Source: Halobaculum roseum | Lineage (GTDB): Archaea > Halobacteriota > Halobacteria > Halobacteriales > Haloferacaceae | DNA length: 64,000 nucleotides | Reading direction: 5' to 3' | Assembly: GCF_019880245.1 (NCBI RefSeq) | Contig: NZ_CP082286.1 | Location: forward strand, 2,622,521-2,686,520 | In this document: one piece after another, positions 1 through 64,000 of the stretch | Numbering within the stretch: position 1 is the stretch's first letter | How the letters are laid out: the number at the start of each line of letters is the position of its first letter | Made by a program: the position numbers and the translations under genes | The notes under the pieces: generated by a model | Told to the model about the DNA's origin: nothing | Databases searched by the model: none | The model's input: the letters and a program-made list of their open reading frames with translations, nothing else

Positions 1-30
1 GAGGGCCTGAAGGACAACGGGATGATCTGA
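1..30 (+). CDS. 3' end of an unidentified gene cut by the window edge
   Basis: Only the last nine codons are present, ending EGLKDNGMI then TGA at 28-30. All nine codons end in G or C, which matches coding sequence elsewhere in the window, so the frame is probably genuine. Nothing about function can be read from so short a tail. The stop overlaps the possible CTG start of the next short frame (CTGA, 27-30). Confidence 0.55.
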   Translation, partial: EGLKDNGMI

Positions 31-197
31 GCGGCGACGACAACCTGCCCTTCTCGAACTTTCTCGATCCCGCGTCGGCGACGGCGCCAGCGACCGCACC
101 GGCGACGGCGCCAGCGGCCCCACCGGCGACCGCGGCGACGGATCGTCGCCCGACCGGCGAGGGGTTCAATAGCGACCGTCGCCAATCGCGGGTGTGA
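27..197 (+). CDS. Possible small Ala/Pro/Thr-rich protein, or frameshifted C-terminus of the upstream gene
   Basis: This frame is open to the left window edge, but before about position 27 its codons end mostly in A or T. From CTG at 27 onward the third positions are nearly all G or C. It would encode about 56 residues beginning SGDDNLPFSNFLDP, followed by an Ala-Thr-Ala-Pro repeat. Its stop (TGA, 195-197) overlaps the GTG start of the J-domain gene as GTGA, the usual coupling arrangement here. It could be a small gene with a rare CTG start, or the true end of the upstream gene after a one-base sequencing or natural frameshift. I recognise no family. Confidence 0.35.
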   Translation: MSGDDNLPFSNFLDPASATAPATAPATAPAAPPATAATDRRPTGEGFNSDRRQSRV

Positions 198-829
198 TCG
201 GTGAGTGGCTCGCGGCGCTGCCGGGATGGCTCGTGTGGGGCGTCGCCGCCGGCGTGGTCGCCTCCGCCGGCGTCGCGGGCGTCTTCCTCGCGGCCAACCG
301 CCTGTTCCCGGACCCACCCGCACGGACCGGTGCCCCCGACCAGGGGTCGCTCCGGCGGAAGGCGGAGATCCGCGACTACCTCAGGCGCATCGACGAGCGG
401 TTCGTCGAGAACGCCGACCTCGACGGCACGCGCGTCGAGTTCTACCTCCCAGAGCGGGACGTCGCGCTCACCTTCGACGTCCACGCGTACTTCGGCATCC
501 GCGACGACGAGGACCGTCACACCCGCGTGATCCTCTGTGAGCACGAGATGCCCGGCCGCCACCTCGGGCGGCGCCTCCCGTTCGAGGTTCCCGACCTCCA
601 CCTCGGACCGGACCCGACCGCGAGGCCGGTCACCGCCGCCTTCGACACGCTCGATCTGCCCGCCACCGCCGACGAGGAGTCCGTCGAGCGGGCATACCGC
701 GAGAAGGTGAAGGAGACCCACCCGGACCAGGGCGGGAGCCGCGAGGCGTTCTCGGAGGTTCGAGAGGCGTACGCGACCGCGCTGGATCACGCCGAGGAGT
801 CGTCCGGGACCGGTCGCGGCCGCGTCTGA
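194..829 (+). CDS. Membrane-anchored J-domain (DnaJ-like) protein
   Basis: 211 residues from a GTG start that overlaps the previous stop. One hydrophobic segment (about residues 11-34) is followed by a charged middle region and a C-terminal J-domain (about 150-205) with the diagnostic HPD tripeptide at 176-178, in ETHPDQGGS. J-domains stimulate Hsp70 (DnaK) ATPase. Here the domain would face the cytoplasm from a membrane anchor. There is no Gly/Phe-rich or Cys-rich zinc region, so it is not the housekeeping DnaJ (type I) but a specialised J-protein. The client is unknown. It converges on kdgK, with 14 nt between the two. Confidence 0.85.
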   Translation: MIGEWLAALPGWLVWGVAAGVVASAGVAGVFLAANRLFPDPPARTGAPDQGSLRRKAEIRDYLRRIDERFVENADLDGTRVEFYLPERDVALTFDVHAYFGIRDDEDRHTRVILCEHEMPGRHLGRRLPFEVPDLHLGPDPTARPVTAAFDTLDLPATADEESVERAYREKVKETHPDQGGSREAFSEVREAYATALDHAEESSGTGRGRV

Positions 830-843
830 CCGACCGTCCGTTC

Positions 844-1797
844 CTACCGCGAGATCCCGCCGTCGCCCTCGGCGACGACGCGTTCGACCTCTTCTGGGGT
901 GACGACCGCGAGGTCGCCGGCGATCGTGCGCTTGAGCGACGCCGTCGCGGCGCCCCACTCCAGGGCGGCGTCGATGTCGCCGCCGAGCGCGCGCTTCGAG
1001 AGGAAGCCGCCGACGAACGCGTCGCCGGTGCCGATGGCGTCGAGCGTGTCGGCCTCGTACACAGGCTGCTCGAACACCTCTCCGTCGTGGAGCGCGAGCG
1101 CGCCGCGGTCGCCGCGGGTGATCACGACGGTCTCGAAGCCGAAGTCGGTCGCCAGCCCGTGGGCGACCTCGACGGCCTCGCCGTCGCGGTCGAGTACCGC
1201 CTCCGCGTCGCGCTTGGCGACGAACAGCGCGTCGACGTGCTCCAACAGGTCCGTCAGGGTCTCGCGGGCCTCGGCGTGGCTCCAGAGCTTGCTCCGGTAG
1301 TTCAGATCGAAGCTCGTCGTCGCGCCCGCCTCGCTCGCCCGTTCCAGCACCGCCCGGGTCGTCTCGGCGGCGGCATCGGACAGCGCCGGGGTGATCCCCG
1401 TCGTGTGGAACGCGGTCGCGTCGTCGAGCACGCCCAGCGGGATCTCCTCGGGCGCGACGGTCGTCACCGCGGAGTCCGCGCGGTCGTAGATGACGTTCGT
1501 GCCGCGGGGCTCGCCGCCGTGTTCGAGGTAGTAGGTGCCGAGGCGGGCGTCGTCGTCCCACGCCACGCCGGTGCGGACGCCGTGGGCGCGCAGTTCGCTC
1601 ACGACCCGGCGGCCGAGCGGCGAGCGCGGGAGCTTCGACAGCCACACCGAGTCCAGCCCCAGCGACGCGCCCGCGACGGCGACGTTGCTCTCGGCGCCGC
1701 CGACGCGCACGTCGAACTCCTCGGTCGTCTCCAGCCTGGTCCCCTGCGGCGGGGAGAGTCGCAGCATCGTCTCCCCGAACGTGACGAGGTCGGTCAT
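844..1797 (-). CDS. kdgK: 2-keto-3-deoxygluconate kinase (PfkB family)
   Basis: 317 residues, the usual length for ribokinase-type sugar kinases. It phosphorylates KDG to KDPG in the haloarchaeal semi-phosphorylative Entner-Doudoroff pathway. The N-terminus [13 protein letters not shown] and VGGAESNVA form the sugar-binding region. The C-terminal signature [13 protein letters not shown] carries the catalytic Asp (about residue 259). The frame extends upstream to 1824, but the start at 1797 ([11 protein letters not shown]) puts the conserved beta-strand at the N-terminus as in relatives. It lies 61 nt downstream of mutL on the same strand and could be co-transcribed. Fructokinase or another PfkB specificity is possible, because substrate cannot be read from sequence alone. 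Confidence 0.8.
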
Positions 1798-1858
1798 GCG
1801 CGAGGCGACGGCGGGGTCCACCAAGAAGGGTCTGGAAGCGCGGCGGCGACGAGTCGAT

Positions 1859-4270
1859 CTACTCCGCGCGCCGCCCGCCGTGGCCGGGATAGTCGCGCTC
1901 GAACCGATCTTCGATCTCCCCGCGGCCGAACTCCACGAGCACGGGCCGTCCGTGCGGGCACGCGTATGGGTTCTCGCAGGCGTCGAGCGCGTCCAGCAGG
2001 TCGGCGACGCTCCCCTCGGTCAGCGAGGTGTTCCCGGTCACCGACGGGTAACAGGCCAGGTCGGCGAGCAGCGCGTCGGCGACCTCCGAGACGGGGCGGT
2101 CGCCGGCGGTCACCTCGTCGGCGAAGGCCGCGAGCACGTCCCGGAGCAGATCCGGGTCCAGCGTCGCGTCGAACACCGCCGGCACCGCCGTCACCGCCAC
2201 GGCGTGCGTCGGGGGGTCGTCGCCGCGGTCGCCGTCGGAACCGCCATCGCCGCCCTCGCCCCCGCCGCGCTGCTCCACGCGCTCCGCGCGGAACCCGACC
2301 TCGCGCAGCGCCTCGCGGAACGTCTCGAACAGCTCCGACTCGCGCGCGGTCAGCTCCAGTTCGACGGGCGTCGCGAGCGTCTGCGCGGGCGCGCTGTCGC
2401 CGACGGCGTCCCGGAGCCGCTCGTAGTTGACGCGCTCGTCGGCCGCGTGCTGGTCGACGAGGACGAGGCCCTCGTCGGTCTCGCAGACGACGTACGTGCC
2501 GTCGTACTGTCCGAGCACGCGCATCGACGGCAGCCGGTCGCGATCGGTCCGCTCGTCGGTGGTGCCGCCCGCGAGCGTCGACTGCGAGGGCGCCCCCCAT
2601 GTCCGGGATCGATCCGACGGCGTCGCTTCCGAGGTGCCGGGGTCGGAGCCGGCGCCGTCGGCCGGCCCGTCCGCGTGCTCGCGGTCGGTCACCTCGTCAC
2701 CGCCGTCCGCCCCGTCGCCGCCGGACTGCCACGCCCGCGGCGACGGGGCCCCGCCCGCGGTCGCGTCCGTCCGCCCGCGCTCGGGGTGATCCGTCGGTCG
2801 GTCGGTCGCGTCGCCGCTCCCGCCGAGACCGACGCGCCACGCCGCGTCGCCGTCGTCGGGATCCGTGTCCGTGTCGGTCGCGTCGGCCGTGTCGACCGCT
2901 GACTCGGTGGCCGTGCCGTCCGTCCCTTCCGCGTTCGTGTCGCCCGTGCCGTCCTCCGGCGGCGACACGCCGTCCGTCGGGGCGTCCGTCGGATCCTCCG
3001 GAGTCCCGGCGTCGGGGCCGCCCCAGGCGTCGAGCACCGAGGAGGTGGTCTCGGCACCGGCGCTCGTCGCGTCGGCTGTCTCCGGGTCGGCGTGGTCGTC
3101 GGGGTCGGCGGTTCCGTGACCGTCGTCGTCGCCGTCGTCGTGCTCCGCGTCCTCCCGCCGGTCGCGCGCGGCGCGCTCGTGGTCGGTGCCGGCGCCCCCG
3201 ACGACCTCGGGGTCGACGGCGGCCTCGTCGGGGGCCGAGCGTCCCCGCGGCGCCGACGAGCGCACGAGACCGTGCTCCAACAGCGCCGCCCGGACCGCCT
3301 CGCGGACGGTTCCGATCACGTCCGCGTCGTCGTCGAAGCGCACCTCCGTCTTGCGCGGATGGACGTTCACGTCGACGGCCGGGGCCGGCACGTCGACGAA
3401 CAGGACGGCGAACGGGTAGCGGTTCGTCGCGAGTTGGCCGCCGTAGGCGTCGACGACGGCGCCGCGCAGGTCGCCGTCGCGCACCCAGCGGTCGTTCACG
3501 TAGGTGGTGAGGTACTCCCGGCCCGCGCGGGTCGTCTCCGGATGTGAGACGAGCCCCGAGACGGACACCGCTCCGGAGTCGGACTCGTGGGCGACGTCGA
3601 CCATCGACTCGGCGACCTCGCGGCCGTAGACGGCGAGGACGGCCGAGCGTCGGTTCCCGTCGCCGGGGGAGGCGAACACCTCGCGGCCGTCGTGCTCCAG
3701 CGACACCGCCACGTCTGGGTTCGCGAGCGCGTACGCCGAGACGACGCCGCTGACGCGGTCGAACTCGGTGGCGGGCGTCTTGAGGAACTTCCGGCGCGCG
3801 GGCGTGCGCCCGAACAGGTCACGAACCTCCACGGTCGTGCCGACGGGACAGCCCGCCGGCTCCACCTCGCCCTCGTCGCCGTGATCGACGACGAGTTCGG
3901 CGCCGGTGTCGGCATCGGGGGTGCGCGAGCGGACGGTCAGTTCCGCGACCGCGCCGACGGAGTGGAGCGCCTCCCCGCGGAACCCGAGCGTGGCGACGCC
4001 CGAATCGAGGTCGTCCATGCCGTCGAGCTTGCTGGTCGCGTGTTTCGCCACCGCCATCGGGATCTCCTCGGGGGGGATGCCCGCGCCGTCGTCGCGCACG
4101 CGGATGCCGTCGATGCCGCCGTTCTCGACGGCGACGGCGACGCGGTCGGCGCCGGCGTCGAGGGCGTTCTCGACGAGCTCCTTCACGACGGAGGCGGGTC
4201 GCTCGACGACCTCGCCCGCCGCGATCTCCCGGACGGTGCGGTCGTCGAGCGCGCGGATCTCCCCGGTCAT
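1859..4270 (-). CDS. mutL: DNA mismatch repair protein MutL (endonuclease-type)
   Basis: 803 residues. The N-terminal GHKL ATPase carries [12 protein letters not shown] (catalytic Glu about 34), DDGAGIP (about 60) and GFRGEAL (about 97), followed by the transducer domain with [13 protein letters not shown] very long acidic Asp/Thr/Gly-rich linker (about 340-580) is followed by the C-terminal dimerisation domain. That domain holds the metal-binding nuclease motif [12 protein letters not shown] (606-617) and the ACPHGRP motif (about 765-771). This pattern matches MutL proteins that nick DNA themselves, not the E. coli type that depends on MutH. The linker is longer than in most bacterial MutL. 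Its partner mutS is about 32 kb away on the opposite strand. Confidence 0.96.
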
Positions 4271-4395
4271 CGCTCGAACGCTCGGGGTCGAGGGGTATCA
4301 ATCCCGTGTTCGGACGCGACTCCGCGTTCGACCCGTGGCCGACCACGCATGCTCCGTGCACCGCGATTCTACGCGCTGAGAACTCCGGCGGATCG

Positions 4396-4405
4396 ATTAA
4401 ATACG
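4396..4405 (+). promoter_or_regulatory. TATA-like box of the 4432 gene
   Basis: GATTAAATAC lies about 30 nt before the ATG at 4432, at the spacing of an archaeal TATA box for a leaderless transcript. The AT-rich run stands out in a background of about 70% GC. Confidence 0.55.
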
Positions 4406-4431
4406 CTTTCCGCATCCGCAGGGACACGCAG

Positions 4432-5022
4432 ATGAGCAGGAGTGGGACGCAGGAGGGAGTGGGACCCCGAGCGGTCGAGCGGGAGCGCTCCCCGAAGGCC
4501 GAGCTGGTGTTGACGCCGCCGGGACCGGACCGACGGACGATGCTGAAGCGGCAGGCGGTCGCGGGGTACGTCGATCACCCCACCGTCGTGGAGTTCACCT
4601 ACGACTCCGACCCGGTGACGCTGCACGAGCGCTGGCGCGCCGAGGTCGGCGCGCCGCCGTGTCACATGATCGTCGACGCGTCCGGAACCGGCGAGGTCCC
4701 TGGGCCGCGCGTCGCCGCCGACGGCGGCTCGTTCGCCGTCGAGGGCGCGCACCCGCGGGACCTCACCGGGCTGTGCATGAAGTGGCAGGACGCGCTGGCG
4801 GAGGCCCGCGGGCAGGGGAACCTCTTCGTCGCGTTCGACTCGGTGACCGCGCTCCTCCAGTACGCCGATCTCGGCGTGGCCTATCGGTTCCTCCACACCC
4901 TCGTCACCGGCGTCCACCGCGCCGGCGCCCGTGCGCAGTTCTATCTCGACCCGAACGCGCACGACGAGCGGACGGTTTCGACGGTGCAGGGGCTCTTCGA
5001 CGCCGTCCGTCGGATCGGCTGA
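4432..5022 (+). CDS. Haloarchaeal RecA/KaiC-like protein without a P-loop (DUF7504-like)
   Basis: 196 residues from the ATG placed just after a TATA-like box. The open frame extends upstream to 4306, but that extension is not needed. The sequence has LTPPGPDRRTMLKRQ near residue 25, LVTGVHRAGARAQFYLDP and FVAFDSVTALLQYAD, which resemble the KaiC/RadA-like core where a Walker-B-type strand ends in DS. No Walker A GxxxxGK[ST] is present, so ATP hydrolysis is unlikely. Related haloarchaeal proteins often sit near signalling genes and are uncharacterised; the DUF assignment is from memory of the family pattern. Role unknown, cytoplasmic. Confidence 0.7.
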   Translation: MSRSGTQEGVGPRAVERERSPKAELVLTPPGPDRRTMLKRQAVAGYVDHPTVVEFTYDSDPVTLHERWRAEVGAPPCHMIVDASGTGEVPGPRVAADGGSFAVEGAHPRDLTGLCMKWQDALAEARGQGNLFVAFDSVTALLQYADLGVAYRFLHTLVTGVHRAGARAQFYLDPNAHDERTVSTVQGLFDAVRRIG

Positions 5023-5079
5023 CCCCGCCTCGCCGGCGGTCGCGATACGCTGATTTCTCTCGCCCTCGTAGGAGTGTGT

Positions 5080-5532
5080 ATGAGCCTCCGAAGACGCTTC
5101 GCCGACCTCGACGTGTTCTGGGAGCGCCACGCGAACCCCAAGAGCGGGTGGTCGCGGCTGCTCGCGACCCCGCTGATCCTCCTCGCCGTGTACCTCAGGA
5201 GCAAGCGGATCCTCGCCCTCGCGCTCGGGTGGACGGTCGTGAATCCGGTGCTCTTCCCGAGAGTCGACCGCGAGATCGATCGGCCCTCGATCATGACCCG
5301 CGGCGTCGACGCCGAGCGCGCGTGGCTCCGCGGCGACCTCGACCCCGGCGCCTGGGAGCGGCTCAACGGGCTCTCGGCGGCGCCGTTCGCCTACGCGCTG
5401 TACGCCGCCTCCCGCCGGCGACCCGTCCGCGCCGCCGTCGCGGGCGCGGTCTCGATGGCGCTGAAGCTCGCGTTCGTGTTCGGGATCGCCCGGCGCGACG
5501 CGAGGCGACTCGACGCCGCGCGCGACGACTGA
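5080..5532 (+). CDS. Small membrane protein of unknown function (DUF6653-like)
   Basis: 150 residues starting MSLRRRFADLDVFWERHANP. The ATG at 5080 was chosen because GGAG lies 5 nt upstream (5071-5074); GTG at 5074 in the same frame is less likely. Two to three hydrophobic helices follow (about 26-60 and 105-140), separated by a conserved-looking stretch NPVLFPRVDREIDRPSIMTRGV. The pattern resembles a haloarchaeal/bacterial family of unknown function annotated DUF6653. No catalytic residues can be recognised. It is a single gene downstream of the RecA-like gene, about 57 nt apart. Confidence 0.75.
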   Translation: MSLRRRFADLDVFWERHANPKSGWSRLLATPLILLAVYLRSKRILALALGWTVVNPVLFPRVDREIDRPSIMTRGVDAERAWLRGDLDPGAWERLNGLSAAPFAYALYAASRRRPVRAAVAGAVSMALKLAFVFGIARRDARRLDAARDD

Positions 5533-5648
5533 GCGCCTATCGGGCCGCACGGGCCGAGCCGCGCCGGCGACGTCCTCCTGTGACCCTTGACGAACCGCTG
5601 GCGTTTACCGCGGAAGTTCCACTTCCTCGCCGTCTCGCGGTTTCACCG

Positions 5649-5705
5649 CTCACGGGTCACTCCGTTCCCCGTTCGCTTCTCGTGGCCTCCCTTCGGTCGG
5701 CCACG
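5649..5705. repeat. Copy of an interspersed CTCACGGGTC...CCCCGTTCGC repeat
   Basis: This stretch closely resembles the sequence at about 56157-56215: both read CTCACGGGTC, then (G/A)CTCCG(T/C)TCCCCGTTCGC, then a palindromic CGTGGCC/GGCCACG-like end. It lies just beyond the 3' end of the aminopeptidase gene. It looks like a short haloarchaeal intergenic repeat with hairpin potential. No coding potential is seen between 5533 and 5716. Confidence 0.4.
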
Positions 5706-5716
5706 CACCGCTCGAC

Positions 5717-6658
5717 TTACGGGAGGTCTACGACCTCCCCGTCCGCCCACACGGTCGGCTCCGTCACGATCCCGTCGAGATGCAGCGGCGCGTCCGTGTC
5801 GCCGCCGATGCCCGCGTCGTCGCCGATGGCGATGTGGACCGTGCCGGCGGCCTTCTCGTCGAGCAGCACCGACCCGACGAGGTCCCTGACGCCGACGTTC
5901 GTCCCGATACCCAGCTCCGCGAGGTTGTACGCGTCGCGGCCGACCTCCTCGGCGGCGGCCTCGACCTGCTCGCGCACCTCGTCGTCGGAGATGTCGGTGA
6001 CGTAGCCGTCCTCGACCTCGAACCGGAGTTCTCGCCCCTCCAACAGCCCGTACGGCATCATCGTCCCGTCGACGACGTAGGTGCCGTTCGCGTCCTCGGG
6101 GCTGACGAACACCTCGCCGGCCGGGAGGTTCGAGAACGAGCCCGCCTCGCTCACGTCGCCGGTATCGGCCAGGAACTCCCGGTCGCCGGGCTCGAAGGTG
6201 ATGTCGGTGCCGGCCTCGGTGGTCACGCGGATCTCCTCGGCGTCGCCGATCTGGTCGAGCACGTCGTCGCAGTGGCGGGCGATCGCCCCGTAGTCGGCGT
6301 CGAGGCCGGTGACGAACACCTCTCGGGTGATCCCCGGGAGCGTCGCCCCGCGGGCGCCGGCGTCGCAGGCGGCGCCGCGGGCGCGGGTGTGGCTCAGGCT
6401 CTTGGTCGTCGGCGCGAGGAAGGCGTCGGCCTCCCGCATCGCGGCGGCGACGGGCGCGGGCGGCTCCTCGCCGTGCTGGCTCGCGGGCGGGTAGCGGACG
6501 ATGCTCGCGTCGTCAGTCACCTCGCTGGCGACCGCGTACAGCGCCTCGCCGATCTCGGCGCGCTTGTCGTCGGTGACGACCGCGAGCGACTCGTCGTCCC
6601 CGAGATCGAGACACTGGTGGATCGCCGTTTCGGCCGCGGCACGGAGGTCGTCGTCCAT
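5717..6658 (-). CDS. Leucyl aminopeptidase (aminopeptidase T, M29-like)
   Basis: 313 residues; it begins MDDDLRAAAETAIHQCLDL. M29 metallopeptidases remove N-terminal residues from peptides in the cytoplasm using a two-metal site. The C-terminal half carries the family's expected blocks: FSNLPAGEVFVSPED (about 175-190), ELGIGTN (about 255) and HIAIGDD...GG...LHLDGI (about 275-297), which supply metal-binding Glu, His and Asp. The protein is shorter than bacterial AmpT/AmpS (about 410 residues); the N-terminal portion is reduced, as in many archaeal members. It is a single gene with its promoter region shared divergently with gapB. Confidence 0.8.
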   Translation of the reverse strand: MDDDLRAAAETAIHQCLDLGDDESLAVVTDDKRAEIGEALYAVASEVTDDASIVRYPPASQHGEEPPAPVAAAMREADAFLAPTTKSLSHTRARGAACDAGARGATLPGITREVFVTGLDADYGAIARHCDDVLDQIGDAEEIRVTTEAGTDITFEPGDREFLADTGDVSEAGSFSNLPAGEVFVSPEDANGTYVVDGTMMPYGLLEGRELRFEVEDGYVTDISDDEVREQVEAAAEEVGRDAYNLAELGIGTNVGVRDLVGSVLLDEKAAGTVHIAIGDDAGIGGDTDAPLHLDGIVTEPTVWADGEVVDLP

Positions 6659-6787
6659 ACCGACGCTGCGACCCGATCCCGTTTGGGCCTGTCGGAGCGA
6701 CAGCGACGCCGATATCGTCGGGACGATTCCGGCGAATTCCGGGAGCTTACTCGTTCTGTAGTTGTTTTCTGGTTATCCGACCCGTAA

Positions 6788-6797
6788 CGATTAACCC
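6788..6797 (+). promoter_or_regulatory. TATA-like box of gapB
   Basis: ACGATTAACC is centred about 28 nt before the gapB ATG (6821), fitting a leaderless transcript. A GGAG-like sequence (6808-6811) also lies 9 nt before the ATG. If the alternative AT-rich run near 6770 is the true TATA, the mRNA would carry a short leader with that ribosome-binding site. Confidence 0.45.
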
Positions 6798-6820
6798 CGG
6801 GCACGAAGGAGAATTCGACA

Positions 6821-7897
6821 ATGATCCAGGTGGGCGTCAACGGGTACGGCACGATCGGGAAGCGCGTCGCCGACGCGGTGTCCGCACAGCCCGACATGAC
6901 GCTGACGGGCGTGGCGAAGACCCGCCCGAACTACGAGGCGGAGGCGGCGATCCGGAAGGGGTACCCGCTGTACGCCGCGATCCCCGAGCGCGCGGACCTG
7001 TTCCACGAGGCCGGGATCGACCTCGCGGGCGAGGTCGAGGACATGGTGATGACCGCCGACGTGGTCGTCGACACGACGCCCTCCGGGATCGGCGCCGACA
7101 ACCGGGAGCTGTACGAGCGCTACGACACGCCCGCCGTCTTCCAGGGCGGCGAGGACGCCGACGTGGCCGACGTGAGCTTCAACGCCCGGTCCAACTACGA
7201 TCTGGCGAGAGACGACGGCGTCGAGACCGCCCGCGTCGTCTCCTGCAACACCACCGGGCTCTCGCGACTGCTCACGCCGCTGATCGAGACCTACGGCGTC
7301 GAGAAGTCGCGCGTCACGCTCGTCCGCCGCGGCGGCGACCCCGGACAGACCTCCCGCGGCCCGATCAACGACATCCTCCCGGACCCCGTCACGGTCCCCT
7401 CCCACCACGGCCCGGACGTGAACACGATCATCCCCGACGTGGACATCGACACCCTCGGCGTGAAGGTGCCGGCGACGCTGATGCACCTCCACTCGGTGAA
7501 CGTCACCCTCGATGCGTCACCGTCGGCAGAGGAGGTGCGCGAACTGCTCGGGGACGAACCGCGGCTGTTCCTCGTGCCCGAGGAGACGGGCATCGACGGA
7601 ACGGGGAAGTTGAAGGAGTTCGCGATGGACACCGGCCGCCCGCGCGGCGACCTCTGGGAGAACTGCATCTGGGAGGAGTCCATCTCGATGGAGGGGAACG
7701 ACCTCTATCTGTTCCAGTCGATCCACCAGGAGTCGGACGTGATCCCCGAGAACATCGACGCGGTCAGGGCGCTGCTCGACTGGGAGGACCGCGGGACGAG
7801 CATGGCGACGACCGACGAGACGCTCGGCGTGGGGCTGGAGTCGCTGTTCGACGGCCAGCGCCAGCGCGTGGTGCCGAAGAGCAACGGCGACGATTGA
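6821..7897 (+). CDS. gapB: Glyceraldehyde-3-phosphate dehydrogenase, archaeal type II (gluconeogenic)
   Basis: 358 residues. It interconverts glyceraldehyde-3-phosphate and 1,3-bisphosphoglycerate with NAD(P). The N-terminal Rossmann fold starts [19 protein letters not shown]. The active-site Cys is C142 in [11 protein letters not shown], and RRGGDP and HHGPDVNTI follow as in archaeal GAPDHs. In haloarchaea the type II enzyme is known mainly for gluconeogenesis, with the bacterial-type GapA serving glycolysis. The C-terminal end (residues about 335-358) is a short extension. It lies about 760 nt from pgk (on the other strand), whose enzyme uses the same intermediate. Confidence 0.95.
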
Positions 7898-7898
7898 T

Positions 7899-8043
7899 GC
7901 GAGACGCGAGGAAGCGAACATAGTGAGCGACTGAGCGTCTCGGAAGGACGGCGGCGAGGTCGTCTGGCCGAGCCGCCCACAAATGAGGCGAGACGCGAGG
8001 AAGCGAACGGAGTGAGCGACTGAGCGTGCCGGAAGGACGGCGG
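7899..8043. repeat. Two direct copies of a ~55-bp GCGAACGGAGTGAGCG-type repeat
   Basis: Copies at 7899-7953 and 7988-8043 share GCGAGACGCGAGGAAGCGAAC, then (AT/GG)AGTGAGCGACTGAGCGT, and end in CGGAAGGACGGCGG. The core GCGAAC(GG)AGTGAGC also occurs in the spacers behind tRNA-Val (about 12895-12915 and 13021-13037) and, in looser form, behind tRNA-Phe (16913-16926) and at about 18375-18395. The 7898-8065 gap contains nothing else recognisable. Confidence 0.75.
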
Positions 8044-8065
8044 AGCGGTCCCCGTGCCGTACTTG

Positions 8066-8581
8066 TTATCCCAGGTCGCGGACGGTCACGTCCCCGGACG
8101 CCGTGTCGACGAGCATCGCCGCCGGCTCCTCCTCCCGGCCGGGGATCGGCACGCCGCCGGGGTTGAGGTGGACGGTGCCGTCGCGCTCCTCGTGGACGCG
8201 CTCGTGGGTGTGCCCCCGGAGGACGTAGTCGTAGCTCCCGCTGGCGATCAGGGCGTCGACGATCGGCTCGCTGGTGCCGTGATAGACGGCGAACTCGGCC
8301 CCGTCGAGCGTCAGCGACGCGAACTCGCCGTGGTAGGAGCCGAACCCGCGGACGGCGTCGGCGAGCGCCCACTCGCCGTCGTTGTTGCCGCGGACGGCGT
8401 GAAACTCCCAGTCCGCGTCCGACCCGTCGACCGCGTCCGGATCGAACGGCGTCGCGGAGAACGGCGCGACGATGTCGCCGCAGTGGATCACGGCGTCGGC
8501 GCCCGCGTCCGCGAACGCCTCGACCGCGGCCTCGACGTACTGTGCGTTGTCGTGGGTGTCGGAGACGACGCCGACGAGCAT
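8066..8581 (-). CDS. YfcE/MJ0936-type metallophosphoesterase
   Basis: 171 residues when started at MLVGVVSDTHDN (8581); the frame runs up to 8611, but this start places the first metal motif at the N-terminus as usual. Calcineurin-like phosphodiesterase motifs are all visible: DTH (8-10), HCGDIV (about 36), GNND (about 69), YHG (about 96) and GHTHERVH (about 119). Family members hydrolyse artificial phosphodiesters with Mn/Ni; the cellular substrate is unknown. It is transcribed with the same polarity as pgk, 73 nt downstream. Confidence 0.9.
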   Translation of the reverse strand: MLVGVVSDTHDNAQYVEAAVEAFADAGADAVIHCGDIVAPFSATPFDPDAVDGSDADWEFHAVRGNNDGEWALADAVRGFGSYHGEFASLTLDGAEFAVYHGTSEPIVDALIASGSYDYVLRGHTHERVHEERDGTVHLNPGGVPIPGREEEPAAMLVDTASGDVTVRDLG

Positions 8582-8654
8582 GGGTGGGGCGTCACGCCGG
8601 GAGCTAATCAACGGTCCGCCCGAACCGCCGCGACCACGGCGCGGGCTTGCGAGA

Positions 8655-9878
8655 CTATGCTTCGCGCTCGGCGCTCCGAATCAACAGCTCGACCGCGGGC
8701 AGCGGCTCGCCGGTGAGCGCGCGGATGTACGCGCCGCCGGCGATGGAGACGTGCGAGAAGTCGTCCTCCGACATGCCGTACATCGTTATCGCGCGGGAGG
8801 TGTCGCCCCCGCCGACGACGGAGAAGCAGTCGGTGTCGGCGATGGCCTCCAGCACGCCGACCGTGCCGACGCTGAAGCGCTCGTCCTCGAAGACGCCGAG
8901 CGCGCCCTTCACGAACACGGCCTCGGAGTCGCGGATCGCGGGCTCGTAATCGGCGACGGTCCCGGAACCGATGTCGAGGAACGCCTGCGTCTTCTCCACG
9001 ATGTCGTCCACGTCGACCTCGGCGCGCTCGTCCTCGGCGTCCTCGTACGCCAGATCCGACGCGAGCGTCACCTGCTCGCGGCGCTCGTCGAGGACCGAGC
9101 GGATCGTCTCCTCGTTGGCGTCCCACTGCTCGTCGAACAGCTCGGTGTCCACGTCCTCGCCGACGGGGTAGCCGGCCGCGCGAAGGAACAGCTCGCCGGC
9201 GACGCCGCCGAGCAGGAACCGGTCGACCTTCCCGTCGAGCGCCTCCATGACGCCGATCACGTCGGTCGCCTTCGTCCCGCCTACCACCATCGTCACGTCG
9301 CCGTCGAACTCGCGCTCGGCGATGGCGGTGTTGGCCTCGTACTCGGTCTCCATCACGCGGCCGGCGTAGCTCGGCAGCCGGAGCGGGAACCCCACCAGCG
9401 ACGCGTGCTTTCGGTGCGCGGCCGAGTACGCGTCGTTGACGTAGGCGTCGAACTCCGGAGCGAGCGTCCGGACGAAGTCGCTGTCAGCGTGCTCCTCGGG
9501 CTCCTTCTCCGGCAATTCGTCGTCGGTCATCCGGGTGTTCTCGAGCAGGAGCACGTCGCCTGCGTCGAGGCCGCGGACGGCCCCGAGGGCCTCGTCGCCG
9601 AACGTGTCGCCGACGAAGTCCACGTCGGCGCCGGCGTGCTCGGCGAGGATGTCGGCGTGCTGTTCCAGCGAGACGAAGGTGTCCCTGCCCGGGCGGCCCT
9701 GGTGGGCCATAAGTGCGACACGGTGGCCGTCTTCGGCCAACTCGGCGACGGTCTCGGCGTGCCGGGAGAAGCGGCGATTGTCCTGTACGACGCCGTCCTC
9801 GACCGGGGAGTTGAGGTCGAGGCGGACGAGGACGCGCTGCTCGGCGGGCAGGTCGTCGAGGGTACGGAAGGAACTCAT
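8655..9878 (-). CDS. pgk: Phosphoglycerate kinase
   Basis: 407 residues, the normal length. It catalyses 1,3-bisphosphoglycerate + ADP to 3-phosphoglycerate + ATP, and the reverse in gluconeogenesis. The N-terminus RVLVRLDLNSPVEDG is the substrate-loop signature. Further conserved blocks are ALMAHQGRPGR, LLLENTRM, YVNDAYSAAHRKHAS and VVGGTKATD, and the C-terminal nucleotide site FSVVGGGDTSRAI. LDLNSP and MAHQGRP are the archaeal versions of the bacterial VDFNVP and LSHLGRP. With gapB, kdgK and gpmI in this window it covers most of the lower Embden-Meyerhof/Entner-Doudoroff route. Confidence 0.96.
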   Translation of the reverse strand: MSSFRTLDDLPAEQRVLVRLDLNSPVEDGVVQDNRRFSRHAETVAELAEDGHRVALMAHQGRPGRDTFVSLEQHADILAEHAGADVDFVGDTFGDEALGAVRGLDAGDVLLLENTRMTDDELPEKEPEEHADSDFVRTLAPEFDAYVNDAYSAAHRKHASLVGFPLRLPSYAGRVMETEYEANTAIAEREFDGDVTMVVGGTKATDVIGVMEALDGKVDRFLLGGVAGELFLRAAGYPVGEDVDTELFDEQWDANEETIRSVLDERREQVTLASDLAYEDAEDERAEVDVDDIVEKTQAFLDIGSGTVADYEPAIRDSEAVFVKGALGVFEDERFSVGTVGVLEAIADTDCFSVVGGGDTSRAITMYGMSEDDFSHVSIAGGAYIRALTGEPLPAVELLIRSAEREA

Positions 9879-10114
9879 CGTCCTGGTGGTCGGCGCTGTG
9901 CGACTTAGAAGGCGCGGATGCCGCGAACGCGGTCGCTCGATCGGTGGCGAACATGTGGCCGTGCTCGGGGCAATGACGGACGGGCGGGGCAGTCCAGTCC
10001 CGGTACGTCACGTCTCGTCGGCGCGCCGTCGCGGTCAGCGCATCGGGGTGGCTGGTGCGGTATCGGTGAAGAAGGTTCGTTCGGGCGCGTCTCGCCACGT
10101 TCGTACGCGACGGG

Positions 10115-12046
10115 TCAGTCGTCGCTCGCTTCGGCCTCGGTCCTGGAGGCGCGCTTCGCGGCGCGATCGATGAACTCCTGCGGGAGCTCGTCGATCTCTC
10201 CGGCCTGTACGCCCCACAGGTGCGCGTAGAGGCCGTCATCGCTCAGCAGCTCCTCGTGGGTGCCGCGCTCGGCGATCTCCCCCTCCTCGAGAACGACGAT
10301 CTGGTCGGCGTCCTTGATCGTCGAGAGGCGGTGGGCGATGGCGAAGGTGGTGCGATCCTCGGTCAGCTTGTCGATGGAGCGCTGGATGAGCATCTCCGTC
10401 TCGGTGTCCACGTCGGAGGTCGCCTCGTCGAGCACGAGGATCTCAGGGTCCTTCAGGATCGCGCGGGCGATCGAAAGCCGTTGGCGCTGGCCGCCCGAGA
10501 GCTTCACGCCGCGCTCGCCGATCTCGGTGTCGTAGCCCTCCGGGAGGTTCGTGATGAACTCGTGGGCCTCCGCCGCCTTCGCGGCCTCGACGATGTCCTC
10601 CTCGTCGGCCTCGAAGGTGCCGTAGGCGATGTTGTCGCGGACAGTCCCGTAGAACATGAACGTGTCCTGGCTCACGTAGCCGAGCGACCGCCGCAGGCTC
10701 GGGATCGTCACGTCGCGGATGTCCTGCCCGTCGATCTCGATGCTTCCCTCGTTCACGTCGTACATCCGCAGGAGCAGCTTCAGCACCGTCGACTTCCCGG
10801 CGCCGGTCGGGCCGACGAGCGCGAGGGTGTCGCCGCCGTCGACCTCGAAGGCGATGTCGTCGACGATGGTCTCGTCCTCGTCGTAGCCGAACGTCACGTC
10901 GTCGTAGACGACCGTCCCGTCGTCGACCACGAGGTCCTCGGCGGCCGGGTCCTCGACGATCCGCGAGGGTGTGTCCATCAGGCCGAACAGGCGCGCGCTG
11001 GAGGCGCGGGCACGCTGGTACATGTTGATGATGGAGCCGAACTGCGCCATCGGCCAGATGAACCGCTGGGTGTAGAGGATGAAGGTGGTGAACACGCCGA
11101 CGGTCAACTCGTTGCCGCCGGTCAGCCACAGCGGCGCCTCGTCGAGCACCCACAGGCCGCCCACGGCGAAGGTGATGACGAAGCCGACCCCGGCGATGAC
11201 CCGAAGCGCGGGGAAGAACTTGATCCGGGTGGTGATGGCGTCCCAGTTGGCGTCGTAGTACTCGCCGGAGACGTCGTCGACGCGGTCGGACTCGAACCCC
11301 TCGGTGTTGAACGTCTTGATCACCTTGATCCCGCCGAGGTTGTTCTCCAGCCGGGAGTTGAGGTGGCCGACGGTCTTGCGCACGTCGGCGTACTTCGGCT
11401 GGATCACGTCGATGAACTTCCAGGTCACGACGGCGATGACGGGGACCGGAAGCAGCGAGACGATCGCCAGTCGGGGGTTCAGCCAGAACATGATCCCCGC
11501 GATGCCGAGCACCATCACCGACAGCCTGAACGCGGAGTTCATGCCGTCGTTGAGGAACCGCTCCAGTCGGTTCACGTCGTTCGAGAGCACGGACATCATC
11601 TCGCCGGTCTGCTTCTCGGCGAAGAAGTCCATGTTCAGCCGCTGCATCTTGTCGTAGGTGTCGGTTCGGATGTCGTGTTGGATGTTCTGGGCGAAGGAGT
11701 TCCAGCCGAAGTTGCGGATCCAGTGGAACACCGACCCGCCGAAGAACGCGAACGCGATGATGCCGACGGTGAACAACAGTTGGTCGCGGGGACCGGTCGG
11801 GATGACGCTCGCGGGCACCAGCGGGAGGTCGAACGGGATGTTCTGCTCGAACACGGCGTCGATCGCGATCCCGAGCAGCAGCGGCGGGAGCAGATCGAGG
11901 ATCCGCGCGGCGACGCTGCCGAAGAAGCCCAGCCCGAAGTATCGGAGGTTCCTGGACCCGTACTCCGAGAACAACCGTTTCATCGGGTTATCCGTCTTCT
12001 CACGGATATCCTCGAAGGGGTCGTCCTCGTCGGAGGGATGACTCAT
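10115..12046 (-). CDS. ABC exporter, fused permease-ATPase (MsbA/multidrug type)
   Basis: 643 residues. An N-terminal ABC transmembrane domain (about 35-345, six helices) is fused to a nucleotide-binding domain (about 372-610). Walker A GPTGAGKST is at 412-420, the Q-loop at SQDTFMF (459-465), the signature LSGGQ at 516-520, Walker B ILVLDE at 536-541 and the H-loop at AHRLST. Such half-transporters dimerise and export lipids, peptides or drugs. The substrate is not evident. The N-terminal 30 residues are acidic and cytosolic. The protein belongs to a group of haloarchaeal exporters of bacterial type. The preceding 236 nt (9879-10114) contain no feature I can support. Confidence 0.92.
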   Translation of the reverse strand: MSHPSDEDDPFEDIREKTDNPMKRLFSEYGSRNLRYFGLGFFGSVAARILDLLPPLLLGIAIDAVFEQNIPFDLPLVPASVIPTGPRDQLLFTVGIIAFAFFGGSVFHWIRNFGWNSFAQNIQHDIRTDTYDKMQRLNMDFFAEKQTGEMMSVLSNDVNRLERFLNDGMNSAFRLSVMVLGIAGIMFWLNPRLAIVSLLPVPVIAVVTWKFIDVIQPKYADVRKTVGHLNSRLENNLGGIKVIKTFNTEGFESDRVDDVSGEYYDANWDAITTRIKFFPALRVIAGVGFVITFAVGGLWVLDEAPLWLTGGNELTVGVFTTFILYTQRFIWPMAQFGSIINMYQRARASSARLFGLMDTPSRIVEDPAAEDLVVDDGTVVYDDVTFGYDEDETIVDDIAFEVDGGDTLALVGPTGAGKSTVLKLLLRMYDVNEGSIEIDGQDIRDVTIPSLRRSLGYVSQDTFMFYGTVRDNIAYGTFEADEEDIVEAAKAAEAHEFITNLPEGYDTEIGERGVKLSGGQRQRLSIARAILKDPEILVLDEATSDVDTETEMLIQRSIDKLTEDRTTFAIAHRLSTIKDADQIVVLEEGEIAERGTHEELLSDDGLYAHLWGVQAGEIDELPQEFIDRAAKRASRTEAEASDD

Positions 12047-12153
12047 TACATACTCTCAGCGACACCAGAACCCTAAACGGTTCGCTTCGAATCGAAATAC
12101 CCCGGAGACGCCGCAGTCGGCGGCCCTCTCCGTCGGTTGGCTCCGCGCTCGGC

Positions 12154-12648
12154 TCAGTAGTCGCCCGCGATCTCGACGGTGTCGCCCTCGCACACGTCGT
12201 GATCGTTCGTCCAGCCGTGCGGCACTTCGAGCACGTACTTCCCGGTGCCGCGGTACCGCCGGAGCTCGGAGTCGTTCGTTCCCTCCGGCGGGAGTTCGGC
12301 GTGGTGGATGCGGGTGATCGTCCCGTTGGCGGCGATGAACACGATGTCGATCGGGAACGCCATGTCGCGCATCACGTACGCGTACCGGTCCTCCTCGTCG
12401 TGGACGAACAGCATGCCCTCGTTCTCGCCGAGCGACTCCGTGTCGGAGAGGCCGGTGTAGCGCTTGCTGTAGGTGTCGGCGACGCGCGCCTCCACGGCGC
12501 CGAGCTCGGCACCGTCCTCGTCGACGACGGTGACGGTCGTGCGTTCGTACTCGCCGTCGCTCGCGACGTTCGCCACGGTTCCGGTGCAGCCGGCGAACAC
12601 GACCAGCAGCGCGATGAGCGCGGGGGCGACGCGGCGGCGGACGGCCAT
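12154..12648 (-). CDS. DUF192 lipoprotein
   Basis: 164 residues starting at MAVRRRVAPALIALL; the longer open frame to 12930 runs through a tRNA gene and is rejected. The N-terminus has a positive stretch, a hydrophobic core and a lipobox-like VVFAGC (Cys 21), so the protein is likely exported and lipid-anchored. The DUF192 domain covers about 40-160 with the typical RYTGLSDTESLGENEGMLF, YVMRDMAFPIDIVFI and KYVLEVPHGW. The family (e.g. TTHA1943-like) has no settled biochemical role. It lies just beyond the 3' end of the ABC exporter's promoter region and upstream of, but antisense to, tRNA-Val. Confidence 0.85.
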   Translation of the reverse strand: MAVRRRVAPALIALLVVFAGCTGTVANVASDGEYERTTVTVVDEDGAELGAVEARVADTYSKRYTGLSDTESLGENEGMLFVHDEEDRYAYVMRDMAFPIDIVFIAANGTITRIHHAELPPEGTNDSELRRYRGTGKYVLEVPHGWTNDHDVCEGDTVEIAGDY

Positions 12649-12731
12649 ACCGGTATCGTCGGGCGGCGGGCGGGAAAGGGTATCGGGCAAAAGGTAAGCG
12701 TTATTCGAGCGCGGGCGGTGTATTCGGGTAC

Positions 12732-12804
12732 GGGCTCGTGGTCTAGTGGTTATGACGCTTCCCTTACAAGGAAGAGATCGGTGGTTCAACTCCGCCCGAG
12801 CCCA
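12732..12804 (+). tRNA. tRNA-Val (anticodon UAC)
   Basis: A complete cloverleaf can be drawn. The acceptor is GGGCTCG (12732-12738) paired with CGAGCCC (12797-12803), with discriminator A12804. The anticodon stem is CTTCC/GGAAG around loop CTTACAA, giving UAC. The T-arm is GGTGG-TTCAACT-CCGCC. There is no intron and no encoded CCA. Its T-arm and acceptor 3' half are repeated twice downstream. Confidence 0.96.
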
Positions 12805-13101
12805 GTTCTGCCGCCGACCCGGCGAGGAGCGAAGCGACGAGCCGTCGGCGGCGTCCGGCGTGTCAGGAGTTGAGCCCTGCAAGTCGCGCGCAACGAACGA
12901 AGCGAGTGAGCACGTCTTGCTCCGGTTCAACTCCGCCCGAGCCCATTCGAGCGCCCGAGCGGAGCGAGGGCCGAGATGTTCTGCGGGTGAGGAGTGAACC
13001 AGACGAGTCGCAGCCCGGGAAGCGAACGGAGTGAGCGACCCGGAACGTCTCGGCGTGGTTCAACTCCGCCCGAGCCCGGTTCTGCCGCCGACACGGCGAG
13101 G
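12783..13101 (+). repeat. Iterated 3'-end fragments of tRNA-Val with GCGAACGxAGTGAGC spacers
   Basis: The tRNA 3' end (12783-12803, GGTTCAACTCC through GAGCCC) recurs exactly at 12924-12944 and 13057-13077. The last copy also repeats the downstream flank (GTTCTGCCGCCGACxCGGCGAGG, 12805-12827 and 13079-13101). The two spacers each hold a GCGAACGGAGTGAGC-like core. The second spacer ends in CCCGGAACGTCTCGGCG (13039-13055), a 17-mer that also precedes the tRNA-Phe 3' copy at 16934-16950. These fragments lack acceptor 5', D and anticodon arms, so they are not tRNA genes. The 312-nt gap before mqo contains nothing else. Confidence 0.85.
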
Positions 13102-13116
13102 TTCCGGCTAAATGAG

Positions 13117-14484
13117 CTACTGCGCGGGGGCGGGGGCGTGGGTCGCCTCGGCGTACGGGAAGTTCTCGATCGTCTCCTCGCGGAACGCCTCCTCGTCGAA
13201 GGAGTACTCGCCGTCGAAGAAGTCCATCAGCGTGTGCGTGTCGCGCATCGCGTTCTTCAGGCACGTCGAGGCGCCGGGCGACGGGGTGATGTTGAAGATG
13301 ATGTCCTTGCCGACGATCTTCGCCTCGCCCATGTCGAGCGAGCGCTCCTCGGTGTCGACGATCTGCGGCCGGACGCCGCCGTAGCCCTCGGCGCGCTCGA
13401 TGTCGTCGAGTTCGACGCTCGGGACGACCTTCCGGACGTGCGGGAGGAACTGCTTGGGCCCGACGGACGGGAGGTCGTACACGAGGTTCCGAAGCACGTA
13501 CGGCAGGAGGATGCGGTCGGCGAGGATGTTGGCGTAGCTGAGGAACGCCGCCGCGTTGAGCCCGAACACGTCGAGGAAGTCGGGCACCGTCGAGACACGC
13601 CCGCGTTCGAGCGCGGGGACGAGCTTCGCGGTCGGGCCGAACCGCGTCACGCTGCCGTCGTGCACGTCGGCGTCGCCGTGGACGGCCGCGAAGGGGAGCT
13701 TCTTCATCTGCAGCGTGTAGACCTTCCCGTTCAGGAGGTCGTCGGCGAGGAAGAAACTGCCCGCGACGGGGAGCAGGACCTTGTTCTGGCCGTATCCAAG
13801 CTGCTTCGCCATCTGAAGGCTGTGGGAGCCGGCGGCGACGACGGCCGCCTCCGACTCGATAGTGCCGGCGGTCGTCTCGAACGTGTAGCCGTCGGGCGTC
13901 GGCTCGACGGACTCGACGGCCGTCCCGGTCCTCACGTCGACGGTCGCCTCCTCGCGGGCCTGCTCGACGAACGACTTCGTCGTCTCGCCGTAGTCGACGA
14001 CGTAGCCGTCGGGCGTCTGCAGCGCGAGCATCTCCGTGTCGAGGTCGCGTCCCTCGACGACCTTCGGCTCGATCTCGGCGATCTCGTCGCGGCCGATCGG
14101 CCGAAGCTTCGGGAAGAGGTCCCCGAATCCCTCGTCGTGGTACCGCTGCTCCAGCTTCTCGACCTCCTCGTCGCCGACGCCCAGCACCATCTTGCTGCGC
14201 TTGGCGTGCATCTCCCGGTCGGCGTCCTGGTTCTCGAGATAGCCGGCGAGCAGCTCGGCGCCCTCCTTGACCTCCTCGGCCTTCTCCAGGGTGTAGTTGG
14301 TCTCGATGTCCCCGAAGTGAAGCGTCTGGGAGTTGTTCGTGTGGTGGGAGTTGATCGCGGCGATCTCCGGCTCCTTCTCGATCAGCGCGATCGACTCGAT
14401 ATCGGTGAACTTCGCCGTCGTGTACAACAGCGACGCACCGCTGATACCTCCGCCGACGATAACGAGGTCGTACGTGTCGGACAT
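13117..14484 (-). CDS. mqo: Malate:quinone oxidoreductase
   Basis: 455 residues. An FAD enzyme on the inner membrane face that oxidises malate to oxaloacetate and passes electrons to menaquinone. The N-terminal dinucleotide-binding motif DLVIVGGGISGASLLY is followed by the Mqo block NNSQTLHFGDIETNYTL (about 50-66), then VVAAGSHSLQMAK and the C-terminal RPQIVDTEERSLDMGEAKI and FNITPSPGASTCLKNAMRD. The length is somewhat shorter than bacterial Mqo (about 500). It is transcribed divergently from the sodium symporter at 14676, with about 190 nt of intergenic DNA holding both promoters. Confidence 0.9.
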   Translation of the reverse strand: MSDTYDLVIVGGGISGASLLYTTAKFTDIESIALIEKEPEIAAINSHHTNNSQTLHFGDIETNYTLEKAEEVKEGAELLAGYLENQDADREMHAKRSKMVLGVGDEEVEKLEQRYHDEGFGDLFPKLRPIGRDEIAEIEPKVVEGRDLDTEMLALQTPDGYVVDYGETTKSFVEQAREEATVDVRTGTAVESVEPTPDGYTFETTAGTIESEAAVVAAGSHSLQMAKQLGYGQNKVLLPVAGSFFLADDLLNGKVYTLQMKKLPFAAVHGDADVHDGSVTRFGPTAKLVPALERGRVSTVPDFLDVFGLNAAAFLSYANILADRILLPYVLRNLVYDLPSVGPKQFLPHVRKVVPSVELDDIERAEGYGGVRPQIVDTEERSLDMGEAKIVGKDIIFNITPSPGASTCLKNAMRDTHTLMDFFDGEYSFDEEAFREETIENFPYAEATHAPAPAQ

Positions 14485-14675
14485 TGTGTGAAGGTGCTAC
14501 CTACACTGCGATACTGGAGGCAGATAACTCATCTTCTTTGCGTCCGTCGTCGGTCCCCGCAGTCGGGCATCGGACGGTGCTCCCTCGGGCCGTACTCCCT
14601 CGTATCCGGGGCGAGACATTATTTACAACAGTTCGAAGGAATCTTCAGTGTCAGCGGAATCCCTCCTGACGAACT

Positions 14676-16022
14676 ATGAGTGACCGAGAGACGTGGACGT
14701 CACGAGTCGGCTTCATTCTCGCCGCCGTCGGCAGCGCGGTGGGGCTCGGAAACATCTGGTCGTTCCCCTTCCAGACCGCCTCCAACGGCGGTGCGGCGTT
14801 CCTCGTCGTGTACCTGTGTGCGGTGTTCCTGCTCGGGTTCCCCGTGATGCTCGGCGAGTTCGTCATCGGGCGACGGAGCGAACGAAACGCCGTGGAGGCG
14901 TTCCGGTCGCTCGGCTTCGGCGAGTGGTCGGTCGTGGGCGGCCTGGGGGTCGTCTCGTCGTTCGTGACGCTGGCGTTCTACAGCGTCGTCGGGGGATGGG
15001 TGTTGAGCTACATCGTCGGCAGCGTCACCGGCGGCTACCTCGGCGACGCGGGCGCGTACTTCGGCGCCGTCTCCGCGGGTCCGATCGCCGTCGCCGCCCA
15101 CGCGGCGTTCATGGCGCTGACGATCGGGATCGTCGCGCTCGGCGTCACCGACGGCATCGAGCGGGCGACGAAGCTGATGGTGCCCGCGATCTTCGTCCTC
15201 ATGGGCGGGCTCGCCGTCTGGGTGAGCACCTTCGAGGGCGCGGCCGCGGGCTACGCGTACTATCTCTCCCCGGACGTGGGCGTGATCGCGGGCAACCTTG
15301 CCGGGATCGTTCCGCCGGCCGTCGGACAGGCGTTCTTCACGCTCTCGCTGGGGTTCGGCGTGATGATCGCCTACTCCTCCTACCTCGGACGCGACGACAG
15401 CCTCCCCGCGGACGGGTCGGCGATCGTCGTCGTGAACACGCTGGTCGCCCTCATCGCGGGCTTCGTCGTCTTCCCGGTGCTGTTCGCCATCGAGGGGTCG
15501 GTTCCGGACTCGGGCGGGGCCGGCACGGCGTTCACCGCACTCGCCGGCGCGTTCAGTCAGATCCCGGGCGGCCAACTCATCGGTCTCGGCTTCTTCGTCG
15601 TGCTCCTGTTTGCCGCGCTCTCCAGCTCGATCAGCCTCCTCGAGGTGCCGACGTCCTTCGTCGCCGACCGGACCGGGTACGATCGGACCGCGACCGCGGT
15701 GGGCCTCGGCGCGTTCGTCGCGCTCGCCGGCGTGCCCACCGCGCTCGACACCGGCATCCTCGGTTGGTACAACGACATCGTGTTCGAGCTCCTGTTGCCG
15801 CTTGCGGTGCTGTCCCTCTCGCTGTTCGTCGGCTGGGTCGCCGACGACCAACTGGCCGCGGAACTGAACCTCGGAAGCTCGTTCGGGAGCGGCTTCTCGA
15901 CGGTCTGGCTGTGGTGGATCCGGGTCGTCATTCCGGTCGCCATCGGGGGAACGCTGTTGCTCGGGATCCAGTCGCTGCTCGTGAAAGCGGGGATCCTCGC
16001 GGCCCCGATCGTCCTCGGGTAG
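14676..16022 (+). CDS. Neurotransmitter:sodium symporter (SNF family)
   Basis: 448 residues, nearly all in hydrophobic helices (about 11). The N-terminal signature WTSRVGFILAAVGSAVGLGNIWSFPF (about 6-31) contains the unwound helix-1 GNIWSFP that forms sodium and substrate sites in LeuT-type transporters. LGFGVMIAYSSYLGRDD matches helix 6. The family co-transports amino acids or related amines with Na+, which suits a high-salt organism. Substrate unknown. The length and helix count resemble the shorter prokaryotic NSS proteins with 11 helices. It stands alone, divergent from mqo. Confidence 0.9.
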   Translation: MSDRETWTSRVGFILAAVGSAVGLGNIWSFPFQTASNGGAAFLVVYLCAVFLLGFPVMLGEFVIGRRSERNAVEAFRSLGFGEWSVVGGLGVVSSFVTLAFYSVVGGWVLSYIVGSVTGGYLGDAGAYFGAVSAGPIAVAAHAAFMALTIGIVALGVTDGIERATKLMVPAIFVLMGGLAVWVSTFEGAAAGYAYYLSPDVGVIAGNLAGIVPPAVGQAFFTLSLGFGVMIAYSSYLGRDDSLPADGSAIVVVNTLVALIAGFVVFPVLFAIEGSVPDSGGAGTAFTALAGAFSQIPGGQLIGLGFFVVLLFAALSSSISLLEVPTSFVADRTGYDRTATAVGLGAFVALAGVPTALDTGILGWYNDIVFELLLPLAVLSLSLFVGWVADDQLAAELNLGSSFGSGFSTVWLWWIRVVIPVAIGGTLLLGIQSLLVKAGILAAPIVLG

Positions 16023-16181
16023 CCGGTCGGTCCCCGTAGGCTCGCCTCGACGACGCGCCGGCGCCCCCGTCTCGAACTCGGATTACTTCGGGTTGAGCCG
16101 ACTGAACGGCCACCCCTCCTTTTGTTCGTCGGGACGGTACGGGCTCTCGATGCATGAGCGCATTCGCGGGGAGAAGCCACG

Positions 16182-16760
16182 ATGAACCTGAAGACGGTCG
16201 CGGTCGTCGGCGCCGTCGTCGCGGTCGTCGCCGTCGGCGGCGCGGCGGCGTTCATCGCCGGGATCGGGCCGCTGGGCGACATCGGCGGCGGGCAGTCCGA
16301 CACCGTGACGGAGACGCCGGAGTCGACCGGGACGGTGTACGACGACTCGAGCGGATCGTCCGGCGACGACGGCGGCGAGGGTACCGCATCCGACGGGTCC
16401 GGCGGCGACTCGCTGCCGCCGTACACGTTCGCCGTCACGTCGATCGAGGAGTGCGGGCAGACCTGCCGGGACGTGACCGTTCGCCTCGACAACAACCGAG
16501 ACGAGACGGCGACGGGGATCAGCGTGTACACGCGGATATTCGCCGGTAACTCCACCGCCTCGGGCGACAAGGTGTGGGAGGAGAAGCGCGACGTGGGGAG
16601 CCTCGAGGCCGGCGGATCGACCACGGAGACGAGTCGCGTGAAGCTCTCGTACTCGGAGGGGTACCAGGTCCAGCAGGAGGACGGGTGGATCACGATCCTC
16701 ACGACCGTCGAGTCGGACGACGTGACGATCACGTTCAAGGAGCGACGCGACGTGCTGTGA
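16182..16760 (+). CDS. Exported protein with signal anchor and Ig-like/FxLYD-type domain, unknown function
   Basis: 192 residues beginning MNLKTVAVVGAVVAVVAVGGAAAF, a signal peptide or membrane anchor. A low-complexity Ser/Gly/Asp linker (about 36-80) follows, then a compact domain (about 82-192) with two Cys in EECGQTCRDVTVRLDNN, followed by alternating strands and YQVQQEDGWITILTTVESDDVTITF. The domain pattern resembles small beta-sandwich domains of exported haloarchaeal proteins. Function is not recognised. It lies between the symporter and tRNA-Phe, on its own. Confidence 0.7.
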   Translation: MNLKTVAVVGAVVAVVAVGGAAAFIAGIGPLGDIGGGQSDTVTETPESTGTVYDDSSGSSGDDGGEGTASDGSGGDSLPPYTFAVTSIEECGQTCRDVTVRLDNNRDETATGISVYTRIFAGNSTASGDKVWEEKRDVGSLEAGGSTTETSRVKLSYSEGYQVQQEDGWITILTTVESDDVTITFKERRDVL

Positions 16761-16820
16761 CCGCCACCTAGCGTGGCGATTCGAAACGCTTTTTCATACT
16801 GCCGGGGTTCGTTGAGTTGC

Positions 16821-16894
16821 GCCGCCTTAGCTCAGATTGGGAGAGCACTCGACTGAAGATCGAGCTGTCCCCCGTTCAAATCGGGGAGGCGGCA
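16821..16894 (+). tRNA. tRNA-Phe (anticodon GAA)
   Basis: The acceptor is GCCGCCT (16821-16827) paired with AGGCGGC (16887-16893), with discriminator A16894. The anticodon stem is CTCGA/TCGAG around CTGAAGA, giving GAA. The T-arm is CCCCG-TTCAAAT-CGGGG. There is no intron and no encoded CCA. Its 3' end is repeated at 16954-16972 and, in diverged form, at 18336-18358. The second copy bounds a lower-GC insert. Confidence 0.96.
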
Positions 16895-16953
16895 TTTTCC
16901 GAACCCATCGTCGCGAGCGAAGCGAGCCGCACGCCCGGAACGTCTCGGCGAGC

Positions 16954-16972
16954 TCGAATCGGGGAGGCGGCA
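16954..16972 (+). repeat. Duplicated 3' end of tRNA-Phe (proximal copy)
   Basis: TCGAATCGGGGAGGCGGCA matches 18 of 19 bases of the tRNA-Phe 3' end (16876-16894). It is preceded by CCCGGAACGTCTCGGCG (16934-16950), the same 17-mer that precedes the last tRNA-Val 3' copy. Only the T-loop and acceptor strand are present, so this is an att-like remnant and not a gene. Confidence 0.85.
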
Positions 16973-17201
16973 TCATACTCACGGTTCAAATACTTGCGGT
17001 GCTGCAAGGGTGATCTCCCAGGGTTTCTCGGAACCGATTTACCGATCGCGAGCTGCGACTGTCGTCGCACTTCGATCCATATCGGTGGTACTGCGCGAAG
17101 GATCTCGAATACGCACATTCAGTACGTACCTGAATACATACTCCGGTACACGAGTGACCACCCGACCTCTGCTGTCGCTCAGAACTCACCGAAATACGGA
17201 C

Positions 17202-17708
17202 CTACTCACTCACTGTGGCAATGGAATCAACTCCGACGGGTCGTCCATGCTCCCACTCGACAGCGAGGACCACGTCTCGAAGCGAGTTGAGTCTGCGCTC
17301 GACAATGTCCAGTGGATGTGAGTCGATGAATTCCGCAGGTTCGTGCGCGACGGATGTCGCGCCGTCGTTGACCTGCAGATGAACTGGTCCGAGGTCGTCG
17401 TGCGTGTCATCCTGGTGCCAGCCCACCAGCAGACTTCGATCTGGCTCGATCCAGTTGAACCAATAGTACTCGTGTGGCTCCCCAGTCTGCAGTTGGAACC
17501 CGATCTCGACCCGCGCGGTCGCCACTGGGTACTCGCCGTCTAAGAACTGGCGTGGGTTTACCTCAGCGACGGCCCGGTACGGGCCAGCTTCACGCGGCTC
17601 AGCGCGTCGCTGCCGAACGTTCTCGAACTCACCGCTGAGTCGGTTCTGGATGCGGTCGTGGAGCCGCTTGTTCTGCAAGTTCGCCCGATTAGCGAGGAAA
17701 ACAACCAT
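17202..17708 (-). CDS. TumE/DUF6516-like protein, putative toxin partner
   Basis: 168 residues. The central block (about 65-145) reads YWFNWIEPDRSLLVGWHQDDTH, then GPVHLQVND and FIDSHPLDIVERRLNSL. This resembles the TumE/DUF6516 pattern, in which a W/R-x-W-D segment and spaced His residues (DDTHDD...GPVHLQ) precede a helix. Proteins of this family pair with HTH partners in toxin-antitoxin-like operons. Its ATG overlaps the upstream HTH gene stop (TAATG, 17706-17710), so the two are translationally coupled. Codon use is less G/C-biased than that of neighbouring housekeeping genes, consistent with transfer. Toxin activity is inferred only from this resemblance and layout. Confidence 0.55.
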   Translation of the reverse strand: MVVFLANRANLQNKRLHDRIQNRLSGEFENVRQRRAEPREAGPYRAVAEVNPRQFLDGEYPVATARVEIGFQLQTGEPHEYYWFNWIEPDRSLLVGWHQDDTHDDLGPVHLQVNDGATSVAHEPAEFIDSHPLDIVERRLNSLRDVVLAVEWEHGRPVGVDSIATVSE

Positions 17709-18247
17709 TAGGCGAGTGTCGAGGGAGAGTCAGTCCGCGGCGACGAGAGTTCGATGACGTCATCGTACAGTTGGAGAGCGTGTTTCACGAGCCCGAGTTC
17801 CGTGTTGATCGCCTCCCACGTGGCGATCACGTTGCGACGTTCACGAAGTTCCTCCGTCGAGAAGTCCTCGTCCGCGAGTTGTTCCCGGAACTCATCGAGC
17901 GAACTGACCTCGTACTCCGCAGCCAGCTCTTCTTGTTCCTCCGTTAGTTCTGTGAGTTGACTCTCTAGTTCGTCACGCGAGTGAGCCTTGATCAGGTCGG
18001 TCACCTCGTCGAAGAGCATCCGTACGGGATTCAGATCGTAGGCTTTCGTCCCGTCGACAGTCGTTTCCGTGACCCAGTCGTCGCTCTCCAGTCGCCGGAG
18101 TTCATCGTCGGCCGTTGCGCGGGAAACGTCGGCTCGGTCCGCGATCTCTTGCACCGCCGTTGGTTCGTCCAGCAGCTCCACGACGTGCCGGACGCGCTCA
18201 CGTCCGCTCATTGTCTCCGTCCACGATCCTGGGTTCGATTCAACCAT
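17708..18247 (-). CDS. Winged-helix DNA-binding protein with coiled-coil tail (DUF7342-like), putative antitoxin/regulator
   Basis: 179 residues. The N-terminal winged helix-turn-helix (about 15-75) includes PTAVQEIADRADVSRATADDELRRLESDDWV. A Glu-rich helix (about 90-130, LESQLTELTEEQEELAAEYEV) and a C-terminal helical region follow. It is the first gene of the pair, consistent with an antitoxin that represses its own operon. An AT-rich promoter-like sequence (about 18274-18288, revcomp ATAAATTATTTG) lies about 30 nt upstream. A second possible start is M13 (18211), just before GRERVRHVVELL. The family name is given from recollection of similar haloarchaeal proteins. Confidence 0.6.
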   Translation of the reverse strand: MVESNPGSWTETMSGRERVRHVVELLDEPTAVQEIADRADVSRATADDELRRLESDDWVTETTVDGTKAYDLNPVRMLFDEVTDLIKAHSRDELESQLTELTEEQEELAAEYEVSSLDEFREQLADEDFSTEELRERRNVIATWEAINTELGLVKHALQLYDDVIELSSPRTDSPSTLA

Positions 18248-18335
18248 TCGACTAGGTCTTGGACCGCTCCGCTCAAATAATTTATCTTGGTTCAGATATC
18301 CAGATGAGGAGTGATTCGTCCTTCGGTGGAAGGCG

Positions 18336-18358
18336 GTTCAGATGCTGGGAGGCGGCAT
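18336..18358 (+). repeat. Distal, diverged copy of the tRNA-Phe 3' end
   Basis: GTTCAGATGCTGGGAGGCGGCAT aligns with GTTCAAATCGGGGAGGCGGCAT of the tRNA (16874-16895) with a few mismatches and one extra base. The acceptor part, GGGAGGCGGCAT, is identical. It marks the far end of the island. Positions 18359-18510 hold a GAACGAGCGTAGCGAGTGAGC repeat and no gene. Confidence 0.7.
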
Positions 18359-18510
18359 AGTCTCCGGCCGACAACGCGAACGAGCGTAGCGAGTGAGCCG
18401 TCGGTCGGGAATCTGTACCCCCGAGCCGGTTTCACCTTCGAGTTCGGCCGGCGAGTCAATTTCCTCCCGCAGTCGACGAGGCCACGAGGTCGCTGTCGCC
18501 GGCCCCCGGA

Positions 18511-19872
18511 TCAGCTGTCCTCATCGCGGCGGAACACCGGCCAGCGGATCCGCCAGCCGGCCCACCACAGTTCCGCGCCGGCCCAGACGGCCGCCGTCGC
18601 GCCGAACGAGAGGGTCGCGAACAGTTCCACGATCCCGAACCACGGTGGGAGGACGTACAGGATACCGTTAACGACGATGCTCGGCAGGACCGCGTCGAGG
18701 GCATCGAGCGACTGTTTAGGGACGGACGCGGGGTCAGGGACCGACTCACGGGGGCCGGTCCCGCCGACCGACCGCGTCTCGAGGCCGAGACGCTCGGCGC
18801 TCTCGGGGTCGCCGGCCTCCGGGGCGCCGTCGATGTGTTCGATGTCGTAGGCGCCCTTGGTTTCGACCTGCCAGACGACGTCGCCGTCGCGGTCGAGTTC
18901 CATCACGCGCGCGCCGTTGGAGTCGACGATCATCGTGTGCCCGTTCGACAGGCGATCGGCGTCGCGGGGCCACTGCATCCGCGAATCGGACCACTCCCAC
19001 GACTGTCGCCACTCGCCGGCCTCGCGCTGATATTCGACGATGCGACCGTTCTCGGAGTCGGCGACGAGCACCGCCGGGCCGCCGTTCTCCTCGGTGATGT
19101 ACTGCGGGTTGTGCTGTTCGTACAGCGTGTCATGGTCGCCGTCGTCTCCGAGGGTCCACTCCTCCTGGAGACCCGTCTCCCTGTCGAGGAAGACGACCTG
19201 GTCCTGGTTGCGGAGGCTGACCATGATCCGGCCGTCCGGGAGCGCCTCGACGTGATTCAGGTGGGTCCAGTCGCCCGGATAGATCCCGCCGCCAGAGAGC
19301 GGGAGGTCGGTTTGCGCCTCCCACTCCCACTCGATCAGCTCCCGCTCCGTGTCGAGGACGAACACGCGGTCGTAGGCGATGTCGCCGACGACGACGTGGT
19401 CCTCGTCGACGATGTCGATCGCGTGCCACTGGTTCCGGCTTCGGGGGTTGGTTCGCTCGTACAGTCGCTCGCGGTCGCCGGTCGTCAGGTTCAGCCGCTC
19501 GACGACGTTCCGGTTGCACGGGACCGTCGAGTGACACGATCGGCGATCCAGGTTCCGCGTCGCCACGTAGATCACCGTCGCGCGCGTCCCCGGAACGTGG
19601 ACGATCTCGTTGTAGACCGCGTACTCCTCGTCGTAGTGAAGGACGGAACCGTTCGGCGCGAACGCGACGAGGAAGTTGTTCCCGTACTGACTCGTCGTGA
19701 CGACGGTCGTCCCGTTGCGCGGCTCGACCGCCCGCTCGCCCGTCTCGAAGGCCGGACCCTGATCCGTGTTTCGCCCGTCCACGCCCTGTACGGAGGCGAC
19801 TGCGACGGTCCCGACCGAGAGGGTCACGAGGAATGCGACACAGAGTCGTATCGCGGTGCGGCCGTCGATCAC
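18511..19872 (-). CDS. Membrane-anchored arylsulfotransferase (ASST)-like beta-propeller protein
   Basis: About 453 residues from GTG at 19872 (MIDGRTAIRLCVAFLVTLSVG...), chosen because a signal/anchor helix then lies at the N-terminus and an AT-rich CACTTATCAC box sits about 30 nt upstream; the open frame continues to 19980. The middle contains repeated propeller blades with the ASST-type pattern DWTHLNHVEALPDGRIMVSLRNQDQV, plus WEWSDSRMQWPRDADRLSNGHTMIVDS. The C-terminus has two hydrophobic helices (about 385-440), leaving a short cytosolic Arg-rich tail. Bacterial ASST transfers sulfate between phenols. Here the catalytic role is unproven, and a sensor or scaffold role is possible. Confidence 0.75.
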   Translation of the reverse strand: MIDGRTAIRLCVAFLVTLSVGTVAVASVQGVDGRNTDQGPAFETGERAVEPRNGTTVVTTSQYGNNFLVAFAPNGSVLHYDEEYAVYNEIVHVPGTRATVIYVATRNLDRRSCHSTVPCNRNVVERLNLTTGDRERLYERTNPRSRNQWHAIDIVDEDHVVVGDIAYDRVFVLDTERELIEWEWEAQTDLPLSGGGIYPGDWTHLNHVEALPDGRIMVSLRNQDQVVFLDRETGLQEEWTLGDDGDHDTLYEQHNPQYITEENGGPAVLVADSENGRIVEYQREAGEWRQSWEWSDSRMQWPRDADRLSNGHTMIVDSNGARVMELDRDGDVVWQVETKGAYDIEHIDGAPEAGDPESAERLGLETRSVGGTGPRESVPDPASVPKQSLDALDAVLPSIVVNGILYVLPPWFGIVELFATLSFGATAAVWAGAELWWAGWRIRWPVFRRDEDS

Positions 19873-20062
19873 GAGTAGGCGTACGGGAACAATGGCCAGT
19901 GATAAGTGTTGTCGTGGGTCACGGATCAGCGAGGCGACATTCGTCTCGGCGACGCCGCCGCGAACGGGAAGGCACCGCAACCGAGAACCGGGACGGTCGA
20001 ACGACGGTCTCGCCGTCCTCCCCGGGAAAACGGTCTTGTCCGCGCGGAACGTCGGGCCACCG

Positions 20063-20491
20063 ATGCGCTCCGACGCGCCCCGCGCTCGGTCCGACCCCCA
20101 CGGCCCGCTCCTGTACCTGATGAGCCTGCTCTACGTGATCGCGGGCGTGGCGCACTTCCTCGCGCCGACGCCCTTCGAACGGATCGTCCCCCGGGAGTTG
20201 CCCGCCCCCCGAGCGCTCGTGTACCTCTCCGGGCTCGTCGAGATCGCACTCGGAATCGGCGTGCTGATCCCGCGAACACGCCAGATGTCCGCGAAGGGGT
20301 TGGTCCTGCTGCTGCTCGCAGTGTTCCCCGCGAACGTCAATATGGCCGTCCGCGACGTGGGCCCGAACCCGCTCCCCGAGCGCGCGGAGCGACTCTACGA
20401 CGCGGCGCTGTGGATCCGACTCCCGCTCCAGGGCGTCCTGATCGCGTGGGCGTGGTGGTATGCGCGGGATGACTCAGCAGAATCAGCCTGA
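20063..20491 (+). CDS. DoxX-family membrane protein
   Basis: 142 residues with four hydrophobic helices, starting LLYLMSLLYVIAGVAHFLAP (about 16-35). It has the DoxX/DoxD-like pattern GVAHFLAPTPFERIVP and a later PANVNMAVRDVG. Relatives include the DoxD subunit of thiosulfate:quinone oxidoreductase and YqjF-type proteins, but most have no known reaction. It stands alone downstream of the divergent ASST-like gene. Confidence 0.8.
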   Translation: MRSDAPRARSDPHGPLLYLMSLLYVIAGVAHFLAPTPFERIVPRELPAPRALVYLSGLVEIALGIGVLIPRTRQMSAKGLVLLLLAVFPANVNMAVRDVGPNPLPERAERLYDAALWIRLPLQGVLIAWAWWYARDDSAESA

Positions 20492-20577
20492 CGTTGTCGC
20501 TCCGAGCACCCTCCCCGACGGGTGGTCGCCCGGCCCCACGTCCCTTATCACTTCCCTCGCCGAAGGCGAACCCGACC

Positions 20578-20892
20578 ATGACGAAGCTCGCGATCACGCT
20601 CCGGCGTGGAGAAGACATGTCCGTCGAGGAGTTCCGAGAGTACTACCGGGAGGAACACGCGCCCCTCGCGGCCGACCTGCCCGGACTCGAGCGATACTCC
20701 GTCTCGTTCCCGGCGGACCCCGAGTCGGCGTCCTACGACGCGCTCGCGGAGCTGTACTTCCCCGACGACGAGACCATGGCCGCGGCGTTCGACTCCGAAC
20801 TCGGCCGGGAAGTGACCGCCGACGCCGAGACGTTCGCCGACATGGACGCCGCCGAGCGCGTCGTCCTCGACGAGGAGGTCGTCGTCGACTGA
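20578..20892 (+). CDS. EthD-domain (dimeric alpha/beta barrel) protein
   Basis: 104 residues from MTKLAITLRRGEDMSVEEFREYYREEHAPLAADLPG. The Yxx-HAPL segment near residues 22-28 is the hallmark of EthD-type ferredoxin-like folds, which act as small accessory or isomerase-like proteins in degradation pathways. The ATG at 20578 was chosen over upstream codons because it starts the conserved first beta-strand. Substrate unknown. Confidence 0.8.
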   Translation: MTKLAITLRRGEDMSVEEFREYYREEHAPLAADLPGLERYSVSFPADPESASYDALAELYFPDDETMAAAFDSELGREVTADAETFADMDAAERVVLDEEVVVD

Positions 20893-21020
20893 CCGCGTCG
20901 TTCTCGTCGGGGAGCCCCTCATCGACGACGGGAAATCGACGAAATTCATCGACACAATCCTCATACGTGTCGATCTCTCCGCCGCGAGTGGGTCGTTCAC
21001 ACGCGCGGCGGTGACTCGGA

Positions 21021-21030
21021 AGGGTTAACC
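21021..21030 (+). promoter_or_regulatory. TATA-like box of the cold-shock gene
   Basis: AGGGTTAACC is centred about 29 nt upstream of the ATG at 21054, fitting a leaderless mRNA. Confidence 0.5.
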
Positions 21031-21053
21031 GTCGTCCTCCGCTCGTGTCGTGT

Positions 21054-21248
21054 ATGGCAACTGGGAAGGTCGACTTCTTCAACGACACCGGCGGCTACGG
21101 ATTCATCGAGACTGAGGACGCGGACGAGGACGTTTTCTTCCACATGGAGGACGTCGGCGGCCCCGACCTGGAGGAAGGTCAGGAGGTCGAGTTCGATATC
21201 GAGGAGGCCGAGAAGGGCCCCCGCGCGAAGAACCTGCAGCGCCTGTAA
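21054..21248 (+). CDS. CspA-type cold-shock domain protein
   Basis: 64 residues forming a single cold-shock domain. RNP-1-like GGYGFIETED (about 13-22) and RNP-2-like DVFFHMEDV (about 26-34) provide aromatic residues that stack on RNA or ssDNA bases. It is more acidic than bacterial CspA, as expected for a halophile. It likely acts as an RNA chaperone. The start gives the canonical N-terminus MATGKVDFFNDTGG. The 313 nt after it (to nucS) carry a 22-nt tandem repeat and no gene. Confidence 0.93.
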   Translation: MATGKVDFFNDTGGYGFIETEDADEDVFFHMEDVGGPDLEEGQEVEFDIEEAEKGPRAKNLQRL

Positions 21249-21415
21249 GGTTCCGACGAGTCGGTCGCGAGACCGAGCCGCAGTTTTCACCGTTTTTCAC
21301 CCGACAGCGAGCGACCGCGCCGCCGTTCGGTTCGGCCGAACGCGCCGGCGTCGGATCGCTCGCCAGCGACGCCGAGGGCGACACCGGCGCGTCGTCGGGG
21401 GGTCGCCGACGCGTT

Positions 21416-21493
21416 GCCGCCGCGACACTGGTGCGTCCCCGCCGCGACACCGGAACGTCGCCGGCGCGACACTGGGGCGTCGCCGGCGCGTCG
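21416..21493 (+). repeat. 22-nt tandem repeat, three and a half copies
   Basis: Units at 21416-21437, 21438-21459 and 21460-21481 follow the consensus (G/C)CCG(C/G)CGCGACAC(T/C)GG, then xxCGTC, with a partial fourth unit at 21482-21493 and a degenerate relative at 21371-21393. It lies directly upstream of nucS. The repeats are contiguous with no spacers, so this is not CRISPR. Confidence 0.8.
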
Positions 21494-21561
21494 CTTATTT
21501 CCGCCCGCGCCGAACCCGTCGACGTGAACACGGTTCGGCGACCGTCGCGTCGGCGGTGGTC

Positions 21562-22323
21562 ATGGTGACGGCGACGACGCTGCACGAGCCGGCCCACCGC
21601 GAGGCGCTGTGGGAGCTGGAGGCGGCGTTCGACCGCGGCGACCTGATCACGCTGTTCGGTACCTGTACGGTCGAGTACGACGGCCGCGCCGCCTCCTCGC
21701 TGGGGCCGGGCGCCCGCCTGCTCGTGCTCAAGCCGGACGGGTCGGCGCTGGTGCACACCGACGAGGGGCGCACCCCCGTGAACTGGCAGCCGCCGGGGTG
21801 CGAACACCGCGCGGCGGTCCGCGACGGGGGCCTGCGCGTGCGAAGCGTGCGCACGTCGCCCGCGGAGACGCTGGACGTGCGCTTCTCGGCCGTCGACCAG
21901 CTCGCCGCCTACGGCGTCACCGGCGGCCGGTCGGTGGAGGTCGTCGGCAGCGAGGCCGACCTCAAGGAACGCGTCCTTGACGACCCGGAACTCGTCGAGC
22001 CGGGGTTCGAGCCGCTGGCGACCGAGCGCGAGTCCGACGCGGGCCCCATCGACGTGTTCGGCCGCGACGCCGAGGGACGGCCGGTCGTCGTGGAGCTGAA
22101 GCGCCGGCGCGTCGGCCCGGACGCGGCCGGACAGCTCGCGCGCTACGTCAACGCCGTCGAACGCGAGGAACCCGACGGCACCGAGGTCCGCGGGGTGTTG
22201 CTCGCGCCGTCGATCACCGACCGCGCCCGCGAGCTGCTCGCCGACGAGGGGCTCGAACACGTCGCCGCCGGACCGCCGGACGGGGACGGGGATGCCGACA
22301 GCGACGGCGGCGGCGAGACGTGA
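21562..22323 (+). CDS. nucS: Endonuclease NucS/EndoMS
   Basis: About 253 residues, the usual length. NucS cuts DNA at mismatches (EndoMS activity) or at ssDNA flaps and works with PCNA. The N-terminal DNA-binding/dimerisation half includes LITLFGTCTVEYDGRA and VNWQPPGCEH. The C-terminal RecB-like nuclease holds GPIDVFGRDAEGRPVVVELKRRR (about 160-182), supplying the catalytic Asp, Glu and Lys, then AAGQLARYV. The ATG at 21562 was preferred; a GTG two codons earlier (21556) is also possible. The last 20 residues are an Asp/Gly-rich tail. No obvious PCNA-binding motif is visible at the C-terminus. Confidence 0.93.
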   Translation: MVTATTLHEPAHREALWELEAAFDRGDLITLFGTCTVEYDGRAASSLGPGARLLVLKPDGSALVHTDEGRTPVNWQPPGCEHRAAVRDGGLRVRSVRTSPAETLDVRFSAVDQLAAYGVTGGRSVEVVGSEADLKERVLDDPELVEPGFEPLATERESDAGPIDVFGRDAEGRPVVVELKRRRVGPDAAGQLARYVNAVEREEPDGTEVRGVLLAPSITDRARELLADEGLEHVAAGPPDGDGDADSDGGGET

Positions 22324-22457
22324 GGAGCAAGGGGTGTGCGGGTCCCGGTTCGGGGCCCCGTCGGACCGATCCGATCGCCCGTGGGGACCGGCCACACGGC
22401 CGGCGGGCGAAACGTAGGCTTTAACCACGCCACCGCCGTCGTCACGGACAAGTAACC

Positions 22458-22988
22458 ATGTCCGACAAGCCGGCCTCCATGTACCGGAAGATCGACAAGC
22501 CGTCGTACACGCGGCGGGACTACGTCACCGGTATTCCGGGCTCGAAGATCGCACAGCACAACATGGGCGACCTGACGAAGGACCCCGAGGACTACCCCGT
22601 ACACATCTCGCTGGTCACCGAGGAGGACGTCCAGATCCGCCACGGCTCGCTGGAGTCGGCGCGCCTGTCGGCCAACCGCCACCTCATCCGCGAGCTGGGC
22701 GAGGGCAACTACAAGATGGTCCTGCGGAAGTTCCCGCACCAGATCCTGCGCGAGAACAAGCAGGCGACCGGCGCGGGCGCGGACCGCGTCTCCGACGGGA
22801 TGCGCCAGGCGTTCGGCAAGCCGGTCGGCACCGCCGCCCGCATGGGCGCCGGCGAGACCGTCTTCACGGCCTACGTCGACGTCGACCAGGCCGACGCCGT
22901 GAAGGAGGCGTACCGCCGCGCGTACAACAAGATGTCCCCGCCGTTCCGCGTCGTCGTGGAGAAGGGCGAGGACCTGCTCGTCCGGTAA
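22458..22988 (+). CDS. rpl10e: 50S ribosomal protein L10e (uL16)
   Basis: 176 residues with the archaeal/eukaryotic L10e layout: [28 protein letters not shown] at the N-terminus, [32 protein letters not shown] (about 94-125) and the C-terminal [23 protein letters not shown]. It binds 23S rRNA near the A-site/5S region and helps organise the peptidyl-transferase centre. A TATA-like GGCTTTAACC (22418-22427) lies about 36 nt before the ATG, giving a leader of about 10 nt. Confidence 0.97.
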
Positions 22989-23187
22989 GTCGGACGCGTC
23001 GCGGTCCGAACGGTTCGTTTTCACCGCTTCGACGGGTATCAGTAACGAGCGACGGCTCCGTCGCCCGCGACGCCCGGTTCTCCGTCGGCAAAACGACAAC
23101 CCGGAACCGAGTGAAAACGACGGGCAGCGGCGGCGAAAACGCGAAACTCCGGCAGGTCTTTGCCCCGCGAGCGAGCATCCACACCAC

Positions 23188-24354
23188 ATGACAGGAGTAC
23201 GAGTCGCGGGGGTCGGGCTGACGCCGTTCGGCGAGCACGCCGGGCGGACGGGCCGGGACCTGTTCGCGGAGGCGGCGCTCGCGGCGCTCGACGACGCCGG
23301 CGTCGCCGGCGACGACGTGGAGCACCTCAACTACGGCAACTTCATGGGCGCGCTCGCCGAGCGTCAGGGCCACCAGGCGCCGCTGATGGCCGAGGCCGCG
23401 GGGCTGCGCTGTGCGGGCACCCGGTACGAGGAGGCGTGCGCCTCCGCCGGCGTCGCCGTCCGCGAGGCGGTCCGCGCGGTCCGCTCGGGCGAGAACGACG
23501 TGATGCTCGCCGGCGGGATGGAGCGCATGACGAACCTCTCGACGGCGGACGTGACCGAGTCGCTCGCGGTCGCCGCCGACGAGCTGTTCGAGGTGCGCGC
23601 GGGCGTCACCTTCCCCGGCGCGTACGCGCTGATGGCCCGCGCGTACTTCGACGAGTACGGCGGGGGCCGCGAGGACCTCGCGCACGTGGCCGCGAAGAAC
23701 CACGCCAACGCCGTGAACAACGAGTACGCGCAGTACCAGCGGGAGATCACCGTCGAGCAGGCGCTCGACTCGCCGGCGGTCGCCTCCCCGCTGCACCTGT
23801 TCGACGCCTGCCCGATCACGGACGGCGCGAGCGCGCTCGTGCTCGTCTCCGAGGAGTACGCCGAGGAACACGACCTGGACGCGCCGGTCGCGATAACCGG
23901 GACGGGACAGGGCGGCGACCGTGCCGCGCTGCAGGACCGCACGGACATGGCCCGCACGCCCGCCGCCGCCGACGCGGCCGCCGAGGCGTACGGCGACGCC
24001 GGTGTCGCCGGCGACGAGGTCGACGTGGCGGAGGTCCACGACTGCTTCACCATCGCGGAGGTGATGGCGCTTGAGGCGCTGGACTTCTTCGACCCCGGCG
24101 AGGGGATCGGCGCCGCCCGCCGCGGCGACACCACCCGCGACGGCGACCTCCCGGTGAACCTCTCGGGCGGGCTGAAGGCGAAGGGCCACCCGGTCGGCGC
24201 GACCGGCGGCTCGCAGATCGCGGAGATGACCCGCATCCTGCGCGGCGACCACCCCAACAGCGACGCCGTGCCCGACGCGACGGTCGGGCTCACCCACAAC
24301 GCCGGCGGGACGGTCGCCAGCGCCGTCGTCCACGTGCTGGAGGTGGCGGAATGA
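23188..24354 (+). CDS. Thiolase (SCP2/acetyl-CoA C-acyltransferase type)
   Basis: 388 residues. It condenses or cleaves acyl-CoA units. The nucleophile Cys lies in YEEACASAGVAVREAV (about residue 88). The C-terminal half has KGHPVGATGGSQIAEM (active-site His, about 333) and LTHNAGGTVASAVVHVLE in place of the bacterial C-x-G-G-G motif, as in archaeal thiolases that pair with DUF35 proteins. The DUF35 partner gene overlaps it (ATGA, 24351-24354). The pair may act in fatty-acid degradation, as suggested by the acyl-CoA dehydrogenases downstream, or in acetoacetyl-CoA formation. Confidence 0.88.
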   Translation: MTGVRVAGVGLTPFGEHAGRTGRDLFAEAALAALDDAGVAGDDVEHLNYGNFMGALAERQGHQAPLMAEAAGLRCAGTRYEEACASAGVAVREAVRAVRSGENDVMLAGGMERMTNLSTADVTESLAVAADELFEVRAGVTFPGAYALMARAYFDEYGGGREDLAHVAAKNHANAVNNEYAQYQREITVEQALDSPAVASPLHLFDACPITDGASALVLVSEEYAEEHDLDAPVAITGTGQGGDRAALQDRTDMARTPAAADAAAEAYGDAGVAGDEVDVAEVHDCFTIAEVMALEALDFFDPGEGIGAARRGDTTRDGDLPVNLSGGLKAKGHPVGATGGSQIAEMTRILRGDHPNSDAVPDATVGLTHNAGGTVASAVVHVLEVAE

Positions 24355-24746
24355 GCGACCCCGAGCCCGACGGGCCCGCTGACACGGGCTACGACGAGTG
24401 GGCCGACTCGCTGGCAGAGGGCGGCTACTACATCGAGTGTGCGAACGGGCACGGGAACCTCCCGCCGCGGCGCGTGTGCCCGGACTGCGGGAGCACCGAC
24501 CTCTCCGAGGAGCCGCTGCCCGATACCGGCGAGGTCGCCACGTTCTCCGAGGTCCACGTCGCGCCCTCCGGCTTCGGCGAGGAGCCGCCGTACGTCACCG
24601 CGGTCATCGACTTCGGCCTCGTCCGCGTCACCGGGATCGTCCGCGAGTTGTCCGCCGACGAGATCGGGATCGGGACCGCCGTGCGGCCGGACGTGGAGCG
24701 CAACGACGCGACGGGCAAGCGCCTGGTCGTGTTCCGGCCGGCGTAG
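24351..24746 (+). CDS. DUF35/Zn-ribbon OB-fold partner of thiolase
   Basis: 131 residues. A rubredoxin-like zinc ribbon (CANGHGNLPPRRVCPDCGSTDL, about 27-48) precedes an OB-fold (about 55-125). In studied archaeal complexes such proteins bridge thiolase and HMG-CoA synthase and pass acetoacetyl-CoA between them; ChsH2-type relatives serve steroid side-chain hydratases. One zinc position is occupied by His or Asn context and not a fourth clear Cys pair. It is translationally coupled to the thiolase by a 4-nt overlap. Confidence 0.9.
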   Translation: MSDPEPDGPADTGYDEWADSLAEGGYYIECANGHGNLPPRRVCPDCGSTDLSEEPLPDTGEVATFSEVHVAPSGFGEEPPYVTAVIDFGLVRVTGIVRELSADEIGIGTAVRPDVERNDATGKRLVVFRPA

Positions 24747-24785
24747 GGCGGCCGCCGCGCTCGCGGCGGACCGCCCGTCGCGAGT

Positions 24786-25346
24786 TCACTCGATCCGTTC
24801 CAGTTCGTCGGTGTCGTAGTCGGGGACGGACACGGCCTCGTCGAGGTCACCTGCGACGCTCCCGCCGCGGATCGCCTCGTCGAGCGCCTGCCGCAACGGC
24901 CACAGGTCCGGTTTGACGTACGCGTCGTCGCTGCGCCACGCGTAGCGGACGCGCCGGTCGGGGTCGATCAGGAAGACGCCGCGTTTCACCATTCCCCGGT
25001 GGCCCTCCCATTCCTCGTACTTCACGTCGTACGCCGCCGCGACGCTGTGGTCCGTGTCCGACAGCAACGGGAACCCCAGGTCATAGGCGTCGGCGAACGT
25101 ACGGTGCGCGTACGTCGAGTCGCCCGAGATGGCCCACGGCACGACGTTGGGGGTGGCCTCGAAGAAGTCGGCGTCGCGGATGGCACACATCTCGGGCGTA
25201 CACACCGGGCTGAAGTCGGCCGGGTAGAAGAACAACACCACGTGGTTCCCGGCGTCGGTCGTCTCCGACAGCGAGAACTCGTCGCGCTCGGCGCGGACGA
25301 CGCCGACGATCGAGAAATCGGGCGCGAGGTCTCCCGTGGTCAGCAT
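24786..25346 (-). CDS. Peroxiredoxin (BCP/PrxQ-like)
   Basis: 186 residues with a thioredoxin-like fold. FFYPADFSPVCTPEMCAIRD carries the peroxidatic Cys49 and, four residues on, Cys54. This is the Cys-x4-Cys spacing of PrxQ/BCP enzymes, in which the second Cys resolves the sulfenic acid within one subunit. It reduces H2O2 and alkyl hydroperoxides in the cytosol. The protein is longer than minimal BCP (about 155 residues) because of an acidic C-terminal extension (about 155-186). It is convergent with the DUF35 gene. Confidence 0.9.
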   Translation of the reverse strand: MLTTGDLAPDFSIVGVVRAERDEFSLSETTDAGNHVVLFFYPADFSPVCTPEMCAIRDADFFEATPNVVPWAISGDSTYAHRTFADAYDLGFPLLSDTDHSVAAAYDVKYEEWEGHRGMVKRGVFLIDPDRRVRYAWRSDDAYVKPDLWPLRQALDEAIRGGSVAGDLDEAVSVPDYDTDELERIE

Positions 25347-25395
25347 GGTCCGCTTAGTGTTTGTGACCGATTGTCAAGGGTATTTCGGCGCGCGT

Positions 25396-26370
25396 TCAGT
25401 CGTCGCCGTCCTCCTGCTCGACGGTCACCGTCTCGTCGGGGCGTGCGCCGGCGACGACGCCGACGAACTGGTCGCCGAACTCCACGTGCGGGAGCAACAT
25501 CGCGTCGTCGAACACGACCAGCTCGCAGCCGGCGGCGTCCGCGAGGTCGCGGCCCTCCGCGAGCGGCGGGAGGTCGGCCTCCCGTCCCCACACGATCGTC
25601 GTCGGCGCGTCCAGCGTCGCGAGCGCGTCCGCGAGATCCACGTCGCTGTTCAGGAACCCGGAGACGAACGACGCGGGGGCGAAGCGGGCGTTCTTCTGGT
25701 GGGTCGTGCGCCACTCGTAGTCGGGCCAGTCGTCGCCGGCCTTCTCGGGGTCCCAGTAGCCGTGGTCGGCGTTGAAGTAGGCGATGGAGGGCTTGGAGGC
25801 GAGCAGCCCGAAGACCGCCTCGCCGACGATCGGCGCCCGGATCAGCTCCCGCACCGCGGTCTTGGGCGGCTCGGGCCCCGCGACCGCGGTCGGGCACACG
25901 AGCGTGAGATCGGCGAGGTCGAGGCCGTCGGCGACGGCGGCGACGTACGCGCCCGTCAGCGACGAGGCGACCACGCGCGGCTCGTCGTACTCCGCGAGGA
26001 AGTCGCGGACGAAGTCCTCGTACAGCGCCGCCGAGTAGCGCAGCGGCGGGCGATCGGAGCGCCCGAACCCCGGGAGATCCGGGGCGACGACGTGGTAGTC
26101 CTTCGAGAGCGCGGCGAACACCTCGCGCCACTCGCCGGCGGAGCCGGCGGCGTTGATCCCGTGGAGGAGGACGAGCGTCTCGTCGTCCCCGTCGCCGGCC
26201 TCGGTGTAGGCGATGTCCATCCCGCGCCAGCGATAGGTGCGCTGGATCCCGCGCAGCGGCGGTTCGAGCTGTCCCGCCTTCGCGCGAAGCGCGCGCGTCG
26301 CCGCGACCGTGAGACCGGCGCCGAGCGCGGCGTACGTGATCGTCGAGGAGAGCTTCGATCGGAGAGTCAT
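25396..26370 (-). CDS. Alpha/beta hydrolase with N-terminal hydrophobic segment
   Basis: 324 residues. An N-terminal hydrophobic stretch (about 9-25, TITYAALGAGLTVAATRAL) may anchor it. The fold motifs are LVLLHGINAAGS (oxyanion, about 66-77), VAPDLPGFGRSD (about 93), the nucleophile elbow VVASSLTGAY (Ser about 138), the acid in VWGREADLPP (about 261) and LLPHVEFGDQF (catalytic His about 290). The elbow S-S-L-T-G is unusual relative to G-x-S-x-G. Substrate unknown. It converges with nothing close and precedes the APH-like kinase on the same strand. Confidence 0.85.
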   Translation of the reverse strand: MTLRSKLSSTITYAALGAGLTVAATRALRAKAGQLEPPLRGIQRTYRWRGMDIAYTEAGDGDDETLVLLHGINAAGSAGEWREVFAALSKDYHVVAPDLPGFGRSDRPPLRYSAALYEDFVRDFLAEYDEPRVVASSLTGAYVAAVADGLDLADLTLVCPTAVAGPEPPKTAVRELIRAPIVGEAVFGLLASKPSIAYFNADHGYWDPEKAGDDWPDYEWRTTHQKNARFAPASFVSGFLNSDVDLADALATLDAPTTIVWGREADLPPLAEGRDLADAAGCELVVFDDAMLLPHVEFGDQFVGVVAGARPDETVTVEQEDGDD

Positions 26371-26539
26371 AGGCGATCGTAGGGCCGCCGTGAACTTAGT
26401 TCGCGTGGCAACCGACCGACACGGCGGTCCGCGCCGGCGACTCGGCGATCGGACCCGCCGGCGACCCGATATCGACTCGACGACGACGCGACGACGACTC
26501 CGCGATGGACGGTCGATCGGTCGGCCGGGTCTCGCGGAG

Positions 26540-27610
26540 TTACAACGGCTCCTCGCCGTCGACGATCCGGAGACACCGCTGTGCCAACGCCGGCACCCGC
26601 GTCTCCATCGTCGGGTACAGCGGGTCGTCGCTGTTGCCCTCCAGGTACCGCCGGTAGAACATCTCGCCGAGGGCTGCGAGCTTGTACACCGCGAGCGTCC
26701 GGTAGAAGCGGTCGTGCTCGTAGTCGATCCCGGTCGCGTCCTCGTAGCGCGCGACCAGATCCCGCCGACTCGGGTACCCCTCGCGCTCCATGAACGTCGA
26801 GGTGAGCTCCGGCGTCGCCGGCGCGGGGTCGCCGGGGTCGCGCCAGAAGGAGAGCATCCACCCCAGGTCGGTGAGCGGGTCGCCCAGCGCCGACAGCTCC
26901 CAGTCGAGGACGGCGACCAACTCGGGCGGCGTCCCGGGCGCGAACATGACGTTGTCCAGCTTGTAGTCGCCGTGGACGAGCGCGTGCTCGTGGTCGGCGG
27001 GGACGTTCGCCCGCAGCCACTCGGTGACCTCGGCGATCTCGGGCACCTCGCGGTCCTCGGCGGTCACCTCGAACGCCCACCGGAACTGCTTCGCCCAGCG
27101 GCCGACCTGCCGTTCGGTGAAGCCCGCGGGACGCCCGAACTCGCCGAGGCCGACCGTCCCGGGGTCGACCGCGTGGACCGCCGCGAGGGCGTCGACCAGC
27201 TCCTCGCCGACGCGACGGCGGTGCTCGGGCGCCGCGAAGCGCTCGGGTTCGTCGTCGCGGAGCACGTCGCCCGCGGTTCGCTCCATCACGTAGAAGTCCG
27301 AGCCCAGCGCGTCGTGGTCGTCGCACCCGAGCACCGTCGCCGGCAGCGGCACGGCGGTGTCCTGCAGCGCGTCCATCACGCGGTACTCCCGGAGCACGTC
27401 GTGGGCGGTCTCGGCCGTCTCGCCCGGCGGGGGCCGGCGGATCACCAGCTCGCGGTCGCCGTGGGTGACGAACAGCGTCTCGTTGGAGTGGCCCTCCGGG
27501 TGGCGGCGAACGTCGAACTGGTCGGCCGGGCCCAACTCGGCCGCGAGATACGAGCGGAGGCGCTCGGGGTCGACGAGGCGTCGGACGTACGCCTCGGAGT
27601 CGTCGGACAT
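26540..27610 (-). CDS. APH-family phosphotransferase (acyl-CoA dehydrogenase 10/11-like kinase domain)
   Basis: 356 residues starting MSDDSEAYVRRLVDPERL. The longer frame to 29080 runs antisense through the acyl-CoA dehydrogenase and is not real. It has aminoglycoside-phosphotransferase fold motifs: RPEGHSNETLFVTHGDRELVIRRPP (nucleotide loop), ALVHGDYKLDNVMF (catalytic HGDxxxxN, about 228-236) and AVLDWELSALGDPLTDLGW (metal-binding DWE). Such proteins accompany acyl-CoA dehydrogenases; ACAD10/11 use a kinase of this kind to phosphorylate 4-hydroxyacyl-CoAs for beta-oxidation. The divergent neighbour is an acyl-CoA dehydrogenase, supporting that role. Confidence 0.88.
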   Translation of the reverse strand: MSDDSEAYVRRLVDPERLRSYLAAELGPADQFDVRRHPEGHSNETLFVTHGDRELVIRRPPPGETAETAHDVLREYRVMDALQDTAVPLPATVLGCDDHDALGSDFYVMERTAGDVLRDDEPERFAAPEHRRRVGEELVDALAAVHAVDPGTVGLGEFGRPAGFTERQVGRWAKQFRWAFEVTAEDREVPEIAEVTEWLRANVPADHEHALVHGDYKLDNVMFAPGTPPELVAVLDWELSALGDPLTDLGWMLSFWRDPGDPAPATPELTSTFMEREGYPSRRDLVARYEDATGIDYEHDRFYRTLAVYKLAALGEMFYRRYLEGNSDDPLYPTMETRVPALAQRCLRIVDGEEPL

Positions 27611-27766
27611 GCGAGTCGGTTGCACACCGCCCACGAAAAACGCCGGGGGTCGCGAGCGCGCGGCCGTCGCCCCGCCCCGTCGAGCGGTTCGGGTTGACGG
27701 TTCGGGCGGGCGATTCTGGCGGCCGTTCGGGGGTAGTGTTTTGCCTCGGCGGTCGGACCCCGTGGT

Positions 27767-28990
27767 ATGGAGTACGACGACAGCGAGGCGGCGCGTGCGC
27801 TCGCCGAGCGAACCCGGGAGTTCGTCGACGAGGAGGTCGTCCCCGCGGAGCGGGAGGTGCTCGGGGACGGCCCCGTGAGCGACGAGCGGCTCGCGGAGCT
27901 CCGGGAGGCGGCCCGCGAGTACGACGTGTTCTGCCCGCAGATCGGCGAGGAGTTCGGCGGCATGGGGATGGCCTTCCGCGACGTGTTGCCGATGTTCGAG
28001 CAGGCGGGGCGGTCGCTGTTGGGCGCGGCCGCCTGCCGCGTCGACGCACCCGACGAGGGGAACATGCACACGCTGGAGCTGCTCGGTACCGACGAGCAAC
28101 AGGCGCGGTGGCTCAGACCGCTCGTCGCCGGCGAGATCTCCTCGGGCTTCTCGATGACCGAGCCGATGCAGGGCGGCGGCTCCGATCCGAAGATGATCCG
28201 CACGAGCGCCGAGAAGGACGGCGACGAGTGGGTCATCGACGGCCACAAGTGGTGGACCACCGGCGGCACCGAGGCGGACGTGCTCATCGTGATGGCGCGC
28301 ACCGACCCCGACGCGCATCCGTACGAGGGCACGTCGCTGTTTCTCGTCCCCGCGGACACGCCGGGCGTGAATATCGTCCGCGACATCCCTCACGTGGGCG
28401 GCGAGGTGACCGGCGTCGGTCACGCGGAGATCGAGTACGACGGCGTCCGCGTCCCCGAGGAGAACCTCCTCGGGAACCTGAACGAGGGGTTCGCCCACGC
28501 ACAGCAGCGGCTCGGCCCCGCCCGGCTCACTCACTGCATGCGCTTCGCCGGGATGGCCGAGCGCGCGCTCGACGTGGCGAAGGCCTACACCAGCGAGCGC
28601 GAGGCGTTCGGCGGCCCGATCGCGGACAAGCAGGCCGTCCGCCACGACGTCGCCGACGCGGAGACCGAGTTGCACGCCGTGCGGACGATGGTTCGCGACG
28701 CCGCCGACCGGATCGACCGCGGCGAGGAGGCGCGCGTGCAGGTGGCGATGAGCAAGACGTTCGCCGCCAACACGGTACAGGACATCGTCGACACCGCGCT
28801 CCAGCTGTGCGGCGCAAACGGCATCGGGAAGGACCTCCCGATCGGGGACTTCTACGAGTCGGTCCGGCAGTTCCGGATCATCGACGGCGCCGACGAGGTC
28901 CACCGGCGCGTCATCGCCCGCGACGCCTTCTCGGACGTGGACGAGTCGGAGCTGGCGAACGCGACGCGCTACGGCGAACCGAACGGGTAG
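27767..28990 (+). CDS. Acyl-CoA dehydrogenase (ACAD10/11-like)
   Basis: 407 residues. The FAD enzyme introduces an alpha-beta double bond in acyl-CoA and feeds electrons to ETF. The helical N-terminal domain is followed by GFSMTEPMQGGGSDPKMI (FAD/substrate region, about 127-144), WVIDGHKWWTTGG, and the C-terminal helical domain with LQLCGANGIGKDLPIGDFYESVRQFRIIDGADEVHRRVI. The sequence pattern, including the MTEP...SDP motif, fits the ACAD10/11 group. The APH-like kinase is transcribed divergently with 156 nt between. A TATA-like GTGTTTTGCC (27737-27746) lies about 25-30 nt upstream of the ATG. Confidence 0.92.
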   Translation: MEYDDSEAARALAERTREFVDEEVVPAEREVLGDGPVSDERLAELREAAREYDVFCPQIGEEFGGMGMAFRDVLPMFEQAGRSLLGAAACRVDAPDEGNMHTLELLGTDEQQARWLRPLVAGEISSGFSMTEPMQGGGSDPKMIRTSAEKDGDEWVIDGHKWWTTGGTEADVLIVMARTDPDAHPYEGTSLFLVPADTPGVNIVRDIPHVGGEVTGVGHAEIEYDGVRVPEENLLGNLNEGFAHAQQRLGPARLTHCMRFAGMAERALDVAKAYTSEREAFGGPIADKQAVRHDVADAETELHAVRTMVRDAADRIDRGEEARVQVAMSKTFAANTVQDIVDTALQLCGANGIGKDLPIGDFYESVRQFRIIDGADEVHRRVIARDAFSDVDESELANATRYGEPNG

Positions 28991-29078
28991 GGATCCGGCG
29001 AAAAACCGCCCCCGACCGGAAGCCGCCGGGACCGAACCGTCGCCCCGATTTTTGTCCCCCGCGGGCGACGGGGCTGTC

Positions 29079-29939
29079 ATGGTGACACTCGATGCGGACC
29101 ACGAGGCGTGGGCGGCCGCCCAGTCGGAGACGACGGCGGTCGTCGACGGCCGGGAGCTGGACGTGGCGTACTACGAGGCCGGCCGCGACAACGACGGCCC
29201 GCCGGCGATCTTCCTCCACGGCATCCCGACGTGGTCGTTCCTCTGGCGGGGGATCGCCCCCGCGGTCGCCGAGGACAGACACGTGATCGTGCCCGACCTC
29301 GTCGGCTACGGAAACTCCCAGCGCACCGACGACTTCGACCGGTCGATCCGCGCGCAGACGGGCGTGATCGCCGAGCTGATCGCCGACGCGGGGTACGACG
29401 AGGTCGACCTCGTCGCCCACGACATCGGCGGCGGGGTCGCGCTGCGGTTCGCCGCGGCCCGCCCCCGACAGGTGCGGAAACTGGTGCTTTCGAACGCCGC
29501 CTGCTTCGACTCGTGGCCGGTGGAGTACATCAACTCCCTCGGCGTCCCGGGCGTCGTCGAGGGCTGGGACGACGCGGAGTTCGAGGAGAACATGGAGTTC
29601 CTGTTCGCCGAGGGCGCCCACGGCGACGCCGACCCGGCGTTCGTCGCGGGGATGCGGGAACCGTGGGCCCGCGAGGGCGGCCGGCCGGCGCTTGCGCGGG
29701 CGGCGGTCGCGACGAACACCAACCACACGACCTGCATCGACTACGGGGCGATCACCGCCGAGACGCTGTGTCTGTGGGGCGCCGACGACGTGCTCCAGCC
29801 GATCGACAACGCCGAGCGCCTCGCCGACGCCGTCGCCGGCGACGCCGAGGTCGTCGGCCTCGACGACGCCTACCACTGGGTTACCCACGACCGCACCGAG
29901 GCGTACCGCGAGCGGGTGCGGACGTTCCTCGCGGACTGA
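29079..29939 (+). CDS. Alpha/beta hydrolase with Asp nucleophile (haloalkane dehalogenase/epoxide hydrolase-like)
   Basis: 286 residues from ATG at 29079, which sits 27 nt after the TATA-like GATTTTTGTC. Motifs are IFLHGIPTWSFLWR (HGxP, about 39), VPDLVGYGNSQRTDDFDRS and VDLVAHDIGGGVALRFA. In the last, the nucleophile position is Asp (about 116) and not Ser. An Asp at this place forms the alkyl-enzyme ester in haloalkane and fluoroacetate dehalogenases and epoxide hydrolases. A C-terminal His lies in YHWVTHD. It is flanked by two acyl-CoA dehydrogenases, so a catabolic role is likely. The substrate is not determinable by eye. Confidence 0.85.
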   Translation: MVTLDADHEAWAAAQSETTAVVDGRELDVAYYEAGRDNDGPPAIFLHGIPTWSFLWRGIAPAVAEDRHVIVPDLVGYGNSQRTDDFDRSIRAQTGVIAELIADAGYDEVDLVAHDIGGGVALRFAAARPRQVRKLVLSNAACFDSWPVEYINSLGVPGVVEGWDDAEFEENMEFLFAEGAHGDADPAFVAGMREPWAREGGRPALARAAVATNTNHTTCIDYGAITAETLCLWGADDVLQPIDNAERLADAVAGDAEVVGLDDAYHWVTHDRTEAYRERVRTFLAD

Positions 29940-29983
29940 CCCGAACCGGTTCGCGGCGGTCGCGCGGAAGCGGGAACCGGCGG

Positions 29984-29994
29984 TGGCTATTTAG
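29984..29994 (+). promoter_or_regulatory. TATA-like box of the second acyl-CoA dehydrogenase
   Basis: GGCTATTTAGC is centred about 27 nt before the ATG at 30017, as expected for a leaderless transcript separate from the hydrolase upstream. Confidence 0.55.
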
Positions 29995-30016
29995 CGATGG
30001 AAACTCCAGGCCCGCC

Positions 30017-31165
30017 ATGTCGTTCCAGCTTTCGAGCGAGCAGGAGGCGATCCGGGACGTGGTCCGGGAGTTCGGGGAAAACGAGATCCGGCCCGTCGCG
30101 CGCGAACACGACGAGACGCGCGAGTATCCGCACGACCTCGTGGAGCAGGCCGCACGGTACGACCTGGTGGCGCCGACGATCCCCGAGGAGTACGGCGGCG
30201 CCGGGATGGACCTGCTGACCGCGGTGGTCGTGACCGAGGAGCTGTGGCGCGCGGACCCCGGGATCGGCTCGGCGATCGGCTCGCGCGGCTTCGGCACGAC
30301 GATGATCCGGGAGTTCGGCGACGAGTGGATGAAGGAGGAGTGGCTCCCGAAGGTCGCCGCCGGCGACGCGGCCACCTGCTCGTGCATCTCCGAGCCCGCG
30401 CACGGCTCCGACGTGGCGGGTATCGAGACCCGCGCGGAGCTCGACGAGGAGGCCGGCGAGTGGGTGCTCAACGGCGACAAGATGTGGATCACGAACGGGA
30501 CGATCGCCGACGTGGCGGTCGTGATGGCGAAGACCTCGCCCGGCGAACGCCACCGCGGCATCACCGCGTTCCTCGTCGAGGCCGACCGCGACGGGTTCGA
30601 GCCGACGAAGATCGACAACAAGCTCGGCATCCGCGCCTCCGACCTCGCGGAGATCCGCCTCGACGACGTGCGGGTCCCCGAGGACCACGTGATCGGCGCG
30701 GTCGATCAGGGCTTCTACCAGTTGATGGCGTTCTTCGCGGGGGGACGCACCTCCGTGGCCGCACAGGCCGTCGGCGCGGCCCAGGGCGCGCTCGACGCCG
30801 CCGTCGAGTACGCCGGGGAGCGCGAGCAGGGGGGCAAGACGATCCAGGAGTACCAGGCCATCTCCCACAAGCTCGCCGAGATGGCGACCGACGTGGAGGC
30901 GGCGCGGTCGCTGACGTACCGCGCGGCATCGGTCGTCGACGCCGACGGCGACGACCAGCTGGCCGCGAAGTTCGCGTCGATGGCGAAGCTGTTCGCCTCC
31001 GAGCGCGCCGTCGAGGTCGCCGACGAGGGGATCCAGGTGCACGGCGGCGCCGGCTTCGTCACGGACCACCCCGCCGAGCGCTTCTACCGCGACGCACGGA
31101 TCACGAAGATCTACGAGGGGACCTCCGAGATCCAGAAGAACATCATCTCGGATCAGCTGCTGTGA
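30017..31165 (+). CDS. Acyl-CoA dehydrogenase (short/medium-chain type)
   Basis: 382 residues, the canonical ACAD length. N-terminal helices include IRPVAREHDETREYP and IPEEYGGAGMDLLT. The FAD motif is CISEPAHGSDVAGIETRAE (about 118-136) and WVLNGDKMWITNGTIADV (about 148-165). The C-terminal catalytic loop region ends RDARITKIYEGTSEIQKNIISDQLL, where the Glu in YEGTSEIQ is the general base of many short-chain enzymes. It oxidises acyl-CoA, with electrons passed to ETF. It belongs to the catabolic group spanning 23-33 kb, and the regulator 31308 follows. Confidence 0.94.
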   Translation: MSFQLSSEQEAIRDVVREFGENEIRPVAREHDETREYPHDLVEQAARYDLVAPTIPEEYGGAGMDLLTAVVVTEELWRADPGIGSAIGSRGFGTTMIREFGDEWMKEEWLPKVAAGDAATCSCISEPAHGSDVAGIETRAELDEEAGEWVLNGDKMWITNGTIADVAVVMAKTSPGERHRGITAFLVEADRDGFEPTKIDNKLGIRASDLAEIRLDDVRVPEDHVIGAVDQGFYQLMAFFAGGRTSVAAQAVGAAQGALDAAVEYAGEREQGGKTIQEYQAISHKLAEMATDVEAARSLTYRAASVVDADGDDQLAAKFASMAKLFASERAVEVADEGIQVHGGAGFVTDHPAERFYRDARITKIYEGTSEIQKNIISDQLL

Positions 31166-31307
31166 GCGCGCGAGGAGCGGGCGCCCCGGCGGTCCGTCGC
31201 GGCGGATCGTCGGCGCGGTCGCGGACGAGTGCCGCCCGGGATCGGCCGGGGAGCGGCAGCCTCGCCCTCGGTCTCGTTCCCGTACCCGGAACCCGGAGGG
31301 GTGGCGC

Positions 31308-31844
31308 ATGAGCGACGAGGTCGAAGAGGCCGCCGCCGGCGACGCCCCGGAGTGGGACTTCTCCGAACGAGACGTGGCGATCCTCGAGGAGGTCGCCGAC
31401 AACCCCGGCATCTCCTCTCGGGAGCTGTCGCGGGTGCTGGAGGACGACTACGGTATCGAGGTCTCGCACGTCACCGTCAGCGAGACGCTCCGGAAGATGC
31501 GCGAGCGGGGCGTGTTCCGCGACGCCATCGTCCCGAACGAGGACTACTACGCCTTCGGCCTGTTCGAGTTCAAGTTCGACCCCTCGAACTTCGCGGAGGA
31601 GTGGCGCGCGGCGATGGAGTACATCCGCGACGACCCCCACACGCTGCTGTATTTCCTCTCTGACGGCGAGTACCAGTGGAAGTCGGTGATGATGTTCCCG
31701 AGCCGGGAGGCCCAGTCGAAGTGGATCCACGAGTTCTACAAGGAACACGGCGCGGTCGTCTCGAACCTCCGGAACCACGTCGTCCACAACGTCCTCAAGT
31801 TCCGCACCGACCCGGAGATCTTCCGGACCTTACGCGAGGAGTAG
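31308..31844 (+). CDS. Winged-helix transcriptional regulator
   Basis: 178 residues. The N-terminal winged HTH (about 18-75) reads DVAILEEVADNPGISSRELSRVLEDDYGIEVSHVTVSETLRKMRERGVF. A ligand- or dimerisation-type domain (about 80-178) is rich in aromatic residues (YYAFGLFEFKFDPSNFAEEW) and ends in long helices. A strong GGAGGG ribosome-binding site (31295-31300) lies 7 nt before the ATG, so this mRNA has a leader. It follows the acyl-CoA dehydrogenase and probably controls the surrounding acyl-CoA genes. The palindrome at 31931 is a candidate target. Confidence 0.85.
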   Translation: MSDEVEEAAAGDAPEWDFSERDVAILEEVADNPGISSRELSRVLEDDYGIEVSHVTVSETLRKMRERGVFRDAIVPNEDYYAFGLFEFKFDPSNFAEEWRAAMEYIRDDPHTLLYFLSDGEYQWKSVMMFPSREAQSKWIHEFYKEHGAVVSNLRNHVVHNVLKFRTDPEIFRTLREE

Positions 31845-31930
31845 AGGACTGGACTGTCGTCCACCCTTCGACCCGCCGCTCGTTATACCACGGGGACCCG
31901 CGGGCCGACCGATAGGTGTACCGCCGCGAG

Positions 31931-31945
31931 CTTACCAATGGTAAG
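31931..31945. promoter_or_regulatory. Perfect palindrome, candidate operator
   Basis: CTTACC-AAT-GGTAAG has 6-bp arms around a 3-nt centre. It lies about 45 nt downstream of a TATA-like GTTATACC (31882-31889) and about 57 nt before the small ORF at 32002, so a bound protein could block transcription of 32002-33440. I see no second copy in the window. Confidence 0.5.
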
Positions 31946-32001
31946 TTTCGGCCGGGTTCGCCCCCCGGGATTCATGGGATTCCGCCCCCGACCCACTGTC
32001 G

Positions 32002-32142
32002 ATGACACGACACACTGACTCACACGACGCGGAATCGCATCACATGGACACACACGACACGGATCCCCACGGAAACCCCCGCCCTCTCGCCCGCACCGGT
32101 GCGACGACCCCGACGCCCTCGTCCGGCGGGTGGTCGGCGTGA
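32002..32142 (+). CDS. Small His/Asp-rich protein, possibly translated
   Basis: 46 residues. The first 23 carry six His, spaced in DSHD, ESHH and DTHDTDPH patterns; the rest is Pro/Thr/Gly-rich. Its stop TGA (32140-32142) overlaps the GTG start of the SDR gene as GTGA, the same coupling used by real gene pairs here. The ATG follows a TATA box and the palindrome at 31931. Such a peptide could bind Zn or Cu, or its translation could simply tune expression of the SDR gene. No family recognised. Confidence 0.35.
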   Translation: MTRHTDSHDAESHHMDTHDTDPHGNPRPLARTGATTPTPSSGGWSA

Positions 32143-33005
32143 GCGACGCCGGCGGCGACGCCGCCCGCCGTATCGCCGACCGCTTCTCGCTTTCGGGCGA
32201 CGTGGCGGTGATCACGGGTGCCTCAAGCGGGATCGGCCGCGCGATCGCCGAGGAGTTCGCCGCCGACGGCGCCGACGTGGTCGTCTGCTCGCGCGAGCAG
32301 GGGAACGTCGACCCCGTCGCCGAGGCGATCAACGGGGCCGCGGAGGCTGCCGCCGACGCGGACGGCGATGCCGAGGGTGACGACGAGCCGGGTGCGGCCC
32401 CCGCTCACGGTCGCTGTCTCGCCGTCGAGTGCGACGTGACCGACCGCGACGCAGTCGACGCGCTCGTCGAGGCGACCGTCGGGGAGTTCGGCGGGCTCGA
32501 CGTGCTCGTGAACAACGCGGGCGCGTCGTTCATGGCGGCCTTCGAGGACATCTCCGCGAACGGGTGGGAGACCGTCGTCGACATCAACCTCCACGGCACG
32601 TTCCACTGCACGCAGGCCGCCGGCGACCACCTCGCCGACGGCGGCGGCGCGGTGGTCAACCTCGCGAGCGTCGCGGGCCGACGTGCCGCCCAGTACATGA
32701 GCCATTACGGCGCGGCGAAGGCGGGCGTGATCAACCTCACCGAGACGCTCGCGCTGGAGTGGGCCGGCCGGGACGTGCGCGTCAACTGCATCGCTCCCGG
32801 GTTCGTGGCGACGCCGGGCGTCGAACAACAGATGGGCGTCTCTGCCGACGAGGTCGACCGGGGCGACGTGGACCGCCGGATCGGCACGAGCGAGGAGATC
32901 GCCGACATCGCCCGCTTCCTCGCGAGCGACGCCGCCAGCTACATGACCGGCGAGACGGTGGCGGCGCAGGGCGTCCCGCAGGGAGAGGAGCTCCCGCAGC
33001 AGTAA
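32139..33005 (+). CDS. Short-chain dehydrogenase/reductase
   Basis: 288 residues from GTG at 32139 (MSDAGGDAARR); GTG at 32130 in the same frame is an alternative. It has a Rossmann fold with VITGASSGIGRAIAEEF (TGxxxGIG, about 24-40), CDVTD, VNNAG (about 123-127) and the catalytic YGAAKAG (Tyr and Lys, about 188-192) with the preceding NLASVAGRRAAQY. An acidic insertion (about 68-90) separates strands 2 and 3. It is an NAD(P)-dependent oxidoreductase, probably a 3-hydroxyacyl-CoA or related dehydrogenase given its neighbours; that is inferred. The VOC gene follows 12 nt later. Confidence 0.9.
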   Translation: MSDAGGDAARRIADRFSLSGDVAVITGASSGIGRAIAEEFAADGADVVVCSREQGNVDPVAEAINGAAEAAADADGDAEGDDEPGAAPAHGRCLAVECDVTDRDAVDALVEATVGEFGGLDVLVNNAGASFMAAFEDISANGWETVVDINLHGTFHCTQAAGDHLADGGGAVVNLASVAGRRAAQYMSHYGAAKAGVINLTETLALEWAGRDVRVNCIAPGFVATPGVEQQMGVSADEVDRGDVDRRIGTSEEIADIARFLASDAASYMTGETVAAQGVPQGEELPQQ

Positions 33006-33017
33006 TCGACCGATCCG

Positions 33018-33440
33018 ATGGTTGATGACCTCGATCACGGCGACCCCGGCCGCGAGGGCCAGCTTCATCACGTCGAGCTGTACGCGGCGGAGCTCGACGC
33101 CGTTACTCCTTTCTGGGACTGGCTGCTGGGCGAACTCGGCTACGAGCCGAAGGAGGAGTGGGACGGCGGCCGCTCGTGGGTGAACGGGCCGACGTACCTG
33201 GTGTTGGTCGAGGCGGACCGGCCGACCGAACGCTTCGACCGAACCGCGCCCGGACTGAATCACCTCGCGTTTCACGCAGCCTCGCGCGAACAGGTGGACC
33301 GCCTCGCCGACGGCGTCCGCGAACGCGCGGACGCCTCACTGCTCTACGGGGATCGCCACCCCTTCGCCGGCGGGTACTACGCGCTCTACTGCGAGTCCCC
33401 GGACGGCCTGAAGGTCGAGGTCGTCGCCCCCGCGGAATAG
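33018..33440 (+). CDS. VOC (glyoxalase/bleomycin-resistance/dioxygenase) superfamily protein
   Basis: 140 residues with the paired beta-alpha-beta-beta-beta units of the vicinal-oxygen-chelate fold. The HHVELYAAELDAVTPFWDWLLGELGY start gives a metal ligand His (about 17-18), APGLNHLAFHAAS supplies another His (about 80), and ALYCESPDGLKVEVVAP supplies the C-terminal Glu ligand. Such proteins include glyoxalases, dioxygenases and methylmalonyl-CoA epimerases. It is in an operon with the SDR (12-nt gap), so a small-molecule or CoA-linked isomerase is plausible. Confidence 0.88.
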   Translation: MVDDLDHGDPGREGQLHHVELYAAELDAVTPFWDWLLGELGYEPKEEWDGGRSWVNGPTYLVLVEADRPTERFDRTAPGLNHLAFHAASREQVDRLADGVRERADASLLYGDRHPFAGGYYALYCESPDGLKVEVVAPAE

Positions 33441-33441
33441 C

Positions 33442-33546
33442 TCACAGCGCGATGCTGGCGAGGCCGAGCGCGGCGACGGCGGTGACCGCGAGCACGGCCG
33501 CGGTCGCGAGCCCGAGCCGGACGCGAACGGCGGTCTCGGTGCGCAT
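33442..33546 (-). CDS. Single-helix small membrane protein
   Basis: 34 residues, MRTETAVRVRLGLATAAVLAVTAVAALGLASIAL, with an N-terminal Arg-rich part and one hydrophobic helix to the C-terminus. Codons are strongly G/C-ending and the reading frame fills the gap between two genes, so it is probably real. It lies at the 3' side of the VOC gene, on the opposite strand. Function unknown. Confidence 0.45.
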   Translation of the reverse strand: MRTETAVRVRLGLATAAVLAVTAVAALGLASIAL

Positions 33547-33604
33547 ACCTCGACCTCCCGGACCGACTACTTCAACCTACGCCGCCAGTTATCTGAACTG
33601 AAAA

Positions 33605-34471
33605 CTACGTCCCGCGGGACGCGTCGACGACCTCGTAGGAGACGGCCGTCTCGCGGAGACCCTCGGCGTGTGCCGCGAGGTCGCCGGCAACGACGACCAG
33701 CAGCACGTCGAGCCCGCGCATAGCGGCCTCGCGGACGGCGTCGACGGTGCCGAAGCGCACGTCGGGGTCGCGGTCGATGCGACCCAGTGCCGCCAGCGCC
33801 TCGGTCCCCGCGGCGACGACGAGGTCGGCGTCGCCGGCGAGGTCCCGCAGTCGGTCGGGGTCGACCGCGCCGCTCCCGCCGTCGCGGACGCCGGGGACCG
33901 TGACGGCCGTGACGGCGCCCAGCTCGTAGTCGACGACGCCGTCGAACTCCGCGACGCCGATGTCGTCGCCCGACTCGCCGGACGTGACGGCGACCGCGGT
34001 GGCGCCGGCGTCGTCCGAGCCACCGGACGCGGCGTCCGTGTCGGGAGCGTCGCCGTCCGCGTCGGCGACCCGGCGCGCGTGGAGGACTCCCTCGCGCATC
34101 GAGAGGCCGACGCGGTCGCCCTCCTCGACGGGACCGTCCGCGAGGGCGGTCTCGACCTCCACGTCGCCGAGCACGTCGCTCGTGACGTGGTCGAGGTACT
34201 CGCTGAGCTCGTCGGTCCGGGAGATGAGCCAGTCGACGCCCTCCTTCGTCACGCGGTAGCGTCCGCGCCCCTCGCGGTCGACGAAGCCGCCGTCGGCGAG
34301 GTCGCCGAGGTGTTCGGAGACCGCCTGGGCGGTGATCCCGATGGCGTCGGCGATCTCGCGTTGGCTCACCGCGGGCTGGCGCTCGGCGATCTCGACGAGG
34401 ATGCGGTACCGCGTCGCGTCGCGCTTGTGTCGGAGAACGCCGAGGTCTCCGTCCGTGCCGTCGTCGCTCAC
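33605..34471 (-). CDS. Winged-helix transcriptional regulator with C-terminal metabolite-binding-like domain
   Basis: 288 residues from GTG at 34471. A TATA-like CTCTATTTGTGT (34490-34502, revcomp) is centred about 25 nt upstream, so the longer frame to 34549 is unlikely. The HTH (about 15-75) reads VSQREIADAIGITAQAVSEHLGDLADGGFVDREGRGRYRVT. After a variable linker, the C-terminal half alternates strand and helix (FDGVVDYELGAVTAVTVPGV, LAGDADLVVAAGTEALAALGR, LDVLLVVVAGDLAAHAEGLRETAVSYEVVDA) like a Rossmann-type sensor domain. Ligand unknown. Related haloarchaeal regulators (DUF7839-like, from recollection) are uncharacterised. Confidence 0.8.
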   Translation of the reverse strand: MSDDGTDGDLGVLRHKRDATRYRILVEIAERQPAVSQREIADAIGITAQAVSEHLGDLADGGFVDREGRGRYRVTKEGVDWLISRTDELSEYLDHVTSDVLGDVEVETALADGPVEEGDRVGLSMREGVLHARRVADADGDAPDTDAASGGSDDAGATAVAVTSGESGDDIGVAEFDGVVDYELGAVTAVTVPGVRDGGSGAVDPDRLRDLAGDADLVVAAGTEALAALGRIDRDPDVRFGTVDAVREAAMRGLDVLLVVVAGDLAAHAEGLRETAVSYEVVDASRGT

Positions 34472-34586
34472 AGTCGACGGTTGGAGACGAACACAAATAG
34501 AGTTGCGGTCCACCGCCGCAGATCGCGGGCGAGGGCCGATCCCCCTCAACCGAAGTTGTGCTCGTGGCCGAGTGGGTGCCCGCGGA

Positions 34587-35288
34587 TCAGACGCCCTCCA
34601 GCAGTCGTCGGAGGTGTTCCGGCGGCACCGCTCCGCGGGCGGCGTGGCCGTCGGCGACGAACGTCGGCACGCCGGTCACGCCGCGCTCGCGGGCCGCCTC
34701 GAACTGCGACTCCAGTTCCTCGGCCAGCGCCCCGTCGTCGACGGCGTCGCGGATCTCCCCGCCGTCGACGCCGACGGACTCGGCCAGCTCCGCGAGGGTG
34801 TCGAGGTCGTCGATCTCGCGGCCCTCCTCCCAGTGGGCTTCGAGGACGGCGTCGTAGAAGTCGCGGAACGTGTCGAGGTCGGCCGTCTGTTTCACGTACA
34901 GCGCGGCCTGCTGGGCGTCCCAGGAGTCGGCGTCGTGCACCTCGTCGAACGCGAGCATCCCGTCGGCGTCGTACTCCTCGCGCAGGCGCACGACGTTCTC
35001 GCGCACCTGATCGTAGTAGTCCTCGTCCTTGCCGTCCTCGACGTCGTCGCGGATCTCCCCGTCGGGGCCGCGCTTGTGCCCGCGGAGGTCGAAGAACTGC
35101 CACTCCACGCCCACCTCGGGGAGGTCGCGCTCGGCGCGGTCCTCGCGGTACCGCCGCAGCGACGCCCGTCCGAGGTAGCAGAACGGACAGACGAAATCGG
35201 AGTAGATCGTGACCGGTCGCCGGTCGCTCGCGTCGTCGGCGGATGCGTCGTCGGCCGGGTCGTCGGCGGATGCGTCGTCGGTGCTCAT
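34587..35288 (-). CDS. DsbA-family (FrnE-like) thiol oxidoreductase
   Basis: 233 residues. After an acidic N-terminal repeat (DDASADDPADDASADDAS, residues 4-21), the thioredoxin-like domain begins TIYSDFVCPFCYLGR with CPFC at 34-37. A helical insertion (about 75-170) and the cis-Pro loop RGVTGVPTFVADG complete the FrnE/2-hydroxychromene-2-carboxylate-isomerase-like fold. With no signal peptide it is probably cytoplasmic, acting as a disulfide oxidoreductase or isomerase. The N-terminal tail is encoded by a short DNA tandem repeat. Confidence 0.88.
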   Translation of the reverse strand: MSTDDASADDPADDASADDASDRRPVTIYSDFVCPFCYLGRASLRRYREDRAERDLPEVGVEWQFFDLRGHKRGPDGEIRDDVEDGKDEDYYDQVRENVVRLREEYDADGMLAFDEVHDADSWDAQQAALYVKQTADLDTFRDFYDAVLEAHWEEGREIDDLDTLAELAESVGVDGGEIRDAVDDGALAEELESQFEAARERGVTGVPTFVADGHAARGAVPPEHLRRLLEGV

Positions 35289-35423
35289 GTGACTGCGAAG
35301 GCAAGCCAGGGGTTAGTGTCCGTCGCTCCCGGAGGTTCGTCGTTCCGGACGGACCGCCGGTACCGACGGACGTTCCGGCGCCCACCGGCGGGTTTTTCAC
35401 GGGTGGGGCACCCGTGTGAGGGT

Positions 35424-35984
35424 ATGAACCTCCCCCGTCTCGGCGGCTCGACGGGTCGCAAGCGCCCGTGGCTCGCGGTCCTCCTCGCGCTCGCGGTCAC
35501 CGGGCTGGGCCACGCGTACCTCCGGCGGTGGCTCCGCGCGTTCGGCTGGTTCGCGGCGACGTTCGCGGCGGTCCTGCTGTTCGTCCCGCCGGAGGTCGTC
35601 GAGGCGCTCAACGCGGGCGACCCGGTGTCGAACCCGGTCAAGGCGCTGCCGCCGGTGATCGTCGTCCTCGCCAGCGCGGTCGACGCGTACATGCTGGCGC
35701 GCGCGACGCGTGAGGACGCGGGCGTGCGTCCGTCGGGTTCCGATGCCGGCGACGCCGGGTCCGGCGCCGCGGACGCGTCCCACCCCGGCGTCGCGGGGAG
35801 CGGCGCGGGGGCGGCGGGGCGCGGGGCGACGACCGCCGCCGAGGCGCCGGCGTGTCCCAACTGCGGGAAGGACCTCGACGCCGACCTCGACTTCTGTCCG
35901 TGGTGTACGACGAGGCTCGAATGGGACGATCCCGAGGGGCCGGACGTCGCCGGCGACGACGACGACGACGGTCCGAACCCGTAG
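35424..35984 (+). CDS. Membrane protein with C-terminal zinc ribbon
   Basis: 186 residues starting MNLPRLGGSTGRKRPW. Two or three hydrophobic helices (about 15-32, 38-55, 70-90) are followed by a flexible Gly/Ala/Asp linker and a double-CxxC zinc ribbon, CPNCGKDLDADLDFCPWCTTRL (about 146-167). The tail is acidic. Such architectures are common in haloarchaea and probably sense or scaffold at the membrane. No enzymatic residues are seen. Other family names (DUF7575-like) are possible but unverified. Confidence 0.8.
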   Translation: MNLPRLGGSTGRKRPWLAVLLALAVTGLGHAYLRRWLRAFGWFAATFAAVLLFVPPEVVEALNAGDPVSNPVKALPPVIVVLASAVDAYMLARATREDAGVRPSGSDAGDAGSGAADASHPGVAGSGAGAAGRGATTAAEAPACPNCGKDLDADLDFCPWCTTRLEWDDPEGPDVAGDDDDDGPNP

Positions 35985-36045
35985 GACCGCACTCGCCGGC
36001 CCGAACCGCCGTTAGGCTTTCAACGACTGCCGACGCACTCCGTGC

Positions 36046-36408
36046 ATGGTCGCAGTCATCGACTCGCTCATCGTGTTTGTCGTGAGCGCGCTGGTGGGGG
36101 GAATCGGTATCTACGCGGGGGCGACGGTGCTGTCGGACGCCCGGAGCTACGAACACGCCGTCTGGACTGCGCTCATCGGCGCGCTGGCGTGGGTGATCGT
36201 TTCGACGCTGTTCGGGTGGCTGCCGCTGTTGGGAACCGCGCTCACGTATCTCGCGTACCTCGCGGTGATCAAGTGGCGCTACAAGGGCGGCTGGATCACT
36301 GCCGCCGGGATCGCGCTCGTCGGGTGGCTCGCGGCAACGCTCGTGTTGTCGCTGCTGTCGGCGGTCGGCTTCGGCGGCTTCTCCGCGCTCGGGATCCCGG
36401 GGGTGTGA
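36046..36408 (+). CDS. Four-helix membrane protein of unknown function
   Basis: 120 residues with four hydrophobic segments (about 6-25, 38-56, 63-78, 84-108) and short loops (SDARSYEHAV, KWRYKGG). Codon use is normal for the organism, and the ATG at 36046 gives the first helix at once. No charged residues suggest transport. The 206 nt after it, up to mutS, hold only mutS promoter sequence, with TATA-like CGTTTTACCC at about 36578-36587. Confidence 0.75.
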   Translation: MVAVIDSLIVFVVSALVGGIGIYAGATVLSDARSYEHAVWTALIGALAWVIVSTLFGWLPLLGTALTYLAYLAVIKWRYKGGWITAAGIALVGWLAATLVLSLLSAVGFGGFSALGIPGV

Positions 36409-36614
36409 GGGGTCGCCGACGGCGGGGGCGTCGGCGGGACCCGGGGATGTCGGGAGGCGAAACGTAGAAGCGGCCGCCGGAACGCAGTAGGGACCGTCGC
36501 CGCTTCTCCGCGGGCGTCGGGTAGGGGCGTCGCCCCGGGCCGCGGCGGCGATACCGTCGGCGAAGCCGGACCCGTAGCGTTTTACCCGGACACGGCACCA
36601 TCATCGACCAGACA

Positions 36615-39338
36615 ATGACGACCGACGCCGGCGGCATCGTGGGCGAGTTCCTCTCGCTGAAGGAGTCCACGGACGCGGACGTGCTCGCGATGCAGTGCGG
36701 CGACTTCTACGAATTCTTCGCCGACGACGCCGAGCTCGTCGCCGACGAGCTGGACCTCAAGGTCTCCCAGAAGTCGAGCCACGGCTCCTCGTACCCGATG
36801 GCGGGCGTCCCCCTCTCGGAGCTGACGCCGTACCTGAAGGCGCTCGTCGAGCGCGGCTACCGCGTCGCCGTCGCCGAGCAGTACGAGACCGACGACGGCC
36901 ACGCCCGCGAGATCGAGCGCATCGTCTCCCCGGGAACCGTCGTCGACCCCGACGGCGCCGAGGCGCGGTGGCTCGCGGCCGTCGAACACGACGAGGCGAG
37001 CGACGACGAGCCGTGGGGCGTCGCGTTCGCGGAGGTCACCACCGGCCGGTTCCACGCCGCCGCCGTCGCCGACCTCGACGAGGTGCGCACGGAACTCCAC
37101 CGGTTCGCCCCGGTCGAACTGCTTCCCGGCCCGGGCGTCCGGGACGACGACGCCCGGCTCGCGGATCTCCGGGAGTCCACGGACGCCCGCCTCACGCTCC
37201 ACGAGGCCGAGGCGTTCGCGCCCGGTCGCGCGCGCCACCGCCTCGGCGACCACTTCGGGACGCAGGCGCTCGACGCCGTCGGGCTCGACGCCGACCCCGC
37301 GGTCGCCGCCGCCGGCGCCGTGCTCCACTACGTCGACGACACCGGCGCGGGCGTGCTCGCGTCGATGACCCGGCTCGGCGGCCTGGACGCGGGCGGCAGG
37401 GTCGCCCTCGACGCGACGACCCAGCGCAACCTGGAGCTCGTGGAGACGATGCAGGGCGAGCACACCGGCACCCTGCTGGACACCCTCGATCACACCGAGA
37501 CGGCGGCCGGCACTCGCCTGCTGCGCGAGTGGCTCACCCGACCACGGCGCGACCGCGGCGAGTTGGAGCGGCGCGGCGCCGCCGTCGAGGCGTTCGCCGG
37601 CGCGGCGCTGGCGCGCGATCGCCTGCTCGACACCCTCGACGGCACCGCCGACCTCGAACGGCTGGCCGCGCGCGCGACGAGCGGCTCGGCCGGGCCGCGG
37701 GATCTGGTCGCCGTCCGGTCGGCGCTGGGGCGGCTCCCCGAACTGGCCGCCGCCATCGACGGCACCGAGCTCGCGGACTCCCCGGTCCCCGACGTGCTCG
37801 CGCGCCCCGACCAGGCGGCCGCCCGCGACCTCCACGACGAACTGCGCGAGGCGCTGGCCGAGGAGCCGCCGGGGAGCATCGGCGGCGACGGCGGGGTCAT
37901 CGCCCGCGGGTACGACGAGGAGCTCGACGAGCTGGTCGACGAGTACGAGGAGGCCCTCGAGTGGCTCGACACGCTCGCGGAGCGCGAGAAGCGCCGACAC
38001 GGCCTGAGCCACGTGTCGGTCGACCGCAACAAGACGGACGGCTACTACATCCAGGTGGGCAAGTCCGTCGCCGGGCAGGCGCCCGAGCACTACCGCGAGA
38101 TCAAGACGCTGAAGAACTCCAAGCGGTTCGTCACCGAGGAGCTGGAGGAGCGCGAGCGCACCGTCCTCCGCATGGAGGAGCGCCGCGAGGAACTGGAGCG
38201 GCGCATCTTCGAGGAGGTCCGCGAGCGGGTCGCGAGCGAGGCCGAACTCCTCCAGGACGTGGGGCGCGCCCTGGCCGAGTTGGATGTGCTCGCGGCGCTG
38301 GGCCACCACGCGGCGACGAACGACTGGACGCGCCCGGAGTTCACCGACGGCGACGAGCTTCACATCGAGGCCGGGCGACACCCGGTCGTCGAGCGGACGA
38401 CCGACTTCGTGCCCAACGACCTCCGGATGGACCGCGAGCGCGGCTTCCTCATCGTCACCGGGCCGAACATGAGCGGGAAGTCCACGTACATGCGCCAGTG
38501 TGCGCTGATATCGCTGCTCGCACAGATCGGCTCGTTCGTCCCCGCCGACGCCGCCACCCTCCCGCTGGTCGACGGCGTCTACACCCGCGTCGGCGCGCTC
38601 GACGAGCTCGCGCAGGGTCGCTCGACGTTCATGGTCGAGATGCAGGAGCTGTCGAACATCCTCCACTCGGCGACGGAGGACTCGCTGGTCATCCTCGACG
38701 AGGTGGGCCGCGGCACGGCGACCTACGACGGGATCTCCATCGCCTGGGCCGCCACCGAGTACCTGCACAACGAGGTGCGCGCGAAGACGCTGTTCGCGAC
38801 CCACTACCACGAACTGACCGCGCTGGCCGAACACCTCCCGCGCGTCGCGAACGTCCACGTCGCGGCCGAGGAGCGCGACGGCGACGTGACGTTCCTCCGC
38901 CGCGTGCGCGAGGGGCCGACCGACCGCAGCTACGGGGTCCACGTCGCCGACCTCGCGGGGGTGCCCGACCCCGTCGTCGGCCGCGCGGACGAGGTGCTCG
39001 ACCGCCTGCGCGAGGAGAAGGCGATCGAGGCGAAGGGCGCCGAGGGCGGGGACGGGGGCGAAACGAGACAGGCGGTCTTCGACCTCTCGGCGGGCGAGTT
39101 CGCGACGGGCGGCGGGCACGGGCGAGCCGCCGGGGACGCCGGCGACGCGGACCGACCGGGGGCTCGCGCACCCGCCGGCAACGGGGCCGCCGCGGCGACG
39201 GCCGACGCGGACGCGGGGCTCGACCCCGAGACCGAGGCGGTGCTGTCGGCGCTGCGAGGGACGGACGTGAACGAGACGCCCCCCGTCGAGCTCATGGCGA
39301 AGGTGCAGGAGTGGCAAGACCGGCTCGACGGGGAGTGA
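36615..39338 (+). CDS. mutS: DNA mismatch repair protein MutS (MutS1 type)
   Basis: 907 residues. The N-terminal mismatch-binding domain keeps the F-x-E wedge in CGDFYEFFADD (Phe31, Glu33), the hallmark of MutS1. The connector, lever and clamp regions follow, with the long helices of about 410-540. The ABC-type ATPase has Walker A TGPNMSGKST (615-624), SFVPADAATLPLVDGVYTRVGA, Walker B LVILDEVGRGTATYDG (about 693-708) and the dimer His in TLFATHYHELTAL (about 736). The C-terminus is an acidic/Gly-rich extension (about 815-880) ending in a helix. It works with MutL (4 kb). Confidence 0.97.
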   Translation: MTTDAGGIVGEFLSLKESTDADVLAMQCGDFYEFFADDAELVADELDLKVSQKSSHGSSYPMAGVPLSELTPYLKALVERGYRVAVAEQYETDDGHAREIERIVSPGTVVDPDGAEARWLAAVEHDEASDDEPWGVAFAEVTTGRFHAAAVADLDEVRTELHRFAPVELLPGPGVRDDDARLADLRESTDARLTLHEAEAFAPGRARHRLGDHFGTQALDAVGLDADPAVAAAGAVLHYVDDTGAGVLASMTRLGGLDAGGRVALDATTQRNLELVETMQGEHTGTLLDTLDHTETAAGTRLLREWLTRPRRDRGELERRGAAVEAFAGAALARDRLLDTLDGTADLERLAARATSGSAGPRDLVAVRSALGRLPELAAAIDGTELADSPVPDVLARPDQAAARDLHDELREALAEEPPGSIGGDGGVIARGYDEELDELVDEYEEALEWLDTLAEREKRRHGLSHVSVDRNKTDGYYIQVGKSVAGQAPEHYREIKTLKNSKRFVTEELEERERTVLRMEERREELERRIFEEVRERVASEAELLQDVGRALAELDVLAALGHHAATNDWTRPEFTDGDELHIEAGRHPVVERTTDFVPNDLRMDRERGFLIVTGPNMSGKSTYMRQCALISLLAQIGSFVPADAATLPLVDGVYTRVGALDELAQGRSTFMVEMQELSNILHSATEDSLVILDEVGRGTATYDGISIAWAATEYLHNEVRAKTLFATHYHELTALAEHLPRVANVHVAAEERDGDVTFLRRVREGPTDRSYGVHVADLAGVPDPVVGRADEVLDRLREEKAIEAKGAEGGDGGETRQAVFDLSAGEFATGGGHGRAAGDAGDADRPGARAPAGNGAAAATADADAGLDPETEAVLSALRGTDVNETPPVELMAKVQEWQDRLDGE

Positions 39339-39399
39339 GCCCGGGCGCGACCGACCGCGCCCGGATCCCGATTCGACCTATTCGGCGCCGTTCCACCGT

Positions 39400-39588
39400 C
39401 CCCACGATCTCCGACGGCTCGTACCCCACGACCAGCTCGGTCGCGGCGTTCGCGTACCGATAGACGCCGTCGGCGTCGATGAGGACGATCCTGTCGTGGG
39501 CGTTGTCCAGGAACGCTTCCAGCCCCGGCATGCCGTACTGGACCGGAGGTGCGAGAGCTCCGTGGTAAACCCACGCCCGCGTCTCCAT
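39400..39588 (-). pseudogene. Truncated PAS-domain sensor remnant
   Basis: Read from ATG 39588 (or 39531), the minus strand encodes METRAWVYHGALAPPV, then MPGLEAFLDNAHDRIVLIDADG and VYRYANAATELVVGYEPSEIVG. This is a clear start of a PAS domain (about 30 residues in). After EIVG the similarity stops, and the frame runs on as Arg-rich nonsense into the mutS 3' end (stop at 39292). The rest of the PAS fold and any kinase/HTH output domain are missing. It looks like the 5' stub of a deleted sensor gene. The remaining 39589-39691 holds only the rpa1 promoter. Confidence 0.6.
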
Positions 39589-39652
39589 TCCCCCGCGCTG
39601 TCGGGCGCCCGGGTCGCCCGGTCGGCGAGCCGGAGAACGCCGCCGCGCGGAG

Positions 39653-39662
39653 AGTTTAACAG
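39653..39662 (+). promoter_or_regulatory. TATA-like box of the rpa1 operon
   Basis: GAGTTTAACA is centred about 34 nt before the rpa1 ATG (39692), so the mRNA would have a leader of a few nucleotides. Confidence 0.5.
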
Positions 39663-39691
39663 GAGTCGGGCGGAAGGTCAGGACGGAACAC

Positions 39692-40957
39692 ATGGACATC
39701 GACGCACACGCCGAGGAGCTCGCCTCCGCTCTCGGCGAAGACACAGAGGAGGTCAAGCGCGACTTGGAGAATCTCCTGGAGTACAGCGTTCCCATCGACG
39801 AGGCCAAGCAGTCCGTGCGCCGGAAGTACGGTGGCGGCGGGGGCGGCGACGCGACCCCCTCGTCGGTCGACATCGCCGAGATCACGCCCGACTCGGGCAA
39901 CGTCACGGTCACCGCGCGCGTGCTGACGGTCGGGCGGCGGTCGATCCGCTATCAGGGCGACGACACCGTCATCCGCGAGGGCGAACTCGCCGACGGGACC
40001 GGGACGATCAGCTACACCGCCTGGCAGGACTTCGGCTTCGAGGCGGGCGACACCGTCACCGTGGGCAACGCGAGCGTCCGCGAGTGGGAGGGCGCGCCCG
40101 AACTCAACCTCGGGGAGTCCTCGTCGGTCGCGATGGAGTCCGAGACCCTCGAGGTACCCTACGAGATCGGCGGCGAGCGCGACCTCGTCGACCTGGCCGC
40201 GGGCGACCGCGGTCGCACGGTCGAGGCGAAGGTGCTCGAACTCGAACAGCGCACCATCGACGGCCGCGACGGCGAGACGACGATCCACTCGGGGGTCATC
40301 GGCGACGAGACCGCCCGGCTCCCGTTCACCGACTGGCAGGCCCGCGAGGCGGTCGTCGAGGGCGCCGAGCTCCGGATCGAGGACGTGTACGTCCGGGAGT
40401 TCCGCGGCGTCCCCTCGGTGAACCTCACCGAGTTCACCGAGGTGTCGCCCGCGAGCGTCGAGGTCAGCGACGAGGCACCCCGCGTGAGCGTCGGGGAGGC
40501 GGTCACCTCCGGCGGGATGTACGACGTGGAGGTGCTCGGCAACGTGCTGGAGGTGCGGGACGGCTCCGGCCTCATCGAGCGGTGTCCCGAGTGCGGCCGG
40601 CTCGTCCAGAACGGGCAGTGTCGCAGCCACGGGCAGGTCGACCCCGAGGACGACCTCCGCGTGAAGGCGATCCTCGACGACGGCACCGCGACCGTCACCG
40701 CCATCCTCGATCGGGAGTTGACCGAGGAGATCTACGGCGGCACCCTACAGGATGCACTGGAGGCCGCCCGCGACGCGATGAGCCGCGAGGTCGTCGCCGA
40801 CGACATCGCCGAGACGCTCGTGGGACGGGAGTACCGCGTGCGCGGCCACCTCTCGGTCGACGAGTACGGCGCGAACCTCGACGCGACCGAGTTCGAACCC
40901 AGCGAGGACGACCCGGCCGCGCGTGCCGCGGACCTCCTCGCGGAGGTGGACGCGTGA
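39692..40957 (+). CDS. rpa1: Replication protein A, three OB-folds plus zinc finger (RPA1)
   Basis: 421 residues. After an N-terminal helical segment (about 1-46), three OB-folds lie at about 58-150, 165-250 and 270-395. Within the last, CPECGRLVQNGQCRSHG (about 290-306) forms a C-C-C-H zinc finger. It coats single-stranded DNA during replication and repair. In Haloferax volcanii the three-OB RPA1 is encoded with an RPA-associated protein and a phosphoesterase, and the same order is seen here. The stop overlaps the next gene's GTG as GTGA (40954-40957). Confidence 0.93.
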   Translation: MDIDAHAEELASALGEDTEEVKRDLENLLEYSVPIDEAKQSVRRKYGGGGGGDATPSSVDIAEITPDSGNVTVTARVLTVGRRSIRYQGDDTVIREGELADGTGTISYTAWQDFGFEAGDTVTVGNASVREWEGAPELNLGESSSVAMESETLEVPYEIGGERDLVDLAAGDRGRTVEAKVLELEQRTIDGRDGETTIHSGVIGDETARLPFTDWQAREAVVEGAELRIEDVYVREFRGVPSVNLTEFTEVSPASVEVSDEAPRVSVGEAVTSGGMYDVEVLGNVLEVRDGSGLIERCPECGRLVQNGQCRSHGQVDPEDDLRVKAILDDGTATVTAILDRELTEEIYGGTLQDALEAARDAMSREVVADDIAETLVGREYRVRGHLSVDEYGANLDATEFEPSEDDPAARAADLLAEVDA

Positions 40958-42825
40958 GTTCGAGCGACGGCGGCGACGGCGACGAGGGGGGCGACCCCGG
41001 ACCGGGCAGCCGAGAGGTCGCCCACCGGCTCTTCGCCGCGGAGTTCGACGACGCGGACCTGGAACACTCCGAGAGCGACGAGGAGCGCGCGCCCAACTAC
41101 GTCGTCACCCCCACGGGCCTGCGCGTGAACCGCCTGTTCGCGGTCGGGGTGCTCACCGAGGTCGAATCGGTGAACGAGCAGACGCTGCGCGGGCGCGTCG
41201 TCGACCCGACGGGCGCGTTCGTCACCTACGCCGGGCAGTACCAGCCCGACGAGGCGGCGTTCCTCGACCGGACGACGCCGCCGGCGTTCGTCGCGCTCAC
41301 GGGGAAAGCGCGCACGTTCCAGCCGGAGGACTCCGATCTGGTGTACACCTCCGTCCGCCCGGAGAGCCTCGCGACCGTCGACGCCGACACGCGCGACCGC
41401 TGGGTCGTCTCCGCCGCGGAGGCGACGCTCCGGCGGGTCGCGGTGTTCGCCGAGGCGCTCTCGATGGACGAGCGCGGCGATCGCCTGCGCGCCCGCCTGG
41501 AGGACGCCGGCGTCCCGACGGCGCTGGCGGCGGGGGTCCCGCTGGCGATCGACCACTACGACACGGGGACGCGGTACCTGGAGGCCGTCCGGACGGTGGC
41601 GGTCGACGCGCTCGAGGTCGTCGCCGACGAGCGCGAGGAGGTGCGCGCGCTCTCGGCCGACCCGGGCGACCGCGGCGGCGCCGACCTCGGCCCGCTCCCC
41701 GAGGTGTCGTACGACTTCGCGGGCGCGACCGCGCCCGCTCCCGAACCCGAGTCCGAGCCCGTCGAGTCGGCCGAGTCCGTCGACGCGGCGGATGCGGACG
41801 CGTCGGAGGCGGACACGGGAGCCGCCGACGATCCGGCCGCGGCGGGAACCGACGCGGCGGCGTCGACGGCGTCGACCGTCGACGAGTCCGGCGCCCATGA
41901 CCCCGACGAGGCCGGCGAACCGGCAGAGGCGGCGGACACGAGCGACGACGATGTCGCCGTCGCGGAGGCCGATCCCGGCGCGGGGGCCGATCCGGAGCCC
42001 GTCGAGTCCGCCGACGCCGGCGCCGAACCGGACGAAGGTGACGACGGCGAGCCGGCCGCGGCCGACGCCGCGGACGAGGGCGACGGGGACGCCGCCGCGG
42101 CGACTGAACCCGCGGACGCGGCCGGAGACCTCGACACGGAGGCGTCGGTCGCCGAGACCGATCAGGGCGCGAGCGCGGAGCCGGAGCCCGCGGAGTCCGA
42201 CGGCGTCGACGATCTCGGCGACTTCGAGGACGCCGACGGCGACCTCGGCGAGTTCGACGCGGAGGCGGACGACTCGGCCGTCGACGCCGACGCGGACCCC
42301 GAGGACTTCGAGGACGCCCTCAGCGACGAGGAGCGCCGCGAGGTCGAGGAGGAACACGGCGTCGAGTTCTCCACGGGGAGCGAGGTGCCCGACGCCGGCG
42401 AGTCCGGCATTGAGACGCCCGAGCCGGACGACGACGGAACGGACCCCGCGGAGGCTTCCGAGCCGGCCGCCGATTCGACGGACGGATCCGACGACGCCGG
42501 TGCCGCCGAGGACGCGTCCGCCGGTAGCGACGACGTGTCCGCAGCCGCCGACACGTCCTCCGACGAGGACCTCGGCGAGTTCGACGAGTCCGACGAGGAG
42601 GCAGCCGCGACGGACGACGCCGCCGGGGACGTGGACCTGGAGGACGCCGTCGTCGACCTGATGGCGGAGTTGGACGGCGGCGACGGCGCCGACCGCGAGG
42701 CCGTCGTCGCGGCCGCGGTCGAGCGCCACGGCGCCGATCCCGGGGACGCCGAGGACGCCATCCAGGAGGCGCTGATGAGCGGCAAGTGCTACGAGCCGGC
42801 CGACGGGGCGCTCAAGCCGATCTGA
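40954..42825 (+). CDS. rpap1: RPA-associated protein with OB-fold, acidic linker and C-terminal winged helix
   Basis: 623 residues from a GTG overlapping the rpa1 stop. The N-terminal part (about 1-230) holds an OB-fold (TPTGLRVNRLFAVGVLTEVESV... to AFVALTGKARTFQ) and a helical region. Residues about 260-545 are a very long Asp/Glu/Ala/Ser linker with several near-identical DLGEF-type segments. The C-terminus (about 560-623, LEDAVVDLMAELDGGDGADREAVVAAAVERHG...GKCYEPADG) is a winged helix like that of RPA32. The protein partners RPA1 on ssDNA. The Haloferax homologue is much shorter; the extra length comes from the linker. Its TGA overlaps the ATG of the next gene. Confidence 0.88.
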   Translation: MSSSDGGDGDEGGDPGPGSREVAHRLFAAEFDDADLEHSESDEERAPNYVVTPTGLRVNRLFAVGVLTEVESVNEQTLRGRVVDPTGAFVTYAGQYQPDEAAFLDRTTPPAFVALTGKARTFQPEDSDLVYTSVRPESLATVDADTRDRWVVSAAEATLRRVAVFAEALSMDERGDRLRARLEDAGVPTALAAGVPLAIDHYDTGTRYLEAVRTVAVDALEVVADEREEVRALSADPGDRGGADLGPLPEVSYDFAGATAPAPEPESEPVESAESVDAADADASEADTGAADDPAAAGTDAAASTASTVDESGAHDPDEAGEPAEAADTSDDDVAVAEADPGAGADPEPVESADAGAEPDEGDDGEPAAADAADEGDGDAAAATEPADAAGDLDTEASVAETDQGASAEPEPAESDGVDDLGDFEDADGDLGEFDAEADDSAVDADADPEDFEDALSDEERREVEEEHGVEFSTGSEVPDAGESGIETPEPDDDGTDPAEASEPAADSTDGSDDAGAAEDASAGSDDVSAAADTSSDEDLGEFDESDEEAAATDDAAGDVDLEDAVVDLMAELDGGDGADREAVVAAAVERHGADPGDAEDAIQEALMSGKCYEPADGALKPI

Positions 42826-43628
42826 TGGGCGGGAGCGCGGACCGGGACCCGCCGTCGGACCGGCGGTCGTCGCCGCTCGTCGAGCCGGTGCCGGACGCGC
42901 CCGCCGCCGTCGCGGACCTGGGCGGGGAAACCGGGCTGCTGATCGCCGACTATCACGCCGGCATCGAGGCCGGCCTCCGCTACGAGCGCGGCGTCGAACT
43001 CGACAGCGCCGGCGACGAGCGTCGCGAGCGCGTGCTCGACCTGCTCGCGCGCACCGGCGCCGACCGGCTCGTCGTCCTCGGCGACCTGAGCCACCGGGTC
43101 GGCGGCGCCGGCGACGCCGAGCGCGAGGAACTGGAGGGATTGCTGTCGGCGGTCGGCGTCCCCGTGACGCTCGCGCCCGGCAACCACGACACTGGGATCG
43201 CCGAGTCGTTCGGCGACCGGATCGAGGCGACGCCGCCCGGCGGCGCCCGCCTCGGCGACGTGGGCGTGCTCCACGGCCACACGTGGCCGTCGCCGGAGGT
43301 GCTCGGCGCGACGGTCGTCTGTATGGGCCACGAACACGTCGCCGTCAGGCTGGAGGACGACGTCGGCGGCGCGCGCGCGGAGAAGGCCTGGCTACGCGGG
43401 CCGCTCTCGCGTGCGGCCTTCGACGGTAGTGTTGATCTCGCGGGCGCCGGCGTGGAGTGGCGGGATCCGGAGCTGATCGTGTTTCCGGCGTTCAACGACC
43501 GCTCGGGCGGGACGTGGGTGAACGTCGAGGGACAGGGATTTCTCGCGCCGTTCCTCCCGGACGCGCTCGTCGACGGCGAGGCGTACCTCCTCGACGGTAC
43601 CCGACTGGGTGCGTATCGTCGGATCTGA
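42825..43628 (+). CDS. rpe: RPA-operon metallophosphoesterase (PdeM-like)
   Basis: 267 residues; the ATG overlaps the rpap1 stop (TGATG, 42823-42827). Calcineurin-like motifs are complete: LIADYHAGIEAG (D-x-H), VVLGDLSHR (G-D-x-x-H), LAPGNHDTG (G-N-H-D), HGHTWPSP and MGHEHVAV. The LSHRVGG and GHEH blocks resemble the ligase-associated endonuclease/phosphodiesterase PdeM. Coupled translation with RPA1 and RPAP1 suggests it processes DNA ends or nucleotides on RPA-coated ssDNA. Substrate unproven. Confidence 0.9.
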   Translation: MGGSADRDPPSDRRSSPLVEPVPDAPAAVADLGGETGLLIADYHAGIEAGLRYERGVELDSAGDERRERVLDLLARTGADRLVVLGDLSHRVGGAGDAEREELEGLLSAVGVPVTLAPGNHDTGIAESFGDRIEATPPGGARLGDVGVLHGHTWPSPEVLGATVVCMGHEHVAVRLEDDVGGARAEKAWLRGPLSRAAFDGSVDLAGAGVEWRDPELIVFPAFNDRSGGTWVNVEGQGFLAPFLPDALVDGEAYLLDGTRLGAYRRI

Positions 43629-43779
43629 CTGAGGACGCCCCGTCGCGTTCGGATCGGTTGCGTTATGATCGGCCGCTTCCGGATCGGTCGAACGAGCCCC
43701 GGCGTGTGAGCGGATCACACGTTCCCGGCGGTATGAGGGCCCCTACCACGCGTTTTCGCCCCGAAACAGCGAAGGAGTT

Positions 43780-43798
43780 ATATACGGAAACCGTATAT
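43780..43798. promoter_or_regulatory. Perfect inverted repeat overlapping a TATA box
   Basis: ATATACGG-AAA-CCGTATAT has 8-bp arms and immediately follows GAGTTATATAC (the TATA box at 43777-43784). A repressor dimer bound here would cover the TATA. Transcription would start near 43806, leaving a leader of about 130 nt before the coiled-coil gene (ATG 43934). The leader opens with a 5-bp UUCG-capped hairpin (43813-43826, ACGCC-TTCG-GGCGT). No gene is seen in 43629-43933. Confidence 0.6.
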
Positions 43799-43933
43799 GT
43801 ACAGGTACCAGAACGCCTTCGGGCGTGGTGGCATCGATCGCTGAATGACACGGTGTTTTCACCCCCAGACGGACGCAGGCAGTCGCAGAGCGTCCGCTCA
43901 GTCCGAAGCAGTATGGTGTCGAGGTAACGAACC

Positions 43934-44857
43934 ATGGTAACGAAAGAGGAAGTTCTCGAAGAGTACGGTCTCGATCAGTTGGATGAATCACGAAACGTCT
44001 CCCTTTCCGAGGAGGAACTGGAGAACGATTCGAAGGGCCAGCTGATCAAGAAGGCCGGTCAACTCCGCGACCGACGTAACGAGCTCAACCAGATGGCGTC
44101 CGAGCGCGCATCCAAGCGCGACGACCTGAACGCGAAGACACGCGAGAAGGTCGACGAGGCGCAGGAGCATCGCGAGATGCGCGACGAGCTCAACGAACAG
44201 GTCCAGGAGCACAAGGAGTCGCGCAACGAGCTGAACGCCGAGGCGAACGAGCTGTTCGACGAGGTCGAGGAGATGAAGCAGGACCTCGAGCTCGGCTCGG
44301 GCAAGTCCATCGAGGAGCTCAAAGAGGAGATCGAAGACCTTGAGTTCAAACAGCAGACCGAAGTCCTCGGCACCGACGAGGAGCGCGAACTCATCGAGAA
44401 GATCGAGAACAAGCGCGAGAAGCTCGCCGAGAAGAAGGGCAAGGTCGACCAAAGCGACGAGCTGGAGGAGCTCATCGAGGAGGCCGAGGAGGTCCGCTCG
44501 GAGGCGTCGACGCACCACCAGAAGGTGACCGAGCTGGCCGACGAGGCCCAGGAGCACCACAACCAGATGATCGAGGCCTACCGCGAGGCCGACGAGATCC
44601 GCGACGAGGCGGACGCCATGCACGAGCTGTTCGTGGAGGCACAGGAGTCGGCCGACCAGCACCACGAGGACTTCGTCCGCGTCCAGAAGCGCCTGCGCGA
44701 GCTGGACAAGGAGGAGGAAGAGGAGAAGAAGGAGGAGCGCGAGGCCAAGATGGAAGAGGAGCGCGAGGAGGCCGAGGAGATCTACCAGAAGTTCAAGGAA
44801 GGCGAAACCCTCGACACCGAGGACCTGATGAAGCTCCAGAAGACCGGGCTTCTCTGA
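43934..44857 (+). CDS. Archaeal coiled-coil protein (COG1340-like)
   Basis: 307 residues, almost all predicted alpha-helical coiled coil, rich in Glu, Lys, Gln and Arg. Heptad-like runs cover about 35-135 and 140-285, with a short break at GSGKSIEELKEEIEDLEFKQQTEVLGTDEE (about 120-150). Homologues are conserved in archaea with unknown function; ideas include membrane- or chromosome-associated scaffolding. It is less acidic and more Lys-rich than most halophile proteins. Its promoter has a palindrome over the TATA box and a structured leader, so it is probably under specific control. Confidence 0.85.
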   Translation: MVTKEEVLEEYGLDQLDESRNVSLSEEELENDSKGQLIKKAGQLRDRRNELNQMASERASKRDDLNAKTREKVDEAQEHREMRDELNEQVQEHKESRNELNAEANELFDEVEEMKQDLELGSGKSIEELKEEIEDLEFKQQTEVLGTDEERELIEKIENKREKLAEKKGKVDQSDELEELIEEAEEVRSEASTHHQKVTELADEAQEHHNQMIEAYREADEIRDEADAMHELFVEAQESADQHHEDFVRVQKRLRELDKEEEEEKKEEREAKMEEEREEAEEIYQKFKEGETLDTEDLMKLQKTGLL

Positions 44858-44983
44858 GCGCGGGATCCGACGCGCCGACGGTCCGAATCGCGATCTGACG
44901 TTCTGCGGTTTTCCCATACCCGAGAGCCGCCGCGCCCGTGCGCCGGCACCCGATCTTATTTCGCTCCCGTTCGAAGCGAGGCC

Positions 44984-46009
44984 ATGGCAGACACCACAGG
45001 GAGATCCGTCCTCGGCGTGGCCGTGCTCGTCGCCGCCGCCGTGATCGCGGCGCTGGTCGGCTACGTCCTGTTCGTGGTCGTGCCGGGCGACCTCGCGGAG
45101 TTGATCGGCGTCGTGCTCACCGTCGCGGTCGTCGCGGTCGCGCTCAAGGTCGCCGGCGGGACGCTGGCGTCGCGGTTCGCCGACTACACGGTCGCCGAGG
45201 TCGCCGTCGAGGGGCCGATCACCCGCGACGGCGACTCGCCATCGTTCCCGCCGGCGCCCGGATCGCCGGGCGCCGACGAGGTCGTCGACCAGATCGAGCG
45301 CGCCGACGAGGACCCGAACGCCGAGGCGTTGCTGGTGAAACTGAACACGCCCGGCGGCCAGATCGTCCCCAGCGAGGACATCCGGCTGGCGGCCGAGCGC
45401 TTCGACGGCCCGACGGTCGGCTACGCGACCGACACCTGCGCCAGCGGCGGCTACGCGATCGCTGTCGGCTGCGACGAGCTGTGGGCCCGCGAGGGCAGCG
45501 TCGTCGGCTCCATCGGGGTCATCGGTTCGCGCCCGAACGTCCACGAGCTGGCCGACCGCCTCGGCGTCAGCTACGAGCAGTTCACCGCCGGCGAATACAA
45601 GGACGCCGGCCTCCCGCTGAAGGAGGTCACGCCCGACGAGCGGGCGTACCTCCAGGGCATCGTCGACGACTACTACGACCAGTTCGTCGAGCAGGTCGCC
45701 GAGGGCCGCGACATGGACGAGGAGGCGGTCCGCGAGACGGAAGCGCGGGTGTTCCTCGGAACCGAGGCGCACGAGCGCGGCCTCGTCGACGGGCTGGGGG
45801 ACCGCGAGGCCGTGCTCGACCGGATCGAGGAGTTGACCGGGCACGAGGCCGTCGTCGAGGAGTTCACGCCCGGGCGGGGGCTCATGAGACGACTCCGCGG
45901 CGGCGCCGCCGCGACGGCGTACGCCCTCGGCGCCGGCGTCGCCGACGCCGTCGCCGGAGACGGGAGCACGGGCGGGAACGGCGCGGGCGATATGCGCTTC
46001 CGACGGTAA
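44984..46009 (+). CDS. sppA: Signal peptide peptidase SppA (S49)
   Basis: 341 residues. Two N-terminal hydrophobic helices (about 9-33 and 38-57) anchor it. The protease core contains LLVKLNTPGGQIVPSEDI (about 116-133), the nucleophile DTCASGGYAIAV (Ser154) and the catalytic Lys in AGEYKDAGLPLK (Lys206). SppA digests cleaved signal peptides in the membrane. Haloarchaeal proteins of this kind have one S49 domain, as here, in place of the duplicated bacterial form. The C-terminal segment is Gly/Ala-rich. It lies upstream of the DUF373 gene, about 118 nt away. Confidence 0.9.
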   Translation: MADTTGRSVLGVAVLVAAAVIAALVGYVLFVVVPGDLAELIGVVLTVAVVAVALKVAGGTLASRFADYTVAEVAVEGPITRDGDSPSFPPAPGSPGADEVVDQIERADEDPNAEALLVKLNTPGGQIVPSEDIRLAAERFDGPTVGYATDTCASGGYAIAVGCDELWAREGSVVGSIGVIGSRPNVHELADRLGVSYEQFTAGEYKDAGLPLKEVTPDERAYLQGIVDDYYDQFVEQVAEGRDMDEEAVRETEARVFLGTEAHERGLVDGLGDREAVLDRIEELTGHEAVVEEFTPGRGLMRRLRGGAAATAYALGAGVADAVAGDGSTGGNGAGDMRFRR

Positions 46010-46127
46010 CTCGCTGCGGCGGTCCGGCGGTCCGGCGGTTCGACGCCCCGGCGCTCCGTCGGTACCCCGTCGGTCGTGAACCCCCGCCATGGTGGCCTTT
46101 TTCACCCGGGGGGCCATCCCAACACAC

Positions 46128-47294
46128 GTGACGACGCTGGTCCTGTGCGTGGACCGTTCGAACGACGTGGGCCGGAAGGCCGGCGTCGACACCCCGGTCG
46201 TGGGGTGGGAGGCGGTCCGCTCGCTCGTGACGGATCTCGGCCTCGCGGACCCCGAGGACGCCGGCGTCAACTCGCTGCTCGAATCGCTCCGGGTCGCCCG
46301 CGACCTCTCCGACGAGGGCGAGGAGGTCGCCGTCGCGGTCGTCTCGGGCGCCGGCGACTCCGCCGTGCGGGCCGACCGCGCGCTCGCGCGCCAGCTCGAC
46401 GACGTGCTCGCGACGAACGAGTTCGACTCCGCGGTCGTCGTCATCGACTCCGCCGCCGACGAGCGCGCCGTTCCGATGATCGAATCCCGGCTGCCCGTCG
46501 ACGCGGTCGACCGCGTCGTCGTCCGACAGGCGCGCGACCTGGAGTCGACGTACTACCTCCTCAAGCAGTTCATGGCCGACGAGGAGCTTCGCGAGACGGT
46601 GCTGGTACCGATCGGCGTCGGGCTGCTCATCCTCCCGGCGCTGCTCGTGTACTTCTCGCCCGCGATCGCGGTGGCGGCCGTGACGACGCTGCTTGGCGCG
46701 ACGCTGTTGTACTACGGGATGGGGATGGACGAGGCCGTCGAGTCGGCACCCGAGCACGCCCGGGAGGCGCTGTACTCCGGGCAGGTGTCGGTCGTGACGT
46801 ACGTCGCCGCGCTCGGGCTGTCGGTCGTCGGGGTCTTCCTCGGCGTCCTCTCGGCGTCGCCCGTCGAGGGCGCGGAGTTCGTCGCCGGGCTCCAGTTCGC
46901 GTACGCCGCGGTGCCGTGGCTGGCGCTGGCGGCGCTGACGGCGTCGTTCGGCCGGCTGCTCGACGAGCTCATCCGCGACGAGGGCGTCCGGACGCCGTAC
47001 CTGAACCTCCCGTTCGGCGTGCTCGCCGTCGGGTTGCTGTTTCGCGGCTTCTCCGGCTACTTCCTCGAACAGGAGGCCGGAAAGGAACCGCTCGTCCTCC
47101 TCGGGTACGCGCTGACGCCGACCCAGCGGCTCGCGGTGTTCATCGTCGGCGGCATCGCGCTCGCGCTCGTCGGCGTCCGCGTCGCCGCCAGCGTCTCCGA
47201 CGAGACGCTCGACGAGGTCATCGACGAGACCGGATCCGGATCGACCGGCGACGCCAACATCGGCGGAAACCGCGGCGACGGCGGTCGTGGATGA
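46128..47294 (+). CDS. DUF373 membrane protein (copy 1)
   Basis: 388 residues from GTG at 46128, which follows a TATA-like GGCCTTTTTCAC by about 27 nt; the frame extends to 46089, but that start ignores the TATA. The soluble N-terminal Rossmann-like domain (about 1-150) reads TTLVLCVDRSNDVGRKAGVDTPVVG and RVVVRQARDLESTYYLLKQF. Six or so transmembrane helices follow (about 160-360). The family is archaeal and of unknown function. A paralogue is at 54671-55834. The Asp- and Asn-rich strands resemble nucleotide-binding loops, but no P-loop is present. Confidence 0.88.
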   Translation: MTTLVLCVDRSNDVGRKAGVDTPVVGWEAVRSLVTDLGLADPEDAGVNSLLESLRVARDLSDEGEEVAVAVVSGAGDSAVRADRALARQLDDVLATNEFDSAVVVIDSAADERAVPMIESRLPVDAVDRVVVRQARDLESTYYLLKQFMADEELRETVLVPIGVGLLILPALLVYFSPAIAVAAVTTLLGATLLYYGMGMDEAVESAPEHAREALYSGQVSVVTYVAALGLSVVGVFLGVLSASPVEGAEFVAGLQFAYAAVPWLALAALTASFGRLLDELIRDEGVRTPYLNLPFGVLAVGLLFRGFSGYFLEQEAGKEPLVLLGYALTPTQRLAVFIVGGIALALVGVRVAASVSDETLDEVIDETGSGSTGDANIGGNRGDGGRG

Positions 47295-47391
47295 TCGCAA
47301 CCGGACGCGAGTGATCGGATCGAGGTGAGCCTTCTCGTGGTCGGTCGCCGCCAGCCCGGTCCGCGGTCCGGGGTCGACCGCTGCCGACCGT

Positions 47392-48150
47392 TCAGATCCG
47401 CGCGCTGGTTCCGGTCTCCCGCTTCGGCCGGATCACGTCCGCGAGCGCGACGAGCATGCCGAAGAGCCAGCCGACCGGCACGGAGATGCCGACCCACATC
47501 AGCACGTAGGCGGTGCCGCGCAGGTCGAACCGCGCGCGGATGAGCTCGTTGAGCCCGCCGACCGCGAGCGGCCCGTCGAGGATCCACACCGCGAGCGACG
47601 TGGTGTTCGGGAAGACCACGTCCGCCAGCGCCGGCGAGTACAGCGCCGCGACGACCGGCGGGAGGAGGAACGCGGTCACGGCCGCGGGGTACGCGATCAG
47701 GACGCTCGTCCCCCGGCCGCCGACGCGGGAGGCGCCGACGGCGACCGCCGCGGCGACGGTCGCGACCGCGCCGGCGGCGCCGACGGCGATCAGGCCGCCA
47801 GTCGAGAACTCCCGAACCCAGGCGGCGACGGTGAGCGCCCCCCACGCGACCAGCGAGAGGAGGACGACGCCGACGACGCCGAGCCGCGTGGCCGCCGAGT
47901 CGACCCTGTTGACGTAAACGCGCGCGGCGAACCCGAACAACAACAGGGGGTAGCCGACTGCGACCAGCGGCACGCCGACGGCCGCCCAGAGGTAGTACGC
48001 GATCGCCTGCGGGGTCGTCTCGGGCGTCCACTTCCCGACGACCCTCCCGGGGTCGAGTTGCCGGGGGAACGCAAGCTCCATCCACGTGGCGTGGAGCCTC
48101 GCGATGTCGATCCGGACGGCACCCAACAGCCCCGTGGAACGTTGCTCCAT
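47392..48150 (-). CDS. Multi-pass membrane protein, unknown function
   Basis: 252 residues. A soluble N-terminus (about 1-45, with RLHATWMELAFPRQLDPGRVVGKW) is followed by about five hydrophobic helices (about 48-76, 85-108, 117-137, 148-172, 214-235). The C-terminal tail RPKRETGTSARI is basic. It has no family-defining motif that I recognise. It is a single gene between the DUF373 gene and the aldo/keto reductase. Confidence 0.75.
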   Translation of the reverse strand: MEQRSTGLLGAVRIDIARLHATWMELAFPRQLDPGRVVGKWTPETTPQAIAYYLWAAVGVPLVAVGYPLLLFGFAARVYVNRVDSAATRLGVVGVVLLSLVAWGALTVAAWVREFSTGGLIAVGAAGAVATVAAAVAVGASRVGGRGTSVLIAYPAAVTAFLLPPVVAALYSPALADVVFPNTTSLAVWILDGPLAVGGLNELIRARFDLRGTAYVLMWVGISVPVGWLFGMLVALADVIRPKRETGTSARI

Positions 48151-48273
48151 CGAGCGAGGGATTCTCCGGCCGCCGATTGAAAGTTTCGCTCGTCCGCGGT
48201 TCCTCTCACGCTTCCGACGCTTCCGACGGTTCGACCGTGAGGAGCCGGGGACCGGGAGGCCGGGCCCGTCGCC

Positions 48274-49110
48274 TCAGTTCCAGGGCGCGAACCCGGGGTC
48301 GACGCGGCGGTCCTCGCGGTCGATGCCGTCGATGGCCGCCACGTCCTCGTCGTCGAGCGTCACGCCCAGCGACTCCCAGTTGTCGCGGATGTGCGCCTCG
48401 CTCGTCGCCTTCGGGATGGCGGTGACGCCCTTCTCGCGCAGCCACGCGAGGCTCACCTGCGCCTCGCTGGCGCCGTGTTTCTCGGCGATCTCGGTCAGCT
48501 CCGGCACGTCGAACACCTCCCCCCGCGCGAGCGGCGAGTACGCGACGACCTCGACGTCGTGCTCGGCGCACGCCTCGCGCAGCTCCGCCTGCCGGAGCAG
48601 CGGGTGACACTCGAACTGGTTGGCGAACACCGGCGCGTCGCTGATCTCGACGGCATCGGCGACCTGTTCGGGCTCGAAGTTGGAGATCCCGATGCGGTCG
48701 ATCAGGCCGTCGTCGTACAGCTCGTTGAACGCGTTCAGCGTCGCCTCCGGCTCGTACTCGCGCGCCGGCCAGTGGACGTACATGAGGTCGACGCTGTCGA
48801 CGCCGAGGCGGTCGAGGCTCTCCTCGGTCGTTCGGCGCACGTCCTCGGGCGCGAGGTTGTCGATCCACACCTTGGTCGCGAGGAACACGTCCTCCCGGTC
48901 CACGTCAGCGCGGGCGATGCCGTCGCCGACCTCAGCCTCGTTGCCGTAGATCTGGGCGGTGTCGATGTGACGGTATCCCATCTCCAGGGCGGTCGCGACC
49001 GCGTTTCGACACGCCTCGGGATCGGTGTTCTCCCAGGTGCCGAGGCCGAGTCGCGGCATGCCCTTTGCGGACGGGATGTCGTCGGGACCGAACGACTGCT
49101 GGTCTGTCAT
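48274..49110 (-). CDS. Aldo/keto reductase
   Basis: 278 residues forming a (beta/alpha)8 barrel. The catalytic tetrad is visible as Asp50 and Tyr55 in YRHIDTAQIYGNE, Lys80 in FLATKVW and His113 in MYVHWPAREYE. NADPH-binding residues occur near IPKATSEAHIRDN at the C-terminus. Prokaryotic AKR5-like enzymes reduce methylglyoxal, 2,5-diketogluconate or xylose-type substrates; which one applies here is not clear. It is in a separate unit from PAC2, with 96 nt between. Confidence 0.92.
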   Translation of the reverse strand: MTDQQSFGPDDIPSAKGMPRLGLGTWENTDPEACRNAVATALEMGYRHIDTAQIYGNEAEVGDGIARADVDREDVFLATKVWIDNLAPEDVRRTTEESLDRLGVDSVDLMYVHWPAREYEPEATLNAFNELYDDGLIDRIGISNFEPEQVADAVEISDAPVFANQFECHPLLRQAELREACAEHDVEVVAYSPLARGEVFDVPELTEIAEKHGASEAQVSLAWLREKGVTAIPKATSEAHIRDNWESLGVTLDDEDVAAIDGIDREDRRVDPGFAPWN

Positions 49111-49206
49111 CGATCGATCGGAGGCGACTCGCGCGAAAAGGCGTTGTGGCAGGCGCGCGGGCTGCCGGTATCCGGGCGGGTGCCGACCTCGTCGCCAAGA
49201 GCGCGA

Positions 49207-49974
49207 TCAGCCGATGTAGCGCAGTTCGTCCTCGCTGGGCATCCCGCCGCCGCCGCTGCCCTGCATCTCCTGGATCTTGCCGACGACCTCCTCCATCTCC
49301 TCGGCACGCTCCTCCAGGTCCGAGAAGTCGACCTCGATGTCGAGCAGGTTCTGCAGCACTTCGAGCACGGCCTGCGCGCTCTTGGGGTCGACGAGGTAGC
49401 CCGAGGTCTCGCCCATCAGACACGCCGCGGAGAGCCCGCGCCGGGTGCCCAGCCCGAGCACCAGCCCGGAGACGCCGACGATGCCGCCGGCGGGCTCGTT
49501 CTCGCGGAACTCGACGCCCGCGGCCTCAAGCTCCTCGCGGTCGGTGTCGCCGGTGCGGGCGGCGAGCACGTCGTACTCGTCGTCCTCGATGAGCTCGCCC
49601 GTGGGCACCCCGCCGAGCGCGAACGCGCGCTCGCAGCCGAACTCCTCGGCGATGTCGAGGAACGCGGTCGTCAGGGTGTAGTGGCCCTCGTTGCTCGCGG
49701 CCTGGTGGTCGCCGGTCAGAACAACGAGATCCTGGCCGTCGGCGTCGACGTGGTGGAACTCCGCGTGCGTCAGCTCGGCGACGCCGTCGTCGTCGACGGT
49801 CACCTGCGGCGGGAAGTCGGTCGTGTACACGCGCCTGACGAGCTCGCCGTCGAACTCCTCGACGAGGTGCTCGGCGACGAGCTTGCCGACGTGGCCGACG
49901 CCGGGCAGCCCCTCGATGAAGACGGGGTCGGTGAGATCGGGATCGCTCACGACCTCGATGTCGATGTCGTCCAT
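49207..49974 (-). CDS. PAC2-family proteasome-assembly-chaperone-like protein
   Basis: 255 residues. It starts MDDIDIEVVSDPDLTDPVFIEGLPGVGHVGKLVAEHLVEEF, the PAC2 signature (GLPGVGxVG). Later blocks are FALGGVPTGEL and VGVSGLVLGLGTRRGLSAACLMGETSGYLVDPKSA, typical of ATP-independent archaeal PAC2 proteins (PbaA/PbaB-like). The C-terminal coiled coil (about 215-240, EERAEEMEEVVGKIQEMQ) probably dimerises. In haloarchaea it follows nop10 and aIF2-alpha. The spacing here to nop10 is enlarged by a 131-bp repeat. Confidence 0.9.
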   Translation of the reverse strand: MDDIDIEVVSDPDLTDPVFIEGLPGVGHVGKLVAEHLVEEFDGELVRRVYTTDFPPQVTVDDDGVAELTHAEFHHVDADGQDLVVLTGDHQAASNEGHYTLTTAFLDIAEEFGCERAFALGGVPTGELIEDDEYDVLAARTGDTDREELEAAGVEFRENEPAGGIVGVSGLVLGLGTRRGLSAACLMGETSGYLVDPKSAQAVLEVLQNLLDIEVDFSDLEERAEEMEEVVGKIQEMQGSGGGGMPSEDELRYIG

Positions 49975-50089
49975 GCTCGTTGCTGGCGGGCGGGGGAGGT
50001 AAAGACGCGTCGGCTCGATCCGTTCGATCCGATTCCGACGGGTCCGTGAGGGTGCACCGTGTTGCCGCCGCGAGGGCCGCGACCGCGAC

Positions 50090-50220
50090 GACGACCGCGG
50101 AAGCCCCCGCCGGCCTCGTCGTCTGCGGCTCGGTGCGCGCTTCGCTCGCGCCTCCGGCGCTCGCTCCAGTGCTTGCTTCGCCTCGACTGACGAGGCCGGC
50201 GGCCCCTTCCAGTCCCACCC
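50090..50220 (+). repeat. Interspersed hairpin element, copy 1
   Basis: The conserved start GACGAC...GGAAGCCCCCGC and end GGCCCCTTCCAGTCCCACCC enclose arms CCGCCGGCCTCGTC (50107-50120) and GACGAGGCCGGCGG (50189-50202), a perfect 14-bp stem with a 68-nt loop. The loop contains the shared core GTGCTTGCTTCG. The stem sequence differs from that of copies 2 and 3, but each is self-complementary. It lies between nop10 and PAC2. The rest of 49975-50308 contains no gene. Confidence 0.85.
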
Positions 50221-50308
50221 GTGGTTCTGACGGGCGTCGTCGCACCCGTTCGCGCGGTGTGCACGCCCGCGGCTGGTCGGGGTCGTTGTCGCCGAAAGTC
50301 GACCCTCG

Positions 50309-50557
50309 CTACTCGTCGTCGCCGTCGCGGTCAGCGTCGCCGTCGCGGTCAGCGTCGCCGTCGCGGTCAGCGTCGCCGCCGAGATTCCGACGGCGCGCCC
50401 GTCGTCGGTACTCCCCGTGGGGGTCCTCGGGATTGAACGGCGCGGGCGCGGAGTTCACCGCGTCGGCGCCGCACTCGGGACAGGCGTCGCCGAGGGTGTA
50501 GACGGGCCGCTCGTGGGCCGCCTCCCAGTCGCCGCACACGCGGATGTCGGACTTCAC
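50309..50557 (-). CDS. nop10: rRNA pseudouridine synthase H/ACA RNP protein Nop10, with repeat tail
   Basis: 82 residues from GTG at 50557, 15 nt after the aIF2-alpha stop. The core (about 1-58) has MKSDIRVCGDWE, YTLGDACPECGADAVNSAPAPFNPEDPHGEYRR, with one CxxC and a lone upstream Cys. Nop10 joins Cbf5, Gar1 and L7Ae in box H/ACA guide RNPs that make pseudouridine in rRNA. Archaeal Nop10 is about 60 residues. Here about 22 extra residues form three GDADRD repeats encoded by an 18-nt tandem repeat (about 50313-50385). Confidence 0.93.
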   Translation of the reverse strand: MKSDIRVCGDWEAAHERPVYTLGDACPECGADAVNSAPAPFNPEDPHGEYRRRARRRNLGGDADRDGDADRDGDADRDGDDE

Positions 50558-50572
50558 GCGTCTGGAACGGGG

Positions 50573-51373
50573 TTACTCGTCCTCGGTCTCGCGCTCGCGG
50601 TGGAAGCGGCCGGTGCCGCCCTTGGCCTCGATCGCCTCGCGGGCGCGCTCGGCGGACGCCTCCAGCTCGGTCTCGGCGGTCTTGTAGTCGGGCGCGCGCA
50701 CCTTGATGCGGTACTCGGGGGAGCCGACGTACGACACGTCGAGTTCGATCTCGTCGGGGACCTCGCCGTTGCCCTCGGCGGCCTCCAGCGCGGCGCGCAC
50801 GTCGTCGACGCCGTCGTGGCCCGGCGACGAGAGGTCGACGTAGCCCGTGACGTTCACGTACGGGACGGAGACGTTCTCGCGGGCGGTCTCGACGATGGCC
50901 TCGATCTGGTCGTCGGTGAGGTCGGTGTCCTCCAGCGCCTCCTCGCCGTGGATCGCGGCGGCCTCGAAGCCGTCGTACATTGATCCGAACTCGGCGTACA
51001 GCGCCTCCGCGACGGCGGTGTAGGTGTCGTCGTCGACGTCCTCGCCGAAGGCGATGCCCATCCAGTTATCGGCCTTCCGCTCGTTCTTCCACTCCTGGAT
51101 CTTGTCCGAGCGCTGGTGGTCGTTGACGTCCTTGATCGACAGGTCGATCTGCTGGCTCGATTTGTCGACGTCGAGCACCTTCGCGACGACGCGGTCGCCG
51201 ACGTTCACGTGGTCGCGGATGTTCTTGATCCACCCGGAGGCGACCTCCGAGACGTGACACAGTCCGCGCTTGTCCTCGTACTCGTCGAGGTCGACGAACA
51301 CGCCGAAGTCCGCGATCTCGTCGATCTCGCCCACGACGAGTTCGCCCTGCTCGGGCCAGCCGGTGAATTTCAT
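50573..51373 (-). CDS. eif2a: Translation initiation factor aIF2 subunit alpha
   Basis: 266 residues. The N-terminal S1-type OB-fold ([49 protein letters not shown]...) is followed by a helical domain (about 90-170) and the C-terminal alpha-beta domain that contacts aIF2-gamma. It helps deliver initiator tRNA. The start at 51373 (MKFTG) matches the family N-terminus, and a TATA-like CCTAATACC (51394-51402, read as GGTATTAGG on the minus strand) is centred about 25 nt upstream, suggesting a leaderless mRNA with nop10 (15 nt on). Confidence 0.96.
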
Positions 51374-51393
51374 ACGCGAGTGTTCCCGACCGA

Positions 51394-51402
51394 GCCTAAT
51401 AC
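51394..51402 (-). promoter_or_regulatory. TATA-like box of the aIF2-alpha/nop10 unit
   Basis: On the minus strand GGTATTAGG lies about 25 nt before the ATG at 51373, the spacing of leaderless archaeal promoters. It shows that aIF2-alpha has its own promoter here and is not expressed only from the upstream L44e/S27e genes. Confidence 0.5.
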
Positions 51403-51403
51403 C

Positions 51404-51690
51404 GTTTGTCAATCGAGGGGCCGATACCTCGCGGTCCGGGTTGTCGGCCCGTCGCGTTGTTGGACTGTCGGGCTGTCGAATTGTCGGCCTATCAGAGGCC
51501 GACCACCACAGAACTCAGCGCCGAACTGCACGACGGGGACCCTTTCTCGAACAGACGGGCCCTCGATACTCGACCGAGGAACGGCTTCAGCGGCCCTGCT
51601 GAATTTCCTCCGCGAATCGGCTATCGGTCGGTCGGCACCGCCGGTCGCGATGAGTGACGGTGACTGTCCCATGTTCTCTCAGACTGGAGG
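51404..51690. other. Gene-free, lower-GC gap with short inverted repeat
   Basis: The gap between aIF2-alpha and the DUF2306-like gene has no gene. It contains loosely repeated TGTCGG(G/C) words (51450-51490) and an 8-bp hairpin GTCGGCCT-ATCAG-AGGCCGAC (51483-51503). The hairpin lacks a following T-run and is not a convincing terminator. Confidence 0.5.
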
Positions 51691-52329
51691 CTACTCGGAA
51701 CTGTACTCATTAGACCAGTACGCGATGAGTGGGACACCGAGGAGGGTCGGCCAGAGCCACGCCGACACGCCGATCAGTGGCGTCAGATTGACCGCCGAGA
51801 CCGCACTGACTGTCGCGATGAACGCGGCGATCATCCGCTGAAGGTGGCTTACCATCCACTCGTCCGTCCCGTCGCTGCGAAACGCTCGGATATCGATCGC
51901 GCCGAACACGATCCCGATCGCACCGAACACCGTCATCACGATCCCGAACGACCGCCCGTCGAGATACCAACTGAGGCCCCACACGCCCAGCACGAGACAG
52001 GCGAGAACGACCGACCCCGTCGCGATCCAGTCGATCGAGTGTGCCCCGTGGCTCGGTCGCTTCCGGGAGAGCGCCCGATACCCCGAGAACGCGAGGTAGC
52101 CGCTGAAGACCGCGACGAGCGTGAGAACGATCCGGAGGGTTGTCGGATCGAACGCCAACAGGACGAACACGGTCGCAACGACGACGCCCATCGCCAGCAG
52201 GAACACCTTCCCGGCCGTGCGATGTCGCGTCCCCCCCTTGGCCGTCACGAGCGCACCGACGCCGGCGAAGACGGCGACCGCTCCCGCGGCGATGTGCAGC
52301 CCAAGCGTCCACACTTCGACTGCCGCCAT
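51691..52329 (-). CDS. DUF2306-like multi-pass membrane protein
   Basis: 212 residues with about six hydrophobic helices. It starts VWTLGLHIAAGAVAVFAGVGALVTAKGGTRHRTAGKVFLLAM, a His-containing pattern of DUF2306-type proteins, and has a second segment with HLQRMIAAFIATVSAVSAVNL. The fold may bind heme or quinone through the conserved His residues (HIAAG, RHRTAGK, HLQRM), but that is inferred. It sits inside the L44e-S27e-aIF2-alpha-nop10-PAC2 gene group, which is usually unbroken. Its own TATA-like sequence (52350-52361, revcomp CTTTAGTTAAATAC) supports independent expression. Confidence 0.8.
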   Translation of the reverse strand: MAAVEVWTLGLHIAAGAVAVFAGVGALVTAKGGTRHRTAGKVFLLAMGVVVATVFVLLAFDPTTLRIVLTLVAVFSGYLAFSGYRALSRKRPSHGAHSIDWIATGSVVLACLVLGVWGLSWYLDGRSFGIVMTVFGAIGIVFGAIDIRAFRSDGTDEWMVSHLQRMIAAFIATVSAVSAVNLTPLIGVSAWLWPTLLGVPLIAYWSNEYSSE

Positions 52330-52331
52330 AT

Positions 52332-52345
52332 CGCCACCTGTGGCG
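52332..52345. promoter_or_regulatory. Palindrome at the DUF2306-gene start
   Basis: CGCCAC-CT-GTGGCG lies between the TATA-like sequence and the ATG (52329), where the transcript would begin. A protein bound here could block initiation. Confidence 0.35.
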
Positions 52346-52507
52346 GGTATTTAACTAAAGGTGTGGGGCTTTCAGAGTGATCCCGTTCGTTCGGTATGAG
52401 CCCCCGATAGATACGCACGCGACTCGTCTCCACTGTGGGGGGTTCAACCGAGCCGAAGGCATCGCCACTCCGCACCGATGAGAAACCGCGAACCGCAGAA
52501 CCCGACG

Positions 52508-52681
52508 TTACCGCGCTTCGACGGTCTCGACGACCTCGCCGGCGAACTCGGCGTCGCCGCCGGTGGGTCGCGCGAGCGTCGTCCCGCAGACGGCGCAGTT
52601 GACCTCGCTCGCGGCCTTGCCGAAGACGACCTGCTCGTTCTCACAGTCCGGGCACGTGACGCGGAAGAAGCTCCCCGCCAT
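52508..52681 (-). CDS. rps27e: 30S ribosomal protein S27e
   Basis: 57 residues with a zinc ribbon: VTCPDCENEQVVF and VNCAVCGTTLARPTGG provide four Cys (two CxxC). It is part of the small-subunit body and is always found in archaea and eukaryotes. The ATG is two nt after the L44e stop, so the two are co-transcribed. It is normally followed directly by aIF2-alpha; here 1.1 kb intervenes. Confidence 0.96.
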   Translation of the reverse strand: MAGSFFRVTCPDCENEQVVFGKAASEVNCAVCGTTLARPTGGDAEFAGEVVETVEAR

Positions 52682-52683
52682 GA

Positions 52684-52965
52684 TTACTCCTGGAAGGTGA
52701 GCCGACCTGCGCGCCATCCCTCGCGCATGTGGGCCTTGCCGCAGTCGCCGCAGCGGTACTTGAGGTGTGTCTTCTTCGTGGGCTTGTCGCCGCCGGGCAC
52801 CTTCGAGAACTTGCCGGCGTTCCCGATGACGGACGTGCCGCGGGCCTGCTGGCGGTCGGTCCACTTCATGCCGGTCTGGCGGCCGGTTCGGACCTTCTCG
52901 ACCTCGTGTTCGTGGTGGGCGTTGCAGTGCGGACAGTACGTGTTCATCCGGCGTGGCATCTCCAT
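52684..52965 (-). CDS. rpl44e: 50S ribosomal protein L44e
   Basis: 93 residues with zinc ligands at [12 protein letters not shown] (11-22) and CGDCGKAHM (about 72-80), [18 protein letters not shown] in between and [22 protein letters not shown]. It lines the E-site region of the large subunit. GAGGAG about 12 nt before the ATG, and a TATA-like TTTTAAGCG about 40 nt upstream, indicate a short-leader mRNA, unlike the leaderless genes around it. Confidence 0.96.
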
Positions 52966-53075
52966 AGCGGAATCTCCTCTTGGAACACCGTTCAGTGTCG
53001 GCGCTTAAAACCCATACGGTACGGAGTTGCCGCGGGCGGGAGGCCGTCACAGTCGCCGCCGGGGTGATTCGGGAT

Positions 53076-53133
53076 GAAACCGCGGGAGAATTGCGAGGCG
53101 AGCTGCGAGAGAAACCGCGGGAGAACTGCGAGG
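53076..53133 (+). repeat. Two 23-bp direct repeats
   Basis: GAAACCGCGGGAGAA(T/C)TGCGAGG occurs at 53076-53098 and 53111-53133, differing at one base. They lie in the gap between the 3' end of the geranylgeranyl reductase and the L44e promoter (52966-53171). No gene is seen there. Confidence 0.75.
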
Positions 53134-53171
53134 GACACCTGCGGCGGGGCGGGAACTCGCGGCGTCGGTCG

Positions 53172-54548
53172 TCAGTACTTCGGATCCGCGCCGGAAACCG
53201 CGTACAGGTCGTCCATGAGCGAGTCGCGCTGCTCCTGCCAACCCTCGAACCCGCCCGGTCGCTCCGGGTAGCGGTCGTAGTGGTCCTTCAGGTCGCCGGC
53301 GATGCCGCGGACCTTGTACAGCTCCCGCAGCGTGTCCCAGTGCCCGTACGTGTCGAACACCGTCTTCAGCTTCAGTCGCAGGCTCATCGAGGTCTCGCCC
53401 TTGGTCATGGCATTGACGAGCTGCTGGCCCGGCAGGGCGGTGATGATGTCGGTGAGCTCGTCCACCTCGTGGGCGGTCCCCCAGATGTTGTACACGTCCA
53501 TCGCGGCGAAGCGCTTCCCGAAGTCGGTCATCACGTCGTGGTTGTACCGCCAGAGGCGCTCCTCGGTCGCGTCGCCCTCGACGACGGCGTCGATCGCGCG
53601 CTTGACCGCCCAGTGGGCCGACTTCGCGGCGCCGGGGATGCCGCCGCCGGTGGTGGGGTTGACGTGGCCGGCGGCGTCGCCGACGGCGACGAAGCCGTCC
53701 GCGACCGCCGAGTCGTACGGGCGCCGGGTGGGGAGCGCGGCGCCGAGCTTGTCCTTCACGGTCGCGCCCTCGAACTCGGGGCGGCGGCTCATGTCGCGTT
53801 TGAGCACCTCCACGAGCTTCATCGGGGGCTCGGTCATCTGGAAGCCGAGGCCTGCGTTGATCTCGGTGCCCGTGCGCGGGAAGTACCAGAGGTAGCCGAG
53901 CTCCTCGGTGGGCTTGAACACGATGGCGTCCTCGTAGTCGACCGGTTCGGGCACCTCGACGACCTCGCGGTAGGCCGAACAGAACTGCGAGTACGAGACG
54001 TTCGTGTCGAAGCTCGCGTCGCCGAACTCGCCCTTGTCCTGGAGGATAGACAGCGCGCCGGCGGCGTCGACGGTGAGCTCCGCCTCGTAGGTGACGGGAT
54101 CGCCGTTCCGCTTGGCGCGCACGCCCGTCACTTTCCCGTCATTCGATTGCACCACGTCCTGAACGACGGTGTCGTAGTGGATGTCGGCGCCGGCGCGCTG
54201 GGTCTCCTCGAGGATCACCTCGCCGTAGCGCTTGCGGTCGACCACCGCCCCGGCCTGGCCGAACGGCACGTCGAGCTCCTCGCCGGTCTTGGGGTTCTCG
54301 AACACCGCGCGGCGGATGTTCTGGTTGGTGAACGACTCCTCCCGGAGGTAGTCGAGGTCGATAACGTCGGGGAACGTCGACTTCCCCTTGATCGCGTCGC
54401 CGCAGGCGATGTGGCCCGCCTCCTCCTCCGGCTTTCGCTCCAGGACGACGACGTCGAGCCCCTCGCTGGCGGCCGTCGAGGCGGCGAAGGCTCCCGCCGT
54501 GCCCGCGCCGACGACGACGATATCGTACGAGTCCGATGCCGCAGACAT
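53172..54548 (-). CDS. Geranylgeranyl reductase family / digeranylgeranylglycerophospholipid reductase
   Basis: 458 residues. The N-terminal FAD-binding motif is YDIVVVGAGTAGAFAASTAA (about 8-27) followed by the ERK strand end, ACGDAIKGKS contributes to the active site, and VAVGDAAGHVNPTTGGGIPGA (about 300-320) is the second FAD motif. The enzyme saturates the isoprenoid chains of archaeal membrane lipids, at the membrane with ferredoxin or NAD(P)H as donor. The length is slightly greater than thermophilic GGRs (about 400-453). The start (MSAASDSYD) was chosen as the ATG with the canonical N-terminus; the open frame continues to 55226. Confidence 0.92.
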   Translation of the reverse strand: MSAASDSYDIVVVGAGTAGAFAASTAASEGLDVVVLERKPEEEAGHIACGDAIKGKSTFPDVIDLDYLREESFTNQNIRRAVFENPKTGEELDVPFGQAGAVVDRKRYGEVILEETQRAGADIHYDTVVQDVVQSNDGKVTGVRAKRNGDPVTYEAELTVDAAGALSILQDKGEFGDASFDTNVSYSQFCSAYREVVEVPEPVDYEDAIVFKPTEELGYLWYFPRTGTEINAGLGFQMTEPPMKLVEVLKRDMSRRPEFEGATVKDKLGAALPTRRPYDSAVADGFVAVGDAAGHVNPTTGGGIPGAAKSAHWAVKRAIDAVVEGDATEERLWRYNHDVMTDFGKRFAAMDVYNIWGTAHEVDELTDIITALPGQQLVNAMTKGETSMSLRLKLKTVFDTYGHWDTLRELYKVRGIAGDLKDHYDRYPERPGGFEGWQEQRDSLMDDLYAVSGADPKY

Positions 54549-54670
54549 AGCCTCCCCTTCCGAATCGGCCCCCAAAAAAGGCGCGTATCCGCCCGCGGCC
54601 CGAACCAGTTCGGGCCGGCTCGGACCGCCGCGGGTTCGGATCGGCCCGTCCCGGGTTCGGCTCCTCGACC

Positions 54671-55834
54671 TCAGATCGCGCCCGTCTCCCCCTCGCGGTC
54701 GCCGTCGCCGTCGGCGTCGGCCTCCTGCGGGAACCACGACTCCGCCACCGCGAACGTCAGCGTCGAGAGGACGCCGATCAGCGTCCCGGCGGTGAGCGCC
54801 AGCGCCAGCCGCGCGAGCGACAGCGGCGCCGTCCCGGCGGCCGGCACGTCGGGGAGGAAGTACCCCGACAGCCCGTACAACACGATCGCGATCGCGGCGA
54901 CGTAGAACGGGGCGTTGAGGTACCGCCAGCGGAACCGCTCGGCGAGGTACTCGTCGGTCACCTGCCCGAGCGAGGACGTGACGCCCGCGGCCGCGGCCCA
55001 CTGCACGGACGCGTGGACGAACACCGCCAGCCGCTGGGCGATCGGGATCTCGCCCGTCTCGGCGGCCTCGGCGACCGCCAGCGCGTCGAGCCCCTGGACC
55101 CCGCCGATGACCAGCAGCGCCAGGGCGACGAGGTAGGTGACGATCGTGACGCGCCCGGCGTACAGGCCCGTGCGCGCGCGCTCCGCGAGCCCGTCGACGG
55201 TCTCCTCCAGCCCGAGGCCGCGCCACAGCGAGTACAGCCCCAGGAGCGTGGATATCGAGCCGAACACGACGGCCCCGGGCAGCTCCAGCATCCCCGCGAT
55301 CACCGAGAAGGGGTACACGAGCAGGAGAACGCCCAGCGGGATGAGGATCGTCCCGCGGGTCTCCGGGTCCGAGAGCACCTGCTTCATGGTGTAGTAGATC
55401 GACTCCAAGTCCTGCGCCTGCCGGACGACCACCCGGCGGACGCCGTCCAGCGGGACCCGCGACCGGATCACCGGGAGCACCGACTCGTCCTGTGCGCCGT
55501 CGGTGATGACGATCGCGCGGACCTCCTCGCCGGTCGACAGCGCCGCGAGGACGGTGTCGATCTCCTCGCCGACCGCCCGGTTGGCCTTCACGTCGCCCTC
55601 GTTGACGCCGGTGACGGCCGCGACCGCGACCTCCTCGTCGACGGTCGGGTCGGCGCGGAGGTCCTCGTAGGCGTTGATCGCCTGAAAGAGGACGTTCACG
55701 TCGGAGTCCTCCGGGTCGGCCGTCGCGAGTTGCACCGCCGCGTCCTCTACCTCGTCCCGGCCGATGACCGGCGTGCGGACGCCGGTCTTGCGGCCGAGGT
55801 CGTCGTCGAGGTCGACGGGGAGGACGAGGATCAT
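54671..55834 (-). CDS. DUF373 membrane protein (copy 2)
   Basis: 387 residues starting MILVLPVDLDDDLGRKTGVRTPVIG. The layout equals that of 46128-47294: a soluble domain with VVVRQAQDLESIYYTMKQVLSDPETRGTI (about 124-152), then about six transmembrane helices. The two copies share the blocks LGRKTGV/VGRKAGV, VVVRQA(Q/R)DLES and the helix pair, but differ clearly in loops, so duplication is old. The C-terminus is an acidic tail (DADGDGDREGE). Function unknown. Confidence 0.88.
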   Translation of the reverse strand: MILVLPVDLDDDLGRKTGVRTPVIGRDEVEDAAVQLATADPEDSDVNVLFQAINAYEDLRADPTVDEEVAVAAVTGVNEGDVKANRAVGEEIDTVLAALSTGEEVRAIVITDGAQDESVLPVIRSRVPLDGVRRVVVRQAQDLESIYYTMKQVLSDPETRGTILIPLGVLLLVYPFSVIAGMLELPGAVVFGSISTLLGLYSLWRGLGLEETVDGLAERARTGLYAGRVTIVTYLVALALLVIGGVQGLDALAVAEAAETGEIPIAQRLAVFVHASVQWAAAAGVTSSLGQVTDEYLAERFRWRYLNAPFYVAAIAIVLYGLSGYFLPDVPAAGTAPLSLARLALALTAGTLIGVLSTLTFAVAESWFPQEADADGDGDREGETGAI

Positions 55835-55926
55835 TGCCGTGCGGCGGATTGACTCTCCGGGTATATCTGCCTTCGGGCGATCGTCGCGATCGGTCGGCTG
55901 TTCGAGTGACCGAGTCGCGGTGGTGG

Positions 55927-55962
55927 GTCGGGTCGAAGTCGTGAGTCGGGTCGAAGTCGTGA
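55927..55962 (+). repeat. 18-nt tandem repeat, two copies
   Basis: GTCGGGTCGAAGTCGTGA occurs twice in a row (55927-55944 and 55945-55962), followed by a degenerate third unit leading into hairpin element copy 2. Confidence 0.8.
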
Positions 55963-55972
55963 GCCGGTTTGA

Positions 55973-56105
55973 GACGACCTCGAAAGCCCCCGCGGCTATG
56001 CGGTCGGGGGCCTCGCTGCGCGCCTCGTCGCTCGCTATCGCTCGCTCCTGTGGTGCTTGCTTCGGCCGCCTTCCCGCATAGCCGCGGCCCCTTTCAGTCC
56101 CACCC
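55973..56105 (+). repeat. Interspersed hairpin element, copy 2
   Basis: The start GACGACCTCGAAAGCCCCCG and the end GGCCCCTTTCAGTCCCACCC enclose arms CCGCGGCTATGCGG (55990-56003) and CCGCATAGCCGCGG (56074-56087), perfectly complementary over 14 bp with a 70-nt loop. The loop includes GTGGTGCTTGCTTCGG. Ends and core match copies 1 and 3; the stem sequence is its own. Confidence 0.88.
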
Positions 56106-56334
56106 GACCGCAACCCCACCGCTCCTCGTCCTCCCCAGCCGACTCGCCTCGCTGGCTCACGGGTCGCTCCGCTCCCCGTTCGCTCTCGCGGTCTCGCTGC
56201 GCTCGACCGCGCATCGCTCGGCTCATCCCTCGCACGCTTCCGGCGGGCACAGAGGCCCGCCGGCGCGCGCCACCGCCAGGTGCGGTTCGTGCACACCGTT
56301 CGACGGGCCACGACGCTCGGTCCGTCCGAATCCG

Positions 56335-56468
56335 GGGCGGGAATGAAAGGGGCCGTGGCTCTCGGGGAAGCTCGCCGAAGCAAGCACCGCAGGCGAGCGA
56401 GGGACGAGCGAGCCGAGGAGCACAGCGAGGCGCGCGAGCCGAGAGCCACGGGGGCTTTCGAAGTCGTC
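56335..56468 (-). repeat. Interspersed hairpin element, copy 3 (inverted)
   Basis: Read on the minus strand it starts GACGACTTCGAAAGCCCCCG and ends GGCCCCTTTCATTCCCGCCC. Plus-strand arms are CCGTGGCTCTCGG (56353-56365) and CCGAGAGCCACGG (56439-56451), a perfect 13-bp stem with a 73-nt loop. It faces copy 2 across 229 nt, forming an inverted pair. Confidence 0.88.
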
Positions 56469-56563
56469 TGCTCGGATACCACTGAGACAGCAACAATCCA
56501 GAGAACGGATCCCAGGAACCGACGCAGTCAACACGCCTCCGGCAGAACCAACGCTCAACGATC

Positions 56564-58117
<1,554 letters not shown>

Positions 58118-58151
58118 GCCGACTCGGCGTCGCCGACGTGATCGCGGTCGA

Positions 58152-59618
58152 CTACGCCGACAGCATCCGGTCGGCGGTGACGACGCGGACGCTCGCGGGT
58201 CGTTTCACGTACTCGCCCTCCGATTCGGCGACGATCTGGTCGATCCCGCGCTGGGCGGCGACGTCGAGCACCCGCTGGGAGAGTTCCCCGTCGAGCACCA
58301 GCGCGACCGGCGACCCGTCGGCGTCGGAGACGGCGTCGAACACGTCGGCCGCGGGCACGTCCTCGACGACGCCGCAGTCGGCGTCCAGCAGCCGCGCGCG
58401 GTTCGTCCCCTCGCCGACGACCGCCGCGACGTGGTCCCGCAGGGACCGGGGACGATCCGCCTCGTCGGCGGCTCCGTCGGAGTCTTCGGCTCCTGCGTCC
58501 GCGGCTCCTGCGTCCGCGGCCCCGGCGTCCGCTGGCTCGCCCTCGCTCGCTCCGATGTCGTTCGATTCGGCGTCGTTCGCGCCGTCGTCGGTGTCGCTCA
58601 CTTCGTCGCCGTCGAGTTCATCGCCGCGTTCGTCGCCGCCGGGTTCGTCGCCGTCGGCGGGCTCATCGGGAACGCTCGGCGCCTCGGGCGTCGGGACGCC
58701 CTCCGGAGACTCGCCCGCGGCGGACGGGGGGGCGTCCGGAGCGGGCGCCGCGCTGCCGTCGGTGGCGGCGACGCCGAGGCCCGAGGCGTCCTCGCGGTCG
58801 TCCGCGGACGCGTCGAGATCGAGGGAGTCGAACGGCACCTTCTCGCGGAGCGCCGCCATCAGCTCGTGGCGGGAGAGGTCCTCGACCGAGTGCCCCTCGG
58901 GGGCGAACGCGACGTAGTCCACGTCGCCCACCTGCGCGAGCTCCCTGAGGATGAGCTCGCCGCCGCGGTCGCCGTCGAGGAACGCGGTGACGGTGCGCTC
59001 GGCCGTGAGGTCGGCGACGGCGTCGGGGACGTTCGTCCCCTCGACGGCGACGCCGTTCTTGATGCCGTACTTCAACAGCGTGAGCACGTCCGCGCGGCCC
59101 TCGACGACGACGATCGCGTCGGAGTCGTGGACCCGCGGGCCGGCGGGGAGCCCCCGGTACTCGTCGATGCGCTCGACGCGATTGGCCTCCCGGACCTCCG
59201 AGAGGATCTCGGTGGAGTCCATCACCGACTCGTCGAACGAGGAGGCGAGCAGCTCCTTGGCGCGCTCGACGACCTCGCGGCGCTTGGCCGTGCGCATGTC
59301 CTCGATGTCCGAGACCTCGACGCGCGCCTCGCAGGGGCCGACGCGCGTGATCGCCTCGAGGCTGGCCGCGAGGATGGAGGTCTCGACCTTGTCGAGGCCG
59401 GAGGCGATGGTGATCTCCCCGAAGCTCTGGCCGTTCTCGCTGTCTATCTGTACGTCGATGCGTCCGATCTTCGACGACTGTTGGAGATCGCGGAGGTCCA
59501 GCTCGTCGCCGAGCAGGCCCTCCGTCTGTCCGAACACGGCGCCGACCACGTCGCTCCGCTCGACGACGCCGTCGGCCGTGATTCTGGCGTGAATGAGGTA
59601 TTTGGCTGAATCGTCCAT
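58152..59618 (-). CDS. dnaG: Archaeal DnaG (Toprim primase-like, exosome-associated)
   Basis: 488 residues. The N-terminal domain (about 1-150, [42 protein letters not shown]) is specific to archaeal DnaG. The Toprim domain (about 166-250) has the acidic Glu173 in [21 protein letters not shown] and DGDRGGEL (Asp215/217). A long variable Asp/Ala linker (about 280-400) includes three DAGAA repeats. A helical end follows. Archaeal DnaG sits in the RNA exosome and binds poly(A); weak primase activity is reported in some. A TATA-like CTTATATAC is about 60 nt upstream, giving a leader with an inverted repeat. Confidence 0.94.
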
Positions 59619-59624
59619 GTGATG

Positions 59625-59640
59625 TCCCCTCCATGGGGGG
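59625..59640 (-). promoter_or_regulatory. Inverted repeat in the dnaG leader
   Basis: CCCCTCCATGGGGGG (about 59626-59640) can fold as CCCCTCC/GGGGGG around CATG. It lies just upstream of the dnaG ATG (59618) and would be in the mRNA leader, where it could occlude translation. Confidence 0.35.
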
Positions 59641-59676
59641 TGATGGTGATGTGAGGGCGGCGGGAACCGCCGACGA

Positions 59677-59686
59677 GTATATAAGT
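59677..59686 (-). promoter_or_regulatory. TATA-like box of dnaG
   Basis: On the minus strand CTTATATACTC is the most AT-rich stretch in the area. It would start transcription near 59655 and leave a leader of about 37 nt. Confidence 0.5.
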
Positions 59687-59876
59687 GCCGCGGGGTGGAA
59701 ATACCTGTCGTCACGCCCGCCCTCCTGCCCGAACGGGGAGTCGCGGTCGCCCCACGCGAGGCGTTCTGGACGAGCGATCACCGACGGACCCCCGGACGAA
59801 AGAGCCATACGCGGAGGATTCGTCCCTCCGGCATCGACAGAACCGGCCGATCCGACCGCCGGCCGGCGCCGAACCC

Positions 59877-60716
59877 ATGAACGAACCACACCTCCAGTCG
59901 CTGTGCGATCAGGAGACGATGATCGAACGAGCGCGGGCCGACGACGCCCCCGAGTGGTTGGCCCGACACGTCGAGACGTTCACCGGCGCGCTCACGGGCG
60001 AGCGAAACGGGACCCCGTTCCCGTGTCACTTCGGGACCAACGCCGTCGAGCGCGGCGACCTCCTGTACACCGCGGTGCCGTCGCTCACCGACCCGGACGC
60101 GCTGTTCGGGTTCCGGGACGCGCTCGTGGAGTACCTCGACACCTACCGGGACCACGCCGAGCTCGCCCCGCTGGTGACGTTCTTCGCACCGCCGGACGGT
60201 GTCGGGGACCGCGAGGGGGTCGAAGCCGTCCCGGAGGCCGACTGGCACGAGGCGCTGTGGCACGTGCTCCAGTTCCTCCACGTCAACGACCCCGAGCCGT
60301 GGCCCGAGGACGTGCCCACCGACCCCGACGACCCACACTGGGAGTTCTGCTTCGGCGGCACGCCAATGTTCCCCACGTCGCGGGCGCCCTTCTACGACGA
60401 CCGCCGGAGCCGCTACTGCCCGGTCGGGCTGGAGATCACGTTCCAGCCGCGGGACGTGTTCGACGGGCTCACCCACGACACCGAGGCCGGCGCTCGCGCC
60501 CGCGAGGTCATTCAGGGCCGCCTCGGCGACTACGACGGCGTCTGCCCCCACGCCGATCTGGGCGACTACGGCGTGGAGGGCGACCGCGAGTGGCGCCAGT
60601 ACCTCTTCTCGGCCGACGAGTCGCAGTTCCCCGACGAGTGCCCGCTCACGGTGACGCGGGAGGTGACGGCGCTGGACGCCGACCCCGGCGACGCCGGCGG
60701 CGTCGGGGCCGACTGA
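59877..60716 (+). CDS. YqcI/YcgG-family protein (possible heme-dependent oxygenase)
   Basis: 279 residues. Conserved-looking blocks are [23 protein letters not shown] (about 42-64), [17 protein letters not shown] and [43 protein letters not shown] (about 155-200). The HWxFxFGG...FP...R.SR pattern fits the YqcI/YcgG family, where the studied member GntA is a heme-dependent N-hydroxylase acting on L-arginine-derived substrates. Heme binding here is inferred, not shown. The next gene overlaps it by one nucleotide (TGATG), so the two act together. Substrate unknown. Confidence 0.65.
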
Positions 60717-61279
60717 TGGGGGCCGACCTCCCCGCGCTCCTCCTGATCGATCTCCAGACCGGGTTCGACGACCCGGGGTACGGCGAGCGCAACAACCCCG
60801 ACGCGGAGGCGAACGCCGAACGACTGCTCGACGCATGGCGCGAGCGCGACGGGCCGGTGTTCCACGTCCGCCACGACTCCAGCGAGCCGGACTCGCCGCT
60901 CCGGGGCGACGCGCCGGGGTTCTCGTTCAAGGAATCGTTTCGCCCCCGCGAGGGCGAGCCCGAACTCGTCAAGCGCGTCAACGCGGCGTTCGTCGGCACC
61001 GACCTCGAAGCTCGGCTCCGCGAGGGCGGCCACGAGCGACTGGTCGTCGCGGGGCTCACGACCGACCACTGCGTGTCGACGACGACGCGGATGGCGGAGA
61101 ACCTCGGGTTCGAGCCCACGGTCGTCGCCGACGCGACGGCGACGCACGCGCGGACCGGCCCGGACGGCGAGCGGTTCGACCCCGAGGCGGTTCACCGGAC
61201 GGCGCTGGCGCACCTGCGCGGCGAGTTCGCGTCGCTGTCGACGACCGACGAACTGCTCGCGTCGCTGGCGGCGGAGTGA
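60716..61279 (+). CDS. Isochorismatase-like cysteine hydrolase
   Basis: 187 residues from an ATG overlapping the previous stop (60714-60718). The triad is visible: Asp12 in [12 protein letters not shown], Lys (about 85) in [12 protein letters not shown] and Cys (about 117) in [20 protein letters not shown], with the cis-peptide context of the family. Enzymes of this superfamily hydrolyse nicotinamide, isochorismate, biuret or N-carbamoyl compounds. The coupled YqcI/YcgG protein suggests a two-step conversion of an N-containing small molecule, which is inferred. Confidence 0.9.
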
Positions 61280-61301
61280 GCGTCGTCAGCGACCGGGCCG
61301 C

Positions 61302-61919
61302 TCAGCCGTCGTAGCTGATGTAGCTCGCGGCGTCGTCGGCGAAGGCGACCGCGTCGGCGCCGAAGGAGTCCGCATAGCGGACGACGAGCGCGATGACCGC
61401 CTCCGGCCGGGCGACCCGGTACCCCTCCTCGGTGTCGAGCAGGCCGGCCTCGGCGAGTTCGCCCGCGTACGTCGAGACGGTCGGCCGCGACACGTCGAGC
61501 GCGCGCGCCAGGTCTGCGCCGGAGGCGTCGGGCTCGCGGAGCAGCCCGAGGACCATCCCTCGCGGCGTCTCGCGCCGGAGGTAGCCGAGCGCGCGGCGCT
61601 CGAACGCGGAGAACCGCCCCGCCGGGAAGTACCGACGGTAGTCGCCGTCCTTTTGCGATATCACCTCGCCCGCCGACTCCAGTCGCTTGAGGTGGTGTTG
61701 GGTCTCGCCGGTCGCCAGCGAGAGGTCGTCACGGAGCTTCGAGAAGTGCGCGCCGGGCGTCGTCGCGAGGTAGCCGCGGATGGCGTCGCGGGCGGCGGAG
61801 TCGTCGTCGCCGTCGGCGGCAGCGCGCGCCCGGCCGCCGGCCGCCAGGGGCGTCGCGGCCCCCAGCGCGGCGAAGCGCCGAAGGGTGGCGCGCTTGTCCG
61901 CGTCGACCTCGCGTGTCAC
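61302..61919 (-). CDS. Double winged-helix transcriptional regulator
   Basis: 205 residues from GTG 61919; a TATA-like CCCTTTTGCCC (about 61941-61951, minus strand) is centred about 26 nt upstream, so the longer frame to 61946 is not used. Two HTH units are visible: GAHFSKLRDDLSLATGETQHHLKRLESAGEV (about 58-88) and PDASGADLARALDVSRPTVSTYAGELAEAGLL (about 130-162). Before them is a short Ala-rich segment (about 15-45) that may be hydrophobic. The architecture is common among haloarchaeal regulators whose signals are unknown. It converges on the isochorismatase gene. Confidence 0.8.
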   Translation of the reverse strand: MTREVDADKRATLRRFAALGAATPLAAGGRARAAADGDDDSAARDAIRGYLATTPGAHFSKLRDDLSLATGETQHHLKRLESAGEVISQKDGDYRRYFPAGRFSAFERRALGYLRRETPRGMVLGLLREPDASGADLARALDVSRPTVSTYAGELAEAGLLDTEEGYRVARPEAVIALVVRYADSFGADAVAFADDAASYISYDG

Positions 61920-62078
61920 ACCGCACCGTAGCGAGGTCCCGGGCAAAAGGGTGTCGTTGTGGCAGGCGGTGACAAGCCGACGAGCGACCGGTAGCGAGCC
62001 TGCAACAACCGGATCAGCGATCGACGGCAGCCGAGCCGACCGCGACGCGCCCCGGCGTGGCGACCGGCGACGCGTCGA

Positions 62079-63260
62079 TCACTCCGTTTCGGTCTCCGGC
62101 TCCTCGCCGCCGGCGCCGTCGTCGGCTTCCGCGACCACGTCGTCCGCGGACTCCATCGTGTCCTCCTCGTCGGCCTCGGCGACGACCTCGTCGGCGGACT
62201 TGATCGTGCCGCCGATGTCGCCCTCCTTCACCGCGGCGGCCTCCTGTTCGAGCGCCTCGGTGTCCATCTGGGCGGCCTCGTCGATCTCGCCGAGGATGTC
62301 CTCGATGTCGTCGAGCCCGAGCATCTCGCGGGTCTCGCTGTCGAAGTCGAGCGAGTCGAGTCCCTCGGAGTCCTGCACGTCCGAGCCGGTCAGCTGCTTG
62401 CCGTAGCGGCCGACGAGGCTCGTGAGCTCCTGCGGGAGCACGAACGTGGTGGAGTCGCCCTGGCCGATGCGCTCCAGCGTCTCCATCCCCTTGTCGATGA
62501 TGGCGCGCTCGCCCATCGACTCGGCGGACTTCGCGCGGAGGACCGTCGAGATGGCGTCACCCTGCGCCTCCAGGATCTGGCTCTGCTTTTCCCCCTGCGC
62601 GCGGATGATGTTCGACTGCTTCTCACCCTCGGCGGACTCGACGGCGGAGCGGCGTTCACCCTGCGCCTCGAGGATCATGGCGCGGCGACGGCGCTCGGCG
62701 GAGGTCTGCTGCTCCATCGCCTGCTGGACGTCCTTCGAGGGGTTGACCTCGCGCACCTCGACGGACTCGACGCGGATCCCCCACTCGTCGGTGGGCTCGT
62801 CGAGCTCCTTGCGGATCCGCGCGTTGATCTCCTGTCGCTTGTTCAGCGTGTCGTCGAGCTCCATGTCGCCCAGCACGGCGCGGAGGGTCGTCTGGGCGAG
62901 GTTGGAGACGGCGACCTTGTAGTCCTCGACCTCGAGGAACGCCTTCTTCGCGTCCATCACCTTGATGTAGACGACGGCGTCGGCGGTCACCGGCGAGTTG
63001 TCGCGGGTGATCGCCTCCTGGCGGGGCACGTCGAGCGTCTGCGTCCGCATGTCGAAGGTGTACGTCCGCGAGACGAACGGCGGGACGATGTTGATACCCG
63101 GTTCGAGCAGCTTTCGGTACTCGCCGAACACCGTGAGGGCCTTCTTCTCGTAGGCGTCGACGATGACGATCGCCTGATAGACGGCGACGATCGCGACGAT
63201 CAGGAACAGCAGTCCGACGATCGCCGGACCGATCCCGACGATCTGCAGTGGGAGGACCAT
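62079..63260 (-). CDS. SPFH/stomatin-family protein
   Basis: 393 residues. An N-terminal transmembrane helix (about 9-33, IGPAIVGLLFLIVAIVAVYQAI) is followed by the SPFH domain (about 40-215): LEPGINIVPPFVSRTYTFDMRTQTLDVPRQEAITRDNSPVTADAVVYIKV. A coiled coil (about 195-260, rich in QQTSAERRRRAMILEAQGER and repeated AEGEKQSNIIRAQGEKQSQILEAQG) and a long acidic tail follow. Stomatin-like proteins oligomerise on membranes and work with NfeD proteins. An nfeD-type gene lies 68 nt upstream on the same strand. Confidence 0.94.
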   Translation of the reverse strand: MVLPLQIVGIGPAIVGLLFLIVAIVAVYQAIVIVDAYEKKALTVFGEYRKLLEPGINIVPPFVSRTYTFDMRTQTLDVPRQEAITRDNSPVTADAVVYIKVMDAKKAFLEVEDYKVAVSNLAQTTLRAVLGDMELDDTLNKRQEINARIRKELDEPTDEWGIRVESVEVREVNPSKDVQQAMEQQTSAERRRRAMILEAQGERRSAVESAEGEKQSNIIRAQGEKQSQILEAQGDAISTVLRAKSAESMGERAIIDKGMETLERIGQGDSTTFVLPQELTSLVGRYGKQLTGSDVQDSEGLDSLDFDSETREMLGLDDIEDILGEIDEAAQMDTEALEQEAAAVKEGDIGGTIKSADEVVAEADEEDTMESADDVVAEADDGAGGEEPETETE

Positions 63261-63328
63261 GGCTAGCGCTTCGACCGTCGGGGCTTAAGGGTTCTCCCGC
63301 TGTCACGCTCCGAGTGGCCGACGGCGGC

Positions 63329-63973
63329 TCACTCGCGCTCGGATTCCCGTTCTCGCTCGGCCTCGTCGTTCCCCTCTTCGTCCGCGTTCGTGTTCACGTC
63401 GTTCGCATCGTTCGCGTCTGCGTCCACGCCGTCCACATCCGCGCGTTCCGCCTCCCGGCGTCCCTTCGCCAGTTCCCGGTCGATGTCGTCGACGCCGCCC
63501 GCCAGCGACTCGACGGTGAGGACGTTGCCGCCGCCGGGATCGACGACGAGCACCTCGGTTCCCTCGGCGATCTCGCCGTCGACCGAGCGCGCGGAGTAGT
63601 ACGGGTTGAACCCGCCCTCGTCGAGCTTCACCTCGCCGCCCGTGGGCGTGACGGTCTCGGTGACCCGGGCGGTCGACCCTCGAAGCGACCGGGAGTCGGA
63701 GGTCTGTGCCTGTCCCTTCCCGCCGTAGAGGTCGAACTCGTGGTAGCCGTAGAACGCGAGCGCGCCGAACACGAGCACGAGCAGGCCGAGCACGAACGGC
63801 CCGGCCAGCGGCCCGAGCGCGAGCCCGACGAGCCCGGCGGCGAGCAGCGCGACCCCGATGACGACGAAGTGCGCACCGGGAGCCAGCGCCTCCGCGATGG
63901 ACAGCACGAGCCCGGCCGCGATCAACACGAGCGGCAGGGTCTCCGGGGCGACGAGGCCCGACTGGAGCAACAT
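63329..63973 (-). CDS. NfeD-family membrane protein (partner of the stomatin)
   Basis: 214 residues. Three hydrophobic helices (about 13-32, 36-53, 55-72) are followed by an OB-fold domain (about 96-155, RGSTARVTETVTPTGGEVKLDEGGFNPYYSARSVDGEIAEGTEVLVVDPGGGNVLTVES), the standard short-form NfeD (NfeD1b) layout without the ClpP-like protease domain. A C-terminal Asp/Asn/Glu-rich tail (about 170-214) is encoded by short repeats. Gene order nfeD-stomatin is conserved in prokaryotes, and the two proteins interact. Confidence 0.9.
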   Translation of the reverse strand: MLLQSGLVAPETLPLVLIAAGLVLSIAEALAPGAHFVVIGVALLAAGLVGLALGPLAGPFVLGLLVLVFGALAFYGYHEFDLYGGKGQAQTSDSRSLRGSTARVTETVTPTGGEVKLDEGGFNPYYSARSVDGEIAEGTEVLVVDPGGGNVLTVESLAGGVDDIDRELAKGRREAERADVDGVDADANDANDVNTNADEEGNDEAERERESERE

Positions 63974-64000
63974 GGACGGGTCTTGGGGACGGCGGGGTTA

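Follow-up and report, generated by a model that had tools for sequence, protein, structure and literature searches.

Folded-strand site-specific recombination has, to our knowledge, so far been tied to bacterial integrons and a few phages. The integron attC site combines R arms that pair over 9-11 nt, an unpaired central spacer, a poorly conserved L stem and a variable terminal structure, with joining at G^TT (PMC2727003). The short units described here, which stand behind haloarchaeal tRNA genes, resemble this site in that their folded form has arms of ~9-11 nt, an unpaired central spacer, an inner stem and a variable terminal part. The block of identity between unit and tRNA starts with G53-T54-T55 (0.98, 0.99 and 0.99), matching the G^TT triplet, and strand exchange would take place there. 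As in integron and CALIN arrays, the units are tandem, have a fixed orientation and are added next to the anchor. They differ from integrons in that no unit contains a gene, the anchor is the tRNA T-loop rather than attI with an arm matched to each tRNA, and the preferred folded strand is the tRNA-sense strand, whereas attC uses the bottom strand. Across 10 genomes, either unit-rich or related, no integron integrase (IntI, TIGR02249) scored over the cut-off. Counts of tyrosine recombinases (PF00589) bore no relation to unit number, and neither did counts of Y1_Tnp (10 matches and no units in genome G024, one match and 44 units in G017). Because of these searches for machinery, we do not file the units as integrons.

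Other described systems share fewer features with the units. Elements moved by tyrosine integrases likewise insert behind a tRNA gene and regenerate its 3′ end through a direct copy. The units differ in their size (~75-250 bp), in lacking an integrase and cargo, in forming up to five tandem copies, and in having a block sharply delimited to G53-N73 together with an inverted T-loop arm; an integrative element family is tied to one or a few tRNAs, whereas unit cores occur behind at least eight tRNA species. The RAYT-linked REP, BIME and REPIN sequences are also short, intergenic, gene-less imperfect palindromes that are paired and strand-polar, but the units are anchored on tRNA genes, contain a 20-nt tRNA copy and a tRNA-specific arm, and have no link to Y1 counts. 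Casposon or CRISPR-type arrays at tRNA ends show a similar repeat-spacer-like alternation, with the tRNA end as the ‘repeat’, but the spacers of the units are structured and recurrent rather than acquired sequence, and an inverted arm is present. Every known family considered thus fails at least one defining feature that was tested, and, on the basis of the open-access literature, the arrays would be a new category.

The window, which is the whole stretch of 64,000 nucleotides analysed, contains one such array behind a tRNA-Val(UAC) gene, with the following features.

12732..12804, + strand: tRNA-Val(UAC) gene (ARAGORN), T54 at 12785 and discriminator N73 at 12804
12805..12865, + strand: spacer hairpin of unit 1, GTTCTG-CCGCCGAC...GTCGGCGG, orthologous in G001, G002 and G005
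12866..12874, + strand: inverted arm R'' of unit 1, GGAGTTGAG, complementary to the tRNA-Val T-loop arm
12875..12925, + strand: hairpin core of unit 1, CCCTGCAAGTCGC..CGAAG..GCACGTCTTGCTCCGG
12926..12945, + strand: first direct copy (R') of tRNA-Val T54-N73
12946..12990, + strand: spacer of unit 2, homologous to the type-C unit spacer in G003, G007 and G010
12991..12998, + strand: inverted arm R'' of unit 2, GGAGTGAA, one base short
12999..13058, + strand: hairpin core of unit 2, the common type B, CCAGACGAGTCGCAG...GGAACGTCTCGGCGTGG
13059..13078, + strand: second direct copy of tRNA-Val T54-N73
13079..13101, + strand: start of the spacer of a truncated further unit

A reading of the sequence alone had reported that the 3′ end of this tRNA is iterated, and the 21-mer GGTTCAACTCCGCCCGAGCCC is indeed exact at 12783-12803, 12924-12944 and 13057-13077; two additional exact 21-mers inside 300 bp rule out chance. 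The same reading took 13078-13101 (GGTTCTGCCGCCGACACGGCGAGG) for 24 nt of the original downstream flank. This segment is instead a truncated further unit, as it matches the first 23 bases both of the unit 1 spacer and of its orthologue in relatives; in G008, a relative without units, another sequence flanks the tRNA at this site. The proposed stepwise insertion stands in so far as short units follow one another at the tRNA 3′ end and each restores that end, with neither integrase nor cargo. The type B core of unit 2 recurs downstream of Ser, Tyr, Gly, Leu, Glu and Met tRNA genes, and the homology of its spacer to the type-C spacer is, judged from the sequences, module reassortment. When the whole genome was searched with the tRNA-Val stretch, most matches lay in the 3′ flanks of other tRNA genes (Ser, Gly, Tyr, Val, Arg and Met), and each of these flanks holds a copy of the 3′ end of its own tRNA. 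The gene next to the array, on the minus strand at 13117-14484, shares 93% identity with that of Halobaculum saliterrae.

The anatomy of the units was read from the DNA 3′ of nearly every tRNA gene in the genome of the window (Halobaculum). Of its 46 chromosomal tRNA genes, ~24 have tandem units behind them, between one and three per gene and in part degenerate. A unit consists, in order, of a spacer, an inverted arm R'', a core and a direct copy of the host tRNA. The spacer is a GC-rich hairpin that often starts with TTCTG, and the core belongs to one of a few recurring types common to different tRNAs; within one genome, near-identical cores stand behind different tRNAs with unrelated spacers. 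Cores measure 22-123 nt, a spread that comes from the variable apical part, and their two ends can be recognised throughout. Across 112 units from several genera, the direct copy is exactly G53 to N73 of the host tRNA, a shorter block than is typical of integrases, with an identity of 0.98-1.00 from G53 across the T-loop and T-stem and 0.91-0.99 up to N73, against 0.28 three bases before T54 and 0.55 past N73. The inverted arm is the complement of T54-C62/C64 in the tRNA it stands behind, and at the variable T-loop positions 57, 59 and 62 it matches that tRNA at 0.98, 0.98 and 0.89, compared with 0.59, 0.76 and 0.65 for permuted tRNAs; the match fades past approximately position 64. Where the copy has mutated away from the tRNA, the arm follows the copy in four cases, the tRNA in five and neither in two. 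None of the 112 units contains a gene, the spacers of 20-156 nt being too small for one, and no integrase gene or recognisable element remnant lies between the copies. Arrays with as many as five units were read directly. In G217 (C1:1475000-1477500, L386), a tRNA-Asp(gtc) gene has been duplicated along with its array, giving two genes 460 bp apart. Approximately nine clustered tRNA genes on a 240-kb replicon (G000 C2:103386-107166, L050) are without any units; tRNA gene clusters of this kind are seen in viruses or plasmids.

Arm, core and copy fold into a hairpin with a mean z of -4.6 against dinucleotide shuffles. Its outermost pairing joins the arm to T54-C62/C64 of the copy that follows; inside this come an internal loop, the covarying inner stem and, at the tip, a part whose length varies. 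In the covariation set, which was partly found by an exact-arm pattern that biases the outer arm and not the inner stem, 88.8% of inner-stem cells are paired and 10 pairs have changed on both sides. Shuffles had 17.8 cells changed on both sides where the stem has 51, and none of 500 was as good; slid controls are 23-55% paired. With G-U pairs forbidden, the tRNA-sense strand folds better than its complement in 106 units and worse in 6, a preference that appears to be caused by purine-rich loops. We had considered this strand preference as G-U selection for RNA and dropped the idea when the same asymmetry was obtained without G-U pairs; in the inverted arm, G-U is not favoured over A-C. In 74 cores the apical loop motif RCGNAGY is confined to the tRNA-sense strand, and in two it is confined to the opposite strand. 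RCGNAGY is the looser form of the motif; a strict scan for C-GNA-G closed by three contiguous Watson-Crick pairs misses most loops, since tandem G-A mismatches interrupt the stem. DNA mini-hairpins of the sequence GCGNAGC (GCGAAGC-type) are extraordinarily stable (PMC4686876). The window holds 11 GA-RCGNAGY-GA sites, of which six lie in the 3′ regions of its two tRNA genes, all in tRNA sense.

The second tRNA gene of the window, for tRNA-Phe(GAA), is a locus of the same kind.

16821..16894, + strand: tRNA-Phe(GAA) gene (ARAGORN)
16895..16972, + strand: degenerate unit, with its terminal copy at 16952-16971 carrying two mismatches
18336..18410, + strand: degenerate tRNA-Phe 3′ copy and old unit spacer, which adjoins the tRNA in relatives

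This old spacer has been displaced from the tRNA by a two-gene insert of ~1.4 kb, and one of the six tRNA-linked GA-RCGNAGY-GA sites lies within it, 1.5 kb downstream of the tRNA. The insert is located between the degenerate unit and the old unit spacer (16895-18410) and encodes a DUF7342 helix-turn-helix protein (17708-18247, minus strand) and a 168-residue product of no known kind (17202-17708, minus strand). It is flanked by tRNA-Phe 3′ copies, has no integrase and was present in none of the relatives compared. Away from tRNA genes, intergenic hairpins GACGCGAGGAAGCGAACGGAGTGAGCGACTGAGCGTCTCGG at ~7970-8030 of the window and at G000 C1:506414, 1621414 and 2138450 resemble the cores and lack tRNA copies; they are possibly a related dispersed repeat family.

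The arrays differ between close relatives. Copy-number variation of the tRNA-Val 3′ flank, which the sequence-only reading had proposed to look for, is present: 11 Halobaculum genomes have 0, 1 or 2 units of differing kinds at tRNA-Val(UAC), so that related species vary rather than share one identical, invariant array. When all tRNA loci were compared between the sister species G000 and G005, 19 of 21 unit-bearing loci differed, and 9 of 14 unit-free flanks were at least 90% identical. At Val(gac), Leu(gag), elongator Met and Leu(caa), units are cleanly present or absent at the tRNA end and the flank that follows is the same; the Leu(caa) difference is between other members of the four species compared. 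Extra tRNA-proximal units occur at Val(cac) and Ser(cga). At Lys(ctt), Tyr, Leu(taa) and Ser(gga), the spacer of one unit is joined to the core of another inside the inverted arm; at Gly(gcc) the core has been replaced with spacer and flank unchanged, and at Asp the unit order is swapped. The junctions of the rearrangements between the sister species fall at T-loop sequences, either direct copies or the inverted arm. Either gain or loss may underlie these differences, and deletion between the 20-bp copies could explain many absences. Neither excision products nor movement of units were seen. The Val(gac) unit is missing in three relatives, and its copy is degenerate. Overall, unit number ranges from 0 to 5, and complete absence at the same tRNA is frequent in sister species.

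The pattern GATTYGAA-N(28-58)-TTCRAATC, used to search for the T-loop inverted repeat, has matches in 280 of the 292 Halobacteria genomes, with a maximum of 25 in one genome, and its reversed control has none in the same genomes. Approximately 25 of 30 fetched matches lie directly 3′ of a tRNA gene. The sequence-only reading had described a scar of past insertions at one locus, which is not upheld at this breadth, with the same cores behind about half of the tRNA genes of the genome. In a phylum-wide sample, the pattern was found in 31 of 33 haloarchaea compared with ~17 of 164 other genomes, and the one or two matches per non-haloarchaeal genome look like chance. By a covariance model, the genome of the window has 33 units, two further genomes have 46 and 44, and three have none. 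The units match no Rfam family other than tRNA, phage records gave no match, and plasmid records gave weak matches to two haloarchaeal megaplasmids. Viral records searched with the T-loop pattern gave AT-rich chance matches for the most part, together with an unrelated set of bacterial prophage ends. These GC-rich ends (IMG/VR contigs L240, L255, L270, L273, L285 and L292) contain a long, nearly perfect inverted repeat of a tRNA 3′ half, CATGGATTTGAACC..AGAGG / CCTCT..GGTTCAAATCCATGCCCCGCTA, and may be another hairpin-type attachment end. We found no description of such tRNA hairpin arrays in the open-access literature.

Genuine integrase elements are present at two of these sites. A 6-kb integrative element lies between tRNA-Leu(tag) and an att copy (G000 C1:807459-813734, L210), with a PF00589 integrase next to the tRNA, a SHOCT-domain protein, and a gene-less unit directly after the att copy. 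A 3.4-kb integrase element lies between tRNA-Gly(ccc) and an older unit (G000 C1:1500239-1503800, L382) and is absent from the sister species G005. Both are tRNA-proximal to an older unit. Their identity blocks extend further 5′ to include the 5′ strand of the T-stem, with a length of at least 37 nt at Leu(tag). The right ends of both elements have no inverted arm and no core. Integrase elements and units thus share the site but differ in kind.

We favour, with a probability of about 0.5, the reading that gene-less cassettes stack in tandem at haloarchaeal tRNA 3′ ends and recombine at the T-loop (G53|T54) via a folded strand. Each cassette begins with T54-N73 of its host tRNA, so that insertion next to the tRNA regenerates an intact gene, and it closes with the hairpin whose outer arm pairs with the next copy. 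The incoming cassette would enter the matching tRNA harmlessly while the old end shifts downstream, which would account for both the sharp G53-N73 block and the tandem growth. The joining point would be G53|T54, the tRNA T-loop would serve as the anchoring site, and the tRNA-sense strand would take part as a single-strand hairpin, like integron attC sites. As a first guess, the enzyme may be a tyrosine recombinase acting in trans. A stronger version is only tentatively put forward: a haloarchaeal integron-like platform in which dozens of tRNA T-loops anchor attC-like gene-less cassettes, with a tRNA-adapted arm, exchange of the cassettes through the folded tRNA-sense strand and an undescribed recombinase. 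Turnover might also be passive: the hairpin-rich DNA could change by replication template switching, by slippage from one 20-bp copy to another and, haloarchaea being polyploid, by gene conversion. The losses and reassortments do have their junctions in short repeats, and one deletion in G005 uses the microhomology CGCCCGAGCC; moreover, quasipalindrome correction by template switching perfects inverted repeats and could imitate covariation. We nevertheless think it rather unlikely that no dedicated enzyme is involved, since passive dynamics leave unexplained the sharp edges of the copied block, the recurrence of core types at many tRNAs, the constant orientation with its 74 to 2 polarity of apical loops, and the haloarchaea-only range and spread to new tRNA genes.

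That the units are attachment-site-only derivatives, scars or satellites left tRNA by tRNA by integrative elements, was in essence the earlier view of the tRNA-Val locus. The Leu(tag) and Gly(ccc) elements, with an att copy at the same 3′ end in a tRNA-proximal position, are what such a history would leave, but their longer identity blocks and armless, coreless right ends do not match units that each have an inverted arm fitted to their own tRNA. One integrase family per tRNA would not yield the same cores everywhere, and the phage and plasmid records offer only the two weak plasmid matches, so we regard this origin as improbable. The constant orientation, the folding preference for the tRNA sense and the covarying stem would also suit a structured RNA co-transcribed with the tRNA, for processing, termination or as a small RNA, with quick turnover. 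It is hard to reconcile with an asymmetry indifferent to G-U pairs, apical loops of the DNA mini-hairpin type, the lack of an Rfam match and arrays that are often wholly absent at the same tRNA in a sister species, and we give it little credence. Least credible is mobilisation of REPIN-like hairpin pairs by Y1/HUH transposases of the IS200/IS605 or REP type. The two hairpins per unit, the folded-strand polarity and the lack of genes are in keeping with it, but the Y1_Tnp counts do not track the units, and every unit has a 20-nt tRNA copy, whereas Y1 elements, as far as we know, leave no target duplication.

The tRNA-Val array is one case of a class-wide feature that extends far beyond a single locus, and the collected features point to an undescribed family of recombining elements anchored on tRNA genes. 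If the recombining-cassette reading is true, the tRNA genes of nearly a whole archaeal class would bear a family of fast-changing elements that has gone unnoticed, and folded-strand site-specific recombination would extend to archaea. It would also explain the strong divergence of haloarchaeal tRNA 3′ flanks between sister species and bear on the attraction of integration to tRNA ends. Even if turnover is passive, each genome offers dozens of replicate loci at which hairpin-driven rearrangement can be studied as a natural experiment.
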